The notes under the pieces were generated by a model, which saw only the letters and a program-made list of their open reading frames with translations, made no database searches and had not been told where the DNA came from. A program made the translations under genes and the position numbers. Source: Rikenellaceae bacterium (GTDB lineage Bacteria; Bacteroidota; Bacteroidia; Bacteroidales; Rikenellaceae). From it: a DNA stretch of 64,000 nt. Location: positions 1 through 64,000 of the forward strand of contig WRDF01000006.1 of NCBI GenBank assembly GCA_009783565.1, read 5' to 3'. Positions 1-64,000 of this stretch are shown one piece after another. Position 1 is the stretch's first letter. Every line of letters starts with the position of its first letter.

Positions 1-909
1 AGCGCCGCTTTGCCGCTCGAAAACCAAAATGGTCGTAGAACTTCTGCCGTCATCATAAGTAAAGCCGTTATAAAGAGCGTACACATAGTCCCCCATTATT
101 TTCACATCATAAAACCCACGACGGTTTTTATCATCGTCGAACCTTTCCCGCGAACCGTCCAGGAATATCGGTTCGCTCAAAAAATGCTCCCATAATGTCG
201 TCACTTCTCCCGAATCCGAAACCGATAAATAAGTTATGTATCCTGTCTCAGTCATAGCGAACACCGCCTCATTGCCGCATGAAGTTATATGACCTTGATA
301 TAGCCGTGCGAAGTTTTCTTGTGAAATCTTCAATGGATTACAAAAAGTCGTAACGATATTGTAGTCCCGATCGAACAGCACTAATGTATTATCTGCAACG
401 AACAAGTTTTGTGAAACTATATAGCCGTTATCGAGAATAGTCGTAGAACTACCATACCCATTTTTATTATCTTTGGTTTCTATTAATTCATAAATATTTT
501 TATTATCATTTCTGTGCCATTTATAATTATACAGTGTAGCTTTGGTCGAGTCATATACGAACATTGTGCTGTCCTTGTGATTCTGACCTGCAAAAAAAGG
601 CGCGATAAACTCATTAGGACCATTGCCTATGTGCCATATGGTTCTCGCTGCCGAATCTTTCGAGATATCGAAGCCTATCGCAGCGTATCCTCCTCCCGGC
701 CTGAACAATAATAATTCAGAGCCGACTAACTCTATATTGCTTGGAGGCATCATTATAATTTCGGTGTTATATGCTACCGCCCGTACGCTGATGCTGTCGG
801 TAAAAACAACCCCCGAGTAATAATTTTTCTCTCTGCCGCCGCAAGATAACAGGACGTATGGAATTGCAATGATCATAAATGCAAGCATTATTTTTCTTAT
901 CGCTGTCAT
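1..909 (-). CDS. TolB-like 6-bladed beta-propeller lipoprotein (partial, C-terminus off the window)
   Basis: A continuous reading frame of 303 codons runs from ATG at 909 to the window edge with no stop. Residues 1-23 form a lipoprotein signal (hydrophobic core, lipobox LLSC, Cys23). The mature part carries motifs typical of the Bacteroidetes TolB-like 6-bladed propeller lipoproteins, such as GNGPNEF near residue 90, FDRDYNIV and later MGDYVYALYNG. In this family the genes usually follow a small secreted peptide gene, and here the 145-residue cysteine-rich gene lies 62 bp upstream on the same strand. The ligand is unknown. An upstream in-frame start is not available because the ATG at 914 meets a stop after two codons. 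The coding start sits between the arms of a perfect 16-bp inverted repeat (811-826 and 938-953). Confidence 0.75.
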   Translation of the reverse strand, partial: MTAIRKIMLAFMIIAIPYVLLSCGGREKNYYSGVVFTDSISVRAVAYNTEIIMMPPSNIELVGSELLLFRPGGGYAAIGFDISKDSAARTIWHIGNGPNEFIAPFFAGQNHKDSTMFVYDSTKATLYNYKWHRNDNKNIYELIETKDNKNGYGSSTTILDNGYIVSQNLFVADNTLVLFDRDYNIVTTFCNPLKISQENFARLYQGHITSCGNEAVFAMTETGYITYLSVSDSGEVTTLWEHFLSEPIFLDGSRERFDDDKNRRGFYDVKIMGDYVYALYNGFTYDDGRSSTTILVFERQSGA

Positions 910-953
910 GTCATTATGTTTTTGAGGTTTTTCATAGAAATTATTACTCGGGG
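811..953. repeat. Perfect 16-bp inverted repeat flanking the propeller-gene start
   Basis: The left arm at 811-826 (ccccgagtaataattt) and right arm at 938-953 are exact reverse complements, separated by 111 bp that hold the start codon and signal peptide of the propeller lipoprotein gene. The bases beyond the arms do not pair. Confidence 0.7.
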
Positions 954-971
954 AAAAAACAAATGAAAATG

Positions 972-1409
972 CTATTTGCTTCTCATGTTAGAATGGTGCC
1001 ATTCTTTACCACCACAAAAATATGAACAAGAACTGTTCTCAGACCAAACACAATTTTCGGCCATTGCCGGTAACCAGCAAGGATCTTTATGGCATCCTGC
1101 CAGATGCGGCAATTCGCAAGTTTCCAATTCCACATTCCAATGCAGGCTTCCTATACATTCATTGCAGTAAGCAACACCATCTACGCAATAGAAGAACCAA
1201 CCACAATCGTTCGGGTGAGGGAAAAATGCAGTTCCGAATTCGGGGCACTCCGGCCATTCGCCCTCCGGACAACCCGGATTTCCATACGCCGCATTGACAG
1301 ACTTCATGTAAATCATGCCTGCAAGCATAACACAAAACACACCCGTCAAAGCAAGATTGACCTTATTCAAGGTCGTTTTAGGCGTAAGCCTTTTGATTAA
1401 GGTTTTCAT
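972..1409 (-). CDS. Small secreted cysteine-rich protein with peritrophin-A / CBM14-like domain
   Basis: The 145-residue protein starts with a basic N-terminus and a hydrophobic segment (about residues 18-35), consistent with secretion, followed by a mature part with more than a dozen cysteines. Residues about 50-107 show the spacing of a CBM14 (peritrophin-A) chitin-binding domain: HPNDCGWFFYC, GVAYC, then LHWN and a CELPHLAGC ending. A further cysteine cluster follows (CVWSENSSCSYFC). In Bacteroidetes, small NVEALA-type peptides precede propeller lipoprotein genes, and this gene occupies that position 62 bp upstream of one. The sequence near the end of the leader (SVNAAYG) resembles an NVEALA-type processing region only weakly. 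Chitin or other glycan binding is inferred from the domain pattern. Confidence 0.7.
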   Translation of the reverse strand: MKTLIKRLTPKTTLNKVNLALTGVFCVMLAGMIYMKSVNAAYGNPGCPEGEWPECPEFGTAFFPHPNDCGWFFYCVDGVAYCNECIGSLHWNVELETCELPHLAGCHKDPCWLPAMAENCVWSENSSCSYFCGGKEWHHSNMRSK

Positions 1410-1441
1410 AGTTTTTGGTTTTATTGGTTAAAAAATGGTTA

Positions 1442-2065
1442 CTATCTCTTGGTCACATTCTCGATATAGATTCTGTATGCTAGGATTTGGTTTTTGGCCA
1501 CCGTGCCGTGCTGCTCCTCGCCGAAACCCAGATCAGATACAAAGAACAACCACACGTGGTCGCCTTCGCGGCATCCGAGAAGTCCGCGCCGCACACCTTC
1601 CACCACCGTCGCATCGCCCGCCCGTACTCGCACCGGCTCTTCGGGCCAAATCGTACGATTCCACGCCGCCCGTTGCCCCATCAGTTGTTGATTGCACAGA
1701 AAATCGAGCGTTTCGGGACGGTTCGTGGCAAAGATCAGCGTCGGATTATAGTGTCCTGCCGCCATATTGAGGGTCGCCGCAAATGCGTAGGCCTCATAGT
1801 AGAACTCTACTTCGTCTCCGCGTGCGACCACCGGCGACCGGTCTCGCTGCGGACGGTCGACATTGGCAACATAGCGGAATACATTATCGATCACGTCATA
1901 CTCGCCCGTCTCTATCGTATGCCGGTCGAGGAACGTTTCGATCGTCGTTCGGTCGCGTTCCAGCTGGTCGTAATTATTGCCGCACGCCGCCGCTGTCGCC
2001 GCTGCCACTAAGCATATTACTATTTTACCGCACACGCGTGTGTTTTTCAACCTTCCGGATGACAT
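1442..2065 (-). CDS. FKBP-like peptidyl-prolyl isomerase-type lipoprotein
   Basis: 207 residues with a lipoprotein-type leader (hydrophobic residues about 15-26, then AAAC). The C-terminal half has FKBP-fold features: a central VVEGVRRGLLGCREGD segment, then FVSDLGFGEEQHGTVAKNQ, which resembles the PxxLAYG loop and the 'P.ns.L.f.ieL' end of FKBPs, finishing with ILAYRIYIENV. The substitutions in the active-site loop make catalytic isomerase activity uncertain. It lies 10 bp downstream of the OmpA/DUF3868 gene and probably shares its transcript. The first codons come from a family-C dispersed repeat (2033-2065); a GTG at codon 11 would give a compact lipoprotein signal and is an alternative start. 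Confidence 0.6.
   Translation of the reverse strand: MSSGRLKNTRVCGKIVICLVAAATAAACGNNYDQLERDRTTIETFLDRHTIETGEYDVIDNVFRYVANVDRPQRDRSPVVARGDEVEFYYEAYAFAATLNMAAGHYNPTLIFATNRPETLDFLCNQQLMGQRAAWNRTIWPEEPVRVRAGDATVVEGVRRGLLGCREGDHVWLFFVSDLGFGEEQHGTVAKNQILAYRIYIENVTKR
2033..2065. repeat. Family C dispersed repeat copy (inside 5' end of FKBP-like gene)
   Basis: The sequence aligns along about 33 bp with the intergenic copy at 53014-53046: a CACACGCGTGTG palindrome, a short T-rich link, then cttccggatgac. The copy supplies the first codons of the FKBP-like lipoprotein. Confidence 0.6.
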
Positions 2066-2075
2066 TTCTTCGTTT

Positions 2076-3188
2076 TTAGTATTCTATGGTCACTGTCACC
2101 TCGCCGCTCAGTTGCGGGAATAAATTGTTGCGCATGTACCGCCAGATACGGCCGTCTTCGAGTGCCATCAGCCGCCGCCTCACCCGCGCATCGTCAGCTT
2201 GGCGCGTGCCGACCAGTTCGCTTTCGATAATGCTCATCACCATCTGACGTCCCGGCATGTTCGACATTGCGATCAGCGCATATAGCCCCGCCCAGTCCGC
2301 GCCGCCGCCGGCGATTTCAACATCGCTCGGACGCAGCCAATTCACGTAGCTTGCCAGATAATTGCGCACCGCGAGTGCACGATTATGCGGCAGCCCGAGC
2401 GCATCGCCCTCCGGCGAGCCGTAGCTCATGATACGGATGCCGCGCAAAGGTGTCCCGCCGCGCGAGGCCCGGATCACTTCGACCATATCGTCGAGCGCAC
2501 GGCGATTACTGCCGCGCCCAAGGTCGAGCGTCGAACTGCTCGGTGCGAACGACACGCCGAAACCCAACTCGCCCGCCGAATCGCGAATCACATTTTCGCG
2601 CACTTCGATTCGCACTTCTACCTCAGGTGCGGGTGATGGCGTGGGCACTGGCGCAGGTACGGGTGCAGGTACGGGTGCAGGCGCAGGAGTTTCCACTACT
2701 ACAATCGCGGGAACTTCCGCTACCGTAACGGCCGGAGCGTTCACATCCGCCACCGCGAGGTTGTGCGCGACGATCGTCTGGCGGGCATCTCGTCCGGAGG
2801 CGCGGCAGCGCGTCGTGGCGATGTCGAGACGCATGTTTGCACCCGATAGCCATTCCGCGTAATCGAACGCGGCGGTATAAACGAACTGCCTGCCTCTTTC
2901 GGCGACTACCGTGCCCGGCAGCGCCTGCAATCCGTTGCGCGCGTCGTAAATACGCGCACGGCGGCTGTTCACAAGTATCGGCGCGAGACTCACCGATTCT
3001 CCGCCGCTATACAGCACCGGAGTGATCGCCAATCTGAAACCTGCCGCTCTTTTGTCGATTTGCCCCGTGAACGAAATCGTGGCGCGATCGCCATCGCGTA
3101 CCAGCTGCGGGTCGTTCACTTTTATCTGTCCCGACGCACCGCCGACGGTTGCCCACAGGCACATTGCAAATATCGCTATCTTTCTCAT
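2076..3188 (-). CDS. DUF3868 / OmpA-domain outer-membrane-associated protein
   Basis: 370 residues. Residues 1-20 are a signal peptide ending near ASGQ. Residues about 21-140 form the DUF3868-type N-terminal domain. A Pro-Ala-Val repeat linker (about residues 168-190) is encoded by a 12-bp tandem repeat near 2645-2690. The C-terminal domain (about 200-340) is OmpA-like: GFGVSFAPSSSTLD, then an RIMSYGSPEGD turn and the NRALAVRNYL helix typical of peptidoglycan-binding OmpA domains. It follows the DUF3575 gene by 12 bp. In Bacteroides these two families commonly precede FimA/Mfa-type fimbrial genes, but no fimbrillin gene is visible here, so the role is an anchor or assembly protein by analogy only. 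Confidence 0.75.
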   Translation of the reverse strand: MRKIAIFAMCLWATVGGASGQIKVNDPQLVRDGDRATISFTGQIDKRAAGFRLAITPVLYSGGESVSLAPILVNSRRARIYDARNGLQALPGTVVAERGRQFVYTAAFDYAEWLSGANMRLDIATTRCRASGRDARQTIVAHNLAVADVNAPAVTVAEVPAIVVVETPAPAPVPAPVPAPVPTPSPAPEVEVRIEVRENVIRDSAGELGFGVSFAPSSSTLDLGRGSNRRALDDMVEVIRASRGGTPLRGIRIMSYGSPEGDALGLPHNRALAVRNYLASYVNWLRPSDVEIAGGGADWAGLYALIAMSNMPGRQMVMSIIESELVGTRQADDARVRRRLMALEDGRIWRYMRNNLFPQLSGEVTVTIEY

Positions 3189-3200
3189 AATTATCCCGCA

Positions 3201-3785
3201 CTAAAAAACATACATTAATGTCACGCCCGCCTTGGTGGGCCCCATATAATCCCGCTTCGCACTGCCCAGCTTCCCTCCTCCCGGTATGGACTCGAACTTG
3301 TCGTAATCGAGATGTATATATCCGGCACCGACCGTGACTTCCAGATTCCATTTCATGCCGAGTATGAACTGATAGCCCCACGACACGCCCGCTCCGACGG
3401 CAATTCCCTCGAACCGGAAGTCGCGCGACCTCTCGCCCAGCAGCAACGGCAGTTCGTACTCCGCAATATTATACTGCGCGCCCAGCACATGAACACCGAA
3501 AAAATGGCCGCTGAACTTTCGGCACAACCAATGGCGAAGTTCGACGTTACCCATCAGATGAACGAGCTTCTTGTTGCTCTCTCCTTCGCTTGCTTCGAGA
3601 TTCCATGGGTTGTAGCCGATCCCCACGTCGAGCGTCTTGCGCCCGCCCAGATCGAACTCTATGCCGAGGTTAGGGGTTTGTGTATAGCCGCCCCACAGCA
3701 GATTCGTCTTCACGCTTACGCTCTGCGCCCTCGCCGCTCCCGCCACGCAACACAACAGCAGAGTTAAAATAAATAGTTTCTTCAT
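3201..3785 (-). CDS. DUF3575 beta-barrel-like outer membrane protein
   Basis: From ATG at 3785 the protein has 194 residues, with a clear signal peptide (MKKLFILTLLLCCVAGAARAQ) and an SVKTNLLWGGYTQTPNLG start that is characteristic of DUF3575. The rest consists of alternating aromatic and polar strands and ends in the aromatic residue F, as expected for an outer-membrane barrel. Reading can extend upstream to 3836, but that would put a cytoplasmic-looking tail from repeat DNA before the signal peptide, so 3785 is preferred. The gene starts an apparent operon with the DUF3868/OmpA and FKBP-like genes. A family-A repeat lies immediately upstream. Confidence 0.75.
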   Translation of the reverse strand: MKKLFILTLLLCCVAGAARAQSVSVKTNLLWGGYTQTPNLGIEFDLGGRKTLDVGIGYNPWNLEASEGESNKKLVHLMGNVELRHWLCRKFSGHFFGVHVLGAQYNIAEYELPLLLGERSRDFRFEGIAVGAGVSWGYQFILGMKWNLEVTVGAGYIHLDYDKFESIPGGGKLGSAKRDYMGPTKAGVTLMYVF

Positions 3786-3805
3786 CGTAGTTTTGAGTTT
3801 ATGCG

Positions 3806-3927
3806 AACTCCTAAAAATCCAAAATACTTCGCTCACGCTCCCTCGCCAAAATGCTCATTTACGTTTAAGTAAACTCCGCTTTTGGCTCGGTCGCAAGCCT
3901 TGTCTTTTGAATTTTTGGCAAGTTCCC
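3806..3927. repeat. Family A dispersed palindromic element, copy A1
   Basis: An approximately 122-bp element whose ends are inverted repeats (outer part aactcctaaaaatcc against ggcaagttccc) and whose centre holds a second hairpin (gccaaaatgctc / ctccgcttttggc). It shares long stretches with copies at 34817-34942 and 49388-49510. It fills the gap between the stop of the DRTGG gene and the DUF3575 start. Confidence 0.85.
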
Positions 3928-3928
3928 T

Positions 3929-4261
3929 TTATCTTAGTAATTCATAGAGCCGCCCCGAAAGTTCGAACGCCGGAAGATCCGAACCCAGAATCGGAATTCC
4001 CTCATCCTCCGAGCTGGAAATGGTGTCGTCATCCGGGCGGAAACCCTTCACAAGAACAATAGCCGCCAACTCTTTGAGCGATGCCACGCCCATCGCGTTA
4101 CGGTGGGTTTGTAGCGTCACCCATAACTGCCCTTCGCGGGCAAATCCCATTACGTCCGAAAGCAGGTCGGAGGTGTAACCGCCAGTGACTTCGCGTTCCA
4201 GTCCCGCCGCACCGCTGAAAACCGTCAAGCCGAGTCGCTCGGCAACTTCTTTAACCGTCAT
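3929..4261 (-). CDS. DRTGG-domain protein (distal gene of hydrogenase-like module)
   Basis: 110 residues, the full length of a stand-alone DRTGG domain. The N-terminal MTVKEVAERLGL is followed by the signature region GGYTSDLLSDVMGFAREGQ, then a VASLKELAAIVLVKG strand, matching the fold found next to CBS and kinase domains. It is the last gene of a minus-strand run that includes a second DRTGG protein (6312-6656), an HATPase and an [Fe]-hydrogenase-like protein. DRTGG domains are presumed small-molecule or regulatory modules, and no ligand is known here. It is separated from the hydrogenase-like gene by about 150 bp of repeat DNA, so co-transcription is probable rather than certain. Confidence 0.8.
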   Translation of the reverse strand: MTVKEVAERLGLTVFSGAAGLEREVTGGYTSDLLSDVMGFAREGQLWVTLQTHRNAMGVASLKELAAIVLVKGFRPDDDTISSSEDEGIPILGSDLPAFELSGRLYELLR

Positions 4262-4315
4262 ATTCTTTGGATTTTTTGTTTGCTTTTAAGTATCTTTATG
4301 TCGTAAACGTGCATG

Positions 4316-4405
4316 CGTCATTGCGAGGGTCGTTAGACCCGAAGCAATCCAGCTTTTTTGACGCAATGACAATCTACCTGCAGGCCACAAAAACACGCGC
4401 GCGTG
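4316..4405. repeat. Family B unit followed by inverted family C unit
   Basis: Positions 4316-4372 hold the 'gtcattgcgagg...gaagcaatccag...gcaatgac' unit, with short inverted ends. Positions 4374-4405 are a reverse-oriented family C copy ending in the alternating tract cacgcgcgcgtg. They occupy the 149 bp between two genes of the hydrogenase-like module. Confidence 0.7.
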
Positions 4406-4410
4406 CAAAA

Positions 4411-5751
4411 TTATTCGTTTTCTGTCTTAAAATGCTCTTTGCCCCAAATTTGCTCCATGATCGTGTTGGCGTCGTTCATCGAGAGTTGCCCCTGCAATTC
4501 CCACGCAGTGCGCAGGAACAGGCATGAATTTATATCCGCTCCGTCGCGCACCACGTCTTCGGCCAGAGCCTCGCAACTCGGTGCGCCGCACGCGCCGCAG
4601 TCGATGTTCGGCAGCATCCCTTTCAGCATCCGCGCGCGTTCCATTTTTCGCAGCGCCTCATCGATATTTTTGTCGTACTTCACCATCGAGCGCGGCTCGA
4701 CCTTCTCCATGCAAACTCCCTCAGACCCGCAGGTGCGGTATTCGTCCATTAGCGCATGTGTCTCAGGTAACTCGCGCGCCATACGCCTCATGCTGTCGGC
4801 TACCAGAAAACGATTACGCAGCGAAAGAATACCTCCCGCGCACGACTCGTCACACGTGCGCAGTTCCAAAAAATCGACATCCGTAATCTCTCCGTTTTCG
4901 AGCTGTTCAAGGAAATCGATAACGTTTCTTACGCCGTCTATGGCCAGCACCTTGCCGCGCACGTTGGTCGACTCGCCGCCCGTCGTTGGCCACAGCATAC
5001 CTTTTGCCGACAGTGCGTCGCTCACCGCCACCTTGCCGCTCACCGCCATGCGCTGACGATAGGCGAGATATACCTTATTGTAAAAAAAGTCCATGTTTAT
5101 GACACCCGTCACAGGCGAGCCATAACCTCCCAGCGGCGACTTCACCGATGTGATCTTCGCGATGCACGGCGTGAGATAGAAAATCCCGAGGTCTTCATCC
5201 GCCACTCCGGCTGCCGCGTATTTGCGACGATAATACTGCGCTGTGATCTCCACCGGCGGCATAAGCAGCATCACATGGTTGACCAACGCCGGAAAACGCA
5301 CCTGGATCAATCGCGTCACCGCCGGACAGTAGGTCGAGATAACGGGCTTATCCTCAGCCGTTTCGACATACCGGTTAATTTCGTCGACAAGCCTGTCCAC
5401 GCTCTGCTCCACCACGCACACTTCATGGAATCCAAGTTCGCCGATTATGGCATCGATCGTATGGCGCGGGATAGACTCCTCGAACTGCGCGTAGAACATT
5501 GCCGGAATGAGCAGCACGCGGTGTTTATATTCGCCGACGCGTTTGAAGTCGTCGTCTATAACACGTATCGCCCGCGTCGGGCACACACGGAAGCACTCGC
5601 CACAATCGACGCACCAGTCGGCATGTATGACCGCCTTGCCGCCGCGCACACGCAATGCCTCCGTCGGACACACCTTTATGCAGTGCGAACAACCGATGCA
5701 CACGTTATTGTCTATTTCCAGACCCCGATTATATGGCGATCTTGTTTCCAA
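4411..5751 (-). CDS. [Fe]-hydrogenase-like iron-sulfur protein (2x4Fe-4S / hydrogenase C-terminal domain / PF04060-type cluster)
   Basis: 446 residues. Residues 18-28 and 47-57 are two CxxCxxCxxxCP ferredoxin motifs. Residues about 75-345 resemble the [FeFe]-hydrogenase large-subunit C-terminal domain. The likely H-cluster cysteines are all kept: Cys142 (STYCPA), Cys196 (LTPCIAK), and Cys300 and Cys304 (CDESCAGG). The first loop has Tyr141 where catalytic enzymes have the proton-relay Cys, and the loops are otherwise short. Residues 385-410 form an RnfB-type CxxCxxxxC...C cluster site. This matches sensory or regulatory hydrogenase-like proteins rather than the large catalytic HydA. It sits downstream of an HATPase and a DRTGG gene. 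A redox or H2-sensing role is inference. Confidence 0.8.
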   Translation of the reverse strand: METRSPYNRGLEIDNNVCIGCSHCIKVCPTEALRVRGGKAVIHADWCVDCGECFRVCPTRAIRVIDDDFKRVGEYKHRVLLIPAMFYAQFEESIPRHTIDAIIGELGFHEVCVVEQSVDRLVDEINRYVETAEDKPVISTYCPAVTRLIQVRFPALVNHVMLLMPPVEITAQYYRRKYAAAGVADEDLGIFYLTPCIAKITSVKSPLGGYGSPVTGVINMDFFYNKVYLAYRQRMAVSGKVAVSDALSAKGMLWPTTGGESTNVRGKVLAIDGVRNVIDFLEQLENGEITDVDFLELRTCDESCAGGILSLRNRFLVADSMRRMARELPETHALMDEYRTCGSEGVCMEKVEPRSMVKYDKNIDEALRKMERARMLKGMLPNIDCGACGAPSCEALAEDVVRDGADINSCLFLRTAWELQGQLSMNDANTIMEQIWGKEHFKTENE

Positions 5752-5776
5752 GTGCTACAAGTTCTATAAATTATAT

Positions 5777-5880
5777 TGTCATTCCGGACGCCTGAAAGGC
5801 GGAGGAATCTATCGCCGGTGTATCTGATTTACGACGAGCGATAGATCCCTCGTCGACACTAATGTGCCTCGCTCGGGACG
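5777..5880. repeat. Family B-type palindromic repeat (gaatctatcg variant)
   Basis: Starts with tcattccggacgcctgaaag and gcggaggaatctatcg, and continues with an imperfect return arm (cgatagatccctcgtcg). It is related to the perfect hairpin at 32529-32609. It lies between the HATPase and hydrogenase-like genes. Confidence 0.6.
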
Positions 5881-5888
5881 ACAGATAT

Positions 5889-6299
5889 TTAGAAACGTAT
5901 TCCTATATTCAGCGTCGTTCCTTCGCCGACAACGGTGTCGATGTGGAACTCATCGGCATTCTCGCTGATGTTCGGAAGGCCCATCCCCGCTCCGAAACCC
6001 ATCTCACGAACACCCTCAGATGCCGTCGAAAATCCACGCGTCATCGCTTTCCCGATATCGGGAATTCCAGGCCCCTCGTCTTCCAGACGCAGTTTTATCC
6101 CGCTCCCCTCGATGTCGGCATAGATTACGCCGCGCCAGGCGTGAGCGACGATATTCACCTCCGCTTCGTACAGGGCCACGACCACACGCTTGATCACTAC
6201 CGGATCGACGCCCAACTGTTTCAGCGTTTTCTTTATTGCCGATGCCGCGTTGCCTGCCTGCGTGAAATCGCCCCCTTCGACCTTGTACTCAAAACGCAT
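5889..6299 (-). CDS. HATPase-type ATP-binding regulatory protein (RsbW/anti-sigma-like)
   Basis: 136 residues. The N-terminal helix region (KKTLKQLGVDPVVIKRVVVALYEAEVNIVAHAWRG) contains the N-box ALYEAEVNIVAHA of GHKL ATPases. It is followed by a strand pair (IKLRLEDEGPGIPD, the G1 box) and GFGAGMGLPNISENAD (the G2 box). This is the compact layout of serine-kinase/anti-sigma-factor ATPases rather than a membrane histidine kinase. It lies 12 bp after the DRTGG gene at 6312-6656 and upstream of the hydrogenase-like gene, suggesting that phosphorylation or protein binding couples to the iron-sulfur sensor. No sigma factor or anti-anti-sigma partner is visible in the window. Confidence 0.8.
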   Translation of the reverse strand: MRFEYKVEGGDFTQAGNAASAIKKTLKQLGVDPVVIKRVVVALYEAEVNIVAHAWRGVIYADIEGSGIKLRLEDEGPGIPDIGKAMTRGFSTASEGVREMGFGAGMGLPNISENADEFHIDTVVGEGTTLNIGIRF

Positions 6300-6311
6300 G
6301 ATAAAGTCCTT

Positions 6312-6656
6312 TTAATAAAGCTCTTTAAGCCCTGCCTGCCAGAGCAGGCCGGCACATTTGAACAGCGAGAACGGGCTTGCGATAACGACCATGTCGTTCT
6401 CTTCGGCCAGCTCCAACATATCTTCCGTCACCGTCTTGCCTCGGCATATCACCATGTACGAGACGTTCGACATTTCGGCCGTACGGATAGCCTGAATGTT
6501 CGCCAGACCGGTGATGAGCACGAAGTCGTCGCTTTTGAGCGTCAGTACGTCGCTCATCAGGTCCGACGCAAAGCCGTATTTCACGCCTTCGTCCAGCCGG
6601 TCCGCTCCGCACACCGCCCGCCCATCGATGAGCTTGCATAAATCTTTGAGTGTCAT
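6312..6656 (-). CDS. DRTGG-domain protein (proximal gene of hydrogenase-like module)
   Basis: 114 residues. MTLKDLCKLIDGRAVCGADRLDEGV is followed by the signature YGFASDLMSDVLTLKSDDFVLITGL, with LANIQAIRTAEMSNVSYMVICRG and a C-terminal segment ending in LLWQAGLKELY. It is a paralogue of the protein at 3929-4261 (shared ASDLxSDV core). The start codon is 4 bp beyond the rfbA stop, so rfbA and this module probably share a transcript. The function is inferred to be regulatory from the family and the neighbours. Confidence 0.8.
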   Translation of the reverse strand: MTLKDLCKLIDGRAVCGADRLDEGVKYGFASDLMSDVLTLKSDDFVLITGLANIQAIRTAEMSNVSYMVICRGKTVTEDMLELAEENDMVVIASPFSLFKCAGLLWQAGLKELY

Positions 6657-6660
6657 ATAG

Positions 6661-7551
6661 TCAGATTGTTTTATACATCTCAGGGCGTAGTCGTAACATA
6701 TACCGCCCGTATTCCGTCGCCCGCATCGGTTCGGCCAGCGCGCGCAACTGCTCGTAGGTGATCCATCCCTTACGGAACGCTATCTCTTCGAGACACGCGA
6801 TCTTCACGCCCTGCCGCGTCTCCACGACCTCGATGAACGTCGAAGCTTCGCTAAGCGAACGCGGCGTCCCCGTGTCCAACCACGCAAATCCGCGACTCAG
6901 CACTTCCAGGTGCAGGTTGCCGTTCTCCATGAACCATCGGTTCACGTCCGTGATCTCCAACTCGCCGCGCGCTGACGGTTTTATCTTGCGCGCAACGTCC
7001 ACCACCTCGTTCGGGTAAAAATACAGTCCCGTCACCGCATAGTCCGAGCGGGGATGTTGCGGTTTTTCCTCGATGCTCAGCACTTTGAGGTTTTCATCGA
7101 ATTCCGCCACGCCATACCGCTGAGGGTCGGTGACATAATACCCGAAGATCGTCGCCATGCGCTCCTGCTCAGCCCGGCGCACCGCCTCTGTCAGCATCCG
7201 TGTGAATCCCTGACCGTAAAATATATTATCGCCCAGAACCAGACATGCACAATCATCACCGATAAATTCCGCTCCCAGCACGAACGCCTGCGCCAGCCCG
7301 TCGGGCGACGGTTGCTCCTTATATACGAACCGCACCCCCATTTCCTCGCCCGACCCCAGCAGTCGCTCGAACGCCGGCAAGTCGTGCGGGGTTGAGATGA
7401 TCATAATCTCGCGTACTCCGGCCAGCATCAGCACCGACACGGGATAATATATCATCGGCTTGTCATAGACCGGCAGCAACTGCTTCGACACGCCGCGCGT
7501 CATCGGATGCAACCGCGTGCCGCTCCCCCCTGCCAGTACGATGCCTTTCAT
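6661..7551 (-). CDS. rfbA: Glucose-1-phosphate thymidylyltransferase
   Basis: From ATG at 7551 the protein has 296 residues, the usual RmlA length. [18 protein letters not shown] is the nucleotidyl-transferase P-loop (GGSGTRL). Further family motifs are [29 protein letters not shown]-like SIEEKP and AWLDTGT. It catalyses dTTP + glucose-1-phosphate to dTDP-glucose, the first step to dTDP-rhamnose and related sugars. Reading can extend upstream to 7602, but the extra residues precede the conserved start. No rfbB, rfbC or rfbD is next to it; instead it is tightly followed by the DRTGG/HATPase/hydrogenase-like module. A -7 box (TATATTTG) lies about 15 bp upstream. Confidence 0.95.
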
Positions 7552-7565
7552 CTGAATTTTTGCTC

Positions 7566-7573
7566 CAAATATA
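7566..7573 (-). promoter_or_regulatory. -7 promoter box for rfbA
   Basis: The minus strand reads TATATTTG, a full match to the Bacteroidetes TAnnTTTG box, 14 bp before the rfbA ATG. No convincing -33 TTTG is seen. It would drive rfbA and the downstream hydrogenase-like module. Confidence 0.5.
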
Positions 7574-7596
7574 GTGTTTTTTCTGCAATCTGTTTT

Positions 7597-7764
7597 CGTC
7601 ATTGCGAGCCTGAAAGGCGAAGCAATCCAGAAAAAGCAAAAACATTGGATTGCCTCCTCGTCTATTTCCGCCCTGCGCTACGCGCGACGGCGGGACTTCG
7701 TCGGTGAGCTTGTCGCCTGAGGGCGACTGCGGTTGCTTCGAACCTGACGGTTCTCGCAATGACG
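7597..7764. repeat. Family B composite repeat
   Basis: Opens with gtcattgcgagcctgaaagg and closes with the inverse ctcgcaatgacg, enclosing a GC-rich core with internal palindromes (gtcgcctgagggcgac). It fills the gap between rfbA and the deaminase gene. Confidence 0.75.
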
Positions 7765-7772
7765 CGTACGTG

Positions 7773-8213
7773 CTATTTCAAAAGATGCCGGTTCACTTCA
7801 CGCACCTGTTCGGCAAATTCGTCTAAAACGACAACTTCAATACCCGCCGCCCGCAGGTCGCGATCGCCACTGCACTCGGTGAACAGCGGAGGCTCGTTCA
7901 GCGCATAGACCACCTTCCGGAATCCGTGCCGCATCAAAAGCTGCGAACATGACACGGGCTTCGATGCGCGCTTGGAGCAAGGTTCCATCGAACTGTACAT
8001 CGCCGCACCCGAAAGTGAAACCCCGGCGGCCATAGCCTTCACTACCGCCTCTTCTTCCGCATGATTATGCGCTCCCGTCTCGTGGGTGTAACCGCCGAAT
8101 TCGCGTCCGTCCTGCGTCACGATCACCGCACCCACACAATATGAACCGCTGCATGGCTCGCATCGGCGGCTCAGGTCTATTGCCTTCTGCAAATATTCCC
8201 TGTCACTCTTCAT
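7773..8213 (-). CDS. Cytidine/deoxycytidylate deaminase-family protein (RibD-like)
   Basis: 146 residues with the zinc-deaminase signature. The first half-site is HNHAEEEAVVKAM (HAE motif), and the second is SSMEPCSKRASKPVSC (the PCxxxxxxxxC ligands, with a spacing of 8-9 that is closer to RibD-type pyrimidine deaminases than to CMP deaminase). The N-terminus DREYLQKAIDLSRRCEP resembles the RibD deaminase start. No reductase domain follows. Substrate cannot be assigned. The start overlaps the S41 protease stop by 11 bp, indicating translation from the same message. Confidence 0.75.
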   Translation of the reverse strand: MKSDREYLQKAIDLSRRCEPCSGSYCVGAVIVTQDGREFGGYTHETGAHNHAEEEAVVKAMAAGVSLSGAAMYSSMEPCSKRASKPVSCSQLLMRHGFRKVVYALNEPPLFTECSGDRDLRAAGIEVVVLDEFAEQVREVNRHLLK

Positions 8214-9639
8214 CGAGGCACAAATCCACGATAAGCCCTGTCGGACGCTGAGACGTCATCGCCGCTGCCGGCAAGGTCAATGGACGTGCCGCCCCGCCGT
8301 CGGGCGAGCGCGACACGCCGACTGTCGGCAATGCAAAAATACCGGGGAACGCCTCGCTTACCGCCACTTTGAGCAGATGCTCGTTCAGATAATCGCCCAG
8401 CGGAGCGAGGATATAATAGTTTCCGCTCGGTATTGGCCGTTTATCGAACTCGGAGTGCGGTCCAGCATCGGGAGACAGTCCTTTTTCATAACCGGATTTC
8501 CGTTCGAGGTTATGCACACGACTCCAAATCAGGCTCATTTCCCAGTCGTGGTCATCACTGGTGAAAGTACGTCCGCCAAGATTTTTGCCGTACGTGGTTT
8601 CGCCGACGACCCATAGCTTGCGTTCAGCGCGGGCGTAAACCGTCCGTAGCGTGTGGATAATAAGTTCGCTCGCCGAGGCGGTGTATTCCGAAGTCAGAAT
8701 GTAGAGATTTTTAATATCGGGATTGTATAGTCCGATTTGGGCGGCGCTAAGCAGTTGTTGAGCAGTAAATGCCTGTGGACGGCCGAACGACCGGTTCGTT
8801 TCGAAATACATGAAAGTCTTGCCCAGTTCGGAAGCGGGCGCAAGCAGGCTTGCCAACAGATTGGCATTTGCATAGTAGCCGCCGCTGTTATATCGCAGAT
8901 CGAGAAAAAGGGTCTCCACTCCGGCAGCCTTGAATCGGCCGAAGGCCTCGCACAGCTGTTTGCCGTAAGGATCGGAGAGACCGCTTTCCGGAAAGTGCGT
9001 ATATAAAAGATATGCCGTGCGCGCAGGTGTCTCATAAATAGTGTCGAGCAGGATCGGCGGGTCGTAGAAGTGTCCCTTGTGCAGGTTGATCAACTTCATA
9101 TCGGGGCGATTCAGCAGCTCGTTGATCAGCATCGAAGATTGTTCTCCGAACAGCAGACTCCGCCAGTTCGACATGACCAGCGTAGTGCTGTTCACCCTGG
9201 TGAAAATATCGCCGCGCCGCAGCCCCGCCAAATCTGCCGGACTGCCTGGTATAACGTAACAGATTTCGGCCAATATTCCATTTTCTCCATATCTCCACGG
9301 CTGCAACCGATACCCGAAATCGTATGATTGTTCCTCCGCACCGCTGCGCGTGGCTTCGCTCAGGGGGCGTATTTCCGAAAAACGGTCGCCGTAGGTATCT
9401 TCGCGGTAATTAACACTGCGGTTCTGGCGGTATCGCAGCCGTTCGAAATACAGGGGAGTATCGCCGTCTCCGCCTTCGTTCGACTTGGGCAGCTCGGCGC
9501 TCCAAAGATAATTCTCGGCCATCTGTTCGCGCACCCACTTGTTCGTTTCGCTCAGCCCGGCTGTCGGATCGTTCGACTCTTTCGAGCATCCCGCAAACGC
9601 AAAAAGTGCGGCGGCTGAAATAAATAAAATTTTCTTCAT
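8203..9639 (-). CDS. S41-family C-terminal-processing-type peptidase lipoprotein
   Basis: From ATG at 9639, 478 residues. A lipoprotein signal (MKKILFISAAALFAFAGC) is followed by an N-terminal region with KWVREQMAENYLW, common in Bacteroidetes S41 lipoproteins. A PDZ-like segment is present (IPGSPADLAGLRRGDIFTRVN). The catalytic core has FLDLRYNSGGY, TSEYTASASE (nucleophile Ser in SASE) and GETTYGKNLGG (general-base Lys). It probably acts on periplasmic or surface polypeptides. The frame is open upstream to 9723, but only the 9639 start gives a signal peptide. The deaminase gene overlaps its 3' end by 11 bp. Confidence 0.88.
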   Translation of the reverse strand: MKKILFISAAALFAFAGCSKESNDPTAGLSETNKWVREQMAENYLWSAELPKSNEGGDGDTPLYFERLRYRQNRSVNYREDTYGDRFSEIRPLSEATRSGAEEQSYDFGYRLQPWRYGENGILAEICYVIPGSPADLAGLRRGDIFTRVNSTTLVMSNWRSLLFGEQSSMLINELLNRPDMKLINLHKGHFYDPPILLDTIYETPARTAYLLYTHFPESGLSDPYGKQLCEAFGRFKAAGVETLFLDLRYNSGGYYANANLLASLLAPASELGKTFMYFETNRSFGRPQAFTAQQLLSAAQIGLYNPDIKNLYILTSEYTASASELIIHTLRTVYARAERKLWVVGETTYGKNLGGRTFTSDDHDWEMSLIWSRVHNLERKSGYEKGLSPDAGPHSEFDKRPIPSGNYYILAPLGDYLNEHLLKVAVSEAFPGIFALPTVGVSRSPDGGAARPLTLPAAAMTSQRPTGLIVDLCLDEE

Positions 9640-9722
9640 AGTTATAAAAAAAGTCAAAATACCTGTTCCTGCCGAATGTCCGTAAGCATTCGGAGTATCT
9701 CTCGATGTTCGGATATGTAGCA

Positions 9723-9730
9723 CAAATATA
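9723..9730 (-). promoter_or_regulatory. -7 promoter box for the S41 peptidase operon
   Basis: The minus strand reads TATATTTG. It gives a leader of about 80 nt that contains a small inverted repeat (ccgaatg / cattcgg, 9672-9693). Confidence 0.45.
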
Positions 9731-9838
9731 ATGATTTTTTCATTTATCGGGGCATCGAGTTGGAGAAACGCAAAAGAATCACTATTTTGGGGCGTTTTTC
9801 ACGGCAATTCCAAAAAATGTCATAAAAACCTCAAACGC

Positions 9839-11995
9839 ATGAAAACGTATAAAACGAACGAGATCAAAAACATTGTCCTTCTCGGAGCCTCCGGCTCCGG
9901 CAAAACCACGATGGCCGAAGCCATGGCCTACGAGGGTAAGGTGATCGAGCGACGCGGTACGGTCGAGAACGACAACACTATCTCCGACAACACCGAACTC
10001 GAACAGCTTTACAAACGCTCGATCTACCCGACGCTGCTCTTCACGGAGTTCAAGGATGCAAAACTTAATATTATCGATACGCCGGGGTCGGACGATTTCA
10101 GCGGCGGGCTTTTCTCGGCTTTCAAGGTAGCGGACGTGGGCGTGATGCTGTTCAATGCCCAGAACGGTTTCGAGGCCGGCAGCGAGATTCAGGCGCGTTA
10201 TGCACGCGCGATGAAAAAGCCTATCATCGCGGTGATCAACCAGTTGGACCATGAGAAGTCGAACTGGGAGACGACGCTGGAAGAGTTGCGCGGGGCCTCG
10301 CACGTGAAGCCCGTCATCGTTCAGTATCCGGTGAATCCGGGCCCGCAGTTCGATTCGTTCGTTGACGTGCTGATGATGAAAATGTATAAGTATAAGGACG
10401 ACAACGGCACGCGCGAGGAGTTGGACATTCCGGCATCGGAGATGGACAAGGCTACGGAGTTGAACAACGTTCTTATCGAGGCCGCAGCCGAGAACGACGA
10501 GGCGCTGATGGAGCTTTATTTCGAGAAGGGCACGCTGACGCAGGACGAGATGCGCAAGGGCTTGAAGGCAGGCCTTGCCAAGCGCGACCTGATACCGGTC
10601 TTCGTCGCATCGGGCAAGAAAAATATCGGCACGAAGCGTCTGATGGAGTTCATCGTGAACGTTGCGCCGAACCCGAAAGAGTCTCCGGCGTTCAAGACGG
10701 TCGAGGGCGAGGACATCGCAGCCGACGAAAACGGCCCGGCGGTGGCTTTCGTTTTCCGCAGCACGGTCGAGCAGCACATCGGCGAGATAAGCTACTTCCG
10801 CCTTATACGCGGCAAGCTCACGGAGGGCGCAGAAGTGGTGAACGCGCGCACGGGCAATAAGGAGAAGATCGCACAGCTGTTCGCCGTCGCGGGCAAGAAC
10901 CGCACGAAGCTGACCGAAATGTATGCCGGCGATATAGGTTGCACAGTCAAGCTGAAAGGCACGAAGACCAATGACACGCTGTGTAACTCGGCCGACGTGG
11001 TGCAGATCGAGCCTATACAGTTCCCTGACCCGAAGTACCGCGCGGCGGTGCGTGCGACCAAGCAGGGCGACGAGGAGAAGCTGGGCGAGATACTGAACAA
11101 ACTGTCGTTCGAAGACCCGACGATCCTTGTGGAATACTCGAAAGAGCTGAAACAGATGATCATTCAGGGGCAGGGCGAACACCATCTGAATATCGTGAAG
11201 TGGATTCTGGGGAACGTTTACAAGATCGACATAGAATTCTACGCGCCCCGCATCTCCTATCGCGAGACGATTACGAAAGTCGCCAACGCCGACTACCGCC
11301 ACAAGAAGCAGTCGGGCGGCGCGGGACAGTTCGGCGAGGTGCACCTGCTCATCGAGCCTTACACCGAGGGGATGCCCGAGCCGACGAAGTACAAACTCGG
11401 CGGCAAGGAAATCGCCGTGAGCCTCAAAGGCAAGGAGGAGATCGTGCTCGATTGGGGCGGAAAGTTGCAGTTCTACAACTCCATCGTGGGCGGCGCTATC
11501 GACGCACGTTTCCTGCCTGCTATATTAAAAGGTATAATGGAGAAGATGGAGGAGGGACCGCTCACCGGCTCGTATGCTCGCGACATCCGTGTGGTGGTCT
11601 ACGACGGAAAGATGCACCCGGTGGATTCGAACGAAATCTCGTTCAAACTCGCCGGCCGTAATGCGTTCAAGGAGGCATTCCGCACCGCCGCACCGAAGAT
11701 TATGGAGCCGATATATCAGGTCGAGGTGCTTGTGCCGTCGGACAAGATGGGCGACGTGATGAGCGATATGCAGGGCCGTAGGGCGATGATCGAGGGTATG
11801 ACTTCGGACAAGGGTTTCGACCGCCTTGTGGCGCGTGTGCCGCTGGCCGAAATGTACCGCTATTCGACGACGCTCAGTTCGCTCACGAGCGGCCGCGCGA
11901 CCTACTCAATGCGTTTCCTTGCCTACGAGCAAGTTCCCGCCGATGTGCAGGATAAGCTGCTCAAAGAATACGCCGATACGGACAAGGACGAATAG
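9839..11995 (+). CDS. fusA2: Elongation factor G paralogue (EF-G2 type, altered GTPase motifs)
   Basis: From ATG at 9839, 718 residues with the full EF-G layout (G domain, domains II-V). The P-loop is GASGSGKT (16-23), unlike AHxDxGKT of housekeeping EF-G. Switch I is not recognisable. The G3 motif reads DTPGSDDF with Ser84 where EF-G has the catalytic His (DTPGHVDF), and the G4 motif is NQLD rather than NKMD. Domain IV/V motifs are retained (SYRETIT, KQSGGAGQFGEV, QGRRAMIEGM). This matches the Bacteroides EF-G2 class, reported to support translocation without GTP hydrolysis under starvation. MKTYKTNEIKN is the conserved N-terminus, so longer starts to 9731 are not used. It stands alone, not near rpsL/rpsG. 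Confidence 0.9.
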   Translation: MKTYKTNEIKNIVLLGASGSGKTTMAEAMAYEGKVIERRGTVENDNTISDNTELEQLYKRSIYPTLLFTEFKDAKLNIIDTPGSDDFSGGLFSAFKVADVGVMLFNAQNGFEAGSEIQARYARAMKKPIIAVINQLDHEKSNWETTLEELRGASHVKPVIVQYPVNPGPQFDSFVDVLMMKMYKYKDDNGTREELDIPASEMDKATELNNVLIEAAAENDEALMELYFEKGTLTQDEMRKGLKAGLAKRDLIPVFVASGKKNIGTKRLMEFIVNVAPNPKESPAFKTVEGEDIAADENGPAVAFVFRSTVEQHIGEISYFRLIRGKLTEGAEVVNARTGNKEKIAQLFAVAGKNRTKLTEMYAGDIGCTVKLKGTKTNDTLCNSADVVQIEPIQFPDPKYRAAVRATKQGDEEKLGEILNKLSFEDPTILVEYSKELKQMIIQGQGEHHLNIVKWILGNVYKIDIEFYAPRISYRETITKVANADYRHKKQSGGAGQFGEVHLLIEPYTEGMPEPTKYKLGGKEIAVSLKGKEEIVLDWGGKLQFYNSIVGGAIDARFLPAILKGIMEKMEEGPLTGSYARDIRVVVYDGKMHPVDSNEISFKLAGRNAFKEAFRTAAPKIMEPIYQVEVLVPSDKMGDVMSDMQGRRAMIEGMTSDKGFDRLVARVPLAEMYRYSTTLSSLTSGRATYSMRFLAYEQVPADVQDKLLKEYADTDKDE

Positions 11996-12056
11996 CACGC
12001 GCGCGTGTTATCCAGGCCTGCCGGAGAACTGTCATTCCGAACGAACGTGAGGAATG
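11996..12056. repeat. Family C unit followed by short family B unit
   Basis: Directly after the fusA2 stop codon lies the alternating palindrome cacgcgcgcgtg (11996-12007), then ttatccaggcctgccgga, and then tcattccgaacgaacgtgag with gaatgaca (12032-12056). Confidence 0.75.
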
Positions 12057-12063
12057 ACAAAGA

Positions 12064-12112
12064 TTTAGGGTCTGTTTACGCAAATTTATTATTTGCGTAA
12101 ACAGACCCTAAA
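12064..12112. repeat. Perfect 22-bp inverted repeat (MITE- or terminator-like)
   Basis: The arms at 12064-12085 (beginning tttagggtctgtttacgc) and 12091-12112 are exact reverse complements around a 5-nt loop. A degenerate single arm recurs at 17374-17395, on the other side of the Hdr-like cluster. It could end fusA2 transcription or be a miniature element made of two insertion-sequence ends. Confidence 0.85.
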
Positions 12113-12149
12113 TAAGTATAAATACCCATTAAAATACGATTTTTTTCTA

Positions 12150-12180
12150 TTTCCGGTTTCCGCCCCATGCGATACTTTTG
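12150..12180 (+). promoter_or_regulatory. Promoter for the Hdr-like cluster
   Basis: A -7 box TACTTTTG at 12173-12180 matches TAnnTTTG. A near-match -33 (tttc for TTTG) lies at 12150-12153 with a 19-bp spacer. Transcription would start about 20 nt before the HdrC-like ATG. Confidence 0.55.
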
Positions 12181-12207
12181 TCGCTGGGAGTTAAAGCAAG
12201 CTCTAAA

Positions 12208-12909
12208 ATGGGTAAGTATTTCGATAGGCTGATGGAAGACGTGCGCATGCGCGAGGGACTGCACTCGTGCATGAACTGCGGCGTGTGTACGGGTCTGTGT
12301 CCTGCGGCGGAGTTTTATGACTACGACCCGCGCCAGGTGGTGAACACCGTTCAGATGCGCGACGATGAAGAAATCGAGAAACTGCTGAAAAGCGACGCGC
12401 TGTGGTACTGCGGCGAGTGTATGTCGTGCAGGCCGCGATGTCCGAGAGGCAACACTCCGGGTTATGTAATACAGGCACTGCGCAAAATTTCGCAGGAAGA
12501 CGGGTTCTTTGCCGAGTCGGAAAAAGGACGCCAGCAGCTTGTTATCAAGCGCGTTATCGGCGGAAGTATCCTCAGCGAAGGCTACTGCCTGTATCCCAAA
12601 CTCGTCTCGCCTGAATTGCATCCCGAGCAGGGGCCGGTGTGGGCGTGGATACACGAGAACGATACGCAGATCTATCCGCAATTCAGTCCCAATTATCGGA
12701 AAGCAGGCCCCGGTCCGTTCCGCAAGATCAGCGAGGCGACGATGGATGAAATACGCAGGATCTTCGAGGTGAGCGGCGGAGCCAAGATGTTCGCCGCGAT
12801 CGAGGAACACTCCGAGCAGAAAGCGCGGGAGATGGGATTCGCCGGCGCGAACGATTCCTACATAGAGATGATATACACACACGATTCGGGAACGCACACA
12901 CAACGATGA
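12208..12909 (+). CDS. HdrC-like iron-sulfur subunit
   Basis: From ATG at 12208, 233 residues. Two ferredoxin motifs, Cys21/24/27/31 (CMNCGVCTGLCP) and Cys68/71/74/78 (CGECMSCRPRCP), are spaced as in HdrC, the electron-relay subunit of heterodisulfide reductase-like complexes. The C-terminal about 130 residues are longer than in methanogen HdrC and contain no further clusters. A TTG at 12178 would add ten residues but overlaps the promoter box, so the ATG is preferred. The gene overlaps the HdrB-like gene by 4 bp (ATGA), so the two are co-translated. It probably passes electrons between the FAD subunit and the HdrB-like site. Confidence 0.88.
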   Translation: MGKYFDRLMEDVRMREGLHSCMNCGVCTGLCPAAEFYDYDPRQVVNTVQMRDDEEIEKLLKSDALWYCGECMSCRPRCPRGNTPGYVIQALRKISQEDGFFAESEKGRQQLVIKRVIGGSILSEGYCLYPKLVSPELHPEQGPVWAWIHENDTQIYPQFSPNYRKAGPGPFRKISEATMDEIRRIFEVSGGAKMFAAIEEHSEQKAREMGFAGANDSYIEMIYTHDSGTHTQR

Positions 12910-13991
12910 AACGCACGAGTTGGCAGGAATATCAAAAGAAGGTTGCGGACGACGATTATTATTATGTCCGCAGTTGTATCCGGCAGAATTTTTTTCCGGG
13001 TTCGGAGAAAGCGTTCCTTAATATTATCGGTGGCGATCTGGGGCGCAGCATCTATGAAAATCCGGAGCATACGACATGTACCGGCATCGGTTACCACTCC
13101 GACATCGTGCCGATGGAGACGACGATGACGGTGGTGGCGCGTCAGTTTGCGCTGCTGACCGAATCGGGGCGCGAGAATCTGGCCGTGTCGTGCATCACGT
13201 CGTTCGGCCTCTACACGGAGATGTTGGAGACGTGGCACGAATTTCCGGAGACGGAGGAGCGCACGCGGCGTTACCTGAAAGAGGCGACGGGGCGCGAATT
13301 CCGCAAGCCTAAGAACGTCGCCCACACATCCGACATAATGTTCCATCACCGCGAGGAGATCGCCCGAAAGGTCAGGCACAGGCTTGTGAACGTCAAAACG
13401 GGCGAGCCGCTGCGGGTCGTCGATCATATCGGGTGTCACTATGCAAAGCTGTTCCCGAAGGTGGGCATAGGCGGCGCGGAATTTCCGCATGTGCTTGCCG
13501 GAATGGTCGAGGCGTGGGGAGGCGAGGTGATCGATTATCCCGAAAGGCGGCATTGCTGCGGGTTCGGATTCCGCAACTATCTGGTAAAAGCCAACCGTGG
13601 TTTTTCTATCGCCAACACTCACAAGAAATTGGAGTCGATGGCTCCTTTCAAGCCCGATTTTATCATCACGAACTGCCCCGGATGCCCGATGTTCCTCGAT
13701 CGGTGGCAGTACACCATTGCCGAGATGGAGGGCACGACGTATGGTCAGGACGGCGTGGGAATCCCGGCCCTTACGTATGAGGAGGTGGCGGGACTGGTCA
13801 TGGGTTATGACCCATGGGCCTTGGGTTTGCAGATGCATCAGGTGAACGTCGAGCCGCTGTTGGACAAGATGGGGGTGAAGTACGATCCGGCAGCCAAGTA
13901 TCTGGGCCTCAACGGTAAATATATCGGCAAGCCCGCCGATACGGCCGTGAACATAAACTGCGGGACGCAGCAGGTAATAAGAAATCTGTAA
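12906..13991 (+). CDS. HdrB-like CCG-domain subunit
   Basis: 361 residues. The C-terminal half has a full CCG motif: Cys177 (IGCHYAK), Cys217-Cys218 (RRHCCGFGF) and Cys257/Cys260 (TNCPGCP), the ligands of a non-cubane [4Fe-4S] cluster in HdrB. The N-terminal half, which in HdrB carries a second CCG motif, has only Cys24, Cys58 and Cys96, with Thr57 and Ser99 at positions usually Cys, so it looks degenerate. The N-terminal extension (KRTSWQEYQ...) and a C-terminal tail of about 90 residues are also unusual. It is the candidate disulfide- or heterodisulfide-reducing subunit. The physiological substrate is unknown because this organism type has no CoM/CoB. Confidence 0.85.
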   Translation: MKRTSWQEYQKKVADDDYYYVRSCIRQNFFPGSEKAFLNIIGGDLGRSIYENPEHTTCTGIGYHSDIVPMETTMTVVARQFALLTESGRENLAVSCITSFGLYTEMLETWHEFPETEERTRRYLKEATGREFRKPKNVAHTSDIMFHHREEIARKVRHRLVNVKTGEPLRVVDHIGCHYAKLFPKVGIGGAEFPHVLAGMVEAWGGEVIDYPERRHCCGFGFRNYLVKANRGFSIANTHKKLESMAPFKPDFIITNCPGCPMFLDRWQYTIAEMEGTTYGQDGVGIPALTYEEVAGLVMGYDPWALGLQMHQVNVEPLLDKMGVKYDPAAKYLGLNGKYIGKPADTAVNINCGTQQVIRNL

Positions 13992-13998
13992 AAGAGCC

Positions 13999-14997
13999 AT
14001 GAAGAATCATAAAGTGATAGTCGTCGGCGGCGGCGCGGCGGGGTTGCAGGCGGCGGCAACGTTGAAAGAGCTTGGCGTCGAGCCGCTTATCATCGAGCGC
14101 GAGATGCAGACGGGCGGAAAGGTAAGGCGTTGGCACAGGCTTTTTCCCGATTTCACGTCGGCGTCAGAGGTGTTGGCGACGCTTGAAAAAAACGCCGAAG
14201 GCATCGAAACGTTATGCGGCGTGATGGTCGACAGCATCGACGCGACGGGCGTTACGCTGGCCGGCGGACGGCACATAAAAGCCGATGCAATGGTTGTGGC
14301 TACGGGGTTCGACCTTTTTCGCGCCGAGCTGAAAGAGGAGTACGGTTACGGTATCTACGACAACGTTTACACGAGCGCCGATATCGAAGATATGCTCAAC
14401 GGCGATGGCGTGAGGCTTAAAGACGGCAGCGCGCCCGGGCGTGTCGCCTTTCTGCATTGCGTAGGCTCGCGCGACGAGAAAGTGGGGCAACCCCATTGCT
14501 CGCGCCTGTGTTGTATCACGGCTGTAAAGCAGGCGATGGAACTGCGTGAATCGTTCCCCGACGCTGAGATTTACAACTACTATATGGACATCCGCATGTT
14601 CGGTGCGGGTTACGAGGAAATGTACCGCTCTGCGCAGGAGGATGGCGAGGTACGTTTCGTGCGCGGGCGCATCTCGGAGGCAAGCCCGACGATCGACGGA
14701 CGTGTGCAGATCAAGGCCGAAGACACGCTGCTGGGGCGTCCGGTGAAGATGACCGTGGATATGCTCGTACTTGCCGTGGGTATGACGGCGGCAGAAAGTA
14801 ACGGGCGGCTCGGCGTGGGGTTGCAGAGTGGCGGGTTTATCGCGCCGCGCGATTTGTTCACGGGCGCGGTGTACTCTCCCGATGCGGAGAATATTTTCTA
14901 TGCCGGTTGCGCGACCGCCCCGAAAAACATCGGCGAAACTCTTAATGAGGCAACGGCGGCAGCGGTTAAAGCGGCGGAATTTTTGCTCGAAAAGTAG
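13999..14997 (+). CDS. Short HdrA-like FAD-binding subunit
   Basis: 332 residues, about half the length of methanogen HdrA. The N-terminal Rossmann motif VIVVGGGAAGLQAA (7-20) binds FAD, and an ATGFD motif (about 101-105) is present. The HdrA-specific iron-sulfur segment HCVGSRDEKVGQPHCSRLCC (Cys154, 167, 171, 172) followed by ITAVKQA is intact. A C-terminal ATAPKNIGETLNEA segment closes the FAD site. The extra ferredoxin domains of long HdrA are missing, and the separate ferredoxin gene at 15162 may supply them. It is the probable flavin site where electrons are split or merged. It lies 7 bp after the HdrB-like gene. Confidence 0.88.
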   Translation: MKNHKVIVVGGGAAGLQAAATLKELGVEPLIIEREMQTGGKVRRWHRLFPDFTSASEVLATLEKNAEGIETLCGVMVDSIDATGVTLAGGRHIKADAMVVATGFDLFRAELKEEYGYGIYDNVYTSADIEDMLNGDGVRLKDGSAPGRVAFLHCVGSRDEKVGQPHCSRLCCITAVKQAMELRESFPDAEIYNYYMDIRMFGAGYEEMYRSAQEDGEVRFVRGRISEASPTIDGRVQIKAEDTLLGRPVKMTVDMLVLAVGMTAAESNGRLGVGLQSGGFIAPRDLFTGAVYSPDAENIFYAGCATAPKNIGETLNEATAAAVKAAEFLLEK

Positions 14998-15020
14998 AGT
15001 TGTCTCACATAGATTATGCG

Positions 15021-15138
15021 ATGTGGTTTCAGGCACGCCGTCGGCGGCGGGTCGCCTGAGCGAAGCGAAGAAACAGCGACCCGCCGCGTGGGGCGGCGGC
15101 GTGCCGCGGCTTTCGCAAAAAACGCGAAAGCCCTTGCC
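15021..15138. repeat. Family D dispersed element, copy D1
   Basis: A GC-rich element (cacgccgtcggcggcgggtc, then ccgccgcgtggggcggcgg and gtgccgc) that ends in a hairpin with stem 15108-15116 / 15124-15132 and loop aaaaaac. It closely matches copy D2 at 23322-23444 except in the hairpin stem, which differs but still pairs. It lies between the HdrA-like and ferredoxin genes. Confidence 0.85.
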
Positions 15139-15161
15139 AGATAGAGATTGTTTGCGAAAAA

Positions 15162-15497
15162 ATGTCAGTAAACTTTGGATACACCATAAGTCTGCCGCGG
15201 GCGGTAGACCTCGATCGCAATGATTTTTCGGTCGCGCTCAGAGTATTGCGTCGCTTGCCCGAGCTTGAATCGTGTATCGGGTGTGGCGGCTGCACGGCGA
15301 CATGTACGGCTGGTGCGTTCACGGAATTCAACTTTCGGCGGGTACAGACCCTCGTGCGGCGCGGCGAATACGGCGGCGCATACCGCGAGATGAACAAATG
15401 TATGCTGTGCGGCAAATGCCGCTTAGTCTGCCCGCGCGGAATCAACACCCGCGCCGTGGTGATGACTATAAAACGCGAACTCGGCACAGGGTATTGA
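15162..15497 (+). CDS. 4Fe-4S dicluster ferredoxin (HdrC-like)
   Basis: 111 residues with two clusters, Cys38/41/44/48 (CIGCGGCTATC) and Cys80/83/86/90 (CMLCGKCRLVCP), spaced about 30 residues apart, as in HdrC and succinate-dehydrogenase-type ferredoxins rather than compact 2[4Fe-4S] ferredoxins. It follows the HdrA-like gene after a 164-bp gap filled by repeat D1 and precedes the membrane HdrDE-like gene by 24 bp. It is the likely wire between the soluble HdrABC-like part and the membrane protein. Confidence 0.85.
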   Translation: MSVNFGYTISLPRAVDLDRNDFSVALRVLRRLPELESCIGCGGCTATCTAGAFTEFNFRRVQTLVRRGEYGGAYREMNKCMLCGKCRLVCPRGINTRAVVMTIKRELGTGY

Positions 15498-15521
15498 TAA
15501 AGGCATTATTGGCCGAAAGAA

Positions 15522-17342
15522 ATGGATGGTTTTCTGAGATATTACGATCATTTCGTGTTACCGTTCACGGTGGGCATGTTGGTGCTGTTCACGGTAATCA
15601 TTTATAAATATGTGCGGTGGTTCGTGAGGATGCCCAAAGAGGATCGGCGGTTAGTGGCACGTGGGATATTTACCAAAAAAACGGCTCAGGCGACAGGTGA
15701 AGTGGCGTGCGAGGCGTTGGGACACAGGAAGATATGGCGCGTTAATCCGACGCTGGGGTACATGCACATGAGCCTGGCGCTGGGGTGGTTTCTGCTTATT
15801 GTAGTGGGATGGATCGAGGCGACGGTACATTTCAGCGGTGAGCTGACCGCGCCGCATACGCACGTATTCTTCAAATTTTTCGGTCCGACGTCGCATCCGA
15901 CCATGACAGGGAAATTCATCAATTTTATGATGGACTTCCTGCTGCTGTTCGTGCTTTCGGGGGTGGCGCTGGCATGGTTTAAGAGGCTGAGGTCAAAAGC
16001 GTTGGGGATGCGCCGCACGACACGTCACACGTTGTGGGACAGAGTGGCGATGACGGCGCTGTGGATGATCTTTCCGGTGCGTCTGGTGGCCGAAAGCGCG
16101 GCGAGCGGCATCGACGGCAGTCAGTCGTTCCTCACGGGGGCGATCGGGCGGTGGATGGTCGATGAGTTCGGGATAGCGCAGGTTTTCAATATTTCGGCCG
16201 TAGCATGGTGGGTATATTCGCTGGTGCTGGGCGCGTTTTTCCTGGCGATGCCGTTTTCGCGATACATGCACATTTTCACCGAGATACCGCTGATTTTCAT
16301 GCGGCGTTACGGTGTGCGGAGCGGCGAACGGGCGAGCAGTTTCGACCATTTTCAGATCGAGGCGTGCTCGCAGTGCGGCGTGTGCATCGACCCATGCCAG
16401 TTGCAGGCCGATGCGGGTATAAATCACGTACAGTCGGCATATTACCTTCGCGACCGGCGTTATAACAGGCTGCGGCGCGAGGTGGCGGAGAACTGCCTGA
16501 TGTGCGGACGCTGCGAGGCGAAGTGTCCTGTCGGCATCGAGTCTAACACGCTGAGGCTCAACAGTCGCAGCCGGCTTAACGACCAGCCCGCCGAGGGGCG
16601 TTACGAATACCTGCGCGGCGTGGACGGGTCTTGCGGCGAGGGTCGAACGGGGTATTTTGCGGGCTGTATGACCATGCTCACTCCGGCGACGTTGAGCGCG
16701 ATGGAGAAGGTTTTTGCGGCGGCGGGCGAGGATGTGTGGTGGGCCGACCGCAACGGTGGAGCATGCTGCGGACGGCCTCTGCGGCTGCTGGGCGAGATCG
16801 CCGCAGCGCAAAGAATGACCGACCATAACGTCGAACTTATTCTGCGTCAGGGAGTTACAATACTCGTCGTGTCGTGTCCGATATGCCTGCGTGCATTTCG
16901 CGGTGAGCCGCGTCTGGCGGATATCGAGATACTTCATCATTCGCAATATATATTGCGGCTCGTCGAGCAGGGGCGTATCTTAATGAGCTCGGACACAATG
17001 AGTTACGTCTATCACGATCCGTGTGAACTTGGGCGCGGATGCGGTATCTACGACGAGCCGCGAGAGGTTCTGCGCCGTCTCGGAACACTCGCCGAGGTGT
17101 CTCAAAACCGTGAACATGCGTTCTGCTGCGGCGGCAGCCTCGCCAACGCTGAAATTGACTCCACGCAACAAGACGCTATTGCACGCACACTGATGGCGCA
17201 ATTCGCGGCGACCGATGCGCGGGTGATCGTCACGGCCTGTCCGCTATGTAAAAAAATGCTGGCGCGGCACTCTTCACGCGCACGCGTCGCCGATATTTCG
17301 GAGGTGGCGGCCGCACGCGCAGTCGCTGCGGCGACACCGTAA
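15522..17342 (+). CDS. Membrane-bound HdrDE-like fusion (cytochrome b-type / 2x4Fe-4S / two CCG domains)
   Basis: 606 residues. Residues 1-260 hold about five transmembrane helices of the nitrate-reductase gamma / HdrE type, with histidines in the membrane part (for example GYMHMSLALGW, and SRYMHIF) that may ligate haem b. Next come two 4Fe-4S motifs (CSQCGVCIDPC and CLMCGRCEAKCP). The C-terminal HdrD part carries two complete CCG motifs (AGCMTM, GGACCGR, SCPICLR; then HDPCELG, AFCCGGS, ACPLCKK). This architecture resembles membrane quinone- or methanophenazine-linked reductases. Here it would exchange electrons between menaquinone and the soluble HdrABC-like subunits. The direction of flow cannot be told from sequence. 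Confidence 0.87.
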   Translation: MDGFLRYYDHFVLPFTVGMLVLFTVIIYKYVRWFVRMPKEDRRLVARGIFTKKTAQATGEVACEALGHRKIWRVNPTLGYMHMSLALGWFLLIVVGWIEATVHFSGELTAPHTHVFFKFFGPTSHPTMTGKFINFMMDFLLLFVLSGVALAWFKRLRSKALGMRRTTRHTLWDRVAMTALWMIFPVRLVAESAASGIDGSQSFLTGAIGRWMVDEFGIAQVFNISAVAWWVYSLVLGAFFLAMPFSRYMHIFTEIPLIFMRRYGVRSGERASSFDHFQIEACSQCGVCIDPCQLQADAGINHVQSAYYLRDRRYNRLRREVAENCLMCGRCEAKCPVGIESNTLRLNSRSRLNDQPAEGRYEYLRGVDGSCGEGRTGYFAGCMTMLTPATLSAMEKVFAAAGEDVWWADRNGGACCGRPLRLLGEIAAAQRMTDHNVELILRQGVTILVVSCPICLRAFRGEPRLADIEILHHSQYILRLVEQGRILMSSDTMSYVYHDPCELGRGCGIYDEPREVLRRLGTLAEVSQNREHAFCCGGSLANAEIDSTQQDAIARTLMAQFAATDARVIVTACPLCKKMLARHSSRARVADISEVAAARAVAAATP

Positions 17343-17373
17343 CAGTCTGCCGGACACGCACGTGCGGAATGAA

Positions 17374-17395
17374 TTTAGGGTCTGTTCACCCAAAT
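17374..17395. repeat. Single degenerate arm of the 12064-12112 palindrome
   Basis: The sequence tttagggtctgttcacccaa aligns with the left arm at 12064-12085 with two substitutions. In both places it follows a ggaatga sequence and a family C-like tract (here gccggacacgcacgtgcgg, 17350-17368). The two copies bracket the Hdr-like cluster in the same orientation. Confidence 0.6.
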
Positions 17396-17437
17396 ACCAT
17401 CATTTATCCCGCATCGATAAAAATTTCCCCGCGAAAA

Positions 17438-17469
17438 GTTGCGCGATTCATAAAAGAATTGTACTTTTG
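17438..17469 (+). promoter_or_regulatory. Promoter P1 of the tRNA-tuf operon
   Basis: The -33 element gttg at 17438-17441 and the -7 box TACTTTTG at 17462-17469 are 20 bp apart, fitting the Bacteroidetes sigma-70 consensus. Confidence 0.6.
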
Positions 17470-17524
17470 CCCCGCGTTCATAAAAATATAAACGAGGAGG
17501 GGTGGTGATATTTTTGTCGCGACG

Positions 17525-17556
17525 CTTGCAGGAATAAAAAATTATTCGTAATTTTG
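17525..17556 (+). promoter_or_regulatory. Promoter P2 of the tRNA-tuf operon
   Basis: The -33 element cttg at 17525-17528 and the -7 box TAATTTTG at 17549-17556 have a 20-bp spacer. Transcription would begin about 10 nt upstream of tRNA-Thr. Confidence 0.65.
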
Positions 17557-17573
17557 CACCCCGATTCATGTTT

Positions 17574-17647
17574 GCCGATGTAGCTCAGTTGGCCAGAGCA
17601 GCTGATTTGTAATCAGCTGGTCGGGGGTTCGAATCCCTCCATCGGCT
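17574..17647 (+). tRNA. tRNA-Thr (anticodon TGT)
   Basis: It folds as a complete cloverleaf: acceptor gccgatg / catcggc, anticodon stem gctga / tcagc with loop tttgtaa giving anticodon TGT (codon ACA), and T-loop ttcgaat. The discriminator base is T and no CCA is encoded. It is the first gene of a Thr-Tyr-Gly-tuf-Trp cluster. Confidence 0.95.
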
Positions 17648-17721
17648 CAGGGGTCAAGCAAGGGGGGCTCATATTATAGGGTAGCCGTTTGCAAGCGGCC
17701 GTAAGTTCATTGTAAGGAATT

Positions 17722-17804
17722 GGGAGAATACCAGAGTGGCCAAATGGGGCAGACTGTAAATCTGCTGACGTACGTCTTCGGTGGTTCGAATCCATCTTCT
17801 CCCA
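17722..17804 (+). tRNA. tRNA-Tyr (anticodon GTA)
   Basis: The acceptor gggagaa / ttctccc, anticodon stem cagac-tgtaaat-ctg (anticodon GTA), long variable arm (ctgacgtacgtcttc) of a class II tRNA and T-loop ttcgaat are all present. The discriminator is A, as expected for bacterial tRNA-Tyr. Confidence 0.95.
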
Positions 17805-17943
17805 CAAAGATTTTCAATGATCGAATGCCCGAAGGGCATCGGTTTGCAGAATAACACCGCCCATCGAGCAAGCTCGAAATGGGCGGGGTCATTCTGCAAA
17901 CCGACAGACTTGCGAAGCAAGTTCGATTCGTTGAAAATCTTTG
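17805..17943. ncRNA. Structured element predicted to fold as a four-way junction
   Basis: Between tRNA-Tyr and tRNA-Gly, visible pairings are P1 17805-17817 with 17931-17943 (13 bp, exact), 17820-17825 with 17922-17927, P2 17826-17830 with 17834-17838 (loop GAA), P3 17839-17852 with 17891-17904 (14 bp, exact) plus 17857-17864 with 17879-17886, an end hairpin 17865-17869 with 17872-17876, and P4 17909-17913 with 17917-17921 (loop GAA). P2 and P4 have different sequences but the same length and loop. It may be a processed RNA in the tRNA transcript or a DNA repeat; no homologue can be tested here. Confidence 0.6.
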
Positions 17944-17963
17944 TAAGGGTCGCGCCGCGAGGC

Positions 17964-18100
17964 CGATGGATGGGCGAGCGTTTTTTTGCGAGCCAATCCT
18001 TGTGAAGCGATGGATGGGCGAGCGTTTTTTTGCGAGCCAATCCAATGGAATTGCGAAAGTCGATGGATGGTCGATGTGAGCGAAGCGAACGAGCCAATCC
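17964..18100. repeat. Tandem direct repeats between tRNA-Tyr and tRNA-Gly
   Basis: Two identical 36-bp copies (17964-17999 and 18008-18043, containing gatggatgggcgagcg and tgcgagccaatcc) repeat with a 44-bp period. A third, diverged copy at 18061-18100 keeps both ends (cgatggatgg and cgagccaatcc). Confidence 0.85.
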
Positions 18101-18124
18101 TTTTTGCCCGAAAAACGAAAAACT

Positions 18125-18197
18125 GCGGAAGTAGCTCAGTCGATAGAGCATCAGCCTTCCAAGCTGAGGGTCGCGAGTTTGAACCTCGTCTTCCGCT
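18125..18197 (+). tRNA. tRNA-Gly (anticodon TCC)
   Basis: The acceptor gcggaag / cttccgc, anticodon stem tcagc / gctga with loop cttccaa (anticodon TCC, codon GGA), and T-loop tttgaac are complete. The discriminator is T and no CCA is encoded. It lies about 100 bp before tuf. Confidence 0.95.
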
Positions 18198-18298
18198 CTG
18201 GGAACATAATGGTCGCCAGCCGATGGAGAACATCCGTCTGCCGGTGGGCGGTGTCATTAAAAATAGAGGTAAAACACAACAAAAAAATAATTTCAGCT

Positions 18299-19483
18299 AT
18301 GGCAAAAGAAAAATTTGACAGGTCCAAACCGCACGTAAACGTCGGTACTATCGGGCACGTAGACCACGGTAAGACTACTCTCACCGCAGCGATCACCAAC
18401 GTACTTGCGAACAAGGGTTTCTCTGAAAAACGTTCGTTCGACTCGATTGACAACGCTCCGGAAGAGAAAGAGCGCGGTATCACAATTAACACTTCGCACG
18501 TCGAGTACCAGACCGCAGGCCGCCACTACGCTCACGTAGACTGTCCCGGTCACGCCGACTACGTTAAAAACATGGTTACGGGTGCTGCCCAGATGGACGG
18601 TGCGATCCTTGTGGTTGCCGCTACGGACGGCCCGATGCCCCAGACTAACGAGCACGTTCTGCTGGCGCGTCAGGTGAACGTTCCGAAGATCGTGGTGTTC
18701 CTGAACAAATGCGACATGGTGGACGACACCGAAATGCTCGACCTCGTCGAGATGGAAGTGCGCGACCTGCTCAGCAAATATAACTTCGACGGTGACAACG
18801 CTCCGGTTATCCGCGGCTCGGCGCTCGGCGGTCTGAACGGCGAACCGCAGTGGGAAGAGAAGATCATGGAGCTGATGGATGCAGTGGATACTTTTATTCC
18901 GATTCCCCCGCGCGAGAACGAAAAACCGTTCCTCATGCCGGTCGAAGACGTATTCTCGATCACGGGTCGCGGTACGGTTCTAACGGGCCGTATCGAAACC
19001 GGTATCGTCCACGTGGGCGACCCCGTAGAGATCGTAGGTCTCGGCTCGACGCAAACCTCGGTATGTACGGGCGTTGAAATGTTCCGCAAATTGCTCGATC
19101 AGGGCGAGGCGGGAGACAACGTAGGTCTGCTGATGCGCGGTATCGACAAGAAAGAGGTTAAGCGTGGTATGGTCGTTGCCAAACCCGGCTCGATCAAACC
19201 TCACACCAAGTTCGAGGCCGAGGTGTATATCCTCAGAAAAGACGAGGGTGGCCGCCACACGCCGTTCCACAACAAGTATCGTCCGCAGTTCTATCTGCGC
19301 ACGCTCGATATTACGGGTGAGGTAGACCTTCCGGCAGGTGTGGACATGGTGATGCCCGGCGACAACGTGACGATTACCGTTACGCTGATCTACGAAGTGG
19401 CTATCAACGTGGGCTTGCGTTTCGCTATCCGCGAAGGCGGTCGCACGGTAGGTGCAGGCCAGATCACGAAAATTCTTGAATAA
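18299..19483 (+). CDS. tuf: Elongation factor Tu
   Basis: From ATG at 18299 ([27 protein letters not shown]), 394 residues, the standard EF-Tu length. All GTPase motifs are present: GHVDHGKT, the switch region with [14 protein letters not shown] and NKCD. Domains II and III follow, with an intact C-terminus ([10 protein letters not shown]). EF-Tu delivers aminoacyl-tRNA to the ribosome. An upstream open frame to 18104 runs through tRNA-Gly and is not coding. The tRNA-tuf-tRNA-Trp-secE arrangement matches the conserved bacterial tufB-type locus. A perfect hairpin follows the stop. Confidence 0.98.
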
Positions 19484-19492
19484 GAAGTTTTG

Positions 19493-19523
19493 AATTGTTG
19501 GCGGGCGCGGCCCGCCAACAATT
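19493..19523. terminator. Hairpin between tuf and tRNA-Trp
   Basis: A perfect 14-bp stem (19493-19506 with 19510-19523, gttggcgggc / gcccgccaac core) and a 3-nt loop. No T-run follows, so it may act as an RNA-processing or partial termination site rather than a full terminator. Confidence 0.55.
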
Positions 19524-19526
19524 ACA

Positions 19527-19599
19527 CACGAGTGTAGTTCAAGGGTAGAATAGCGGTCTCCAAAACCGTTGATGGGAGTTCGAATCTCTCCACTCGTGC
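19527..19599 (+). tRNA. tRNA-Trp (anticodon CCA)
   Basis: The acceptor cacgagt / actcgtg, anticodon loop ctccaaa within gcggt / accgt (anticodon CCA) and T-loop ttcgaat form a full cloverleaf. It lies directly before secE, as in many bacteria. Confidence 0.93.
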
Positions 19600-19619
19600 A
19601 TTCTAATTTAACAAAGAAA

Positions 19620-19811
19620 ATGGGTTTAGTTAGTTACGTAAAGAATTCTTACAACGAACTCGTTCACAAGGTGACTTGGCCGACGTTCCCCGAACTGAGA
19701 AGTTCGGCGCTCGTTGTTATGATAGCCGCGCTTATCATCTCGGCTGTGGTCCTGGTCATGGACATTACCTTCCAGAACTTCATGCAGTTTGTATACGGAC
19801 GGCTCTATTAA
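19620..19811 (+). CDS. secE: Protein translocase subunit SecE
   Basis: 63 residues from ATG at 19620, typical of the single-helix SecE. The amphipathic N-terminus NSYNELVHKVTWPTFPEL carries the conserved VTWP motif, followed by one transmembrane helix (about residues 31-55). It stabilises SecY in the preprotein channel. The frame opens earlier, at 19569, inside tRNA-Trp, so the 19620 start, 21 bp after the tRNA, is used. It is followed by nusG. Confidence 0.93.
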   Translation: MGLVSYVKNSYNELVHKVTWPTFPELRSSALVVMIAALIISAVVLVMDITFQNFMQFVYGRLY

Positions 19812-19881
19812 GAGCCTGTCTGTGTGGAAGTTATCCGACACTGCGTCGCCTGTGTAAACTGGTCGCAGCGTCGGAAAAATT

Positions 19882-20469
19882 ATGGACGAAATCAGCCTTA
19901 CGAAAATGAACGAAACAGGGCAAAAACAGTGGTACGTGGTACGCGCCATCGGCGGTAAGGAAAAGAAGGTCAAGGAGTATATCGAATTGGAGATAAAACA
20001 CCGCGGGCTTCATGATCTTATATCGCAGGTGCTGATTCCGACCGAAAAAGTGTATACGATACGCAACGGGAAGAAAGTCAGCAAAGAGAAGGTGTCGTAT
20101 CCGGGCTACGTGCTGGTAGAGGCGGAATTCGTCGGAGAGATCCCGTATATTTTAAGGAATGTTCCTAACGTTCTGGGCTTCCTCGGAGACACGAAAGAGG
20201 CAGGAAAGCAACTGCTCGCCACACCCATCAGGGCGGCGGAAGTTGCACGGATACTCGGCCGTGTCGATGAATTGAGCGTTAGCGAAGAGGAGAACGAAGT
20301 TCCGTTCTTTGTCGGTGAAACGGTAAAGGTGACCGATGGTCCGTTTTCGAGTTTTTCGGGGACTATCGAGGCCGTCGACAACGAACGCAAGAAACTCACG
20401 GTCTCCGTCAAAATATTCGGGCGCAAGACTCCTATGGAGTTGAGCTTCATGCAGGTGGAAAAAGAGTAA
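19882..20469 (+). CDS. nusG: Transcription termination/antitermination factor NusG
   Basis: 195 residues from 19882, or 187 from ATG at 19906 (MNETGQKQWYVV), which better matches the short N-terminus of relatives. The NGN domain starts at WYVVRAIGGKEKKVKEYIE and includes YPGYVLVEAE and NVPNVLGFLGD. The C-terminal KOW domain has GETVKVTDGPFSSFSGTIE. NusG binds RNA polymerase and links it to the ribosome or Rho. It lies 70 bp after secE and heads the ribosomal-protein and rpoBC transcript. Confidence 0.95.
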   Translation: MDEISLTKMNETGQKQWYVVRAIGGKEKKVKEYIELEIKHRGLHDLISQVLIPTEKVYTIRNGKKVSKEKVSYPGYVLVEAEFVGEIPYILRNVPNVLGFLGDTKEAGKQLLATPIRAAEVARILGRVDELSVSEEENEVPFFVGETVKVTDGPFSSFSGTIEAVDNERKKLTVSVKIFGRKTPMELSFMQVEKE

Positions 20470-20623
20470 GAGGCCTAAGAAGGAGAGAGAGTCAGAGAGG
20501 GGGCTTATTGTTTTTAGAAGGTCTGCATGTTCTTGTGTCGCAGGGTGCTCGCGCAAAAGGTTACAAGGCGTTACGCACAAGACCGGCACAAGAGAAAAAC
20601 AAACCAAAAATTAAAGGAAAGTT

Positions 20624-21061
20624 ATGGCAAAAGAGATCGCAGGGTTTGTAAAACTCCAGATCAAAGGTGGCGCTGCCAATCCTTCGCCTCCCGTAGGGCC
20701 CGCACTGGGTTCTAAGGGGTTGAATATCATGGATTTCTGCAAGCAGTTCAATGCGCGGACCCAGGATAAGGCAGGCAAGGTGTTGCCCGTAATCATCACA
20801 TACTACGCCGACAAGTCGTTCGATTTCGTTATCAAGCAACCGCCGGTAGCCATACAGCTGAAAGAAGCCGCAGCAGTAGCATCGGGATCTGCCGAACCTA
20901 ACCGCAAGAAAGTGGGCAAGGTGACGTGGGAGCAAGTCAGGGCGATTGCTCAGGACAAAATGACCGACATGAACTGCTTCACGATGGAGGCTGCAATGAG
21001 CATGGTCGCCGGAACGGCGCGCAGTATGGGAATCAGTGTCACGGGTGAAAAGCCTGAGTAA
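20624..21061 (+). CDS. rplK: 50S ribosomal protein L11
   Basis: 145 residues beginning [16 protein letters not shown], with the signature [27 protein letters not shown] and a C-terminal rRNA-binding domain ending in [13 protein letters not shown]11 forms the base of the stalk at the GTPase-associated centre, where EF-Tu and both EF-G paralogues in this window act. A 154-bp gap with no gene separates it from nusG, and 14 bp separate it from rplA. Confidence 0.97.
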
Positions 21062-21075
21062 AAGGAGAGAAGAAG

Positions 21076-21777
21076 ATGAGCAAGCTGACTAAAAATCAAA
21101 AAATAGCCCTCGGCAAGATCGAGCCTGACAAGGCTTACAGGCTGAGTGAGGCGGCAGCACTTCTGAGAGAGATCACCTACACGAAATTCGACGCTTCGGT
21201 GGACATCGACGTGCGACTTGGCGTAGACCCCCGCAAGGCGAACCAAATGGTGCGCGGCGTGGTGACACTGCCTCACGGCACGGGTAAACAGACGCGGGTA
21301 CTCGTGTTGGCTACGCCCGACAAGGAAAAAGAAGCTCTCGAAGCGGGTGCTGACATGTTCGGCCTCGACGATTACATTGAGAAGATCAAGGGTGGCTGGA
21401 CGGACGTGGATGTTATCATCACCACGCCGGCCGTAATGGGCAAAGTGGGTGCGCTGGGACGTATCCTCGGGCCGCGCGGCCTTATGCCCAATCCCAAGAC
21501 CGGAACGGTGACGATGGAAGTGGGCAAGGCGGTTCAGGAAGTCAAGGCCGGTAAGATCGACTTCAAGGTCGATAAGTACGGTATAGTACACGCCGGAATC
21601 GGTAAAGTGTCGTTCACGCCCGAACAGATCGTGGACAACGCCAAGGAGTTCATGACGACGATACAGAAGCTGAAACCGTCGGCCGCGAAAGGGACATACG
21701 TACTGAGTGTCTACCTCTCGTCCACGATGAGTCCGGGATTGCAGATCGACCCCAAATCGGTGGACACTAAAAATTAA
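21076..21777 (+). CDS. rplA: 50S ribosomal protein L1
   Basis: 233 residues with the L1 signatures: [33 protein letters not shown], and [17 protein letters not shown]1 lines the E-site stalk, and in many bacteria represses its own L11-L1 message by binding the leader. A leader in the 154-bp nusG-rplK gap could serve this, but no mimic was identified by eye. It is followed by rplJ after 5 bp. Confidence 0.97.
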
Positions 21778-21782
21778 GAGCT

Positions 21783-22310
21783 ATGACAAGGGAAGAAAAA
21801 GCACAGGTAATAGCAAGCATAGCCGAACAACTCCGCGAATATCCGCACTTCTACATCACCGACATTTCGGGTCTCAACGCTGATAAAACTGCGCAACTGC
21901 GCCGTCAGTGTTACGAGAAAGATGTGCAGTTGGTAGTGGTCAAGAACACACTTTTCACGAAAGCTCTCGAAGAGGTAGGCGGCGACCATGTTGCCGAACT
22001 GGTGAAAGTTCTGGAAGGTTCGACATCGATCATGTTCACGCACGTGAACAAAGTGCCGGCGGTGCTGATCGAAGAGTTCCGCAAGAAGAACGACCGTCCG
22101 ATCCTAAAAGCGGCATTCGTGGAAGAGAGCGTATACGTGGGCGATGCGATGCTCGATACGCTTAAAGCTATCAAAACGAAAGACGAACTTGTGGGCGACA
22201 TCGTTATGTTGCTGCAATCGCCGGCGAAGAACGTGGTTTCGGCGCTGCAAGGCGCTGCCGGACACAAGATCGGCGGCATCGTAAAAGCATTGGAAGAAAG
22301 AACAGCATAA
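21783..22310 (+). CDS. rplJ: 50S ribosomal protein L10
   Basis: 175 residues, starting MTREEKAQVIASIAEQL, with the L10 core FYITDISGLNADKTAQLRRQC and the helix (DELVGDIVMLLQSPAKNVVSALQGA) that binds L7/L12 dimers. It anchors the stalk to rRNA with L11. The stop is followed by a 196-bp gap before rplL, larger than the usual spacing of this pair. No hairpin stands out in it. Confidence 0.97.
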   Translation: MTREEKAQVIASIAEQLREYPHFYITDISGLNADKTAQLRRQCYEKDVQLVVVKNTLFTKALEEVGGDHVAELVKVLEGSTSIMFTHVNKVPAVLIEEFRKKNDRPILKAAFVEESVYVGDAMLDTLKAIKTKDELVGDIVMLLQSPAKNVVSALQGAAGHKIGGIVKALEERTA

Positions 22311-22506
22311 AAATTGCGTAGACCGCGGGGGATTAAACAGAAGGGGTGTGTGACATAGGGGAGGGCTGAAAAATGACCGAAGACTCGTACAAAGGGGGAT
22401 GGTTGTTATTGAAAGTTCGTAAAAACCCGAAAAGGCGCGCCTTCGAAACTGCTTGCCCCGCGTAATGCAGACATGCACATAAAAACAAACACAAAAATTC
22501 ATAACA

Positions 22507-22881
22507 ATGGCAGATTTGAAAAAACTGGCTGAAGAGCTGGTAAACTTGACAGTTAAAGAAGTTAGCGAACTTGCAGCGATCCTGAAAGAGGAATATGGCA
22601 TCGAGCCGGCAGCGGCAGCAGTTGCAATTGCAGCTCCGGCGGCAGGCGGTGATGCAGCTCCGGCTGAAAAATCGACGTTCGACGTTATCCTCACCACCGC
22701 AGGACAGGCTAAATTGCAGGTCGTGAAGGTCGTTAAAGAGATCACGAACCTCGGTCTGAAAGAAGCGAAAGACCTTGTAGACGCAGCTCCGAAGGCTGTT
22801 AAGGAAGGTGTAAGCAAGGAAGAAGCCGAGTCGATCAAGGCTCAGCTCGAAGATGCAGGCGCAGAAGTCGAGCTGAAATAA
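22507..22881 (+). CDS. rplL: 50S ribosomal protein L7/L12
   Basis: 124 residues with the N-terminal dimerisation helices ([34 protein letters not shown]), an Ala/Pro-rich hinge (about residues 37-52) and the C-terminal factor-binding domain ([27 protein letters not shown], then [20 protein letters not shown]). It recruits EF-Tu, EF-G and other GTPases. A 615-bp region rich in palindromes separates it from rpoB. Confidence 0.98.
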
Positions 22882-23053
22882 TCATATCAGGAGATGGGCG
22901 CGCAGGGGGCTTGCAACCGGCATTTGCGCGGGGGAGGCTCGTGCAAGCCGGTGTTTGGCAGTCGGCGCGCTTCTACTCTTCACGAAATGGGTATGGAATC
23001 CGGCAGAGACGGGGTCTATGCCTTTTTCGCGTCAAATATAGCGAAAGCCGAGA

Positions 23054-23087
23054 GCAATAGGAGGAAAACTTGTTTTCCTCCTATTGC
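23054..23087. repeat. Perfect 16-bp inverted repeat upstream of rpoB
   Basis: The arm gcaataggaggaaaac at 23054-23069 pairs exactly with 23072-23087 across a 2-nt loop. The right arm starts with a T-rich stretch, but no T-run follows the hairpin. Confidence 0.85.
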
Positions 23088-23200
23088 CGAGGCGCATCCT
23101 ATATTCTACAAATAAGGGAACACAAAATCGCGGGGAAACTGTCGCTACGGAAAGAAGGCGGCAACGGGACGCAAACACAATTCTTTCGGGATGTCGGGTT

Positions 23201-23238
23201 TTCACGAAAATTTGCAAAAGTTTGCAAATTTTCGTGAA
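23201..23238. repeat. Perfect 18-bp inverted repeat upstream of rpoB
   Basis: The arm ttcacgaaaatttgcaaa at 23201-23218 pairs exactly with 23221-23238 across a 2-nt centre. It could be a cruciform, a protein-binding site or an attenuator hairpin. Confidence 0.85.
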
Positions 23239-23321
23239 GAGCAGACTCTCTCCATTATTCTATACTGATTTTCGATTTACAGAGATTTGTTTTTTGAAAA
23301 CAGCTTATCAAACCTAAGACG

Positions 23322-23444
23322 GATGCGGTTTCAGGCACGCCGTCGGCGGTGGGGCGTTCTGAGCGAAGCGAAGAAATAGCGACCCGCCGCGTGGGGCGGC
23401 GGCGTGCCGCGCGTGTCGCAAAAAACGCGACACGTCCTTGCAGG
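23322..23444. repeat. Family D dispersed element, copy D2
   Basis: It matches copy D1 (15021-15138) along its length, including ggtttcaggcacgccgtcgg and gaccccgccgcgtgggg-like core segments. The terminal hairpin has stem cgtgtcgc / gcgacacg (23412-23419 / 23427-23434) and the same loop aaaaaac as D1. It ends about 50 bp before rpoB. Confidence 0.85.
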
Positions 23445-23496
23445 AGCGCAAAGAAAACAACTCTCTACTCTTCTAAAACAATTCGTCAAAGACACT

Positions 23497-27318
<3,822 letters not shown>

Positions 27319-27450
27319 GCGCACGCGCGCGTCATTGCGAGGGTCGGCAGGCCCCGAAGCAATCCAGAGAAAAAAAGACTGGATTGCTTCGCCTTACGGC
27401 TCGCAATGACGACCGGTGAAATTGCGGGTCAAGCCCGCAATGACAGTGGA
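27319..27450. repeat. Family B palindromic unit inside the rpoB-rpoC operon
   Basis: Begins with the alternating tract gcacgcgcgcgtc right after the rpoB stop, then gtcattgcgagggtcgg... with return arm ctggattgcttcgcc and ctcgcaatgac (about 27331-27409). A second short hairpin, ttgcgggtcaagcccgcaa, follows. It occupies most of the 178-bp rpoB-rpoC gap. Confidence 0.8.
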
Positions 27451-27496
27451 GATTGCTTAGGAGCTATTATTCACACGAAAAAGAAAAGCAAAAAAT

Positions 27497-30400
27497 ATGT
27501 CATTCGGAAAAGAGAATAAGCAGAATACTGAGTTCAGCAAGGTGTCGATAGGCTTGGCGAGTCCTGAGGAGATTCTGGAAGCGTCGAGCGGCGAGGTGCT
27601 GAAACCCGAAACGATTAATTATCGTACGTATAAGCCCGAACGCGACGGGCTGTTCTGCGAGCGTATTTTCGGCCCCGTGAAGGACTATGAGTGCCATTGC
27701 GGGAAGTATAAGAGGATTCGCTACAAAGGTATAGTATGCGACCGCTGCGGGGTCGAAGTGACGGAGAAAAAGGTGCGCCGCGAGCGCACGGGACACATCC
27801 AGCTGGTTGTACCGGTGGTGCATATCTGGTACTTCCGCTCGCTGCCGTCGAAGATCGGATACCTGCTGGGAATCGCGACCAAGAAGCTGGAAGCGATCAT
27901 ATATTATGAACGGTATGTGGTCGTGCAGGCGGGTGCGGCGTCGGCTCACGGAGTGAGCGACCTGGAACTGCTGACGGAAAAAGAATATCTCGACATGCTG
28001 GCGACCGTGCCTAAAGGCAACCAGCAGTTGGAAGACAACGACCCGGAGAAATTCGTGGCAATGATGGGTGCGGAGGCGATTCAGGCGCTTTTGCAAAGGG
28101 TCGATCTGGACGCGCTGTCGTTCTCGCTGCGCCACAAGGCGAACACCGAAACCTCGCAGCAGCGTAAGGCCGAGGCGTTGAAGAGGCTGCATATCGTGGA
28201 GTCGTTCCGTGCGGCGCGTGACAAGAATAATCCGGAATGGATGGTGCTGAAAGTCGTTCCGGTGATTCCGCCGGAGTTGCGTCCGTTAGTGCCGCTGGAT
28301 GGCGGACGTTTCGCAACGTCCGACCTGAACGACCTGTACCGTCGCGTGATAATCCGCAACAACCGCCTCAAAAGGCTGATCGAGATTAAAGCGCCGGATG
28401 TTATTCTGCGCAACGAGAAGCGTATGTTACAGGAGGCGGTCGATTCGCTGTTCGACAACTCGCGCAAGAGCAACGCCGTGAAGACGGAGAGCAACCGTCC
28501 GCTCAAATCGCTCAGCGACAGCCTGAAAGGTAAGCAGGGACGTTTCCGCCAGAATTTGCTGGGTAAGCGTGTGGACTATTCGGCGCGCTCGGTCATTGTC
28601 GTAGGGCCGGAGTTGAAGATGCACGAGATGGGTATCCCGAAAGACATGGCGGCGGAGCTGTATAAACCGTTCATAATCCGCAAGCTCATCGAGCGCGGCA
28701 TCGTGAAGACGGTGAAATCGGCGAAGAAAATCATAGACCGCAAGGATGCGGTGATTTGGGATATTCTGGAAAACGTCATCAAGGGGCATCCGGTGCTCAT
28801 GAACCGCGCTCCGACGCTCCACCGGTTGGGCATTCAGGCGTTCCAGCCCAAACTCATCGAGGGTAAGGCGATGCAGTTGCACCCGCTGGCGTGTACGGCA
28901 TTCAACGCCGACTTCGACGGTGACCAGATGGCGGTCCACCTGCCGCTGGGCAATGCCGCGATACTCGAAGCGCAGATACTGATGCTGGGGTCGCACAACA
29001 TTCTCAACCCCGCGAACGGCGCGCCGATTACCGTTCCGTCGCAGGACATGGTGCTGGGGCTGTATTACATCACCAAATCGCGCGATGGCGCGAAGGGCGA
29101 GGGAATGATGTTCTACGGTTCGGAGGAGGCTATTATCGCCTACAACGAGGGCAGGGTAGACCTTCATGCGCGTGTTAAGGTTATGATAGATAACCTGCCC
29201 GGAGGCGAGGGCGGGGGATTCCGCCGCGAGCTGGTCGAAACCACCGTCGGACGTATCCAGTTCAACGAAGTCGTGCCGGTGGAGATAGGTTATATCAACA
29301 CTCTGCTCACGAAGAAATCGCTGCGTGACATTATCGGCGTGGTGATGAAAAAGGCGGGGGCGGACAAGGCGGCGGCTTTTCTCGACGATATCAAGAATAT
29401 GGGATACACGATGGCGTTCAAGGGCGGACTGTCGTTCAACCTTGACGCGGTGATCGTACCGGCAGAGAAGGAAACGCTCGTCGGCGAAGGCTATCATCGT
29501 GTAGACGAAGTGCTGGAAAGCTATAACGCGGGACTTATCACCAACAACGAACGCTATAACCAGATCATCGATATCTGGACGAACATCAACACGAAGCTCA
29601 CCAAGACGGTGCTCGACAAGCTCGTTACGGACGATCAGGGCTTTAACCCCGTTTACATGATGCTCGATTCGGGTGCGCGCGGCTCGAAAGAGCAGATACG
29701 CCAGCTGTCTGGGATGAGGGGGCTGATGGCCAAGCCGCAGAAAAGCGGCGCGGACGGCGGTCAGGTTATCGAGAACCCGATTCTCTCGAACTTCAAAGAG
29801 GGGCTGTCGGTACTCGAATATTTCATCTCGACGCACGGTGCGCGCAAGGGTCTGGCGGATACGGCGTTGAAAACGGCCGACGCAGGGTATCTCACGCGCC
29901 GTCTGGTGGACGTGGCCAACGACGTGATAATCAACGAGGAAGACTGCGGAACGCTGCGCGGGCTTACTGCCTCGACCATCAAGCGTAACGAGGAGGTCGT
30001 GCAGACGCTCTACGAACGCATACTCGGACGTACGGTCGTGAACGATGTGACCGACCCTATAACCGGAGCGTTGTACGTACGTGCCGGCGAGGAGATTACG
30101 GAAGAGATAGCTTCTGCGACACAAGGCTCGGAACTGGAAACGGTCGATATTCGCTCGGTGCTCACCTGCGAGGCGCGTAACGGCGTATGCGCCAAGTGTT
30201 ACGGGCGCAACCTGGCGACAGGGCGTATGGTACAGAAAGGCGAAGCGGTGGGTGTTATTGCCGCGCAGTCGATTGGCGAGCCGGGCACGCAGCTTACCCT
30301 GCGGACGTTCCACGTCGGGGGGGTTGCCGGCAGCGTGTCGGTAGAAGCGAACATCGTGTCGCGCTACGACGGGCGGCTGGAAATCGACGACCTGCGCACG

Positions 30401-31759
30401 GTAACCAATCGCAACGAAGGCATCGGCGAAATCGTGATAAGCCGACTCTCGGAACTGCGGATCGTGGACGAAAATACCGGTGCGACGCTCTATACGCACA
30501 ACTTGCCCTATGGCTCGACGCTGTATAAGAAAGACGGCGACATGGTCAGCCGCGGCGAGATGATCTGCGAGTGGGACCCCTATAATGCCGTGATCATTTC
30601 GGAGTATGACGGCAAGGTCGGCTTTGACAACGTTATGGAGGGCGTGACCTACCGCGACGAATATGACGAACAGACGGGCCTTCGCGAAAAGGTGATAATC
30701 GACTCGCGCGATAAGACGCGAAATCCCGTGATACGCATCTCGGGTAAGGGCGGCGAAGAGGTTAAGCAATACAACCTGCCGGTCGGCGCGCATATCGTGG
30801 TTAAGGAGAATGCTGCGGTGAAGGCGGGAGATACGCTCATAAAAATCCCGCGTATAGTGGGTAAGACGGGCGACATCACGGGCGGCCTTCCGCGCGTGAC
30901 GGAGCTGTTCGAAGCGCGCAACCCGTCGAACCCGGCCATAGTGTCGGAGATAGACGGCGAAATCGAGTTCGGCAAGATTAAGCGCGGTAACCGCGAGATC
31001 ATCGTGACGAGCAGAGGCGGCGATGTACGCAAGTACCTCGTGCCGCTGACGCGTCAGATTCTGGTGCAGGAGAACGATTACGTCCGCGCGGGAATGCCGC
31101 TCTCGGACGGTGCGATAACGCCGACCGATATTTTGCAGATTCTGGGTCCTACGAGGGTGCAGGAATACATCGTGAACGAGGTGCAGGAAGTCTACCGAAT
31201 GCAGGGCGTGAAGATCAACGACAAGCATTTCGAGGTCATCGTGCGCCAGATGATGAACAAAGTGGAGATACAGGATCCGGGTGATACGCGCTTCCTGGAA
31301 GAGCAGGTCGTCGATAAGTGGGAGTTCATGGACGAGAACGACGCACTGTATGACAAGGTCGTCGTAACGGATGCGGGCGACTCGCCGAACGTGCAGCCGG
31401 GCGAGATAATTTCGGTGCGCAGGTTGCGCGATGAGAATTCGGCGCTCATTCGCCGCGACATGCGTCAGGTGCAGGTGCGAGACATTATCCCGGCGACGAG
31501 CAATCAGGTGTTGCAGGGGATCACGCGAGCGGCGTTGCAGACGAGCAGCTTTATGTCGGCGGCGTCGTTCCAGGAAACCACGAAAGTGCTGAACGAAGCG
31601 GCCATCAACGCAAAGGTAGACCCGCTGGCGAACCTCAAAGAGAACGTCATCTGCGGTCACCTGATTCCGGCCGGGACGGGAATCCGCGACTACGACCATC
31701 TGGTCGTCGGCTCACGCGAGGACTACGAAACGATGGTCGGAGGCGCGGCAGGAGCGTAA
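27497..31759 (+). CDS. rpoC: DNA-directed RNA polymerase subunit beta'
   Basis: 1420 residues. The N-terminal zinc-binding region has [20 protein letters not shown]. The catalytic Mg site NADFDGDQM is intact (about residues 471-479), and the second zinc site ([14 protein letters not shown]) and the trigger-loop region are present. The C-terminus has the expected [17 protein letters not shown] and [13 protein letters not shown] motifs. The start [26 protein letters not shown] is in line with Bacteroidetes RpoC. A strong hairpin lies 14 bp downstream. Confidence 0.98.
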
Positions 31760-31772
31760 TGTAGGTACGATA

Positions 31773-31806
31773 GAGAGTGTGGCGAGTTTTCGCTCGCCAC
31801 ACTCTC
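31773..31806 (+). terminator. Hairpin after rpoC
   Basis: A perfect 14-bp stem (31773-31786 with 31793-31806; gagagtgtggcgag core) and a 6-nt loop, directly after the rpoC stop. It lacks a T-run, so it may be a 3'-end stabiliser or Rho-assisted terminator. Confidence 0.65.
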
Positions 31807-31840
31807 ACGCGTCCGGCAGGCTACAAAAACATGCGCGTGT
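31806..31840. repeat. Family C unit (reverse orientation)
   Basis: Reads cacgcgtccggcaggctac followed by aaaaacatgcgcgtgt, the reverse complement of the family C consensus. It follows the rpoC hairpin. Confidence 0.7.
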
Positions 31841-31841
31841 A

Positions 31842-31872
31842 TTTGGAGATTCGGGAAAATGTATTAACTTTG
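31842..31872 (+). promoter_or_regulatory. Promoter for greA
   Basis: The -33 TTTG at 31842-31845 and the -7 TAACTTTG at 31865-31872, with a 19-bp spacer, match the Bacteroidetes consensus fully. This gives a leader of about 110 nt that contains an inverted repeat (ccggccg / cggtcgg, about 31932-31949) and a later run of seven Ts (31956-31962), possibly an attenuator. Confidence 0.75.
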
Positions 31873-31988
31873 TGAAAAATTAAGGGAAGCCTTTCATAAA
31901 AAGGCGATGATCAACAACGTGTGAGAGTTCCGGCCGTAACGGTCGGGATTCGCTGTTTTTTTGCCCACACACGTAAGAACCGAAAGCC

Positions 31989-32468
31989 ATGACAAAAAAT
32001 AATGTTATTTACTTAACAGAACAAGGCTACCACAAGCTGCGAGAGGAGCTGGAGCATTTGCGTTCGGTCGAGCGGCCTGCTATCTCGGCGATGATAGCCG
32101 AGGCGCGCGACAAGGGCGACTTGTCGGAAAACGCCGAGTATGAAGCGGCGAAAGACGCACAGGGATTGCTCGAAATCAAGATCGCGAAATTGGAATCGGA
32201 TTTGGCCAATGCGCGCATCCTCGACGAAACGCGCCTCAATAAGAATAAGGTGGCGATCCTTAGCCGTGTGCGCCTTCTGAATCATACGACGGGTAAAGAG
32301 GTCGAATACACGCTTGTTTCCGAGAACGAAGCCAACCTCAAAGAGGGCAAACTTGCCATCGGAACTCCCATCGCCAAAGCATTACTGGGTCACAAACGCG
32401 GCGAACGGGTCGAGGTAATCGTCCCTGCCGGAAAGCTGGACTTCGAGATACTCGATATTTCCGTATAG
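31989..32468 (+). CDS. greA: Transcription elongation factor GreA
   Basis: 159 residues, the normal GreA length. The N-terminal coiled coil carries YLTEQGYHKLREELEHLRSVERP and the tip motif EARDKGDLSENAEYEAAKDAQ (acidic D and E that reach the polymerase active site). The C-terminal globular domain has the FKBP-like fold, with VSENEANLKEGKLAIGTPIAKALLGHKRGE. It rescues backtracked RNA polymerase. It has its own promoter and a long leader after rpoC. Confidence 0.97.
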   Translation: MTKNNVIYLTEQGYHKLREELEHLRSVERPAISAMIAEARDKGDLSENAEYEAAKDAQGLLEIKIAKLESDLANARILDETRLNKNKVAILSRVRLLNHTTGKEVEYTLVSENEANLKEGKLAIGTPIAKALLGHKRGERVEVIVPAGKLDFEILDISV

Positions 32469-32528
32469 CTTATCATCGCACACATGTGCATGTCATTGCG
32501 GGTTAAGCCCGCAATCCCAACCTGTTTA

Positions 32529-32609
32529 TCATTCCTAACGCCGAAGGCGGAGGAATCTATCGAGAATAAGACTAACGATAGATTCCTCCGCCTTCGGCGT
32601 TAGGAATGA
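32529..32609. terminator. Perfect 34-bp hairpin between convergent greA and mscS
   Basis: The arms at 32529-32562 and 32576-32609 are exact reverse complements with a 13-nt loop. The left arm starts tcattcctaacgccgaaggc. It belongs to the family B repeats and is placed where it could end transcription from both sides. Confidence 0.8.
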
Positions 32610-32623
32610 CACGCGCCGTGTTT

Positions 32624-33595
32624 TTATTTCTTTTTCGTCGCATCATCCGTCTTAGCCGTCGGCGTACTTGAAGCTGCATCTGCCTGTGTCAGCCGCACCT
32701 CCATCTGCGTCGACGGGAATTTTATTCCGTTTGCCGGCAGCTGCATATACAATTCCCGATTAATGTCGAAATAGACGCTCCAAAAATCGGTGGATCGCAC
32801 CCAGCAGCGGATCGTAAGGTCTACCGAATTGAGGGTCAAAGAGCTGATGGCTATGGTGTAATCCGGTTTATTCATCACGCGCGGGTCGGCGGCCAGAATC
32901 GAGCGTATCAGCTGCCTCGCCTTGTCGAAATCATCGCCGTAGGATATGCTCACCGCCCAATCGACCCTCCGCGTGTTCTGGCGCGAAAAATTGTTCACAC
33001 TCCCCGTCGATAACGGCCCGTTAGGGATGATCACCGTCTTGTTATCGGGCGTGGTAATGACCGTGCTGAAAAGTTTAATGTTCTTAACCGTACCGCCGTA
33101 GCCCTGAGCCTCGATGTAGTCGCCTATGCGGTAGGGTTTCTGCAATAGGATGAGCACCCCGCCCGCGAAGTTGGACATAGTGCCGCTCAGCGCCATGCCG
33201 ATGGCGAAGGCGGCGGCGGCGAATATGGCGATCAGGCCCGTCATGGATACACCCAGGATGTAGATGACAAGTATCAACAGTGCGATCGAAAGGGTGATCG
33301 CGACCAGATTATCGATGAAGATCTGGACGGACGAATCGACATGACGCTTATCGGCGATGCGCATAAAGGTGCGCCGCAGCCTTCGGATCAACCACCGCCC
33401 CACGTAAAAAACTATGACGGCGATCAGGACTTTCACGGCGAAGGCGGCGGCGACATGCCCCAGAAATTTCAGAGCTTCGAAAGGCGAATCGAGAAACAGT
33501 TTCCAGAATTGCGTCCAGCCGCTGTGCAACCCGTCGAAGGCGCTCGACACGTCTTTCGCAATCTCGTCGGTGGAGGGGACTTGGAGGAAGATCAT
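32624..33595 (-). CDS. Small-conductance mechanosensitive channel, MscS family
   Basis: From ATG at 33595, 323 residues. Transmembrane helices occur at about 45-70, 90-115 and 118-140. The pore-lining TM3 motif is AAAAFAIGMALSGTMSNFAGGVLILLQKPYRIGDYIE, followed by the beta domain (TPDNKTVIIPNGPLS) and a C-terminal cage domain. A Ser/Thr/Lys-rich tail ends in KKK. Reading can extend to 33685, but those residues lie across the ychF promoter region. It releases solutes on hypo-osmotic shock. Confidence 0.9.
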   Translation of the reverse strand: MIFLQVPSTDEIAKDVSSAFDGLHSGWTQFWKLFLDSPFEALKFLGHVAAAFAVKVLIAVIVFYVGRWLIRRLRRTFMRIADKRHVDSSVQIFIDNLVAITLSIALLILVIYILGVSMTGLIAIFAAAAFAIGMALSGTMSNFAGGVLILLQKPYRIGDYIEAQGYGGTVKNIKLFSTVITTPDNKTVIIPNGPLSTGSVNNFSRQNTRRVDWAVSISYGDDFDKARQLIRSILAADPRVMNKPDYTIAISSLTLNSVDLTIRCWVRSTDFWSVYFDINRELYMQLPANGIKFPSTQMEVRLTQADAASSTPTAKTDDATKKK

Positions 33596-33640
33596 GATAT
33601 TCGGGATTATAATCAACCCATAAATATAAGTATATTTTTT

Positions 33641-33648
33641 TATCTTTG
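33641..33648 (+). promoter_or_regulatory. -7 promoter box for ychF
   Basis: TATCTTTG, a perfect TAnnTTTG match, about 60 bp before the ychF ATG. No clear -33 TTTG is present. The leader would hold the hairpin gcgagtgccgcgaggcactt (33668-33687). Confidence 0.5.
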
Positions 33649-33708
33649 CCCACGCAAAATTAATCATGCGAGTGCCGCGAGGCACTTCGCGTCCTTAATC
33701 AGACAAAA

Positions 33709-34818
33709 ATGGCTCTTCAATGCGGCATAGTCGGGCTGCCGAACGTCGGCAAATCGACTCTTTTCAATTGCTTGTCCAACGCAAAGGTTCAGGCGGCAAA
33801 TTTCCCTTTTTGTACCATAGAACCCAACGTGGGTGTGATCACCGTCCCCGATGAGCGGCTGGCCGCGTTGGCGCGCATCGACAATCCGCGCCGTGTGACT
33901 CCCACCACCATCGAGATAGTGGACATTGCGGGGCTGGTGAAAGGTGCATCGCAAGGCGAGGGACTTGGCAATAAGTTTCTGGGAAATATTCGTAATACGG
34001 ACGCGATAATCCATGTGCTCCGGTGTTTCGACGGCGGCGGCATCACGCATGTGGACGGGTCGGTCGACCCCGTGCGCGACAAAGAGATTATCGACATGGA
34101 GTTGCAACTCAAAGACTTGGAGACGGTCGAGGGTCGCATCGCGAAGGTGCAGAAGCAGGCGCAGACAGGCGGCGACAAAGCCGCGCGTCGCATGTACGAT
34201 ATATTGATAAGGTATAAAGAGGCGCTCGAACGAGGTCGGTCGGCGCGTACGGTCGAGATCGACAACAAGGACGACCGGCGACTGGCCGATGAGTTATGCC
34301 TGCTCACCGACAAGCCGGTGCTGTATCTCTGCAATGTGGACGAAGCGAGCGCGGCGACAGGCAACGCACATGTCGAGGCGGTACGTGCGGCAGTGGCGGC
34401 TGCGGCGGAGAAGGCTGAAATATTGGTAGTTTCGGCGGCGGCGGAGGCCGACATCTCCGAACTCGACACGCACGAGGAACGTCAGCTTTTTTTGGCCGAA
34501 CTCGGACTGGCCGAAAGCGGTGTTAGCCGTCTGATCCGTGCGGCATATAAACTGCTCGACCTGGAAACATATTTTACCACCGGACCCGACGAGGTACGCG
34601 CATGGACCTACCGGCGCGGCACGAAAGCTCCGGCTGCTGCGGGCATCATACACTCCGACTTCGAGCGCGGCTTTATCCGTGCGGAAGTGATAAAGTTAGA
34701 CGATTATGTCGGACTTGGGTCTGAAAAAGCGTGCCGCGAGGCAGGTAAAATTGCCATCGAGGGGAAGGAGTATGTGGTGCAGGACGGCGATGTGATGCAC
34801 TTTCTTTTTAATGTGTGA
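33709..34818 (+). CDS. ychF: Redox-regulated ATPase/GTPase YchF
   Basis: 369 residues. G1 is GLPNVGKSTLFN, followed by the unusual FPFCTIEPNVG, the G3 DIAGLVKGASQGEGLGN and an altered G4 region (LCNVDEA), as in Obg-related YchF/OLA1 proteins that prefer ATP. The coiled coil lies at about 130-200, and the C-terminal TGS domain (YFTTGPDEVRAWTYRRGTKAP ... GDVMHFLFN) closes the protein. It binds ribosomes and responds to oxidative stress in other bacteria. A family A repeat follows the stop immediately. Confidence 0.96.
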   Translation: MALQCGIVGLPNVGKSTLFNCLSNAKVQAANFPFCTIEPNVGVITVPDERLAALARIDNPRRVTPTTIEIVDIAGLVKGASQGEGLGNKFLGNIRNTDAIIHVLRCFDGGGITHVDGSVDPVRDKEIIDMELQLKDLETVEGRIAKVQKQAQTGGDKAARRMYDILIRYKEALERGRSARTVEIDNKDDRRLADELCLLTDKPVLYLCNVDEASAATGNAHVEAVRAAVAAAAEKAEILVVSAAAEADISELDTHEERQLFLAELGLAESGVSRLIRAAYKLLDLETYFTTGPDEVRAWTYRRGTKAPAAAGIIHSDFERGFIRAEVIKLDDYVGLGSEKACREAGKIAIEGKEYVVQDGDVMHFLFNV

Positions 34819-34942
34819 AACTACTGAAAACCCCAAAATACTTCGCTCACGCTCCCTCGCCAAAATGCTCATTTACATTTAGGTAAACTCCGCTTTTGTC
34901 TCGGTCGCAAGCCTTGTCTTTTGGGATTTTGAGAAGTTTCTC
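34817..34942. repeat. Family A dispersed palindromic element, copy A2
   Basis: Starts in the ychF stop region (gaaactactgaaaacccc) and ends with ggattttgagaagtttc, an inverted match. The interior (gctccctcgccaaaatgctc, gtaaactccgctttt and ggtcgcaagccttgtctttt) matches A1 and A3. With the tetR promoter it fills the 328-bp ychF-tetR gap; the part at 34943-35089 shows nothing else. Confidence 0.85.
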
Positions 34943-35089
34943 CCACGCATGTATCGGGAGAAACCGGCGGTTCGTCGATTCGTAGTCTGTATCCGACGGT
35001 TTTGACTTGCGGCGGGAATGCCGTCAACATATCTTTGCGCCGGGAAATTCATTAAAAATTGCAAAAAACAGAAAAATCCGAAAACTTTT

Positions 35090-35120
35090 TTTGTTTTTTA
35101 AGTTTTCTGCATTATCTTTG
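35090..35120 (+). promoter_or_regulatory. Promoter for the TetR/efflux operon
   Basis: The -33 TTTG at 35090-35093 and the -7 TATCTTTG at 35113-35120, spacer 19 bp, form a full consensus promoter. No obvious TetR-type palindromic operator was recognised nearby. Confidence 0.75.
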
Positions 35121-35146
35121 CGGCGTGTTAAACTTACCAGGCGCAA

Positions 35147-35770
35147 ATGGAAGAGTTATCGATACGTGAGCGCATCGTCGTTCACACCACCGGAATGTTC
35201 GGCCGAGCGGGGGTGAAATCGGTGCGCATGGACGATATTGCCGCCGAGATGGGAATCTCGAAGCGCACGATCTACGAGATCTTCGGTGATCGGGAGATGC
35301 TGATAGCCGAGAGTATGAATTATTTTCACGCGCAGATTCACGCCAAGTCTGAAGAATTGGCACGGGCGGCGGATAACATCATCGACGAGTATCTTAGAAT
35401 GCTCGACGTGTGGGACGGGCAGGCCGATGCCGCGTATAATATCATGGTGGACGTTAGGAAGTACTACCCCGCGATCTACGACAGATTTATGCGCGAACGA
35501 GCCTGCGATATTGAGGCGCGCACGCGCGAAAAATTTCGGCGAGGCATTGAGGAGGGCTATCTGTTGGAGCGTATAAATATCGACCTGTCGATTTCGATCA
35601 TAATGTACTCGCTCTATGGAGTAATGAACCGAAGTTTTATTATGCCTGCCAATGTTTCCGAGCGTGAGGCGTTTAAACACATCGTTTCGCACTTTATACG
35701 CGGCATAGCTACACAGAAGGGAGTGGCGATGATTGATGAATATTATGAAAAGAAAAACGAACGAAAATGA
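35147..35770 (+). CDS. TetR/AcrR-family transcriptional regulator
   Basis: 207 residues. The N-terminal helix-turn-helix is typical: IRERIVVHTTGMFGRAGVKSVRMDDIAAEMGISKRTIYEIFGDREML (about 6-52). The C-terminal ligand domain is all-helical (DNIIDEYLRMLDVW, SISIIMYSLYGVMNRSF). The stop overlaps the start of the TolC-like gene by 4 bp (ATGA), so it is the first gene of the efflux operon and probably autoregulates it. The ligand is unknown. Confidence 0.9.
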   Translation: MEELSIRERIVVHTTGMFGRAGVKSVRMDDIAAEMGISKRTIYEIFGDREMLIAESMNYFHAQIHAKSEELARAADNIIDEYLRMLDVWDGQADAAYNIMVDVRKYYPAIYDRFMRERACDIEARTREKFRRGIEEGYLLERINIDLSISIIMYSLYGVMNRSFIMPANVSEREAFKHIVSHFIRGIATQKGVAMIDEYYEKKNERK

Positions 35771-37086
35771 ATGGGAGATTATTAGCAATATTTATTTTAT
35801 GCCTTGCTGCGACTACGGCGATGACGGCCGGTGCGCAAACGCGAGGTTTGGAGCTTACGCTCGACCGCGCGTTGGAGATCGCGCTGGACGATAACCCGAC
35901 AATTAAGGTGGCGGGATTGGAGATCGAGCGCCAGCGCTATGTGCGCCGTGAGACGTTGGGGAATTTTTTGCCCAACGTGTCGGCCGACGGGACTTACACG
36001 CGCGCCATCGAGCAGGCGACGATGGGCGGACTACCCTTAGGGTCGGACAACACGCTCCAATTTGCGGGGACGGTCAGTGTTCCGCTATTCGTGCCGGCGC
36101 TGTTCAGGACGCTGAGGCTCAATGAACAGCAGATGCGTGTGGCCGTCGAGGCGGCGCGCGCGTCGAGGCTGAATCTGGTGAGCGAGGTGCGGAAAAGTTA
36201 TTATCAGATACTGCTCGCCGAGCAGTCGTTGGAAGTGCTGCGCGGTAGCGAGCGCATGATGACGGGCGTTGTGGAGGACACGCGCGTGAGGTTGGAGAAC
36301 GAACTTGCATCGGAGTACGACCTCATAACCGCCGAGGTACAGCTGAGCAATTTGCAGCCCACGATCTTCGAAGTGGAAAACGGAGTGCGCACGGCCAAGC
36401 AGATGATGAAAATGCTGCTCGACCTGCCCGCCGATGTTGAAATAACGGTGACGGGCACGCTCGATGAAATGACGGCGCGCGCGGCGGCGGTGTTCTCGAC
36501 CGACATTTCGGATAATTCCGACCTGCGGTCATTGCAGATTCAGGGCGACGTGATGGAGCGGCAGTTGCAGTTGCTGCGCACCCAGCGGATGCCGAGCCTT
36601 GTGGCATTCGGAAATGTCACGTTCATGGGGCAGGACCAGCTCGCCAACTTCGGCGAGGTGATGATGGGGATGCCGCCGCGTACGGCGTTCAAGTGGCAGA
36701 ATCCGATAAACGTAGGCGCACGGCTGAGCGTTCCGTTGTTCGCCGGACGCACGAACCGGATGCGCGAGAAACAGTTGAGCAATGCCATCGGGCAGCTCGA
36801 CTACAACCGCCAATATCTCGAAGCGGGGCTGGGCGTGCAGGTAACGAATGCCATAAATTCCATCTCGACGGCGCGCGAGAAGATGATGGCGAACCAGCGC
36901 ACCATAGCTCAGGCACAGAAAGGCTACGACATCAGTAAAGTGCGCTACGACGCGGGCATGGGGACGATTCTGGAACTGAATAGTGCCGAGCTGAACCTTA
37001 CGCAGGCGCGTCTGAATTACACACAGGCATTGTACGACTACCTTTCGGCACATGCGGATTACGAACGGATAATAGGTAAAGAATAA
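35767..37086 (+). CDS. TolC-family outer membrane efflux protein
   Basis: 439 residues with a signal peptide (MNGRLLAIFILCLAATTAMTAGAQ). Two outer membrane efflux protein repeats follow: the first with LTLDRALEIALDDNPTIKVAGLEIERQR and the second with the ELASEYDLITAEVQLSNLQP helix hairpin. The C-terminal half has QLSNAIGQLDYNRQYLEAGLGVQV and the final VRYDAGMGTILELNSAELNLTQARLNY helix. It would form the trimeric outer-membrane duct of the RND pump encoded downstream. Confidence 0.92.
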   Translation: MNGRLLAIFILCLAATTAMTAGAQTRGLELTLDRALEIALDDNPTIKVAGLEIERQRYVRRETLGNFLPNVSADGTYTRAIEQATMGGLPLGSDNTLQFAGTVSVPLFVPALFRTLRLNEQQMRVAVEAARASRLNLVSEVRKSYYQILLAEQSLEVLRGSERMMTGVVEDTRVRLENELASEYDLITAEVQLSNLQPTIFEVENGVRTAKQMMKMLLDLPADVEITVTGTLDEMTARAAAVFSTDISDNSDLRSLQIQGDVMERQLQLLRTQRMPSLVAFGNVTFMGQDQLANFGEVMMGMPPRTAFKWQNPINVGARLSVPLFAGRTNRMREKQLSNAIGQLDYNRQYLEAGLGVQVTNAINSISTAREKMMANQRTIAQAQKGYDISKVRYDAGMGTILELNSAELNLTQARLNYTQALYDYLSAHADYERIIGKE

Positions 37087-37105
37087 AAATATAAAAAACA
37101 TAACG

Positions 37106-38128
37106 ATGAAAAAGGAATTAATTCTGTTGGTCGCGCTCGCCATGATAATAACAGCGTGCGGCGGCGGGCGCAGGGCAGCCGAAACGGCGGCTACGGAGCA
37201 GGAAGAAGAGCGCGTGGTGCTGGTACGCACCGCTGTGGCGACGCTGGAAGATGTGGAGCAGACGGCCGTGTTCACCAGCAACATCGCTCCCGCGCAGCAA
37301 AACAGCATCGCACCGCAAGCGCCCGGACGCATCGACCGCATACTCGTGGACGTAGGTGCGACGGTGACAAGAGGACAACTGCTGGCGACGATGGACCCGA
37401 CGACATACAATCAGGTTGCAGTGCAACTGGCTAATGCCGAGGCGGATTATGAGCGCATAAAACGCGTCTATGATGCGGGCGGCGTGTCGAAACAGACGCT
37501 CGATCAGGTCGAGACGCAGGTGGCGGTGGCGCGCACGCAGGCCGCAAACCTGCGCGAAAATGTCGAATTGCGCAGCCCGATAGCAGGAGTGGTGACGGCG
37601 CGTAACTTCGATCCGGGCAACCTCTATAACGGCGCAGTGCCGCTGCTGGTCGTGATGCAGATATCGACGGTCAAGGTGACTCTGTCCGTGCCCGAACGGT
37701 TTTTCCCGATGGTGCGCAAAGGCATGGCGGCGGCAGTGACGGTCGATGTATACCCCGGCCGCACGTTCGAAGGCAAGGTGTCGCTCGTGCATCCGGCGAT
37801 AGACATGGCAACGCGTACGTTCACGCTCGAAGTCGAAATTCCGAACCCGGCAGGTGAGCTGCGGCCCGGAATGTTCTCACGCACGGAATTGAGTTTCGGC
37901 TCAGAACCGGGCGTGATGATCCCCGACGTGGCCATACAACGTCAGGCGGGAACGAACGACCGCTATGTCTTTGTCGAGGCAGGCGGCGTGGCCGAACGTC
38001 GTTTGGTGACGACCGGTGTTCAGGTGGGCGACCGCGTGAACATACTCTCGGGCGTAGAGCCGGGCGACCGCGTTGTCGTTGCCGGAATCTCACGCCTGAT
38101 GCAGGGAACGAGAGTCAGGGAAGAGTAG
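37106..38128 (+). CDS. RND efflux periplasmic adaptor lipoprotein
   Basis: 340 residues with a lipobox (AMIITAC, Cys17). The membrane fusion protein layout is clear: a barrel-sandwich hybrid (QQNSIAPQAPGRIDRILVDVGATVTRGQLLATMD and ELRSPIAGVVTARNFDPGN) flanking a short alpha hairpin (about 100-150, with a YDAGGVSKQTLDQVETQVAVA coil), then beta-barrel and membrane-proximal domains ending in EPGDRVVVAGISRL. It bridges the TolC-like and RND proteins. It is separated from them by 19 bp and 137 bp, the latter holding repeat D4. Confidence 0.92.
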   Translation: MKKELILLVALAMIITACGGGRRAAETAATEQEEERVVLVRTAVATLEDVEQTAVFTSNIAPAQQNSIAPQAPGRIDRILVDVGATVTRGQLLATMDPTTYNQVAVQLANAEADYERIKRVYDAGGVSKQTLDQVETQVAVARTQAANLRENVELRSPIAGVVTARNFDPGNLYNGAVPLLVVMQISTVKVTLSVPERFFPMVRKGMAAAVTVDVYPGRTFEGKVSLVHPAIDMATRTFTLEVEIPNPAGELRPGMFSRTELSFGSEPGVMIPDVAIQRQAGTNDRYVFVEAGGVAERRLVTTGVQVGDRVNILSGVEPGDRVVVAGISRLMQGTRVREE

Positions 38129-38170
38129 GGGGCAATTAAAAGTTACGAATTAGAAATTAAAATTGGAAAG

Positions 38171-38228
38171 TGCGACCCGCCGCCGACGGCGTGCCGCGAG
38201 ACTTTTGCGAAAAATCACAAAGTCTCAT
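38171..38228. repeat. Family D dispersed element, copy D4 (short)
   Basis: Contains gacccgccgccgacggcgtg followed by ccgc and a hairpin with arms gagacttt (38198-38205) and aaagtctc (38219-38226). The stem sequence differs from those in D1-D3. It lies between the adaptor and pump genes. Confidence 0.7.
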
Positions 38229-38265
38229 ATCAGTTAGAATTTGTAATTAAATATAGAACAAAGCA

Positions 38266-41200
38266 ATGAAAATTTACGAAAGGTCGGTGCGGAAGCCGAT
38301 TTCGACGATCCTGATATATGTGGGCGTAATCGTGCTCGGACTGTTCTCACTGAGTAATCTGGCGGTGGACATGTATCCCGACATGGAGATACCGGTGGTG
38401 AGCGTGAGTACGGTGTATCGCGGAGCGAACGCCGCCGACATAGAGCAGAATATCACCCGCCCGTTGGAGGATAACCTCAACACGGTGAACAACATGCGGC
38501 GGCTCACGTCGCGCTCGCAGGACAACGTGTCGAGCATTACGTTGGAGCTCGATTGGGGCAGCGACATCAATGAAGCGGCTAACGATGTGCGCGACGTTAT
38601 CGGGCGCATAGGGAGTTTCCTGCCCGAAGGTGCCGACGCGCCTATCATATTGAAGTTCAGCAGTTCGATGATGCCGGTAATGGTTATGTCGGTTACGGCG
38701 GACGAGAGCTATAACGGGTTGGCGAAGATACTCGACGACCGGCTGGTCAATGTATTGAACCGTGTGGACGGCGTGGGGTCGGTGGTGCTGATGGGCGCGC
38801 CGACGCGCGAGGTGCAGGTGAATGTAGATCCTCAGCGGCTGGCGGCCTTCAATCTTACGGTAGAGTCGCTGGCCGGCATAATTGCGGCTGAAAATGTGAA
38901 TATACCGGGCGGGACGCTCGATATCGGCAGCAATACGTTCAGTATCAAGGCCGACAGCGAGTTCCGTGGCAGCGATGAACTGAGCGACATCGTGGTGGCG
39001 AACATAGGCGGACGGGTGATCTATCTGGGCGATGTGGCGACGCTGAAAGACACGATCGCCAAGGCTACCAGCGAAGTGCGCACGAACGGCCGTCAGGGGA
39101 TGGTTCTGCTTATCCAGAAGCAGTCGGGCGCTAATACGGTTTCGATAGTTCGCGAAGTGGAAAAAGCGTTGGAGCGGATCGTTCCGACGCTGCCGCCCGA
39201 TGTGACGCTGATGACCGTGATGGACACTTCGGAGTTCATCAACGAGAGTATCGACACGCTCAGCAATACGATCCTGTTTGCGTTTATCGCCATCGTGCTT
39301 GTGTTGATGTTCTTCATCGGACGCTGGCGGGCGGTGATCATCATCTGTCTCACGATACCCGTATCGCTCATCACGGCGTTCATATTCCTGTACTTCACGG
39401 GAGGGACGCTCAACATCGTGTCGCTCAGTTCGTTATCGATCGCGATAGGATTGGTGATCGACGATGCTATCGTGATATTAGAGAATATTCAAAAGCATAT
39501 CGAGCGCGGGTCGACGCCGCGTGAGGCGGCGATATATGCGACAAATGAGGTGTGGCTTGCCGTTATTGCGACCACGCTGGTCATTATCGTAGTATTTCTT
39601 CCGCTTACGATGGTCGGCGGTATGGCGGGGATCATGTTCCGTCAGTTGGGATGGTTGGTTACGATCGTGACTACGGTATCGACGATCGCAGGGATCACGC
39701 TCACGCCGATGCTAAGTTCGCTGATGCTCAAAGCCGACAGGCTGAACCATTACAGGGGGCTCGGAGTTATTTTCAAACCCGTTGACAAAGCTCTCGCCGG
39801 ACTGGACAACGGCTATGCGCGGATGCTGACATGGGCGGTGCGCCATCGCGTGATGACTCTGGCCATCGTATTCGTGACGTTCTTTGCAAGTATCTTTTTG
39901 GTGGGTCGTGTACCGTTCTCGTTCATGCCCGAGGCCGACCAGAGCATGATTACGGCAAGTATCCAGCTGCAACAGAACGTGAATCTCGACTATACGACCG
40001 GCATTGCGCGGCAGATCGAAGCCGACATTATGGAGCGTTATCCGGAGGTACGGATACTGAATGTCACATCGGGACAGTCTACGGGTATCTTTGCAATGAT
40101 GATGCAGGGGCAGGCGGGGTCGCACACCATAAGTCTGCGCATGAGGCTAACGAATCCCGGCGAGCGCGATCGGTCGATATTCGCGATCGCCGATCTGCTG
40201 CGCGACGACCTGGACCGCATTCCTGAGGTCCGCGAATTCACGGTCTCGACCGACGGTGGCGGCGGGTTCTCGAACAACGTGCAGGTGAAGGTCTTCGGCC
40301 ATGACATGGAGCTGACGAATGAGGTTGCTCTGGATATCCGTGACCGTCTGCGCGAAAAACCGACGCTGCGCGATGTGCGCCTCTCTCGCGATGACCTGCG
40401 GCCGGAATATAATATCAATTTCGACCGCAACCGTCTGGCGGCGGCGGGGCTGAATACCGCGACGGCTGCGCAGTTCGTGCGTAACCGTATCAGCGGCCTG
40501 CGCGCGTCGGTCTACCGCGAGGGCGGCGACGAGTACGACATCGTGGTACGCTATGACGAGCCGTTCCGCACGACGCTCGAAGACGTGGAAAATATCATGG
40601 TATATAACAGTCGCGGACAAGGTGTGAAGGTCGGCGAACTGGCGACGATAACGCAGATCTTTGCGCCTCCCACTATCGAGCGCGAGAACCGTCAGAGGCT
40701 CGTGAATGTCGATGTGGCGATGGCCGATGGCGTGGCGATGGGGACGGCAATAGTCGATATCCGCGCCGTGTTGGACGAGATCGAAGCGCCGGACGGGGTC
40801 TACATCGAGATAGGCGGTGCATATGAAGACCAGCAGTCGGCGTTTGCCGATTTCATTACGCTCGCGATGCTTATTATCATGCTCGTCTATATCGTGCTTG
40901 CCACGCAGTTCGAATCGTTCAAATCGCCGTTCATCATTATTCTCACGCTGCTGCCCGCGTTCACGGGGGTGTTCCTAATCCTCTGGGCGACGAGCACGCC
41001 GCTCAGCCTTATGGCTCTGCTGGGGGCGATCATGCTTATCGGTATCGCGGTGAAGAACGGTGTGGTGATGGTGGACTTCACCAACCTGCTGCGCGATCGC
41101 GGATATTCTATAAACCATGCGGTTATTATGTCGGGCAAGAGCCGTCTGCGGCCGGTGTTGATGACATCATTGACGACGATCTTTGCGATGCTGCCGCTGG

Positions 41201-41382
41201 CCGTAGGTCTGGGCGAGGGGTCGGAACTGTGGCAGCCGATGGGTATAGCCATTATCGGCGGTATGATATTCTCTACGCTGCTGACGCTGATCATGGTTCC
41301 GGTGCTTTACTCGTCGTTCGGCGCGGGTGACCTGCGCAAAGAAAAACGGGCGCGGCGCAGGCTCGAAAACGGAAGTAAATAA
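38266..41382 (+). CDS. RND efflux pump inner-membrane transporter (AcrB/HAE1-like)
   Basis: 1038 residues, typical RND length. TM1 is at about 10-30 (ISTILIYVGVIVLGLFSL), a large periplasmic loop follows, the TM2-TM6 block is at about 335-480, and the second loop and TM7-TM12 lie to about 1025. The proton-relay region of TM4 carries the paired aspartates in GLVIDDAIVILENI. The N-terminal RPLEDNLNTVNNMRRLTSRSQ and VRDVIGRIGSFLP are typical of hydrophobe/amphiphile exporters. It probably exports drugs, bile acids or lipophilic compounds; the substrate is not predictable. Confidence 0.94.
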   Translation: MKIYERSVRKPISTILIYVGVIVLGLFSLSNLAVDMYPDMEIPVVSVSTVYRGANAADIEQNITRPLEDNLNTVNNMRRLTSRSQDNVSSITLELDWGSDINEAANDVRDVIGRIGSFLPEGADAPIILKFSSSMMPVMVMSVTADESYNGLAKILDDRLVNVLNRVDGVGSVVLMGAPTREVQVNVDPQRLAAFNLTVESLAGIIAAENVNIPGGTLDIGSNTFSIKADSEFRGSDELSDIVVANIGGRVIYLGDVATLKDTIAKATSEVRTNGRQGMVLLIQKQSGANTVSIVREVEKALERIVPTLPPDVTLMTVMDTSEFINESIDTLSNTILFAFIAIVLVLMFFIGRWRAVIIICLTIPVSLITAFIFLYFTGGTLNIVSLSSLSIAIGLVIDDAIVILENIQKHIERGSTPREAAIYATNEVWLAVIATTLVIIVVFLPLTMVGGMAGIMFRQLGWLVTIVTTVSTIAGITLTPMLSSLMLKADRLNHYRGLGVIFKPVDKALAGLDNGYARMLTWAVRHRVMTLAIVFVTFFASIFLVGRVPFSFMPEADQSMITASIQLQQNVNLDYTTGIARQIEADIMERYPEVRILNVTSGQSTGIFAMMMQGQAGSHTISLRMRLTNPGERDRSIFAIADLLRDDLDRIPEVREFTVSTDGGGGFSNNVQVKVFGHDMELTNEVALDIRDRLREKPTLRDVRLSRDDLRPEYNINFDRNRLAAAGLNTATAAQFVRNRISGLRASVYREGGDEYDIVVRYDEPFRTTLEDVENIMVYNSRGQGVKVGELATITQIFAPPTIERENRQRLVNVDVAMADGVAMGTAIVDIRAVLDEIEAPDGVYIEIGGAYEDQQSAFADFITLAMLIIMLVYIVLATQFESFKSPFIIILTLLPAFTGVFLILWATSTPLSLMALLGAIMLIGIAVKNGVVMVDFTNLLRDRGYSINHAVIMSGKSRLRPVLMTSLTTIFAMLPLAVGLGEGSELWQPMGIAIIGGMIFSTLLTLIMVPVLYSSFGAGDLRKEKRARRRLENGSK

Positions 41383-41393
41383 TTTTTCGGAAA

Positions 41394-41687
41394 ATGAAAG
41401 CGATATTTATATCATACAATCAGTCTCTTAGCGAGCGGGTTATGAGCGTGCTGGACCATCACAATGCGCGCGGCTTCACAAAATGGGAACTGACCGCAGG
41501 GCGCGGCTCGGAAGATGGCGAACCGCACTATGCCACACATACGTGGCCGGCGAGGAACAGTTCGATCCTGAGCATCGTGCCCGACCACCGCGTTAAACCG
41601 ATCCTCGACGCTTTGCGCGAACTCGACCACCAACTCCCCAACCATGGCCTGCGCGCTTTTGTCTGGGAGGTCGTCGATCAGATATAA
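41394..41687 (+). CDS. Small PII/CutA-like protein at the end of the efflux operon
   Basis: 97 residues, 11 bp after the pump gene, so surely co-transcribed. The predicted order is beta (KAIFISYN), alpha (SLSERVMSVLDHHN), beta (FTKWELTAGRG), then NSSILSIVPDHRVKPILDALRELDHQLPNHGLRAFVWEVVDQI, consistent with a ferredoxin-like beta-alpha-beta-beta-alpha-beta fold as in PII/CutA proteins. The T-loop, if present, is the DGEPHYATHTWPARN segment. Assignment is by pattern only; a ligand-sensing role for the pump is inference. Confidence 0.55.
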   Translation: MKAIFISYNQSLSERVMSVLDHHNARGFTKWELTAGRGSEDGEPHYATHTWPARNSSILSIVPDHRVKPILDALRELDHQLPNHGLRAFVWEVVDQI

Positions 41688-41735
41688 CACACGCGCGTGA
41701 CTTCCAGATTTGTCATTGCGGGCTTGCACGCAATC
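41688..41735. repeat. Family C tract and short family B hairpin after the efflux operon
   Basis: Begins directly at the stop with cacacgcgcgtg and gacttccagatt, followed by tgtcattgcgggcttgcacg with caatc. The alternating purine-pyrimidine tract is immediately 3' of the stop codon. Confidence 0.65.
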
Positions 41736-41746
41736 TCATATTGCTC

Positions 41747-41823
41747 GTCATTGCGAGCCTGAAAGGCGAAGCAATCCAGTATTTATCACGCTGGATTGCT
41801 TCGCCTTTCAGGCTCGCAATGAC
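41747..41823. terminator. Perfect 33-bp hairpin between convergent efflux operon and purB
   Basis: The arms 41747-41779 and 41791-41823 (left arm begins gtcattgcgagcctgaaagg) are exact reverse complements with an 11-nt loop. It is a complete family B palindrome located between two convergent gene ends. Confidence 0.8.
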
Positions 41824-41836
41824 GCACGCACGTGCC

Positions 41837-43183
41837 CTAAAATATCCCTGTATATGTCTGCGGAGAGAGTTTTCGCAACTCCTCCTTAACGCTCGGTGAG
41901 ACGGCGAGCGTATCGATAAAACTTACCAGGTCTTCGTGCGTGATCGGGCGGTTGGTGCGCGTCAGCGATTTCAGCGCTTCGTACGGTTCAGGGTAGTTCT
42001 CGCGGCGCAGGATGGTCTGAATACCCTCGGAGACGACCGCCCAATTTGCTTCAAGGTCGCGGTCGATGGCCTCCTGGTTGATTATCAATTTATCCAGCCC
42101 CTTCAATATCGAGCGGAACGAAATCACCGTGTGCGCCATCGGAACGCCGACGTTGCGCAGCACGGTTGAGTCCGTGAGATCGCGTTGCAGACGCGAGACG
42201 GGCAACTTGTTGGACAGGTGGTCGAAAATGGCATTCGCGATGCCGAGATTGCCCTCGGCATTCTCGAAATCTATCGGGTTCACCTTGTGCGGCATTGCCG
42301 ACGACCCCACCTCGCCGACCTTTATCTTCTGCTTGAAATAGTCCATAGCAACGTACTGCCACAGGTCGCGGCAGAGGTCTATGAGTATGACGTTGATGCG
42401 CCGGAAACAGTCGAATAGCGCGGCCAGATTGTCGTAATGCTCTATCTGCGTGGTGGTCTGCGAGCGTTCGAGGCGGAGAATATCGTTCACGAAATGATTG
42501 GCGAACCCGACCCAATCGATCTCCGGGTATGCCACAATGTGGGCGTTGAAGTTACCCGTCGCGCCGCCGAACTTTGCCGGCGCCGGCGTCTGGCGCAGCA
42601 TGTTCAGTTGTTTTTCGAGCCGCTCGGCGAAGACGCGGATTTCTTTGCCCAGCTTGGTGGGCGATGCGGGCTGTCCGTGCGTGCGCGCCAGCATCGGGAT
42701 GTCGCGCCAATCGTCGGCCATCGCCGTGAGCTTATTCAGCAACTCGTTCATCAGAGGATAATACACCCCGTGTGCCGCATCACGCAGCGAGTAGGGCGTG
42801 GCGGTGTTGTTCACATCCTGCGACGTGAGGCCGAAATGTACGAATTCCTTATACGCGTCGAGTTCCGGTGTGTCCATCCGCTCCTTTATATAATACTCCA
42901 CCGCCTTCACATCGTGGTTCGTCGTGCGTTCTATCTCTTTTACGCGTGCAGCATCCTCGACCGTGAAGTTGCGGTAGACATCGCGTAGCGCCTCTTTCTG
43001 CTCGTCGCCGATGCCTTCGAGCTGCGGTAGCGGGATGTCGCATAGCGCGATAAAATATTCCACCTCCACCAGGATGCGGTAGCGGATCAGGGCATATTCG
43101 GAAAAGTACGCATCGAGCGATTCGGTTGCGGTGCGGTATCGGCCGTCTACGGGGCCTATGGCGGTTAAAGTCTCTAATTTCAT
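41837..43183 (-). CDS. purB: Adenylosuccinate lyase
   Basis: 448 residues. The N-terminus LTAIGPVDGRYR and the substrate-binding segments EFVHFGLTSQDVNNTA and ARTHGQPASPTKLGKE are as in the short PurB class. The signature loop GSSAMPHKVNPIDFENAEGN (catalytic Ser in SSAMPHK) is intact. It performs two steps: fumarate release from SAICAR and from adenylosuccinate in purine synthesis, the step before PurH (also in this window). It is transcribed alone on the minus strand. Confidence 0.97.
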   Translation of the reverse strand: MKLETLTAIGPVDGRYRTATESLDAYFSEYALIRYRILVEVEYFIALCDIPLPQLEGIGDEQKEALRDVYRNFTVEDAARVKEIERTTNHDVKAVEYYIKERMDTPELDAYKEFVHFGLTSQDVNNTATPYSLRDAAHGVYYPLMNELLNKLTAMADDWRDIPMLARTHGQPASPTKLGKEIRVFAERLEKQLNMLRQTPAPAKFGGATGNFNAHIVAYPEIDWVGFANHFVNDILRLERSQTTTQIEHYDNLAALFDCFRRINVILIDLCRDLWQYVAMDYFKQKIKVGEVGSSAMPHKVNPIDFENAEGNLGIANAIFDHLSNKLPVSRLQRDLTDSTVLRNVGVPMAHTVISFRSILKGLDKLIINQEAIDRDLEANWAVVSEGIQTILRRENYPEPYEALKSLTRTNRPITHEDLVSFIDTLAVSPSVKEELRKLSPQTYTGIF

Positions 43184-43310
43184 ATCTTATACAAAGAATT
43201 AAAAGGCAAAGTTACCATTTCGCTTCTTTTTTACAAAATTTACGCCATATTTACAAAATACGAATTGAGATGAGGGCGAATCACAGAAGTGTGCGAGATA
43301 AGGGACTACA

Positions 43311-43354
43311 AACAAAAAGACCTGCCGCTTATATGCGCGCAGGTCTTTTTGTTT
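43311..43354 (-). terminator. Rho-independent terminator of the TPR gene
   Basis: A 15-bp perfect stem (43311-43325 with 43339-43353) and a 13-nt loop. Read on the minus strand, the second arm ends in gtctttttgtt, giving a U-rich tail 20 bp after the stop of the TPR gene. Confidence 0.8.
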
Positions 43355-43372
43355 CGAGACAGGCCGTAGCGA

Positions 43373-44350
43373 TTATTGCCCGGCCTCGATCGCAGCGATT
43401 TGTGTACGGGCGGCCGCAGCATTCGGACCTGCCGTCACACGGCGGTAAAGTTCCAACGCTCGCGTGCGGTCGCCTTTGTTGTCATAGGCATTGGCCAATA
43501 GGAAGTTAGCTGTGCTTCTCAGCGCAGCATCTGTCTGTGCCTCCGCAGCGCGCTGGCCGAACTCGATCACCTTATCCCAATTCCGCGAGTTATTGGCCGT
43601 CTGCAACAGCAGCATGTAAGCCGTCGGGTCGGGATTCACGGTTACCGATTCGGCGAGAATTTCGATTGCCCGCGCGGGTTGTGACGACGCTATTGCATTG
43701 GCATTGCGCAACACATACTGCGCCATCCGCGTGCGCGCCTCTTCGACGTTTGCCTTATATTTTTCGCCATGCTCTTCGAGCGCGATTATTCCCCGAAATA
43801 TCTCGAACGACCGATCATACTCGCCCATCTCGGCATAGCTTTGGGCAAGGAACATCGCAAGTTGCGGGTCGCCAGGGTTCAGGTCATAGCCGCGCTGGAA
43901 TATCTCGGCAGCTGCGGCAAAGTCCCTGTTGTTGAAGGCCGAAGCTCCCATCGCCCTATATACCTGCGCGATCATTTCGCGCGCCTGGCTCATAGTGCGC
44001 ACATCTTCGGAAATCTCTGCCTGTTCTATGGCACGTGTGAGGTATTGCGCCGCTTTATCGAACTCGTTCGTGCGTGCAAATCCTGCGCCGGCGCGCAAAT
44101 AGACCTGTGGAAGCATCCGGCGTACTTCGAGCGCAAGTTCGCTGAGGGGAGCGTCGCCGCTGGTCGCACCCTCCATTTCGAGTACGCGCTCGAACAGCGG
44201 AATCGCATCTACGAAATTATTCGCCCGTGCCTTCTCAACGGCCGCATTGTAGGCATCTCTCGAAGTCTCGAAGTCTTGTGCATTGATATTTGCGCCTGCC
44301 ACAACGAGCATTGTCGCTACGGCGGCGACTGTCATTCTGATGAATTTCAT
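43373..44350 (-). CDS. Secreted tetratricopeptide-repeat protein
   Basis: 325 residues with a signal peptide (MKFIRMTVAAVATMLVVAGANINAQ). At least four TPR-like units follow: AYNAAVEKARANNFVDAIPLFERVL, AGAGFARTNEFDKAAQYLTRAIEQ, ASAFNNRDFAAAAEIFQRGYDLNP and LLANAYDNKGDRTRALELYRRV. The role is probably protein-protein interaction in the periplasm; no catalytic domain is seen. The gene begins 39 bp downstream of tadA on the same strand and has a -7 box of its own. Confidence 0.8.
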   Translation of the reverse strand: MKFIRMTVAAVATMLVVAGANINAQDFETSRDAYNAAVEKARANNFVDAIPLFERVLEMEGATSGDAPLSELALEVRRMLPQVYLRAGAGFARTNEFDKAAQYLTRAIEQAEISEDVRTMSQAREMIAQVYRAMGASAFNNRDFAAAAEIFQRGYDLNPGDPQLAMFLAQSYAEMGEYDRSFEIFRGIIALEEHGEKYKANVEEARTRMAQYVLRNANAIASSQPARAIEILAESVTVNPDPTAYMLLLQTANNSRNWDKVIEFGQRAAEAQTDAALRSTANFLLANAYDNKGDRTRALELYRRVTAGPNAAAARTQIAAIEAGQ

Positions 44351-44375
44351 GTTTATTGTTCGTTTGAAGTTTTTG

Positions 44376-44383
44376 CAAAAATA
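44376..44383 (-). promoter_or_regulatory. -7 promoter box for the TPR gene
   Basis: The minus strand reads TATTTTTG, 25 bp before the TPR gene ATG. It is a full TAnnTTTG match; the -33 is unclear. Confidence 0.45.
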
Positions 44384-44389
44384 TTCTTT

Positions 44390-44836
44390 TTATCTTAATT
44401 TCCTAAAAAAATCGCTGACTAATTTTCCGCACTCCTCTGCGAGGACACCTGCCGTGACCGTCGTTTTCGGATGCAGGATCACCCCGCCCGATTGCCGGTA
44501 TCCGCGCTTGGGGTCGTCCGCGCCCCAGACGATGCGCCCCACCTGACTCCACGCGCTCGCGCCGGCGCACATCGTGCAAGGCTCTACGGTGACATATAAC
44601 GTGCATTCTGTCAGATACTTGCCTCCGATGCGGTTGGCCGCCGCCGTGATCGCCTGCATTTCGGCGTGCGCCGTCGCGTCGCCCAGCGTTTCGACCAGAT
44701 TGTGGCCGCGTCCGATTATCGCCCCGCGACACACGACCACCGCGCCGATGGGCACTTCCTGTCTATCTAACGCTTGATGCGCCTGGTCTATTGCGGCGCG
44801 CATAAATTTTTCGTCTTGCTCTGCGGGCGACTGCAT
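44390..44836 (-). CDS. tadA: tRNA-specific adenosine deaminase TadA (or related nucleoside deaminase)
   Basis: From ATG at 44836, 148 residues, the TadA length. The zinc site is HAEMQAI (catalytic Glu) and EPCTMCAGA (PCxxC), and the N-terminal FMRAAIDQAHQALDRQEVPIGAVVV fits TadA. It converts A34 to inosine in tRNA-Arg(ACG). The C-terminal part VSDFFRKLR matches the TadA end, where FFR contacts the tRNA. The frame extends to 44935 over the promoter region and the extra part is rejected. Confidence 0.85.
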   Translation of the reverse strand: MQSPAEQDEKFMRAAIDQAHQALDRQEVPIGAVVVCRGAIIGRGHNLVETLGDATAHAEMQAITAAANRIGGKYLTECTLYVTVEPCTMCAGASAWSQVGRIVWGADDPKRGYRQSGGVILHPKTTVTAGVLAEECGKLVSDFFRKLR

Positions 44837-44903
44837 AATAATCCTTACCTTTGGCTTTTGCAAAAAGTGCCTTGCGGCACTCGCATAAATCACTTTGTTT
44901 AGA

Positions 44904-44911
44904 CAAAAATA
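44904..44911 (-). promoter_or_regulatory. -7 promoter box for tadA
   Basis: The minus strand reads TATTTTTG. The leader of about 65 nt contains the hairpin gagtgccgcaaggcactt (44867-44884), also seen in the ychF leader. The region is shared with divergent aspS. Confidence 0.45.
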
Positions 44912-44920
44912 CATAAAAAT

Positions 44921-46675
44921 ATGTACAGAACTCACACTTGTGGCGAACTTCGCGCGGCGGATACGGGAAAAACGGTAACACTGGCCGGATGGGTGCAGAA
45001 AGTGCGCAACCTCGGAGCGATGACGTTCATAGATTTACGCGACCGCTACGGCATCACGCAGCTTGTCGTGGAAGAGGATTCGGCTGCCGATGTTCGGACG
45101 GCAGCGGAGCAGTTGGGGCGCGAATTCGTGGTGCAGGCGAGCGGCGCGGTGCGCGAGCGGTCGTCGAAAAATGCGAAGATCCCGACCGGCGATATAGAGA
45201 TAAAGATCATGGAACTGCGCATTCTGAACCATGCCGGCACGCCGCCATTCACCATCGAGGAGCAGAGCGACGGCGGCGATGAGCTGCGGATGCGTTACCG
45301 GTATTTAGACCTGCGCCGACCGCCGTTGCAGCGTAATATTGCCTTGCGTCACCGCCTTGCACAGAGCGTGCGCGAGTTTCTCGACGGCGAAGGTTTTCTG
45401 GAAATAGAAACGCCGTTTTTGATAAAATCGACGCCCGAAGGTGCACGCGATTTCGTTGTTCCGTCGCGCATGAATCCGGGCGAATTCTACGCTCTGCCGC
45501 AATCGCCCCAGCAGCAGAAACAGCTCCTAATGGTGGCGGGCTATGACCGTTACTTCCAGATAGTGCGGTGCTTCCGCGATGAGGACCTGCGCGCCGACCG
45601 CCAACCCGAATTTACGCAGATCGACTGCGAAATGGCGTTCGTCGAGCGTGAGGACGTGCTGCGAACGTTCGAGAGCATGGCAAAGCATATTTTCCGCTCG
45701 GTGCGTGGTATAGATATGGGCGAGGTGGCGTTCCCGCGCATCACATGGCACGAGGCGATGGCGCGCTACGGATGCGACAAGCCCGATGTGCGTTTCGGCA
45801 TGGAAATCGACGAACTGACCGACCTTGTGCGCGGTGCGGATTTCCCCGTTTTCGATGCAGCGGATTACGTCGGGGCAATCGTGGCTGAGGGTTGTGCGGG
45901 CTACACGCGTAAGCAGATCGACGAGTTGACGGAGTTCGTGCGGCGGCCTCAGATAGGGGCGAGCGGCCTGGTGTGGGTACGCGTCGGAGAGGATGGCGCG
46001 CCGAAATCGAGCGTCGATAAGTTCTATTCGCCTGAGCATCTCGCGGCGTGGTGCGAGCGCTGCGGGGCTACTACGGGCGACCTTATGCTCATAATAGCTG
46101 GCGAGCGCCGCCGCAGTCTTAACGCGTTGTGCGAGTTGAGGTTAGAGATGGGTGAGCGGCTGGGATTGCGCGACCGCAATGTGTTCGCGCCGCTGTGGGT
46201 TGTCGATTTTCCGCTTCTGGAATGGGACGAGCAGAGCGGACGGTTCTTTGCCATGCATCATCCGTTCACTTCGCCGCGCGCTGAGGACGTGGAACTGTTT
46301 TTCACCGATCCCGCGCGTGTTTGCGCCAACGCCTACGACTTTGTGATCAATGGCGTGGAGCTCGGCGGAGGGTCGATCCGTATTCATGACTCGGCGTTGC
46401 AGGCGCGAATGTTCGAGGTTCTCGGTTTTACGCCGCAGGAGGCTCAGGCGCAGTTCGGTTTTATGCTCGATGCGTTCCGCTATGGCGCACCGCCGCACGG
46501 GGGGATAGCCTACGGCCTCGACCGCTGGTGTGCAGTGCTGGGCGGTGTGGATTCGATACGCGACTTTATCGCATTTCCTAAAAATAACTCAGGACGTGAC
46601 ACCATGCTCGACGCGCCGTCTGCGGTCGCACAGGGGCAGTTGGATGAGTTGGGACTTTCTGTAATTGAGAATTGA
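44921..46675 (+). CDS. aspS: Aspartate--tRNA ligase
   Basis: 584 residues, the bacterial-type length. The N-terminal OB fold ([40 protein letters not shown]) is followed by class II motif 2 ([21 protein letters not shown]) and motif 3 ([11 protein letters not shown]). The inserted GAD domain at about 290-420 confirms the bacterial form. It charges tRNA-Asp. It is divergent from tadA with an 84-bp shared region. Repeat D3 follows the stop. Confidence 0.97.
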
Positions 46676-46684
46676 TATGTGTGT

Positions 46685-46784
46685 GCGACACGCCGTCGGC
46701 GGTGTGGACGCGCAATTAAATGTAGCGTCCCGCCGCGTAGGGCGGCGGCGTGTGACGCGGCACTTTCGCATTAGCGAAAGTGCC
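46685..46784. repeat. Family D dispersed element, copy D3
   Basis: Reads gacacgccgtcggcggtg ... cccgccgcgtagggcggcgg and cgtgtgacgc, ending in a hairpin with an 11-bp stem (46759-46769 / 46774-46784; ggcactttcgc) and loop atta. It lies between the convergent ends of aspS and gpsA. Confidence 0.8.
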
Positions 46785-46800
46785 CCAACCGAATAATGCC

Positions 46801-47808
46801 CTAATAAAGCTCCCCCGTCAATGCGCGGATTTCGTCGGCGACGGGTGCGCCCTCGTACAGTACGCGATAGACGCAGTCGGCGATCGGCATGTGTATGCCG
46901 AAACGCTTGTTAACCTGGCGGATACACGCCGATGCATAGTACCCTTCGGCAACCATTTTCATGCTGCCCAAAGCCTGTGCGACGCTCTTACCCTCGCCTA
47001 TGTGTCGTCCCAGCGTGCGGTTGCGGCTGAACTCTGAGTAACACGTAACCAAAAGGTCGCCCAAATAGGCTGATGCCGCAGTGTTGCGTTCGAACGGGTA
47101 GCTCTCGGCCAGAAAACGGCTCATCTCCATCTGGGCGTTCGACACCAGCACGGCCATGAAGTTGTCGCCGTAGCCCAGCCCGTCGGCCATTCCGGCGCAG
47201 ATAGCATAGATATTTTTCAGTATCTCGGCGTACTCAGTGCCGTAGATGTCCGTAGACGGGTTGGCGCGGATGTATCCCGAACGTAATTTGCCGCACAGCG
47301 TCTCGGCGTTATCCAAACTCTTGCCGACCATCGTGATGTAGGTCAGGCGACCGAGTGCAACCTCTTCCGAGTGCGTGGGGCCGCACAGTATCCCGATGCG
47401 GTCCCAGCCGACGCCGTAACGCTCGTTAACGTACTCTGCCACAGTTACATAGTCGCCCGGAATGATCCCTTTAATGGCCGACAGGACGAACTTCCCGTCC
47501 AAAGACACGCGCAAAGGCTCGATCATCGGCAACAGATAGGCCGACGGCACGCAGAGCAACACGATGTCGGCTGCCTCGACCGCCGCATTTATGTCGTTGT
47601 ACAGCACGAGCCGCGTGGTGTCGAACTGCACTTCGCTGAGGTACTGCGAGTTGCGCCCGCAGGTGTGCACGCTGTCGAACACTTCGGGATGGTCGATATA
47701 CCACCCCGTGAGCGTCTCGTTCTCGTGCAATATCTTGACCAGCGCGGTCGCCCAACTCCCGTAACCCACCACAAGGCATCGCGCATTCGGCTCTATTTTA
47801 TAATCCAT
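46801..47808 (-). CDS. gpsA: Glycerol-3-phosphate dehydrogenase [NAD(P)+]
   Basis: 335 residues. The Rossmann segment CLVVGYGSWATALVKIL has the GpsA motif with Gly-Tyr-Gly-Ser-Trp-Ala. VLSAIKGI and GPTHSEEVALG (usually GPsHAEE) follow, and the C-terminal catalytic helices contain YAEILKNIYAICAGMADGLGYGDNFMA. It makes sn-glycerol 3-phosphate from dihydroxyacetone phosphate for phospholipids; fba, also in the window, supplies DHAP. It is divergent from purH. Confidence 0.95.
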   Translation of the reverse strand: MDYKIEPNARCLVVGYGSWATALVKILHENETLTGWYIDHPEVFDSVHTCGRNSQYLSEVQFDTTRLVLYNDINAAVEAADIVLLCVPSAYLLPMIEPLRVSLDGKFVLSAIKGIIPGDYVTVAEYVNERYGVGWDRIGILCGPTHSEEVALGRLTYITMVGKSLDNAETLCGKLRSGYIRANPSTDIYGTEYAEILKNIYAICAGMADGLGYGDNFMAVLVSNAQMEMSRFLAESYPFERNTAASAYLGDLLVTCYSEFSRNRTLGRHIGEGKSVAQALGSMKMVAEGYYASACIRQVNKRFGIHMPIADCVYRVLYEGAPVADEIRALTGELY

Positions 47809-47830
47809 CGAATCGGAATTTTATTGACCG

Positions 47831-47838
47831 CAAACATA
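47831..47838 (-). promoter_or_regulatory. -7 promoter box for gpsA
   Basis: The minus strand reads TATGTTTG, 23 bp before the gpsA ATG. It lies 21 bp from the opposing purH -7 box, so the divergent promoters overlap. Confidence 0.5.
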
Positions 47839-47859
47839 CGTAATTTCCTCGAAATTCTT

Positions 47860-47867
47860 TATCTTTG
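47860..47867 (+). promoter_or_regulatory. -7 promoter box for purH
   Basis: TATCTTTG, a perfect box match, 17 bp before the first purH ATG, implying a very short leader. Confidence 0.55.
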
Positions 47868-47883
47868 TCAGTATTTAACCGCG

Positions 47884-49386
47884 ATGGCTTTGAAGATGAC
47901 TTTGAAAAGAATAAAAAGCGCCCTGATTTCGGTGTACCACAAAGACGGACTGGACGAAATCGTACGGCGGCTCGCCGAGGCGGATGTGAAAATATATTCG
48001 ACGGGCGGAACGCTCGAATTCATTGAAAGAATGGGCATTAGCGCGCAGTCGGTGGAGAGCCTCACGGGTTATCCGTCGATTCTCGGCGGACGTGTGAAAA
48101 CGCTGCATCCGGCGGTCTTCGGCGGTATACTCGGACGGCGTGACGTGGCGGGCGACGTGGCACAGATGGACGGCTACGGCATTCCGGAGATAGACCTGGT
48201 TATCGTAGACCTCTATCCGTTCGAGGCGACGGTGGCATCGGGAGCTTCGCACCACGATATAATCGAAAAGATCGACATAGGCGGTATCTCGCTGATCCGC
48301 GCGGCGGCCAAGAACTATGCCGATGTGGTCGTAGTGCCGTCGGCGGCTCAGTATGGCGAGTTGCTGACTCTGCTCGGCGCACAGGATTGCAGCACGACGG
48401 TCGGGCAGCGGCGGCGATTTGCAGGACATGCTTTCTCCGTAAGCTCTCATTACGATACGGCAATCGCTGCATATTTCACCGGCACGCCCCTGCGTTACGG
48501 CGAGAACCCGCACCAAAAGGCGACGTTTTACGGTGACCTCGATGCGATGCTCGAAAAACTGCACGGCAAGGAAATTTCGTACAATAACCTGCTGGATATC
48601 GACGCGGCGGTAGCTCTTATCGACGAGTTCCGTGATGCAGACCCGACGTTCGCTATTTTGAAACACAACAATGCGTGCGGTGCGGCCGTTCGCCCGACGT
48701 TGGTCGAGGCGTGGGAAACCGCGCTGTCGTGCGACCCCGTGTCGGCGTTCGGCGGAGTGCTGGTGTGCAACCGCGCGGTGGACGAGACGACGGCGGCAGA
48801 GATGGATAAACTGTTTTTCGAGGTCGTTATCGCTCCGGGTTACTCGCCGCGTGCGCTGGAAATTTTGCAGGGCAAGAAAAATCGTATAATCCTTGTCCTC
48901 AAAGACATGGAACGTCCGGTGCGGCAGTCGCGCACGTTGCTTAACGGTGTGGTGGAAATGGACCGCGATTTGAAGCTGGGTGGCCGTGACACGGATTTGC
49001 GCGTCGTAACGCAGCGCGGGATAACCGCCGAGCAGGAGCGCGACCTTCAATTCGCCAATATTTTGGTGAAACACTCGAAGAGCAACGCCATAGTCCTCGC
49101 GCGCGGGGGCACGTTGCTTGCGAGTGGCATCGGCCAGACCTCGCGCGTCGATGCGCTGCGTCAGGCCATAGAAAAAGCATGCGCCTTCGGGTTCGACCTG
49201 CGCGGTGCGGCAATGGCGTCCGACGCATTCTTTCCGTTCGCCGACTGTGTGGAAATTGCACATGCGGCAGGTATCGAGTGCGTCATTCAGCCCGGCGGCT
49301 CGCTGCGTGATCAGGACAGCATAGACTACTGTAACGAACACGGTATGGCAATGGCCATGACGGGAATGCGGCACTTTAAGCATTAA
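47884..49386 (+). CDS. purH: Bifunctional AICAR transformylase/IMP cyclohydrolase
   Basis: 500 residues from ATG at 47884 (MALKMTLKRIKSALISVYHKDGL); ATG at 47896 is an alternative. The IMP cyclohydrolase domain is N-terminal (STGGTLEFIE, GRVKTLHPAVFGGIL, DLVIVDLYPFEATV, KIDIGGISLIRAAAKNYADV). The formyltransferase domain is C-terminal (RYGENPHQKA, LKHNNACGAAV, SDAFFPFADCVEIA). It carries out the last two steps of IMP synthesis. The frame is open upstream into gpsA as far as 47371, which is a shadow of that gene. It is followed by repeat A3 and mreB. Confidence 0.97.
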   Translation: MALKMTLKRIKSALISVYHKDGLDEIVRRLAEADVKIYSTGGTLEFIERMGISAQSVESLTGYPSILGGRVKTLHPAVFGGILGRRDVAGDVAQMDGYGIPEIDLVIVDLYPFEATVASGASHHDIIEKIDIGGISLIRAAAKNYADVVVVPSAAQYGELLTLLGAQDCSTTVGQRRRFAGHAFSVSSHYDTAIAAYFTGTPLRYGENPHQKATFYGDLDAMLEKLHGKEISYNNLLDIDAAVALIDEFRDADPTFAILKHNNACGAAVRPTLVEAWETALSCDPVSAFGGVLVCNRAVDETTAAEMDKLFFEVVIAPGYSPRALEILQGKKNRIILVLKDMERPVRQSRTLLNGVVEMDRDLKLGGRDTDLRVVTQRGITAEQERDLQFANILVKHSKSNAIVLARGGTLLASGIGQTSRVDALRQAIEKACAFGFDLRGAAMASDAFFPFADCVEIAHAAGIECVIQPGGSLRDQDSIDYCNEHGMAMAMTGMRHFKH

Positions 49387-49387
49387 A

Positions 49388-49510
49388 TGAAACTCCTAAA
49401 ATCCCCAAAATACTGCGTTACGCTACCTCGCCGAAATGCTCACTTACGTTCAGTAAACTCCGCTTTCGGCTCGGTCGCAAGCCTTGTCTTTTGGGTTTTT
49501 AGAAGTTTCC
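49388..49510. repeat. Family A dispersed palindromic element, copy A3
   Basis: The ends gaaactcctaaaatcccc and gggtttttagaagtttc are inverted repeats. The interior matches A1 and A2 (tcgccgaaatgctc, gtaaactccgctttcggc, ggtcgcaagccttgtctttt). The core stem changes aaaa to gaaa on one side and tttt to tttc on the other, so the pairing is kept. Confidence 0.87.
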
Positions 49511-49529
49511 ATTAATATAAATACAGACA

Positions 49530-50549
49530 ATGGGCATTTTTTCATTGACTCAGGAGCTGGCGATCGATTTGGGTACGGCTAACACGGTGATCATCAGCGA
49601 TGGTAAGATCATGGTGGACGAGCCGTCGATCGTGGCGATAGACCATAATACCGGTAAGCTGGTGGCAATCGGCAATCAGGCCCGGCAGATGCACGGTAAG
49701 ACGCACGGCAATATCCGCACCGTCCGTCCGCTGAAAGACGGCGTAATTGCCGACTTCAACGCGACGGAGATGATGCTGCGCGGTATGATCCGCAAGGTGC
49801 GCTCGCGCGGGAGTCTGTTCAGTCCGTCGTTGAAGATGGTGATCTGTATCCCGTCGGGTTCGACGAACGTGGAGATACGCGCCGTGCGCGACTCTGCCGA
49901 ACATGCGGGCGGGCGTGAGGTCTACATGATATACGAACCGATGGCGGCGGCGCTGGGGGCGGGTCTCGACGTCGAAGCTCCGGAAGGGCATATGATTATC
50001 GACATCGGCGGCGGCACGACCGAGATCGCGTGCATCTCGTTGGGCGGCATCGTATGCAGCGAGAGCATCAACGTGGCGGGCGACGTGCTGACGGAGGATA
50101 TTCAGAGCTATGTGCGCCAGCAGCACAACATACGCATCGGCGAACGCACGGCAGAGGATATAAAGCTTGCCGTCGGCGCGGCGGTGTCGGAGTTGGAGGA
50201 CGAACCGGTGGATTTTGTGGTGACGGGGCCCAACGTGCTCACGTCGCTGCCATCGACGCTTACGATGTCATACAGTGAAATCGCTTATGCGCTTGAAAAA
50301 TCGCTGGTGAAGATAGATGCGACGATAATGAAGGTGCTCGAAATGGTACCGCCGGAGTTGTACTCGGACATTGTGCGCAAGGGTATTTACGTTGCCGGCG
50401 GCGGCGCGCTGCTGAAAGGTATTGCACGCCGCTTTCAGGAGAAGACCAACATTCCGTTCATCGTTGCCGAAGACCCTCTGCGCGCCGTTGCGCGCGGCAC
50501 CGGCGTGGCGCTGAAAAACATCAACAAGTTTTCGTTTTTGATAAAATAG
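49530..50549 (+). CDS. mreB: Rod shape-determining protein MreB
   Basis: 339 residues of the actin fold. Phosphate 1 motif: IDLGTANTVI. Connect and phosphate 2 motifs: IIDIGGGTTEIACISLGG. Adenosine motif: GIYVAGGGALLKG. MreB filaments organise lateral wall synthesis. The gene follows purH, as in other Bacteroidetes, and precedes mreC and mreD. The first residues GIFSLTQELAIDLG match family starts. Confidence 0.96.
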   Translation: MGIFSLTQELAIDLGTANTVIISDGKIMVDEPSIVAIDHNTGKLVAIGNQARQMHGKTHGNIRTVRPLKDGVIADFNATEMMLRGMIRKVRSRGSLFSPSLKMVICIPSGSTNVEIRAVRDSAEHAGGREVYMIYEPMAAALGAGLDVEAPEGHMIIDIGGGTTEIACISLGGIVCSESINVAGDVLTEDIQSYVRQQHNIRIGERTAEDIKLAVGAAVSELEDEPVDFVVTGPNVLTSLPSTLTMSYSEIAYALEKSLVKIDATIMKVLEMVPPELYSDIVRKGIYVAGGGALLKGIARRFQEKTNIPFIVAEDPLRAVARGTGVALKNINKFSFLIK

Positions 50550-50560
50550 TCTGTCACTGC

Positions 50561-50596
50561 CGCACGTGCGTGTGTTTCCTGGCCTGCCGCACGACG
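50561..50596. repeat. Family C unit between mreB and mreC
   Basis: Reads cgcacgtgcgtgtg then tttcctggcctgccgcacg. It lies 12 bp after the mreB stop and 30 bp before mreC. Confidence 0.65.
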
Positions 50597-50625
50597 GCAT
50601 TTGAAGTTTTTGTAGCTTTCCCGCT

Positions 50626-51447
50626 TTGAGAAAACTCGCATTGTTCATAAAACGGGTTTATGTGTTCGTGATCTTCATCGTGCTGATGGTCATGGCGATA
50701 AACTATTATGCCAACAGCACGAGTTACACACAGGCGCAGATGTTGGCGATGACGAACTCCGTGGCGGGAGGGGTGTATAAGCAATTTGCACGCATAGGAG
50801 AATATTTCCAACTGCGCAGCGATAACGATATGCTGGCCGCCGAGCTGGCGCGACTGCATAACGAACTGACCGTTTACCGCGCGATGATGCCCGACTCTCT
50901 TACGCATGAACTCGCGGCGGGGATTGGCGACTATGTGATCATGCAGGCATCGGTGATCAACAACACTCTGATGCGACAGCAGAATTTCATCACGCTCGAC
51001 CGGGGACGGCGCGATGGCGTCGAACGTGAGATGGCCGTGATCACGCCCGAAGGTTATATCGTGGGTTATGTAATGGAGGTCGGCGAGCGCAATTCGGTAG
51101 CTATCTCTGTACTGAACACAGAGTTCCGCACCAGCGGGCGCATCAAAGGACGCGACTATTTGGGGTCGGTACTCTGGACGGGCCGCAATCCTGAGTACGT
51201 AACTCTCACGGAGATACACCGTTACGCGGAGATAGCGATTGGCGATACGGTGGTCACGGACTACTCGTCGCGCTTTCCGAAGGATGTCGTTATCGGGGTT
51301 GTGGAGGATTATCAGCTCACGCAGGCGGGTTATCACAATGTGCGTGTTCGTTTGGCTGCGCGTTTCTCGGCCTTACGCAAAGTGTTGCTGGTCAGGTATC
51401 ACGACATGGCCGAACGATTGTGGCTCGAAGAGTACAGGCCGAATTAA
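50626..51447 (+). CDS. mreC: Rod shape-determining protein MreC (TTG start)
   Basis: 273 residues beginning at TTG (50626). The N-terminal helix RKLALFIKRVYVFVIFIVLMVMAINYYA is the membrane anchor, followed by a coiled coil (QLRSDNDMLAAELARLHNEL) and the beta-rich periplasmic domain with NFITLDRGRRDGVEREMAVITPEGYIVGYV, SVLNTEFRTSGRIKGRDYLGSVLWTG and a VVTDYSSRFPKDVVIGVV end. The next ATG (about codon 21) would remove the anchor, so the TTG is preferred. MreC links MreB with the penicillin-binding proteins. Confidence 0.9.
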   Translation: MRKLALFIKRVYVFVIFIVLMVMAINYYANSTSYTQAQMLAMTNSVAGGVYKQFARIGEYFQLRSDNDMLAAELARLHNELTVYRAMMPDSLTHELAAGIGDYVIMQASVINNTLMRQQNFITLDRGRRDGVEREMAVITPEGYIVGYVMEVGERNSVAISVLNTEFRTSGRIKGRDYLGSVLWTGRNPEYVTLTEIHRYAEIAIGDTVVTDYSSRFPKDVVIGVVEDYQLTQAGYHNVRVRLAARFSALRKVLLVRYHDMAERLWLEEYRPN

Positions 51448-51471
51448 GGTTTAAGATTTATTGCTCGATAA

Positions 51472-51996
51472 ATGCACCGTTTTTTCGAATACCTGCTTTT
51501 TTTTGTTGTGCTGATGTTGTTGCAGATGTTTCTGTTCAACAACCTCAGCCTCAGCATGTACATACATCCGCTCGTATATGTGGCGTTCATCGTGCTGCTG
51601 CCGATGGAGATGGCGACGGTGTGGGTGTTGCTGCTGGGATTTGCGACGGGCGTGGTGGCCGATATGACGAGTGGCGGAGCGGGACTGAATACCATCGCGA
51701 CACTGCCTGTGGCGTTTCTTCGCAGGCAGGTTATGATGCTGATGATCGGCAAGGAGAGCGTCGACGAGGGCGGCGTTCCTTCGTCGTCGCGTGTGGGCGC
51801 GGGCAAGTTTCTGCGATATGCCGCCATGATGATTCTGCTCCATGCGCTGGTGTTTTTTACGTTCGAAGTGCTGACGTTCAGCGACTTTCACCTTGTGCTG
51901 TTTAAAACTGTTGCCGGTTCTGCCGTCACTCTCGCACTTGTGTACGTCTCTCAATCGTTGCTCATCGGAGCTTACGGGAAAAGATCGACGATTTAG
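51472..51996 (+). CDS. mreD: Rod shape-determining protein MreD
   Basis: 174 residues with about five hydrophobic helices (FFEYLLFFVVLMLLQMFLF; YIHPLVYVAFIVLLPMEM; VWVLLLGFATGVVADM; MMILLHALVFFTFEV; AVTLALVYVSQSLLIGAY). The TGVVADMTSGGAGLNTIA segment is typical of MreD. It is a membrane partner of MreC. The start is 24 bp after the mreC stop. The usual next genes mrdA and rodA are absent; fba follows after 24 bp. Confidence 0.9.
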   Translation: MHRFFEYLLFFVVLMLLQMFLFNNLSLSMYIHPLVYVAFIVLLPMEMATVWVLLLGFATGVVADMTSGGAGLNTIATLPVAFLRRQVMMLMIGKESVDEGGVPSSSRVGAGKFLRYAAMMILLHALVFFTFEVLTFSDFHLVLFKTVAGSAVTLALVYVSQSLLIGAYGKRSTI

Positions 51997-52020
51997 AAAC
52001 TTCAAGAAAACAATAGGATT

Positions 52021-53013
52021 ATGATTTCATACAAAGACTTGGGGCTGGTCAATTCGCGCGAAATTTTCGCGGCGGCCGTTGCCGGAGGTTACGCCATTCC
52101 GGCGTTCAATTTCAACAACATGGAGCAGATGCAGGCTATCGTGCAGGCGTGTGTCGAAACGCGCTCGCCCGTAATCCTGCAAGTGTCGAGCGGCGCACGA
52201 AAGTACGCCAACCAGACCCTGCTGCGGTTCATGGCTCAGGGCGCGGTGGAGTATGCGCGGGAGCTGGGGTACGATATTCCGATTGTGCTGCACCTCGACC
52301 ACGGCGATTCGTTCGAACTGTGCCGCTCGTGCATCGAGATGGGGTTCTCGTCGGTGATGATCGACGGCAGCCATCTGCCTTACGAAGATAACGTGGCGCT
52401 GACGCGGTTGGTGGTCGAATACGCTCATGCTCACGATGTTACGGTGGAAGGCGAGCTGGGCGTTCTGGCCGGAGTGGAGGACGATGTCGCGCACGAGCAC
52501 AGCACCTACACCGACCCGAACGACGTGGTGGATTTCGTAACGCGCACGGGCGTCGATTCGCTGGCTATCTCGATAGGGACGTCGCACGGAGCTAATAAAT
52601 TCCGTCCCGATCAGTGTACGCGCAATGCCGACGGAGTGCTCGTGCCGCCGCCGCTGCGGTTCGATATTTTGGAGGAAATAGAACGCCGCCTGCCAGGCTT
52701 TCCGATAGTTCTTCACGGAGCGTCGTCTGTGCCGCAGGAGTACGTGGAAACGATAAACAAGTACGGCGGAGGGCTGAAAGATGCTATCGGGATTCCGGAG
52801 GATCAGCTGCGCCGCGCCGCGCGATCGTCGGTTTGTAAGATCAACATCGACAGCGACGGACGTCTGGCGATGACCGCTGCCGTGCGCGAGGTGTTCGCGA
52901 GCAAACCCGCCGAATTCGACCCGCGCAAATATCTCGGTCCGGCGCGCGACGAGTTGAAAAAACTATACATGCACAAGTGTGTAAGTGTGCTCGGCAGCGC
53001 GGGGAGGGTATAA
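52021..53013 (+). CDS. fba: Class II fructose-bisphosphate aldolase
   Basis: 330 residues. Class II signatures: AIPAFNFNNMEQMQAIVQA, VLHLDHGDSFELCRSCIEMGFSSVMIDGSHLPYEDNV (zinc His and catalytic Asp region), VEGELGVLAG (Glu ligand), AISIGTSHG and VLHGASSV. It cleaves fructose 1,6-bisphosphate to DHAP and glyceraldehyde 3-phosphate. It follows mreD by 24 bp and may be read from the mre transcript. A family C tract begins right after the stop. Confidence 0.96.
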   Translation: MISYKDLGLVNSREIFAAAVAGGYAIPAFNFNNMEQMQAIVQACVETRSPVILQVSSGARKYANQTLLRFMAQGAVEYARELGYDIPIVLHLDHGDSFELCRSCIEMGFSSVMIDGSHLPYEDNVALTRLVVEYAHAHDVTVEGELGVLAGVEDDVAHEHSTYTDPNDVVDFVTRTGVDSLAISIGTSHGANKFRPDQCTRNADGVLVPPPLRFDILEEIERRLPGFPIVLHGASSVPQEYVETINKYGGGLKDAIGIPEDQLRRAARSSVCKINIDSDGRLAMTAAVREVFASKPAEFDPRKYLGPARDELKKLYMHKCVSVLGSAGRV

Positions 53014-53072
53014 CACGCGCGCGTGTTTTCCAGCCTGCCGGATGACTGTCGTTGCGGGCTTGCCCGCAATCT
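53014..53072. repeat. Family C unit with family B-type tail after fba
   Basis: Begins at the fba stop with the perfect palindrome cacgcgcgcgtg, then ttttccagcctgccggatga and cgttgcgggcttgcccgcaa, a short hairpin. The first 33 bp align with the copy in the FKBP-like gene (2033-2065). Confidence 0.8.
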
Positions 53073-53078
53073 TGAACA

Positions 53079-53110
53079 GTCTCGGCACACCGTTGGCGGC
53101 GTGCCGAGAC
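53079..53110. terminator. Perfect hairpin (family D remnant, D6) between fba and the PH-domain gene
   Basis: The arms gtctcggcac (53079-53088) and gtgccgagac (53101-53110) are exact, enclosing accgttggcggc. It sits between convergent gene ends and resembles the 'ccgtcggcgg ... gtgccg' part of family D. Confidence 0.6.
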
Positions 53111-53117
53111 GCGCGCG

Positions 53118-53660
53118 TCACTCCTCGCGCGGGGGGTGATCTACGGAGTCTTCGCCGGCGTGAAGGAGTTTGGCCTGCATGATCATCTCTATCAGAAGAT
53201 CGGCCTGCTGGCACGACACCAGATAACGGCTTTCGTAAACATCTTCTATCTCCACCAGATGCTCCCACTGCGTAGCGTAGACGTAAACCATTTCCCATCG
53301 CCGCAGCGACAAAAAATAACCATAGTAACCGAAAAATCCGTAGCTGCCGAGTAGCGGGAGCAAAAACCCCGTATCGCGGCGCGTGACGTGCCGCACAGAG
53401 TTTATATCTTTAATGGCGATGCGCGTCATCTCGACCACGCAATGTATCTCGAAAGCCTCGCCCGAAACCCTGATGCTGCGCGGGATAGACATTATGAACA
53501 GCAGCAGGATTATGAACATCATCACGACGATCCACGCCCGCAGATACTCTTCCGCCACGAGCAGCACTACCGCTGCGAACGCCACGGCAACTACTGCGGA
53601 TATAATCCATGTGAGCCGGCGCGTCCGTCGGTCGCGCGTGTATTTGAAACGTCGGGCCAT
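53118..53660 (-). CDS. Membrane protein with predicted bacterial PH-like domain
   Basis: 180 residues. Two transmembrane helices at about 16-38 and 40-58 (LTWIISAVVAVAFAAVVLL and AWIVVMMFIILLLFIM) follow a basic N-terminus (ARRFKYTRDRRTRR). The rest alternates strands (IRVSGEAFEIHCVVEMTRIAIKDINSVRHV, YFLSLRRWEMVYVYATQ), compatible with the bacterial PH-type domain found behind paired helices. The ligand is unknown. The end is acidic (HAGEDSVDHPPREE). It is downstream of the coiled-coil gene by 28 bp, in the same direction. Confidence 0.55.
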   Translation of the reverse strand: MARRFKYTRDRRTRRLTWIISAVVAVAFAAVVLLVAEEYLRAWIVVMMFIILLLFIMSIPRSIRVSGEAFEIHCVVEMTRIAIKDINSVRHVTRRDTGFLLPLLGSYGFFGYYGYFLSLRRWEMVYVYATQWEHLVEIEDVYESRYLVSCQQADLLIEMIMQAKLLHAGEDSVDHPPREE

Positions 53661-53688
53661 ATTAAAAGCCGTTTTGAATCATTTCCAA

Positions 53689-54951
53689 CTACATTCTGAA
53701 TGTATTATTGCTAGATTCAAAGCCTGTTATTTTGCTCAGTTTTTCTATTAATTTTTTCTGCAAATCAATTTCAAAGTTTGCGAGTTTTATTTTCATTTTG
53801 TAGTTATCGGTCCCATATGGCTCACTGTAAATTTTGTGAAATCCGTCTAAAATGAAATCAAGAATTTTATCGCAATCTTCCGACTTTTCAAAATATCCGT
53901 TCTGAGTCAATAACTCTATATGAGATTTTATTGTCATAGAGAGCGTTGTTTTGAACGCATATTTATCATGGAGTTTTTTTGCCTTATTATGCTCGGTGGA
54001 AACGAAATATAGATAATAGACGACAGGAGAGAAAATTAAAAATCTCACATAGAAATTCAAATCAAATACTTCGTCAAACTCGCAGCCATTTCCAATATAT
54101 TGACATACAAAAAGAATGATAACACCTGCCAAAAGTAGCACAGATGTCCATAAAACGTACTTTTCCCATCTTTTGATCTCTTTATTAAGGTCGTTACGTC
54201 TTTTCTCAAATTCGCCACTTAATCCGGTTTCGTGCGCTATGTCATATATCTTCTGGATAGCTTTTAACTTCTCTCCGGATGTCTCATGATATTTAATTAT
54301 TTTTTCATTTAAACTATTGGAATTATCTTCTAATACAACAATATTGTCCTTTGACTTTTGGCTGGTTTTTTCTATCTCTATTAAATTCTTGTGTATTAGA
54401 TTGATTTCAGAATCCGCCTCTTTCGCCTTAATCAAAAGACGGTCTATCTTTGTAATGTTGGTTTCAGCCCTTTTGAGAAACTTCGTAATCGTAGCCTCTA
54501 TCTTGGCTAACTCCATAGATTTAGCCTTGCAGTTTTTAGCAATGTCAGCTATCTCTTTGAATTTGGACTCGCAGTCAGCCTTTGCTTTTTTATAAGCATC
54601 GTAATCTTTTTTGGTCTCCCTTAATTTAGCGGATAAATCATTTGATGAATCGTTAATCTTGGTCGCAAAAGGGAGGTATTTTTGCGTATAGAATTTGTTC
54701 GCTTCGGATAACTTAAAGGCTATCTTTTTCTTATCGGCGTCGAAAACTTTTATAACACTCTCAGTAGTTTCATTAATTGATTGTAGGGTAGCGTTGAGTT
54801 TATTATACTCTTTGTCCTTTTTGTTAATATTACTCAAAATAGCATTAGCACTTTTAAGCACGTTATTAATTGATGCTAATTGCTCATTCATTTTAAAAAG
54901 TATCTGCGTCGCCTTTTCTTGTTGTACCTCTAATGTCGAACGCTGTGCCAT
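53689..54951 (-). CDS. AT-rich orphan membrane protein with long coiled coil
   Basis: 420 residues from ATG at 54951 (TTG at 54957 would add two). Residues about 1-245 are charged and heptad-like, rich in Lys, Glu, Asn and Ser, almost certainly coiled coil. Two membrane helices follow (about 266-287, YVLWTSVLLLAGVIILFVCQYI, and 300-320, YVRFLIFSPVVYYLYFVS). A C-terminal cytoplasmic helical part (KYAFKTTLSMTIKSHIELLTQ...) ends in KLIEKLSKITGFESSNNTFRM. I do not recognise the family. Base composition (Lys AAA, Asn AAT, Ile ATA codons) is far more AT-rich than its neighbours, suggesting horizontal gain. It has its own consensus promoter. Confidence 0.6.
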   Translation of the reverse strand: MAQRSTLEVQQEKATQILFKMNEQLASINNVLKSANAILSNINKKDKEYNKLNATLQSINETTESVIKVFDADKKKIAFKLSEANKFYTQKYLPFATKINDSSNDLSAKLRETKKDYDAYKKAKADCESKFKEIADIAKNCKAKSMELAKIEATITKFLKRAETNITKIDRLLIKAKEADSEINLIHKNLIEIEKTSQKSKDNIVVLEDNSNSLNEKIIKYHETSGEKLKAIQKIYDIAHETGLSGEFEKRRNDLNKEIKRWEKYVLWTSVLLLAGVIILFVCQYIGNGCEFDEVFDLNFYVRFLIFSPVVYYLYFVSTEHNKAKKLHDKYAFKTTLSMTIKSHIELLTQNGYFEKSEDCDKILDFILDGFHKIYSEPYGTDNYKMKIKLANFEIDLQKKLIEKLSKITGFESSNNTFRM

Positions 54952-54978
54952 AATCAAATAATTTTAAGTCATTACCTA

Positions 54979-55010
54979 CAAAAGTAATAAAAGTTTAACC
55001 CATAATCAAA
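54979..55010 (-). promoter_or_regulatory. Promoter for the AT-rich coiled-coil gene
   Basis: On the minus strand TTTG lies at 55010-55007 and TACTTTTG at 54986-54979, spacer 20 bp, a full consensus promoter 28 bp before the ATG. Confidence 0.65.
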
Positions 55011-55068
55011 ATGATTTTATAAATCTATAAGTCAATGTTTCAAACAGTTTTTATCTTTAATATATTAT

Positions 55069-55107
55069 GCAGAAAAATAAACCCCGCACCTTTCGGATAC
55101 GAGGGGT
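55069..55107 (-). terminator. Possible terminator after ispD
   Basis: The arms acccc (55081-55085) and ggggt (55103-55107), followed on the minus strand by a U-rich stretch (complement of cagaaaaataa, 55069-55079). The stem is short, so this is tentative. Confidence 0.35.
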
Positions 55108-55166
55108 GTGTTTATAAGTTTAATTTGCCAGTTATATCGCGGTTTGTCGCATGTTGTGGACAGAGC

Positions 55167-55880
55167 TTAATACCCTGCCTCGATCAGCGCATTAGCGATC
55201 ACGAGGTCGAGCGGCGTGGTAATCTTAATATTTTGATGCTCGCCTTCGCAAAGGTGGATCCGCACATCGAGTGCGTGCTCCACTATGCTCGCGTCGTCGG
55301 TTAGCTCGGCCGGCGTCGCCGCATCGTCGGTCGCCAGCATAGAGTAGGCGTGCATAATGGCGTCATAACTGAAAATCTGCGGCGTCTGCACCGCCATAAG
55401 CCGCGAGCGGTCGCAAGCCTCGCCATCAAGCCGCATTGAATCGACCGGACGCACATAAGGCACTGCCGAACCATGCGCCTCAGCCGCTTCGAACAGCCGC
55501 CCGATAAACACCGCACTTACCAGCGGCCGCACGGCATCGTGAATTGCAACGACGTCGCACTCGGCATCGCATTCGGTAAATTGCGCCAATCCGTGCCTCA
55601 CCGATTCCGCGCGCGTCGCGCCGCCCGTGCATGTCCGCACGCGCTCCCACAGTCCGTGCTGCTGTGCGATTTGACGCCACCGCTCGGCTTCGCTTTCTGC
55701 AATTACGACCACTATGGGCGACCCCTGTGGCAGAGCCGTCAAGAACCGTTCCACAGTGTGGACGATCACCGGTTTGCTGCCCTCGCCTGAACCTAACGGC
55801 AGGAACTGCTTCGGCGTGTCGCCGCCCATGCGTCGGCTATTGCCTCCGGCCACTATCACGACTCCGCGTCTATTTGTCAT
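55167..55880 (-). CDS. ispD: 2-C-methyl-D-erythritol 4-phosphate cytidylyltransferase
   Basis: 237 residues. The N-terminal VVIVAGGNSRRMGGDTPKQFLPLG is the CTP-binding loop (GGxxxRM..xxKQF). VAIHDAVRPLVSAVFIGRLF, the metal-binding IHDAxRP motif, and QTPQIFSYDAIMHAYS plus TDDASIVEHALDVRIHLCEGEHQNIKITTPLDL are typical of IspD. It performs the third step of the MEP isoprenoid pathway. The start overlaps the stop of the SDR gene by 4 bp. The end is at a tentative terminator. Confidence 0.93.
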   Translation of the reverse strand: MTNRRGVVIVAGGNSRRMGGDTPKQFLPLGSGEGSKPVIVHTVERFLTALPQGSPIVVVIAESEAERWRQIAQQHGLWERVRTCTGGATRAESVRHGLAQFTECDAECDVVAIHDAVRPLVSAVFIGRLFEAAEAHGSAVPYVRPVDSMRLDGEACDRSRLMAVQTPQIFSYDAIMHAYSMLATDDAATPAELTDDASIVEHALDVRIHLCEGEHQNIKITTPLDLVIANALIEAGY

Positions 55881-56911
55881 CGTTTTTTCAAATATTCACG
55901 CACGATGCGTGTTATCGTTTCTTCGACGGGCGTGAATTCGAAGCCGGTGAGGTTCTGAATCTTGGCTGAACTGTAATAAGTTTTTTTCAGCAAAACCTCA
56001 GCCAGGTCGCGCGTAAAAAGCAACTGCTGTCCGGTGAGTTTCCCCGCCAACCACGCTCCTCGCCACGCTGCGCCGAGAAGCGCTTTGCCCGCCCTTATGC
56101 GAGGCGGACGCAAACCCGCCGCTGCGGCTGCGAACGTTAGAAGCTCACGATACGAAACATTTGAGCCGCAGAGTATAAACCGCTCGCCGACAGCCCGCTC
56201 GCACGCCGCGAGTTCAACCATCGCACGCCCGACGTCGCGTACATCCACCACACCCACAACCCCGTCGGTGTAGAACGGTACGCCTTTGGTAAGATACGGA
56301 TTCATCGCTGCGCTGCTCCCTGCGCCCTGCTCGCCCGAGCCGAGCACCAGCGCGGGGTTTACCACGACCGCCCTCAGGCCGCACGCCACGCCGCGCCATA
56401 CCTCATTCTCCGACAGCAGTTTGCCCACGTAGTAGGGTGGCAGGCCGTCGAGCGATTCGGGTGTCATCGTTTCGTCGATGTATTTCACCCCGTCATGCGT
56501 TCCGTTTTCCGGCGGGCTGCCCAGCGCGGCAATGGAACTTACGTGCACCAGCAGCCTCACACCCGCATCGATACAAGCATTTACGACGTGGCGCGCGATC
56601 TGCACATTACCGTCTACCAGCACCTCGTCGTCCATCGCGCCGAGCGACACCGCTGCCGCGCAATTATACACCACATCTGCGCCCTCGAATGCTTTTTTAA
56701 GTTCGACGGGGTTCGTAAGCTCGGTCTCTATGACCTTGAACTTCACGCCGGTATGCTCCACGCCCTCGCGTTCGAGCGTCGCCGTCATACGTTCCAGCCG
56801 CCCTGCATCGCGCAGCACGAGCGTTATGTCGCGTTCGCCGCGCCTCAGCAATTCAACCGCCAAATGACTGCCTACCAGGCCCGTAGCTCCCGTAATGACG
56901 ATTTTTTTCAT
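55877..56911 (-). CDS. NAD(P)-dependent epimerase/dehydratase (extended SDR)
   Basis: 344 residues. The Rossmann TGATGLVGSHLAVELLRRG motif (TGxxGxxG) is at about 7-25, VSSIAALGSPP at about 118 and the catalytic Tyr in YYVGKLLSE (YxxxK) at about 155. The architecture is that of dihydroflavonol-reductase-like NAD-sugar/steroid dehydrogenases. The C-terminal half with IRAGKALLGAAWRGAWLAGKLTG is more variable. The substrate is not predictable. The gene overlaps the fucosidase stop and the ispD start by 4 bp each. Confidence 0.85.
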   Translation of the reverse strand: MKKIVITGATGLVGSHLAVELLRRGERDITLVLRDAGRLERMTATLEREGVEHTGVKFKVIETELTNPVELKKAFEGADVVYNCAAAVSLGAMDDEVLVDGNVQIARHVVNACIDAGVRLLVHVSSIAALGSPPENGTHDGVKYIDETMTPESLDGLPPYYVGKLLSENEVWRGVACGLRAVVVNPALVLGSGEQGAGSSAAMNPYLTKGVPFYTDGVVGVVDVRDVGRAMVELAACERAVGERFILCGSNVSYRELLTFAAAAAGLRPPRIRAGKALLGAAWRGAWLAGKLTGQQLLFTRDLAEVLLKKTYYSSAKIQNLTGFEFTPVEETITRIVREYLKKR

Positions 56912-58347
56912 CGCATGTCAGGTGCGCGGAAGAGCGCGAAGCCGTTCAGCACCGGCGGAGCGAGCGATGCCGTGATGTTCACGCGCAGGCGGTCGGTCGT
57001 AACGTCGTCGAACGCCACGATGCGCTTGTAACCGATAGTGGTCGCTTCGGACAAAGACAGCCACTCGCCCGTAACCGCATCGTAATATTCGGCATCCCAG
57101 CTCATTACGCGCTGTCCCAGCGGAATATACTCCTGTAATTGCAGGCGGTTGAACGTGCGCGGCTCGGGCAACGTCACCTCGAAAGAAGCCCGGTGCACGC
57201 CGTCGCCTGTCGCCCAATAGGCGTCGTAATCGGCCGAAAGCATGTTCGCGGCGGCGAAATGACGGCCACGCGTGTTGTCCGCTTTCAGCACCGCTCCTGC
57301 CGCCAGATCACGCGAAAAAGTCTCGTCGACCAACGCGCGCAACTCCATAAGACGCACAGAATCGTTCTCGTGGATGCGTCCGCGACGGTCGGGCGGCACG
57401 TTCAACAGCAGCGTGGCATTGCGCCCCACCGACGTGTGCCAGATGTCGAAAAGCTGCGCGAGGCTCTTCACGCGCGCGTCGGTCTGGGGGCTGTAAAACC
57501 ATCCCGGACGTATCGAAACATCGACCTCGCCGGGAATCCAGTGCGCGCCGTGAATGTTACCCCGATTCAGCGTATCGACGGGCGGCGCGCCGAGACCGGG
57601 TTCGAAACCGCCGATATTGAGACGCGACCAGTTGGTCGTGCCGGCAAAGCCGCGCTCGTTGCCGATCCAACGCACGTCGGGGCCTACGTCGCTGAATATC
57701 ACAGCATCGGGCTGGCATTCGCGCACGGTGCTGTGAAACAAGTCCCAATCGTACTCCTGCAAGCGTCCGTTCGGACCCTCGCCGTTCGCGCCGTCGAACC
57801 ACATTTCGAAAATATCGCCGTAGTTGGTCAGCACCTCGCGCAGTGTCGCGGCAAACACTTCGTTGTATTCAGGCGTGCCGTACGTGGGGTGGTTCTGATC
57901 CCAGGGCGAGAGATAAACGCCGAATTTCAACCCGTGCCGGCGGCAGGCGTCGGCAACCTCGCGCACAACGTCGCCCTCCCCGTTGCGCCACTTGCTCTCA
58001 CGCACGGTATGAGTACTATATGCGCTCGGCCAGAGGCAGAAACCGTCGTGATGCTTTGCCGTGAGGATTATGCCCGTCATCCCGGCCGCCATCGCCGTTT
58101 GCGCCCACTGATCGGCGTCGAAGTCGGTGGGATAGAAGACGTCAGGGTCTTCCTTGCCGTCGCCCCATTCGACGTTGGTGAACGTGTTCGGGCCGAAATG
58201 GATGAACATATAGTACTCCATTTTTTGCCAATCCATCTGTTGTGCGGTCGGCACGGGGCCGAACGGTGCGGGCGGCGCAGCATTGTCTCTGCTGCACGCG
58301 GCAAGCATCATTGCCGCAGCAAAAGCGGCGATAAAAATCTTCTTCAT
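56908..58347 (-). CDS. Alpha-L-fucosidase-like glycoside hydrolase (GH29) lipoprotein
   Basis: From ATG at 58347, 479 residues with a lipobox (MMLAAC, Cys18). The GH29 catalytic domain shows EYYMFIHFGPNTFTNVEWG, LTAKHHDGFCLWPS (His pair), GLKFGVYLSPWD, and IFEMWFDGANGE, where Asp185 is the expected nucleophile. The C-terminal region is a beta-rich module (SFEVTLPEPRTFNRLQLQEYIPLGQRV). The lipoprotein is probably on the surface or in the periplasm. The exact substrate among alpha-fucosides cannot be told. The stop overlaps the SDR start by 4 bp. Confidence 0.88.
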   Translation of the reverse strand: MKKIFIAAFAAAMMLAACSRDNAAPPAPFGPVPTAQQMDWQKMEYYMFIHFGPNTFTNVEWGDGKEDPDVFYPTDFDADQWAQTAMAAGMTGIILTAKHHDGFCLWPSAYSTHTVRESKWRNGEGDVVREVADACRRHGLKFGVYLSPWDQNHPTYGTPEYNEVFAATLREVLTNYGDIFEMWFDGANGEGPNGRLQEYDWDLFHSTVRECQPDAVIFSDVGPDVRWIGNERGFAGTTNWSRLNIGGFEPGLGAPPVDTLNRGNIHGAHWIPGEVDVSIRPGWFYSPQTDARVKSLAQLFDIWHTSVGRNATLLLNVPPDRRGRIHENDSVRLMELRALVDETFSRDLAAGAVLKADNTRGRHFAAANMLSADYDAYWATGDGVHRASFEVTLPEPRTFNRLQLQEYIPLGQRVMSWDAEYYDAVTGEWLSLSEATTIGYKRIVAFDDVTTDRLRVNITASLAPPVLNGFALFRAPDMR

Positions 58348-58383
58348 AATTATAATAGAGTTTTGTTTTTGGCCGTTAATTCG

Positions 58384-58391
58384 CAAAATTA
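58384..58391 (-). promoter_or_regulatory. -7 promoter box for the fucosidase operon
   Basis: The minus strand reads TAATTTTG, 37 bp before the fucosidase ATG. It lies 22 bp from the opposing -7 box of the glucosaminidase gene. Confidence 0.5.
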
Positions 58392-58412
58392 CGCTTTTTT
58401 AAGGAAAATCCA

Positions 58413-58420
58413 TATCTTTG
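58413..58420 (+). promoter_or_regulatory. -7 promoter box for the glucosaminidase gene
   Basis: TATCTTTG ends 7 bp before the ATG at 58428, so the transcript is probably leaderless or nearly so. Confidence 0.5.
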
Positions 58421-58427
58421 TAAAACT

Positions 58428-59483
58428 ATGAAACTTGCAAAATTCACGGTATGTGCGATGATCTTTGTGTGCGCCGCAGCAAAGGGACAGGCGCAACAAA
58501 GGATCACGCCCGAAGAGTATATAGAAAAATATAAGCATCTGGCGATGCTCGACCAGGAGATATACGGTATTCCGGCGAGCATCAAGATGGCGCAGGCGAT
58601 ACTCGAATCGGATTCGGGCAACAGCCGTCTTGCCCTGCTGGCGAATAATCATTTCGGCATCAAAAGCCGCCGCGACTGGACGGGTCCGATAATACTGCAC
58701 GACGACGACGAACCGCAGGAAGGGTTTCGCAAATATGCCTCCGCCGAATGTTCGTTCCGTGACCATTCCGAATTTCTCGATAAATCGGCGCGTTATCAAT
58801 TGCTGTTCGACCTCCCGCCGACCGACTATCGTGCTTGGGCGCACGGACTTCGTGCGGCAGGATACGCCACGAATCCGCGCTATGGCGATTTGCTGATAGG
58901 GCTGATCGAGCGGCATGGGTTGTATCGCTTGGACACGGAGACGCTCTCGCCCGAGCTTGCCGACGCGACGGAACGGCGCATTGCGGCGGCGCGCGAGGCG
59001 AGTTTGGCTATGGGGTCGGTGATTGAAGTTATCGAAACGCAGCAGCAGGCGACCGTGGCGAGCATTGTGTCGGAGGTGGGTTCGGAGGTTTTTGCACGCG
59101 TGGACGTGGACGATTTTGCCGTTTCGACGAACCGCTTGGGCGACCGTCCGCTGTTCTTCAACAACGGCTCGGAATTTGTGGTGGCACAGCGTGGCGACAC
59201 CTATGAGGCTATTGCGCAGCAGGCGCGCCGCAGCGCGTCGCGGTTGCGCAGGTTCAACGATGCCGCACCGGGCAGCCAGCCCGCCGAGGGCGAACAGGTT
59301 TACATTCATGCCAAATCCAACCGCTCGAAAGGCGGCAAGCTACTGCACGTGGTGGCGTGTGAAAACGAAACATTGCGCGACATAGCGCAATTTCATGGCA
59401 TAAAACTGCGCAGTTTGGCGCGCCTGAACCGGATGAACTCCGATGCCGCGCTGAGGCGGGGACAGCAGATAAGGCTATCATAG
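58428..59483 (+). CDS. Glucosaminidase (GH73-like) with LysM domain
   Basis: 351 residues with a signal peptide (MKLAKFTVCAMIFVCAAAKGQAQ). The glucosaminidase domain at about 25-170 has IPASIKMAQAILESDSGNSRLALLANNHFGIK (catalytic Glu in ILESDSGNS), SFRDHSEFL and the GLRAAGYATNPRYGDLLI end. Two C-terminal LysM-like segments follow (FVVAQRGDTYEAIAQQARRSASRLRRFN; LLHVVACENETLRDIAQFHGIKLRSLARLNRM). It hydrolyses peptidoglycan between N-acetylglucosamine and N-acetylmuramic acid in the periplasm. The next gene starts 4 bp later. Confidence 0.92.
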   Translation: MKLAKFTVCAMIFVCAAAKGQAQQRITPEEYIEKYKHLAMLDQEIYGIPASIKMAQAILESDSGNSRLALLANNHFGIKSRRDWTGPIILHDDDEPQEGFRKYASAECSFRDHSEFLDKSARYQLLFDLPPTDYRAWAHGLRAAGYATNPRYGDLLIGLIERHGLYRLDTETLSPELADATERRIAAAREASLAMGSVIEVIETQQQATVASIVSEVGSEVFARVDVDDFAVSTNRLGDRPLFFNNGSEFVVAQRGDTYEAIAQQARRSASRLRRFNDAAPGSQPAEGEQVYIHAKSNRSKGGKLLHVVACENETLRDIAQFHGIKLRSLARLNRMNSDAALRRGQQIRLS

Positions 59484-59487
59484 AATT

Positions 59488-60183
59488 ATGAATATGGACG
59501 ACCATCCGCAGCTCAGAGACCTGATCAAGGAGACTCTGACGGGAAAAAGCAATTTGCAGCAGAAAATTTTCGACAACACGTTCGGCGTTTTCAACGACCT
59601 GAAAGAGGTTCTGCACGAAATGTCGGCGGAGCTGCACGACGAACTCGAAGGGCAGTTGGACAAGCGCATCAAGATAGAATACCGCGACCGAGGGAAGTTC
59701 GAGTGCCAGTTGCAGGTAGCCGGCGACATGATCATATTCATCATGCACACTGATATTTACGAGTTCAACCGCGAGCACGAAATATGGAATAACCCATACG
59801 TGCAGGAAGAACCGCGTAATGCCTACTGCGGCATGATCGATATGTATAATTTTCTGGGCGACTCGTTCAAGTACAACCGCGCGGCCGACACCGGTTATCT
59901 CATCGGGCGTCTCTTCGTAAATCACGACATGCGCTACTGCGTGGAGGGCAAGCGTCAGGCGAATTTGCGCCACGATTGTTTCGGCAGCCGGCGCATCGAC
60001 CGTGAAGCGTTGCTTGGCATCGTGGAGACGGCTATTCTCTACTCGCTCGACTTCCATCTGTTAGTGCCGCCTTACGATAATGTGAAGCTGGTGACAGTCG
60101 AGCAGATGAACACCAAGTTCGAACACACGAAGCTCCACACCGGCAAGCGTATGGGGTATAAGTTCAACGTCGATGACGTGTAA
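59488..60183 (+). CDS. Conserved hypothetical protein
   Basis: 231 residues, mostly charged. The N-terminal DLIKETLTGKSNLQQKIFDNTFGVFNDLKEVLHEMSAELHDELEG is helical, and an alpha/beta core follows (KIEYRDRGKFECQLQVAGDMIIFIMHTDIYEF, then MRYCVEGKRQANLRHDCFG). There is no signal peptide or membrane helix, so it is probably cytoplasmic. I know similar unannotated proteins in Bacteroidetes but no function. It starts 4 bp after the glucosaminidase stop, so it is probably translated from the same message. Confidence 0.7.
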   Translation: MNMDDHPQLRDLIKETLTGKSNLQQKIFDNTFGVFNDLKEVLHEMSAELHDELEGQLDKRIKIEYRDRGKFECQLQVAGDMIIFIMHTDIYEFNREHEIWNNPYVQEEPRNAYCGMIDMYNFLGDSFKYNRAADTGYLIGRLFVNHDMRYCVEGKRQANLRHDCFGSRRIDREALLGIVETAILYSLDFHLLVPPYDNVKLVTVEQMNTKFEHTKLHTGKRMGYKFNVDDV

Positions 60184-60211
60184 TCTGAATCCACACTTAA
60201 AATAAACGGTT

Positions 60212-60505
60212 ATGTCAGAAAATCAAACCTCAATCCCGAATCAAACGGTTATTATAACTCAGCCTAACCCCTCCAACGGTCTGGGGACGGCGGGTTTCGT
60301 ATGTGCGCTGATCGCACTTGTACTTTGCTGGGTTCCGGTACTCGGCTGGATACTGTGGTTGGTCGGATTGGTCCTTTCATGCGTAGGATTGAGCAAACGG
60401 CCCAAAGGGCTTGCCATAGCAGGCCTCGTCATTTCGCTCTTCGTACTTCTCTTGCTCATACTGGTAATGGGAGCTATGCTCGCCATATTCAGCAATCTCG
60501 TTTAG
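60212..60505 (+). CDS. DUF4190-type small membrane protein
   Basis: 97 residues. A polar N-terminus (SENQTSIPNQTVIITQPNPSN) is followed by two hydrophobic helices (GTAGFVCALIALVLCWVPVLGWILWLVGLVLSCVGL and GLAIAGLVISLFVLLLLILVMGAML) separated by SKRPK, as in DUF4190 proteins. The function is unknown. It is followed at once by a strong terminator. Confidence 0.8.
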   Translation: MSENQTSIPNQTVIITQPNPSNGLGTAGFVCALIALVLCWVPVLGWILWLVGLVLSCVGLSKRPKGLAIAGLVISLFVLLLLILVMGAMLAIFSNLV

Positions 60506-60520
60506 TCTCGCAATTCGCAA

Positions 60521-60558
60521 AAAAATCCGGACCCTCTCTATTGGGGGTCCGGATTTTT
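60521..60558 (+). terminator. Rho-independent terminator
   Basis: The stem aaaaatccggaccc / gggtccggattttt (60521-60536 with about 60544-60558) is followed by more Ts. It is a canonical terminator after the DUF4190 gene and could also serve argS on the minus strand. Confidence 0.9.
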
Positions 60559-60610
60559 ATTTGGCAACTGCGGCAATGACATCCGGCAGGTTGGAAACCA
60601 CGTGCGCATG

Positions 60611-62395
60611 TTACATTCGCTCCGGCACTTCGATGCCCAGCAGCGACATGGCGCGGGAGATTACGCGGGCGACCTGCTCGCAAAGCTGCAACCGCACGTG
60701 GCGTACATCGGCGCGCTCTTCGCGCAGGATTTGATTATCGTGATAATAGCCGTTGAACGACTTGGCAAGATCGTAAGCGTATTGCGCAACGAGCGCGGGT
60801 GAAAAATTCTCGCCCGCCGCTGAGACCACCTGCGGAAAGTCGGCCAATAATTTAATCAGTTCTATCTCCGCCTGTGAAACTCCTGATGGGGTGACTTCGC
60901 CGTCGAATGCAATCTCAGCCTCCGCCGCTTTCCTCAGAATCGAACGAATCCGCGCATGAGTGTACTGGATGAACGGCCCCGTGTTGCCATTGAAGTCGAT
61001 CGATTCGCGCGGGTCGAAGAGCATAGTCTTCTTAGGATCGACTTTGAGTATGAAATATTTAAGTGCACCCATCCCCACCATGCGGCTGATGTTTTCGGCC
61101 TCTGCCGTCGGAATGCCGTCCAACTTGCCCAACTCCGCTGACATCTCGCGCGCTGTGCCGATCATATCGGCTATCAGGTCGTCGGCGTCAACCACCGTCC
61201 CCTCGCGCGACTTCATTTTGCCTTCGGGGAGTTCGACCATACCATAGGACAGGTGATAGATATTCTCTGCCCACTCATAGCCCAGCTTGCCGAGTATCAG
61301 TTTCAACGCCTGGAAATGGTAGTTCTGCTCGTTGCCCACGACGTAGATGAGCTTGTCGAGCCGGTATTCGGTGAAACGCTGAACGGCCGTACCCAAATCC
61401 TGCGTCATATAGACCGACGTGCCGTCGGCGCGCAGCAGCAGCTTGTTGTCCAGCCCGTCGTCCGTGAGGTCGATCCACACCGAACCGTCGTCTTTGCGGT
61501 AGAATACGCCGCGCCGCAGGCCGTCCTCGACAATCTCCTTGCCGAGCAGATAGGTCTGCGACTCGTAGTCTATTTTATCGAAATCCACGCCCAGTGCGGC
61601 GTATGTCTTGTCGAAACCGTCGTACACCCAGCCGTTCATGCGCTCCCAAAGCTCGCGCACGGCCACGTCACCCGCTTCCCAGCGGCGCAGCATCTCCTGC
61701 GCTTCGACCATCGACGGCGCTTTTTGCCGCGCCTGCTCCTCGTCCATACCCGCCGCCGTGAGCTCCGCAATCTCGGCCTTATAGCGCCGGTCGAATTCCA
61801 CGTAATATTTTCCCGCAAGATGGTCGCCTTTCAGGCCGCTCGTTTCGGGCGTTTCGCCGCCTCCGAATTTCTGCCATGCCAACATGCTCTTGCAGATGTG
61901 TATCCCTCTGTCGTTCACCAGGTTAGCCTTGACGACGCGATGTCCGTTCGCCTGCATGACAGTCGCCACCGAGTAGCCCAGCAGGTTGTTGCGAATATGC
62001 CCCAGATGCAGAGGCTTGTTGGTGTTGGGCGACGAATATTCAACCATTATCGTGCGTCCGCTGTCTTGTGCAAAGCCGTAAGTCGCCTCGCCCGCTATTT
62101 CGCCGAACCGTTGGGCCCAGAACTCTTCGCTGAGCGTGAGGTTCAGAAAACCTTTTATAACGTTGAAAGAGAGTATCTCGCGCTCACGCGCTGCCATGTT
62201 TTCGCCTATTTCCTGCGCCGTTTGCTCAGGCCCCTTGCGGCTCGCTTTAAGCAGCGGAAAGACCACCAGCGTGTAATCACCTTCGAACTCGCGCCGCGTT
62301 TTCGAAACCTGAACAAGTTCTATATCGTTGATACCGTACAGCGCCTCGACCGTGCGCAATGCCTGCTCGCGCACCAAATTCTCGATATTCATCAT
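60611..62395 (-). CDS. argS: Arginine--tRNA ligase
   Basis: About 594 residues. ATG codons at 62395 and 62392 both follow a GTG at 62398, and ATG is preferred. The Add1 N-terminal domain contains EFEGDYTLVVFPL. The class I catalytic domain has the HIGH-like SPNTNKPLHLGHIRNNLLG and the KMSK-like motif GKMKSREG. The C-terminal anticodon-binding domain ends in SLLGIEVPERM. It charges tRNA-Arg; TadA in this window modifies one such tRNA. It is divergent from dusB with a 59-bp gap. Confidence 0.97.
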   Translation of the reverse strand: MMNIENLVREQALRTVEALYGINDIELVQVSKTRREFEGDYTLVVFPLLKASRKGPEQTAQEIGENMAAREREILSFNVIKGFLNLTLSEEFWAQRFGEIAGEATYGFAQDSGRTIMVEYSSPNTNKPLHLGHIRNNLLGYSVATVMQANGHRVVKANLVNDRGIHICKSMLAWQKFGGGETPETSGLKGDHLAGKYYVEFDRRYKAEIAELTAAGMDEEQARQKAPSMVEAQEMLRRWEAGDVAVRELWERMNGWVYDGFDKTYAALGVDFDKIDYESQTYLLGKEIVEDGLRRGVFYRKDDGSVWIDLTDDGLDNKLLLRADGTSVYMTQDLGTAVQRFTEYRLDKLIYVVGNEQNYHFQALKLILGKLGYEWAENIYHLSYGMVELPEGKMKSREGTVVDADDLIADMIGTAREMSAELGKLDGIPTAEAENISRMVGMGALKYFILKVDPKKTMLFDPRESIDFNGNTGPFIQYTHARIRSILRKAAEAEIAFDGEVTPSGVSQAEIELIKLLADFPQVVSAAGENFSPALVAQYAYDLAKSFNGYYHDNQILREERADVRHVRLQLCEQVARVISRAMSLLGIEVPERM

Positions 62396-62428
62396 CACAA
62401 AAGTCGAATTATTCGGTCAAAGATAGCT

Positions 62429-62436
62429 ATTTTTGC
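62429..62436 (+). promoter_or_regulatory. -7 promoter box for dusB
   Basis: TATTTTTG lies 18 bp before the dusB ATG. The -33 element is unclear. Confidence 0.45.
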
Positions 62437-62454
62437 ATGTTCTTCAACAGGAAA

Positions 62455-63471
62455 ATGAAAATCTCGAATATCGATCTGGGTGAAAAGCCGTTGTTTCTCG
62501 CGCCGATGGAGGACGTGACCGATCCGTCGTTCCGGTGGATGTGCAAAGGGTTCGGGGCGGATATGGTCTATACGGAGTTCATTTCGAGCGACGGGCTGAT
62601 ACGCGATGCACGCAAGTCGCTGGCCAAACTCAATATAGCCGACGGCGAGCGTCCGGTGGGCATACAGATATACGGCCACCTTATCGAGCCGATGGTCGAG
62701 GCGGCGCGGATAGCGGAAAGTGTCAGTCCTGACGTAATCGACATAAACTTCGGCTGCCCCGTGAAGAAAATCGCCAATCGCGGCGCGGGCAGCGGCATGA
62801 TGCGCGACGTGCCGCTGATGGTCGAAATGACGCGGCGCATTGTCGAGGCGGTACGCACGCCCGTAACGGTGAAAACGCGGCTGGGATGGGACGAGGAGAG
62901 TAAAAATATCGAGGAAATAGCCCTACGGTTGCAGGACGTGGGTATAGCCGCGCTTACGATTCACGGACGCACGCGCGCGCAACTTTACAAAGGCGAGGCC
63001 GACTGGACGCTCATAGGCGCGGTAAAGAACAACCCCGCGATGCGGATTCCGGTCATCGGCAATGGCGACATCGATTCGCCCGAAGTTGCTGCTGCTGCGT
63101 TCGACCGCTGGGGTGTGGACGGGGTGATGATCGGGCGCGCGACCTACGGGCATCCCTGGATATTCCGCGATATCAAACACTTTCTGGCGACCGGTGAGTT
63201 GTTGCCGTCGCCGTCGGTGACGGAGCGCGTGGAGATCGCGCGGCGACACCTGCTCAAATCGGTCGAGGTGAAAGGCGATGTGATTGGTGTGTTGGAGATG
63301 CGCCGTCACCTGTCGTGTTATTTCAAGGGTTTGCCCGACTTCAAAGAGACGCGCCTGAGGCTCGTGACGCTGAAAAACGTGCCCGAATTGCTCGCGACGC
63401 TCGACTATATCGGTGAACGGTGGAGCAATGGTGTCATTCCGAATGCCATAGGCGGAGGAATCTATCGATAG
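62455..63471 (+). CDS. dusB: tRNA-dihydrouridine synthase (DusB family)
   Basis: 338 residues from ATG at 62455 (MKISNIDLGEKPLFLAPMEDVTDPSFRWMC). The TIM-barrel motifs are intact: FINFGCPV-like DINFGCPVKKIANRGAGSGMMRD (catalytic Cys), TVKTRLGWD, ALTIHGRTRAQLYKGEADW and GNGDI. It reduces uridine to dihydrouridine in tRNA. The frame extends to 62359 without the conserved start. The last about 14 residues (NGVIPNAIGGGIYR) are read through a family B repeat (about 63433-63472), an unusual C-terminus. Confidence 0.94.
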   Translation: MKISNIDLGEKPLFLAPMEDVTDPSFRWMCKGFGADMVYTEFISSDGLIRDARKSLAKLNIADGERPVGIQIYGHLIEPMVEAARIAESVSPDVIDINFGCPVKKIANRGAGSGMMRDVPLMVEMTRRIVEAVRTPVTVKTRLGWDEESKNIEEIALRLQDVGIAALTIHGRTRAQLYKGEADWTLIGAVKNNPAMRIPVIGNGDIDSPEVAAAAFDRWGVDGVMIGRATYGHPWIFRDIKHFLATGELLPSPSVTERVEIARRHLLKSVEVKGDVIGVLEMRRHLSCYFKGLPDFKETRLRLVTLKNVPELLATLDYIGERWSNGVIPNAIGGGIYR

Positions 63472-63472
63472 T
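63433..63472. repeat. Family B-type repeat at the 3' end of dusB
   Basis: tcattccgaatgccatagg with cggaggaatctatcgatag, the same order as the arm in the 32529-32609 hairpin. It encodes the last dusB codons and its stop. Confidence 0.6.
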
Positions 63473-63527
63473 CTCCGACTTTGGTGCAATGACAGTTTAT
63501 TGATTTTTCAGTGTCTTTCACAAATGC

Positions 63528-63600
63528 GTCACGCCGCCGCCCCATGCGGCGGGATGCTACATTATCATTTCGCGTCCACACCGCCGTCGGCGTGCCGGCA
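63528..63600. repeat. Family D element, inverted copy D5
   Basis: The reverse complement of D3-like sequence: cacgccgccgccccatgcgg with gggatgctaca, then caccgccgtcggcgtgccgg. It lies between dusB and the YfhO-like gene. Confidence 0.7.
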
Positions 63601-63657
63601 TACGCGAGCGTGCGGAATGACAAAATTTTCGTTACTTTGCACATTTATACACGAGAT

Positions 63658-64000
63658 ATGATGAAAAAGGTTTGGCCTTGTATCGCACCTTATATCGTGG
63701 CGATTGCGACGTTCGCGGCAGCGGCGGCGTTGTATTTTGCGCCGCAGTTCGAAGGGCGCGAGTTGACGATGCACGACATTACGCAATATGAAGGTTCGTC
63801 GCGCGACATCGACCTGCATCGCGAACGGTTCGGCGAAGACCCGCAATGGACGGGCAATTCGTTCTCCGGTATGCCCGCGAGCCTGATCAGTATGCAGTAT
63901 CCGGGCCAGATACTCAAACGGGTGTCGCACTGGTTGGAGTTTATGGGGCGGCCTGCATCGCTGATATTTCTGGCGATGGTCGGGTTTTTCGTGATGCTGC
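63658..64000 (+). CDS. YfhO-family membrane protein (partial, C-terminus off the window)
   Basis: A 114-codon open frame from ATG at 63658 (second ATG at 63661) to the window edge. The N-terminus MMKKVWPCIAPYIVAIATFAAAAALYFAPQFEGRELTMHDITQYEG matches the large Bacteroidetes YfhO-type proteins (first TM, then a D-x-x-Q-Y region), followed by DPQWTGNSFSGMPASLISMQYP, a variant of their WT..FGGMP motif, and the next helix (SLIFLAMVGFFVML). These are multi-spanning proteins linked to lipoteichoic/glycolipid glycosylation in other phyla. The role here is unknown. A TTACTTTG box lies about 25 bp upstream. Confidence 0.75.
   Translation, partial: MMKKVWPCIAPYIVAIATFAAAAALYFAPQFEGRELTMHDITQYEGSSRDIDLHRERFGEDPQWTGNSFSGMPASLISMQYPGQILKRVSHWLEFMGRPASLIFLAMVGFFVML

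Follow-up and report, generated by a model that had tools for sequence, protein, structure and literature searches.

In Bacteroidota, a class of cruciforms flanking tRNA genes almost certainly exists, and one of its members lies in the window analyzed here, a 64,000-nt stretch of a Rikenellaceae genome (contig WRDF01000006.1, assembly GCA_009783565.1). The window copy displays a four-way junction made of a closing stem, hairpin 1, a long arm and hairpin 3; it begins at the 3′ end of tRNA-Tyr, inside the limit of about 10 nt from a tRNA or tmRNA that the class allows, and its arm tip carries extra bases on the 3′ side, here a 2-nt AA bulge, with a CAAG instead of a CTTG loop. No earlier description of a tRNA-flanking cruciform was found in the open-access literature. 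Mobile elements land at tRNA genes more often than anywhere else, and these genes also rank among the most transcribed. In Bacteroidota, little of the DNA immediately following them has been annotated, and since the letters of the element vary freely, sequence searches are blind to the class. A recurrent, oriented module with conserved structure would be a new feature of how Bacteroidota end, insulate or process tRNA transcripts or, alternatively, a structured DNA site of a new type.

The element is part of an operon in the order tRNA-Thr, tRNA-Tyr, element, tRNA-Gly, tuf, tRNA-Trp, secE, nusG, in which the names of genes other than tRNAs were assigned from sequence. The features of the locus are the following.

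17462..17556, + strand: three Bacteroidetes-type -7 boxes TAnnTTTG, at 17462, 17509 and 17549 (consensus match only)
17722..17805, + strand: tRNA-Tyr (gta), the host gene, its 3′ end abutting the element (ARAGORN, Rfam)
17804..17824, + strand: 5′ strand of the closing stem (ACAAAG...), from the last bases of tRNA-Tyr (fold)
17825..17839, + strand: hairpin 1, with a C-GAA-G triloop and here without a T-run (fold)
17840..17903, + strand: long arm (fold; covariance-model match over 17804-17944 with models R1 and R2)
17862..17881, + strand: arm tip, with a 5-bp stem, a CAAG loop and a 2-nt bulge on the 3′ side
17908..17922, + strand: hairpin 3, with a C-GAA-G triloop (fold)
17923..17944, + strand: 3′ strand of the closing stem (...CTTTGT) (fold)
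17950..17960, + strand: small hairpin TCGC-GCC-GCGA (sequence)
17968..17999, + strand: downstream hairpin GGAT-..GAGC..GCGA..-AATCC, copy 1 (sequence; also behind other copies of the element)
18012..18043, + strand: downstream hairpin, copy 2, with the same sequence as copy 1
18065..18100, + strand: downstream hairpin, copy 3, containing GCGAAGC
18125..18198, + strand: tRNA-Gly (tcc), downstream gene (ARAGORN)
18299..19483, + strand: tuf (EF-Tu), downstream gene (ORF with internal start MAKEKFD; identity from sequence)

The four-way junction, which had been folded by eye in the preliminary description, is also the minimum-energy fold of 17795-17955, at -85.7 kcal/mol versus a mean of -41.6 +/- 3.7 kcal/mol for shuffles of the same stretch (z = -12.1; 0 of 200 equally stable). 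In this fold, 17804-17824 pairs with 17923-17944 to form a closing stem of 21 pairs with one bulge, within which the exact 13-bp block CAAAGATTTTCAA/TTGAAAATCTTTG noticed earlier is present. As tRNA-Tyr ends at 17805, the closing stem starts at the discriminator base. The span first proposed, 17805-17943, places the junction correctly but is short by 1 nt at each end, the true ends being 17804 and 17944. Hairpin 1 reads ATGCCC-GAA-GGGCAT and hairpin 3 ACTTGC-GAA-GCAAGT, while the long arm is built of 13 bp, two small mismatches, 7 bp, a 2-nt bulge, 5 bp and the CAAG loop. No Rfam family reaches gathering level over the element, tRNA matches falling only at the four tRNA genes; the idea of a tRNA mimic finds no support, neither the Rfam tRNA model nor any other family matching there.

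The same architecture can be found right behind tRNA-Tyr in the window's genus (G001, and G002 and G005 with two tRNA-Tyr loci each), in one termite-type member of the Rikenellaceae (L012/L084) and in Rikenella (L080, L123, L124 and, partly, L122). Despite this common architecture, the arm sequences of the Rikenellaceae tRNA-Tyr copies are nearly unrelated; the ACAAAG/CTTTGT ends of the closing stem are common to the window copy and those of its relatives. Many other Rikenellaceae have a short, unrelated and unstructured spacer in place of the element after tRNA-Tyr.

Two covariance models, a type of search suggested in the preliminary description, retrieved new copies, all of them behind tRNAs. 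R1, built from three relatives only and with no tRNA gene inside the model, matches the window copy at E = 1.2e-9 and further copies down to 4e-6; most copies are matched on either strand, the element being close to a palindrome. Over 268 genomes of the family, its new copies lie only behind tRNA-Thr(ggt) and tRNA-Ser(gct). In the genome with the tRNA-Thr copy, the tip motif revealed another copy behind tRNA-Pro(ggg), and the ACAAAG/CTTTGT ends are common to tRNA-Tyr and tRNA-Pro copies. R2, built from nine trimmed copies with the window excluded, matches the window copy at E = 8.7e-9; over 395 genomes of the phylum it added just two copies, one following tRNA-Val(gac) and the other tRNA-Leu(taa), in a whole-genome search that loses even the window copy after the first filter and whose negatives mean little. 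A pattern combining the T-loop of a tRNA with the tip AAGCTTGCTT has 28 matches in 20 genomes, against a handful for the reversed pattern, and the matches at tRNA ends (Pro, Val, Leu, Asp, Ser, Arg), together with one behind tmRNA, mostly fold alike. By construction, this pattern search favors tRNAs, a bias that the R1 and R2 searches do not have. Both kinds of search bear out the tight tie to the tRNA 3′ end, and the homologues looked for near tRNA genes in Bacteroidetes do occur, behind tRNAs for Tyr, Thr, Ser, Pro, Val, Leu, Asp and Arg. The exact tip pattern alone was rejected as evidence, given its chance matches in coding DNA (L140, L143, L144, L147). The cruciform behind the tmRNA gene (L151, 1154-1680) is of the same design.

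The frequency of the element differs between genomes. By inspection, about 14 of 40 tRNA loci in G525 have a full element or a branch-migrating variant, the remaining ones having simple terminators or a position inside operons. With a strict detector, whose cut-off was reached by no shuffled flank, the element was detected at 6 of 38 flanks in G525, at 1 of 33 in the window genome G000 (tRNA-Tyr only) and at 0 of 38 in G521; no further copies were found in G000. An inverted-repeat scan of 1.18 Mb of G525 gave seven places, three of which immediately follow tRNAs and one of which follows a displaced tRNA 3′ half; its control preserves inverted repeats, and the scan serves as a list without statistics. 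Carriage by viruses was also considered and rejected, only one of four pattern matches in viral contigs (L328) being a true copy, which follows a tRNA-Pro 3′ half at the border of a prophage. On this viral contig, the cruciform (10370-10740) is directly outside the tRNA-Pro 3′ half, and a complete tRNA was not found there. Likewise, in L172 of G525 (1401-1660), a cruciform is directly outside a tRNA-Met-like 3′ half, and again no complete tRNA was found. Each apparently occupies the outer att end of an element that has integrated.

Selection on structure had been argued from side stems that keep pairing with different sequences, and this argument is strengthened by the R1 match to the window copy, by the pair changes among copies and by strand exchange. 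Across 26 copies, the two strands of the closing stem pair at a mean of -20.8 kcal/mol with their own partner versus -7.1 kcal/mol when swapped between loci, and those of the long arm at -23.3 versus -7.9 kcal/mol. In the trimmed alignment A7, paired cells amount to 97.8%, compared with about 45% in slid versions, and in 47 of 52 pairs both partners vary; as A7 was hand-trimmed to the folded parts from each copy's own fold, its pair counts lean towards structure, and the strand swap is the fairer control. The arm tip has a CTTG loop in 17 of 27 copies, a frequency inflated by the fact that most copies were found through a CTTG tip, and TTTA, CTCG or similar in the others. In 24 of 27 copies, the 3′ side of the tip, which is the one farther from the tRNA, has more unpaired bases, and the searches did not select for the side of the bulge. 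G.U pairs account for 51 of 1297 pairs (3.9%) when the + strand is folded and 25 of 1264 (2.0%) for the - strand, compared with 10% in tRNAs; this strand bias leans mildly to a folded + strand, but it is weak, comes partly from two copies and is not decisive.

In the 15 non-Tyr copies that were scored, hairpin 1 and the following T-run make up the pattern of a forward intrinsic terminator, and hairpin 3 with its preceding A-run that of an intrinsic terminator on the reverse strand (15/15 in both cases), with 6-8 T in the 9 nt after hairpin 1 and 5-8 A in the 9 nt before hairpin 3. The Rikenella tRNA-Tyr copies keep these runs, whereas the tRNA-Tyr copies of the window's genus are without them, having 3-5 T in 9 after hairpin 1. 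The window copy, where these counts are no higher than 4 T in 9 and 5 A in 9, does not show the bidirectional pattern of a T-run after hairpin 1 and an A-run before hairpin 3. In most other copies, hairpin 1 should halt transcription ahead of the arm. Near the window operon, all three TAnnTTTG boxes are upstream of tRNA-Thr. The interval from the element to tRNA-Gly is free of them in the window, L127 and L130, and so is that from the element to tuf in the window, from which it follows that the window element is probably transcribed; in the window's genus, transcription probably reads through it into tRNA-Gly and tuf, as judged from the arrangement of these signals. Copies retaining the junction after loss of the T-runs provide a natural test separating termination from a role of the junction.

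While the class itself is well supported, its function has to be inferred. The explanation that we favor, tentatively, is that the module is a two-direction terminator and insulator, the window copy being a read-through derivative that would serve as a folded spacer. The usual design comprises the tRNA, 0-9 nt, a first half consisting of stem-a, hairpin 1 and the T-run, the long arm with its conserved tip, and a second half consisting of the A-run, hairpin 3 and stem-a′. Hairpin 1 and its T-run would end the tRNA transcript, hairpin 3 and its A-run would block, on the opposite strand, transcription arriving from downstream, and the module would in this way shield a highly expressed tRNA gene from either side; all parts can also pair together as the four-way junction. 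In the window's genus, where the T-run has been lost and the element is located between tRNA-Tyr and tRNA-Gly/tuf, transcription probably passes through. Within the pre-tRNA, the junction would then fold flush with the acceptor end and form a rigid spacer, which tRNA 3′ processing and double-strand cleavage would probably separate from the tRNA. Several observations speak against the terminator/insulator explanation. T-runs alone need no four-strand junction pairing, a simple terminator suffices for most tRNAs, an unstructured short spacer occupies the same place in many Rikenellaceae, and the rarity of G.U pairs relative to tRNAs is unusual in a selected RNA. Moreover, an arm beyond a terminating hairpin 1 would rarely be transcribed and its tip is still conserved and oriented, something that termination by itself leaves unexplained.

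This conservation of a tip that should be little transcribed, lying as it does between opposed terminators in most copies, is what a recognition site at the DNA level would account for. Such a site, the main rival though an unlikely one, would have the arm extruded as a DNA hairpin or cruciform and the tip (short stem, CTTG-type loop, 3′-side bulge) bound by a protein, e.g., for chromosome structure or for fork or integrase traffic, with the terminators keeping transcription off the arm. The pairing is almost wholly Watson-Crick, as expected under this explanation, and where integration has taken place at tRNA 3′ halves, copies are located immediately outside the integration point (L328, L172). 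The strict form GGATCA-stem-TAATCC of a hairpin trailing the elements also has a single occurrence in the 1.18 Mb of G525 that were covered, where it follows a copy of the element and lies 131 nt from a tRNA-Pro. However, the twofold excess of G.U on the + strand leans to folding of that strand, the window copy is probably transcribed and no binding protein is known. Supercoiling is positive ahead of an active tRNA gene, which disfavors extrusion. In its extended form, with oriented DNA cruciforms at tRNA 3′ ends across the phylum, shielded by terminators and with a conserved bulged tip read by a putative factor acting at tRNA genes, the proposal is about as unlikely.

The preliminary description had also considered a mobile palindrome, and an element, mobile now or formerly, that inserts right behind tRNA genes has a small probability. 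Its presence is indeed patchy among close relatives at the same place, it has several tRNA hosts and a fixed orientation, and the ACAAAG/CTTTGT ends recur behind tRNA-Tyr as well as tRNA-Pro. In contrast, the arms are wholly different between loci of one genome, and near-identical pairs, i.e., recently copied arms, are confined to paralogous tRNAs (tRNA-Tyr and tRNA-Ser). Neither a transposase partner nor a target duplication turned up, the window genome is without a second copy, and the outer stems carry the terminator sequence of their own locus, which points to local maintenance. A stable small RNA that tRNA 3′ processing would cut out of the tRNA-Tyr transcript has a slim chance, even though the window element is probably transcribed and folds very stably from the discriminator base on: in most copies a terminator would end the transcript ahead of the arm, the unconserved arm sequences leave no seed region, and a matching Rfam family is absent. 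Most improbable is that convergent intrinsic terminators became palindromic through replication slippage and intrastrand template switching, leaving a functionless junction, since neutral correction would erase the conserved tip and its one-sided 3′ bulge, both of which span families, and since the junction is retained in window-genus copies after loss of the T-run, although the hairpin-1 and hairpin-3 terminators of each locus have base sequence in common and the low G.U content is consistent with sequence correction of palindromes.

Several known systems resemble the element in part. Like bidirectional or convergent Rho-independent terminators, most copies have a GC-rich hairpin and a T-run on each strand at gene ends; unlike them, the element consists of two separate hairpins and a long third arm with a conserved, oriented tip, all parts can pair as one four-way junction, and the window copy is without T-runs. 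REP and BIME sequences are likewise intergenic palindromes with bulged or mismatched stems and a possible role at the DNA level, but the element is tied to tRNA 3′ ends, is neither dispersed nor repeated and has no shared stem sequence. A dispersed repeat of the REP type was rejected for the window genome, with no second copy in G000 and 1 of 33 tRNA flanks. In Escherichia coli, the rtT RNA derives from repeats behind tyrT and is a structured spacer released behind tRNA-Tyr; the element differs in having no repeat of the tRNA 3′ end, another architecture and no gathering-level Rfam match. Integron attC and other folded single-stranded DNA recombination sites combine a conserved loop and one-sided bulged bases with a variable stem. 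The element resembles attC in its conserved loop and one-sided bulge, a resemblance only, as it has here neither a recombinase nor an array. Clostridiales-1 RNA (RF01699), which also has a long arm with an apical GCUUGC, gives a minus-strand match of 28.6 bits over 17770-17909. Homology was rejected, the gathering score being 48 and none of eight other loci scanned matching; these loci gave weak matches to miRNA hairpin models, of the sort that any long stem tends to attract. Closest in the literature are palindromic candidate RNAs of Bacteroidetes, 80-132 bp in length and mostly overlapping intrinsic terminators, from which the element is set apart by their described gene neighbors, namely TPR, ruvA, tonB or phage genes and not tRNAs (Fremin and Bhatt, 2021; PMC8040213).

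Behind the window element, more hairpins follow, at 17950-17960 and then as three copies within 17968-18100. The small hairpin at 17950-17960 is TCGC-GCC-GCGA in the window versus CCC-GCC-GGG in relatives, a paired change. The GGAT..GAGC..GCGA..AATCC hairpin, present three times in the window, trails most copies of the element, including those of other genera, at times in tandem (L124, L126, L128). The tandem units of the window (17968-18100) have the form GGATGG..GAGC..GCGAGCCAATCC with a tandem G.A motif, two of them being identical over 32 nt. At the second tRNA-Tyr locus of G005 (C73; L013, L128), several hairpin units and runs of N are found at a contig end, where repeats may lie behind a possible assembly problem. 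Just upstream of the tRNA operon, at 12178-17342 of the window, an operon for heterodisulfide-reductase-like iron-sulfur and flavin proteins can be read from the ORFs.
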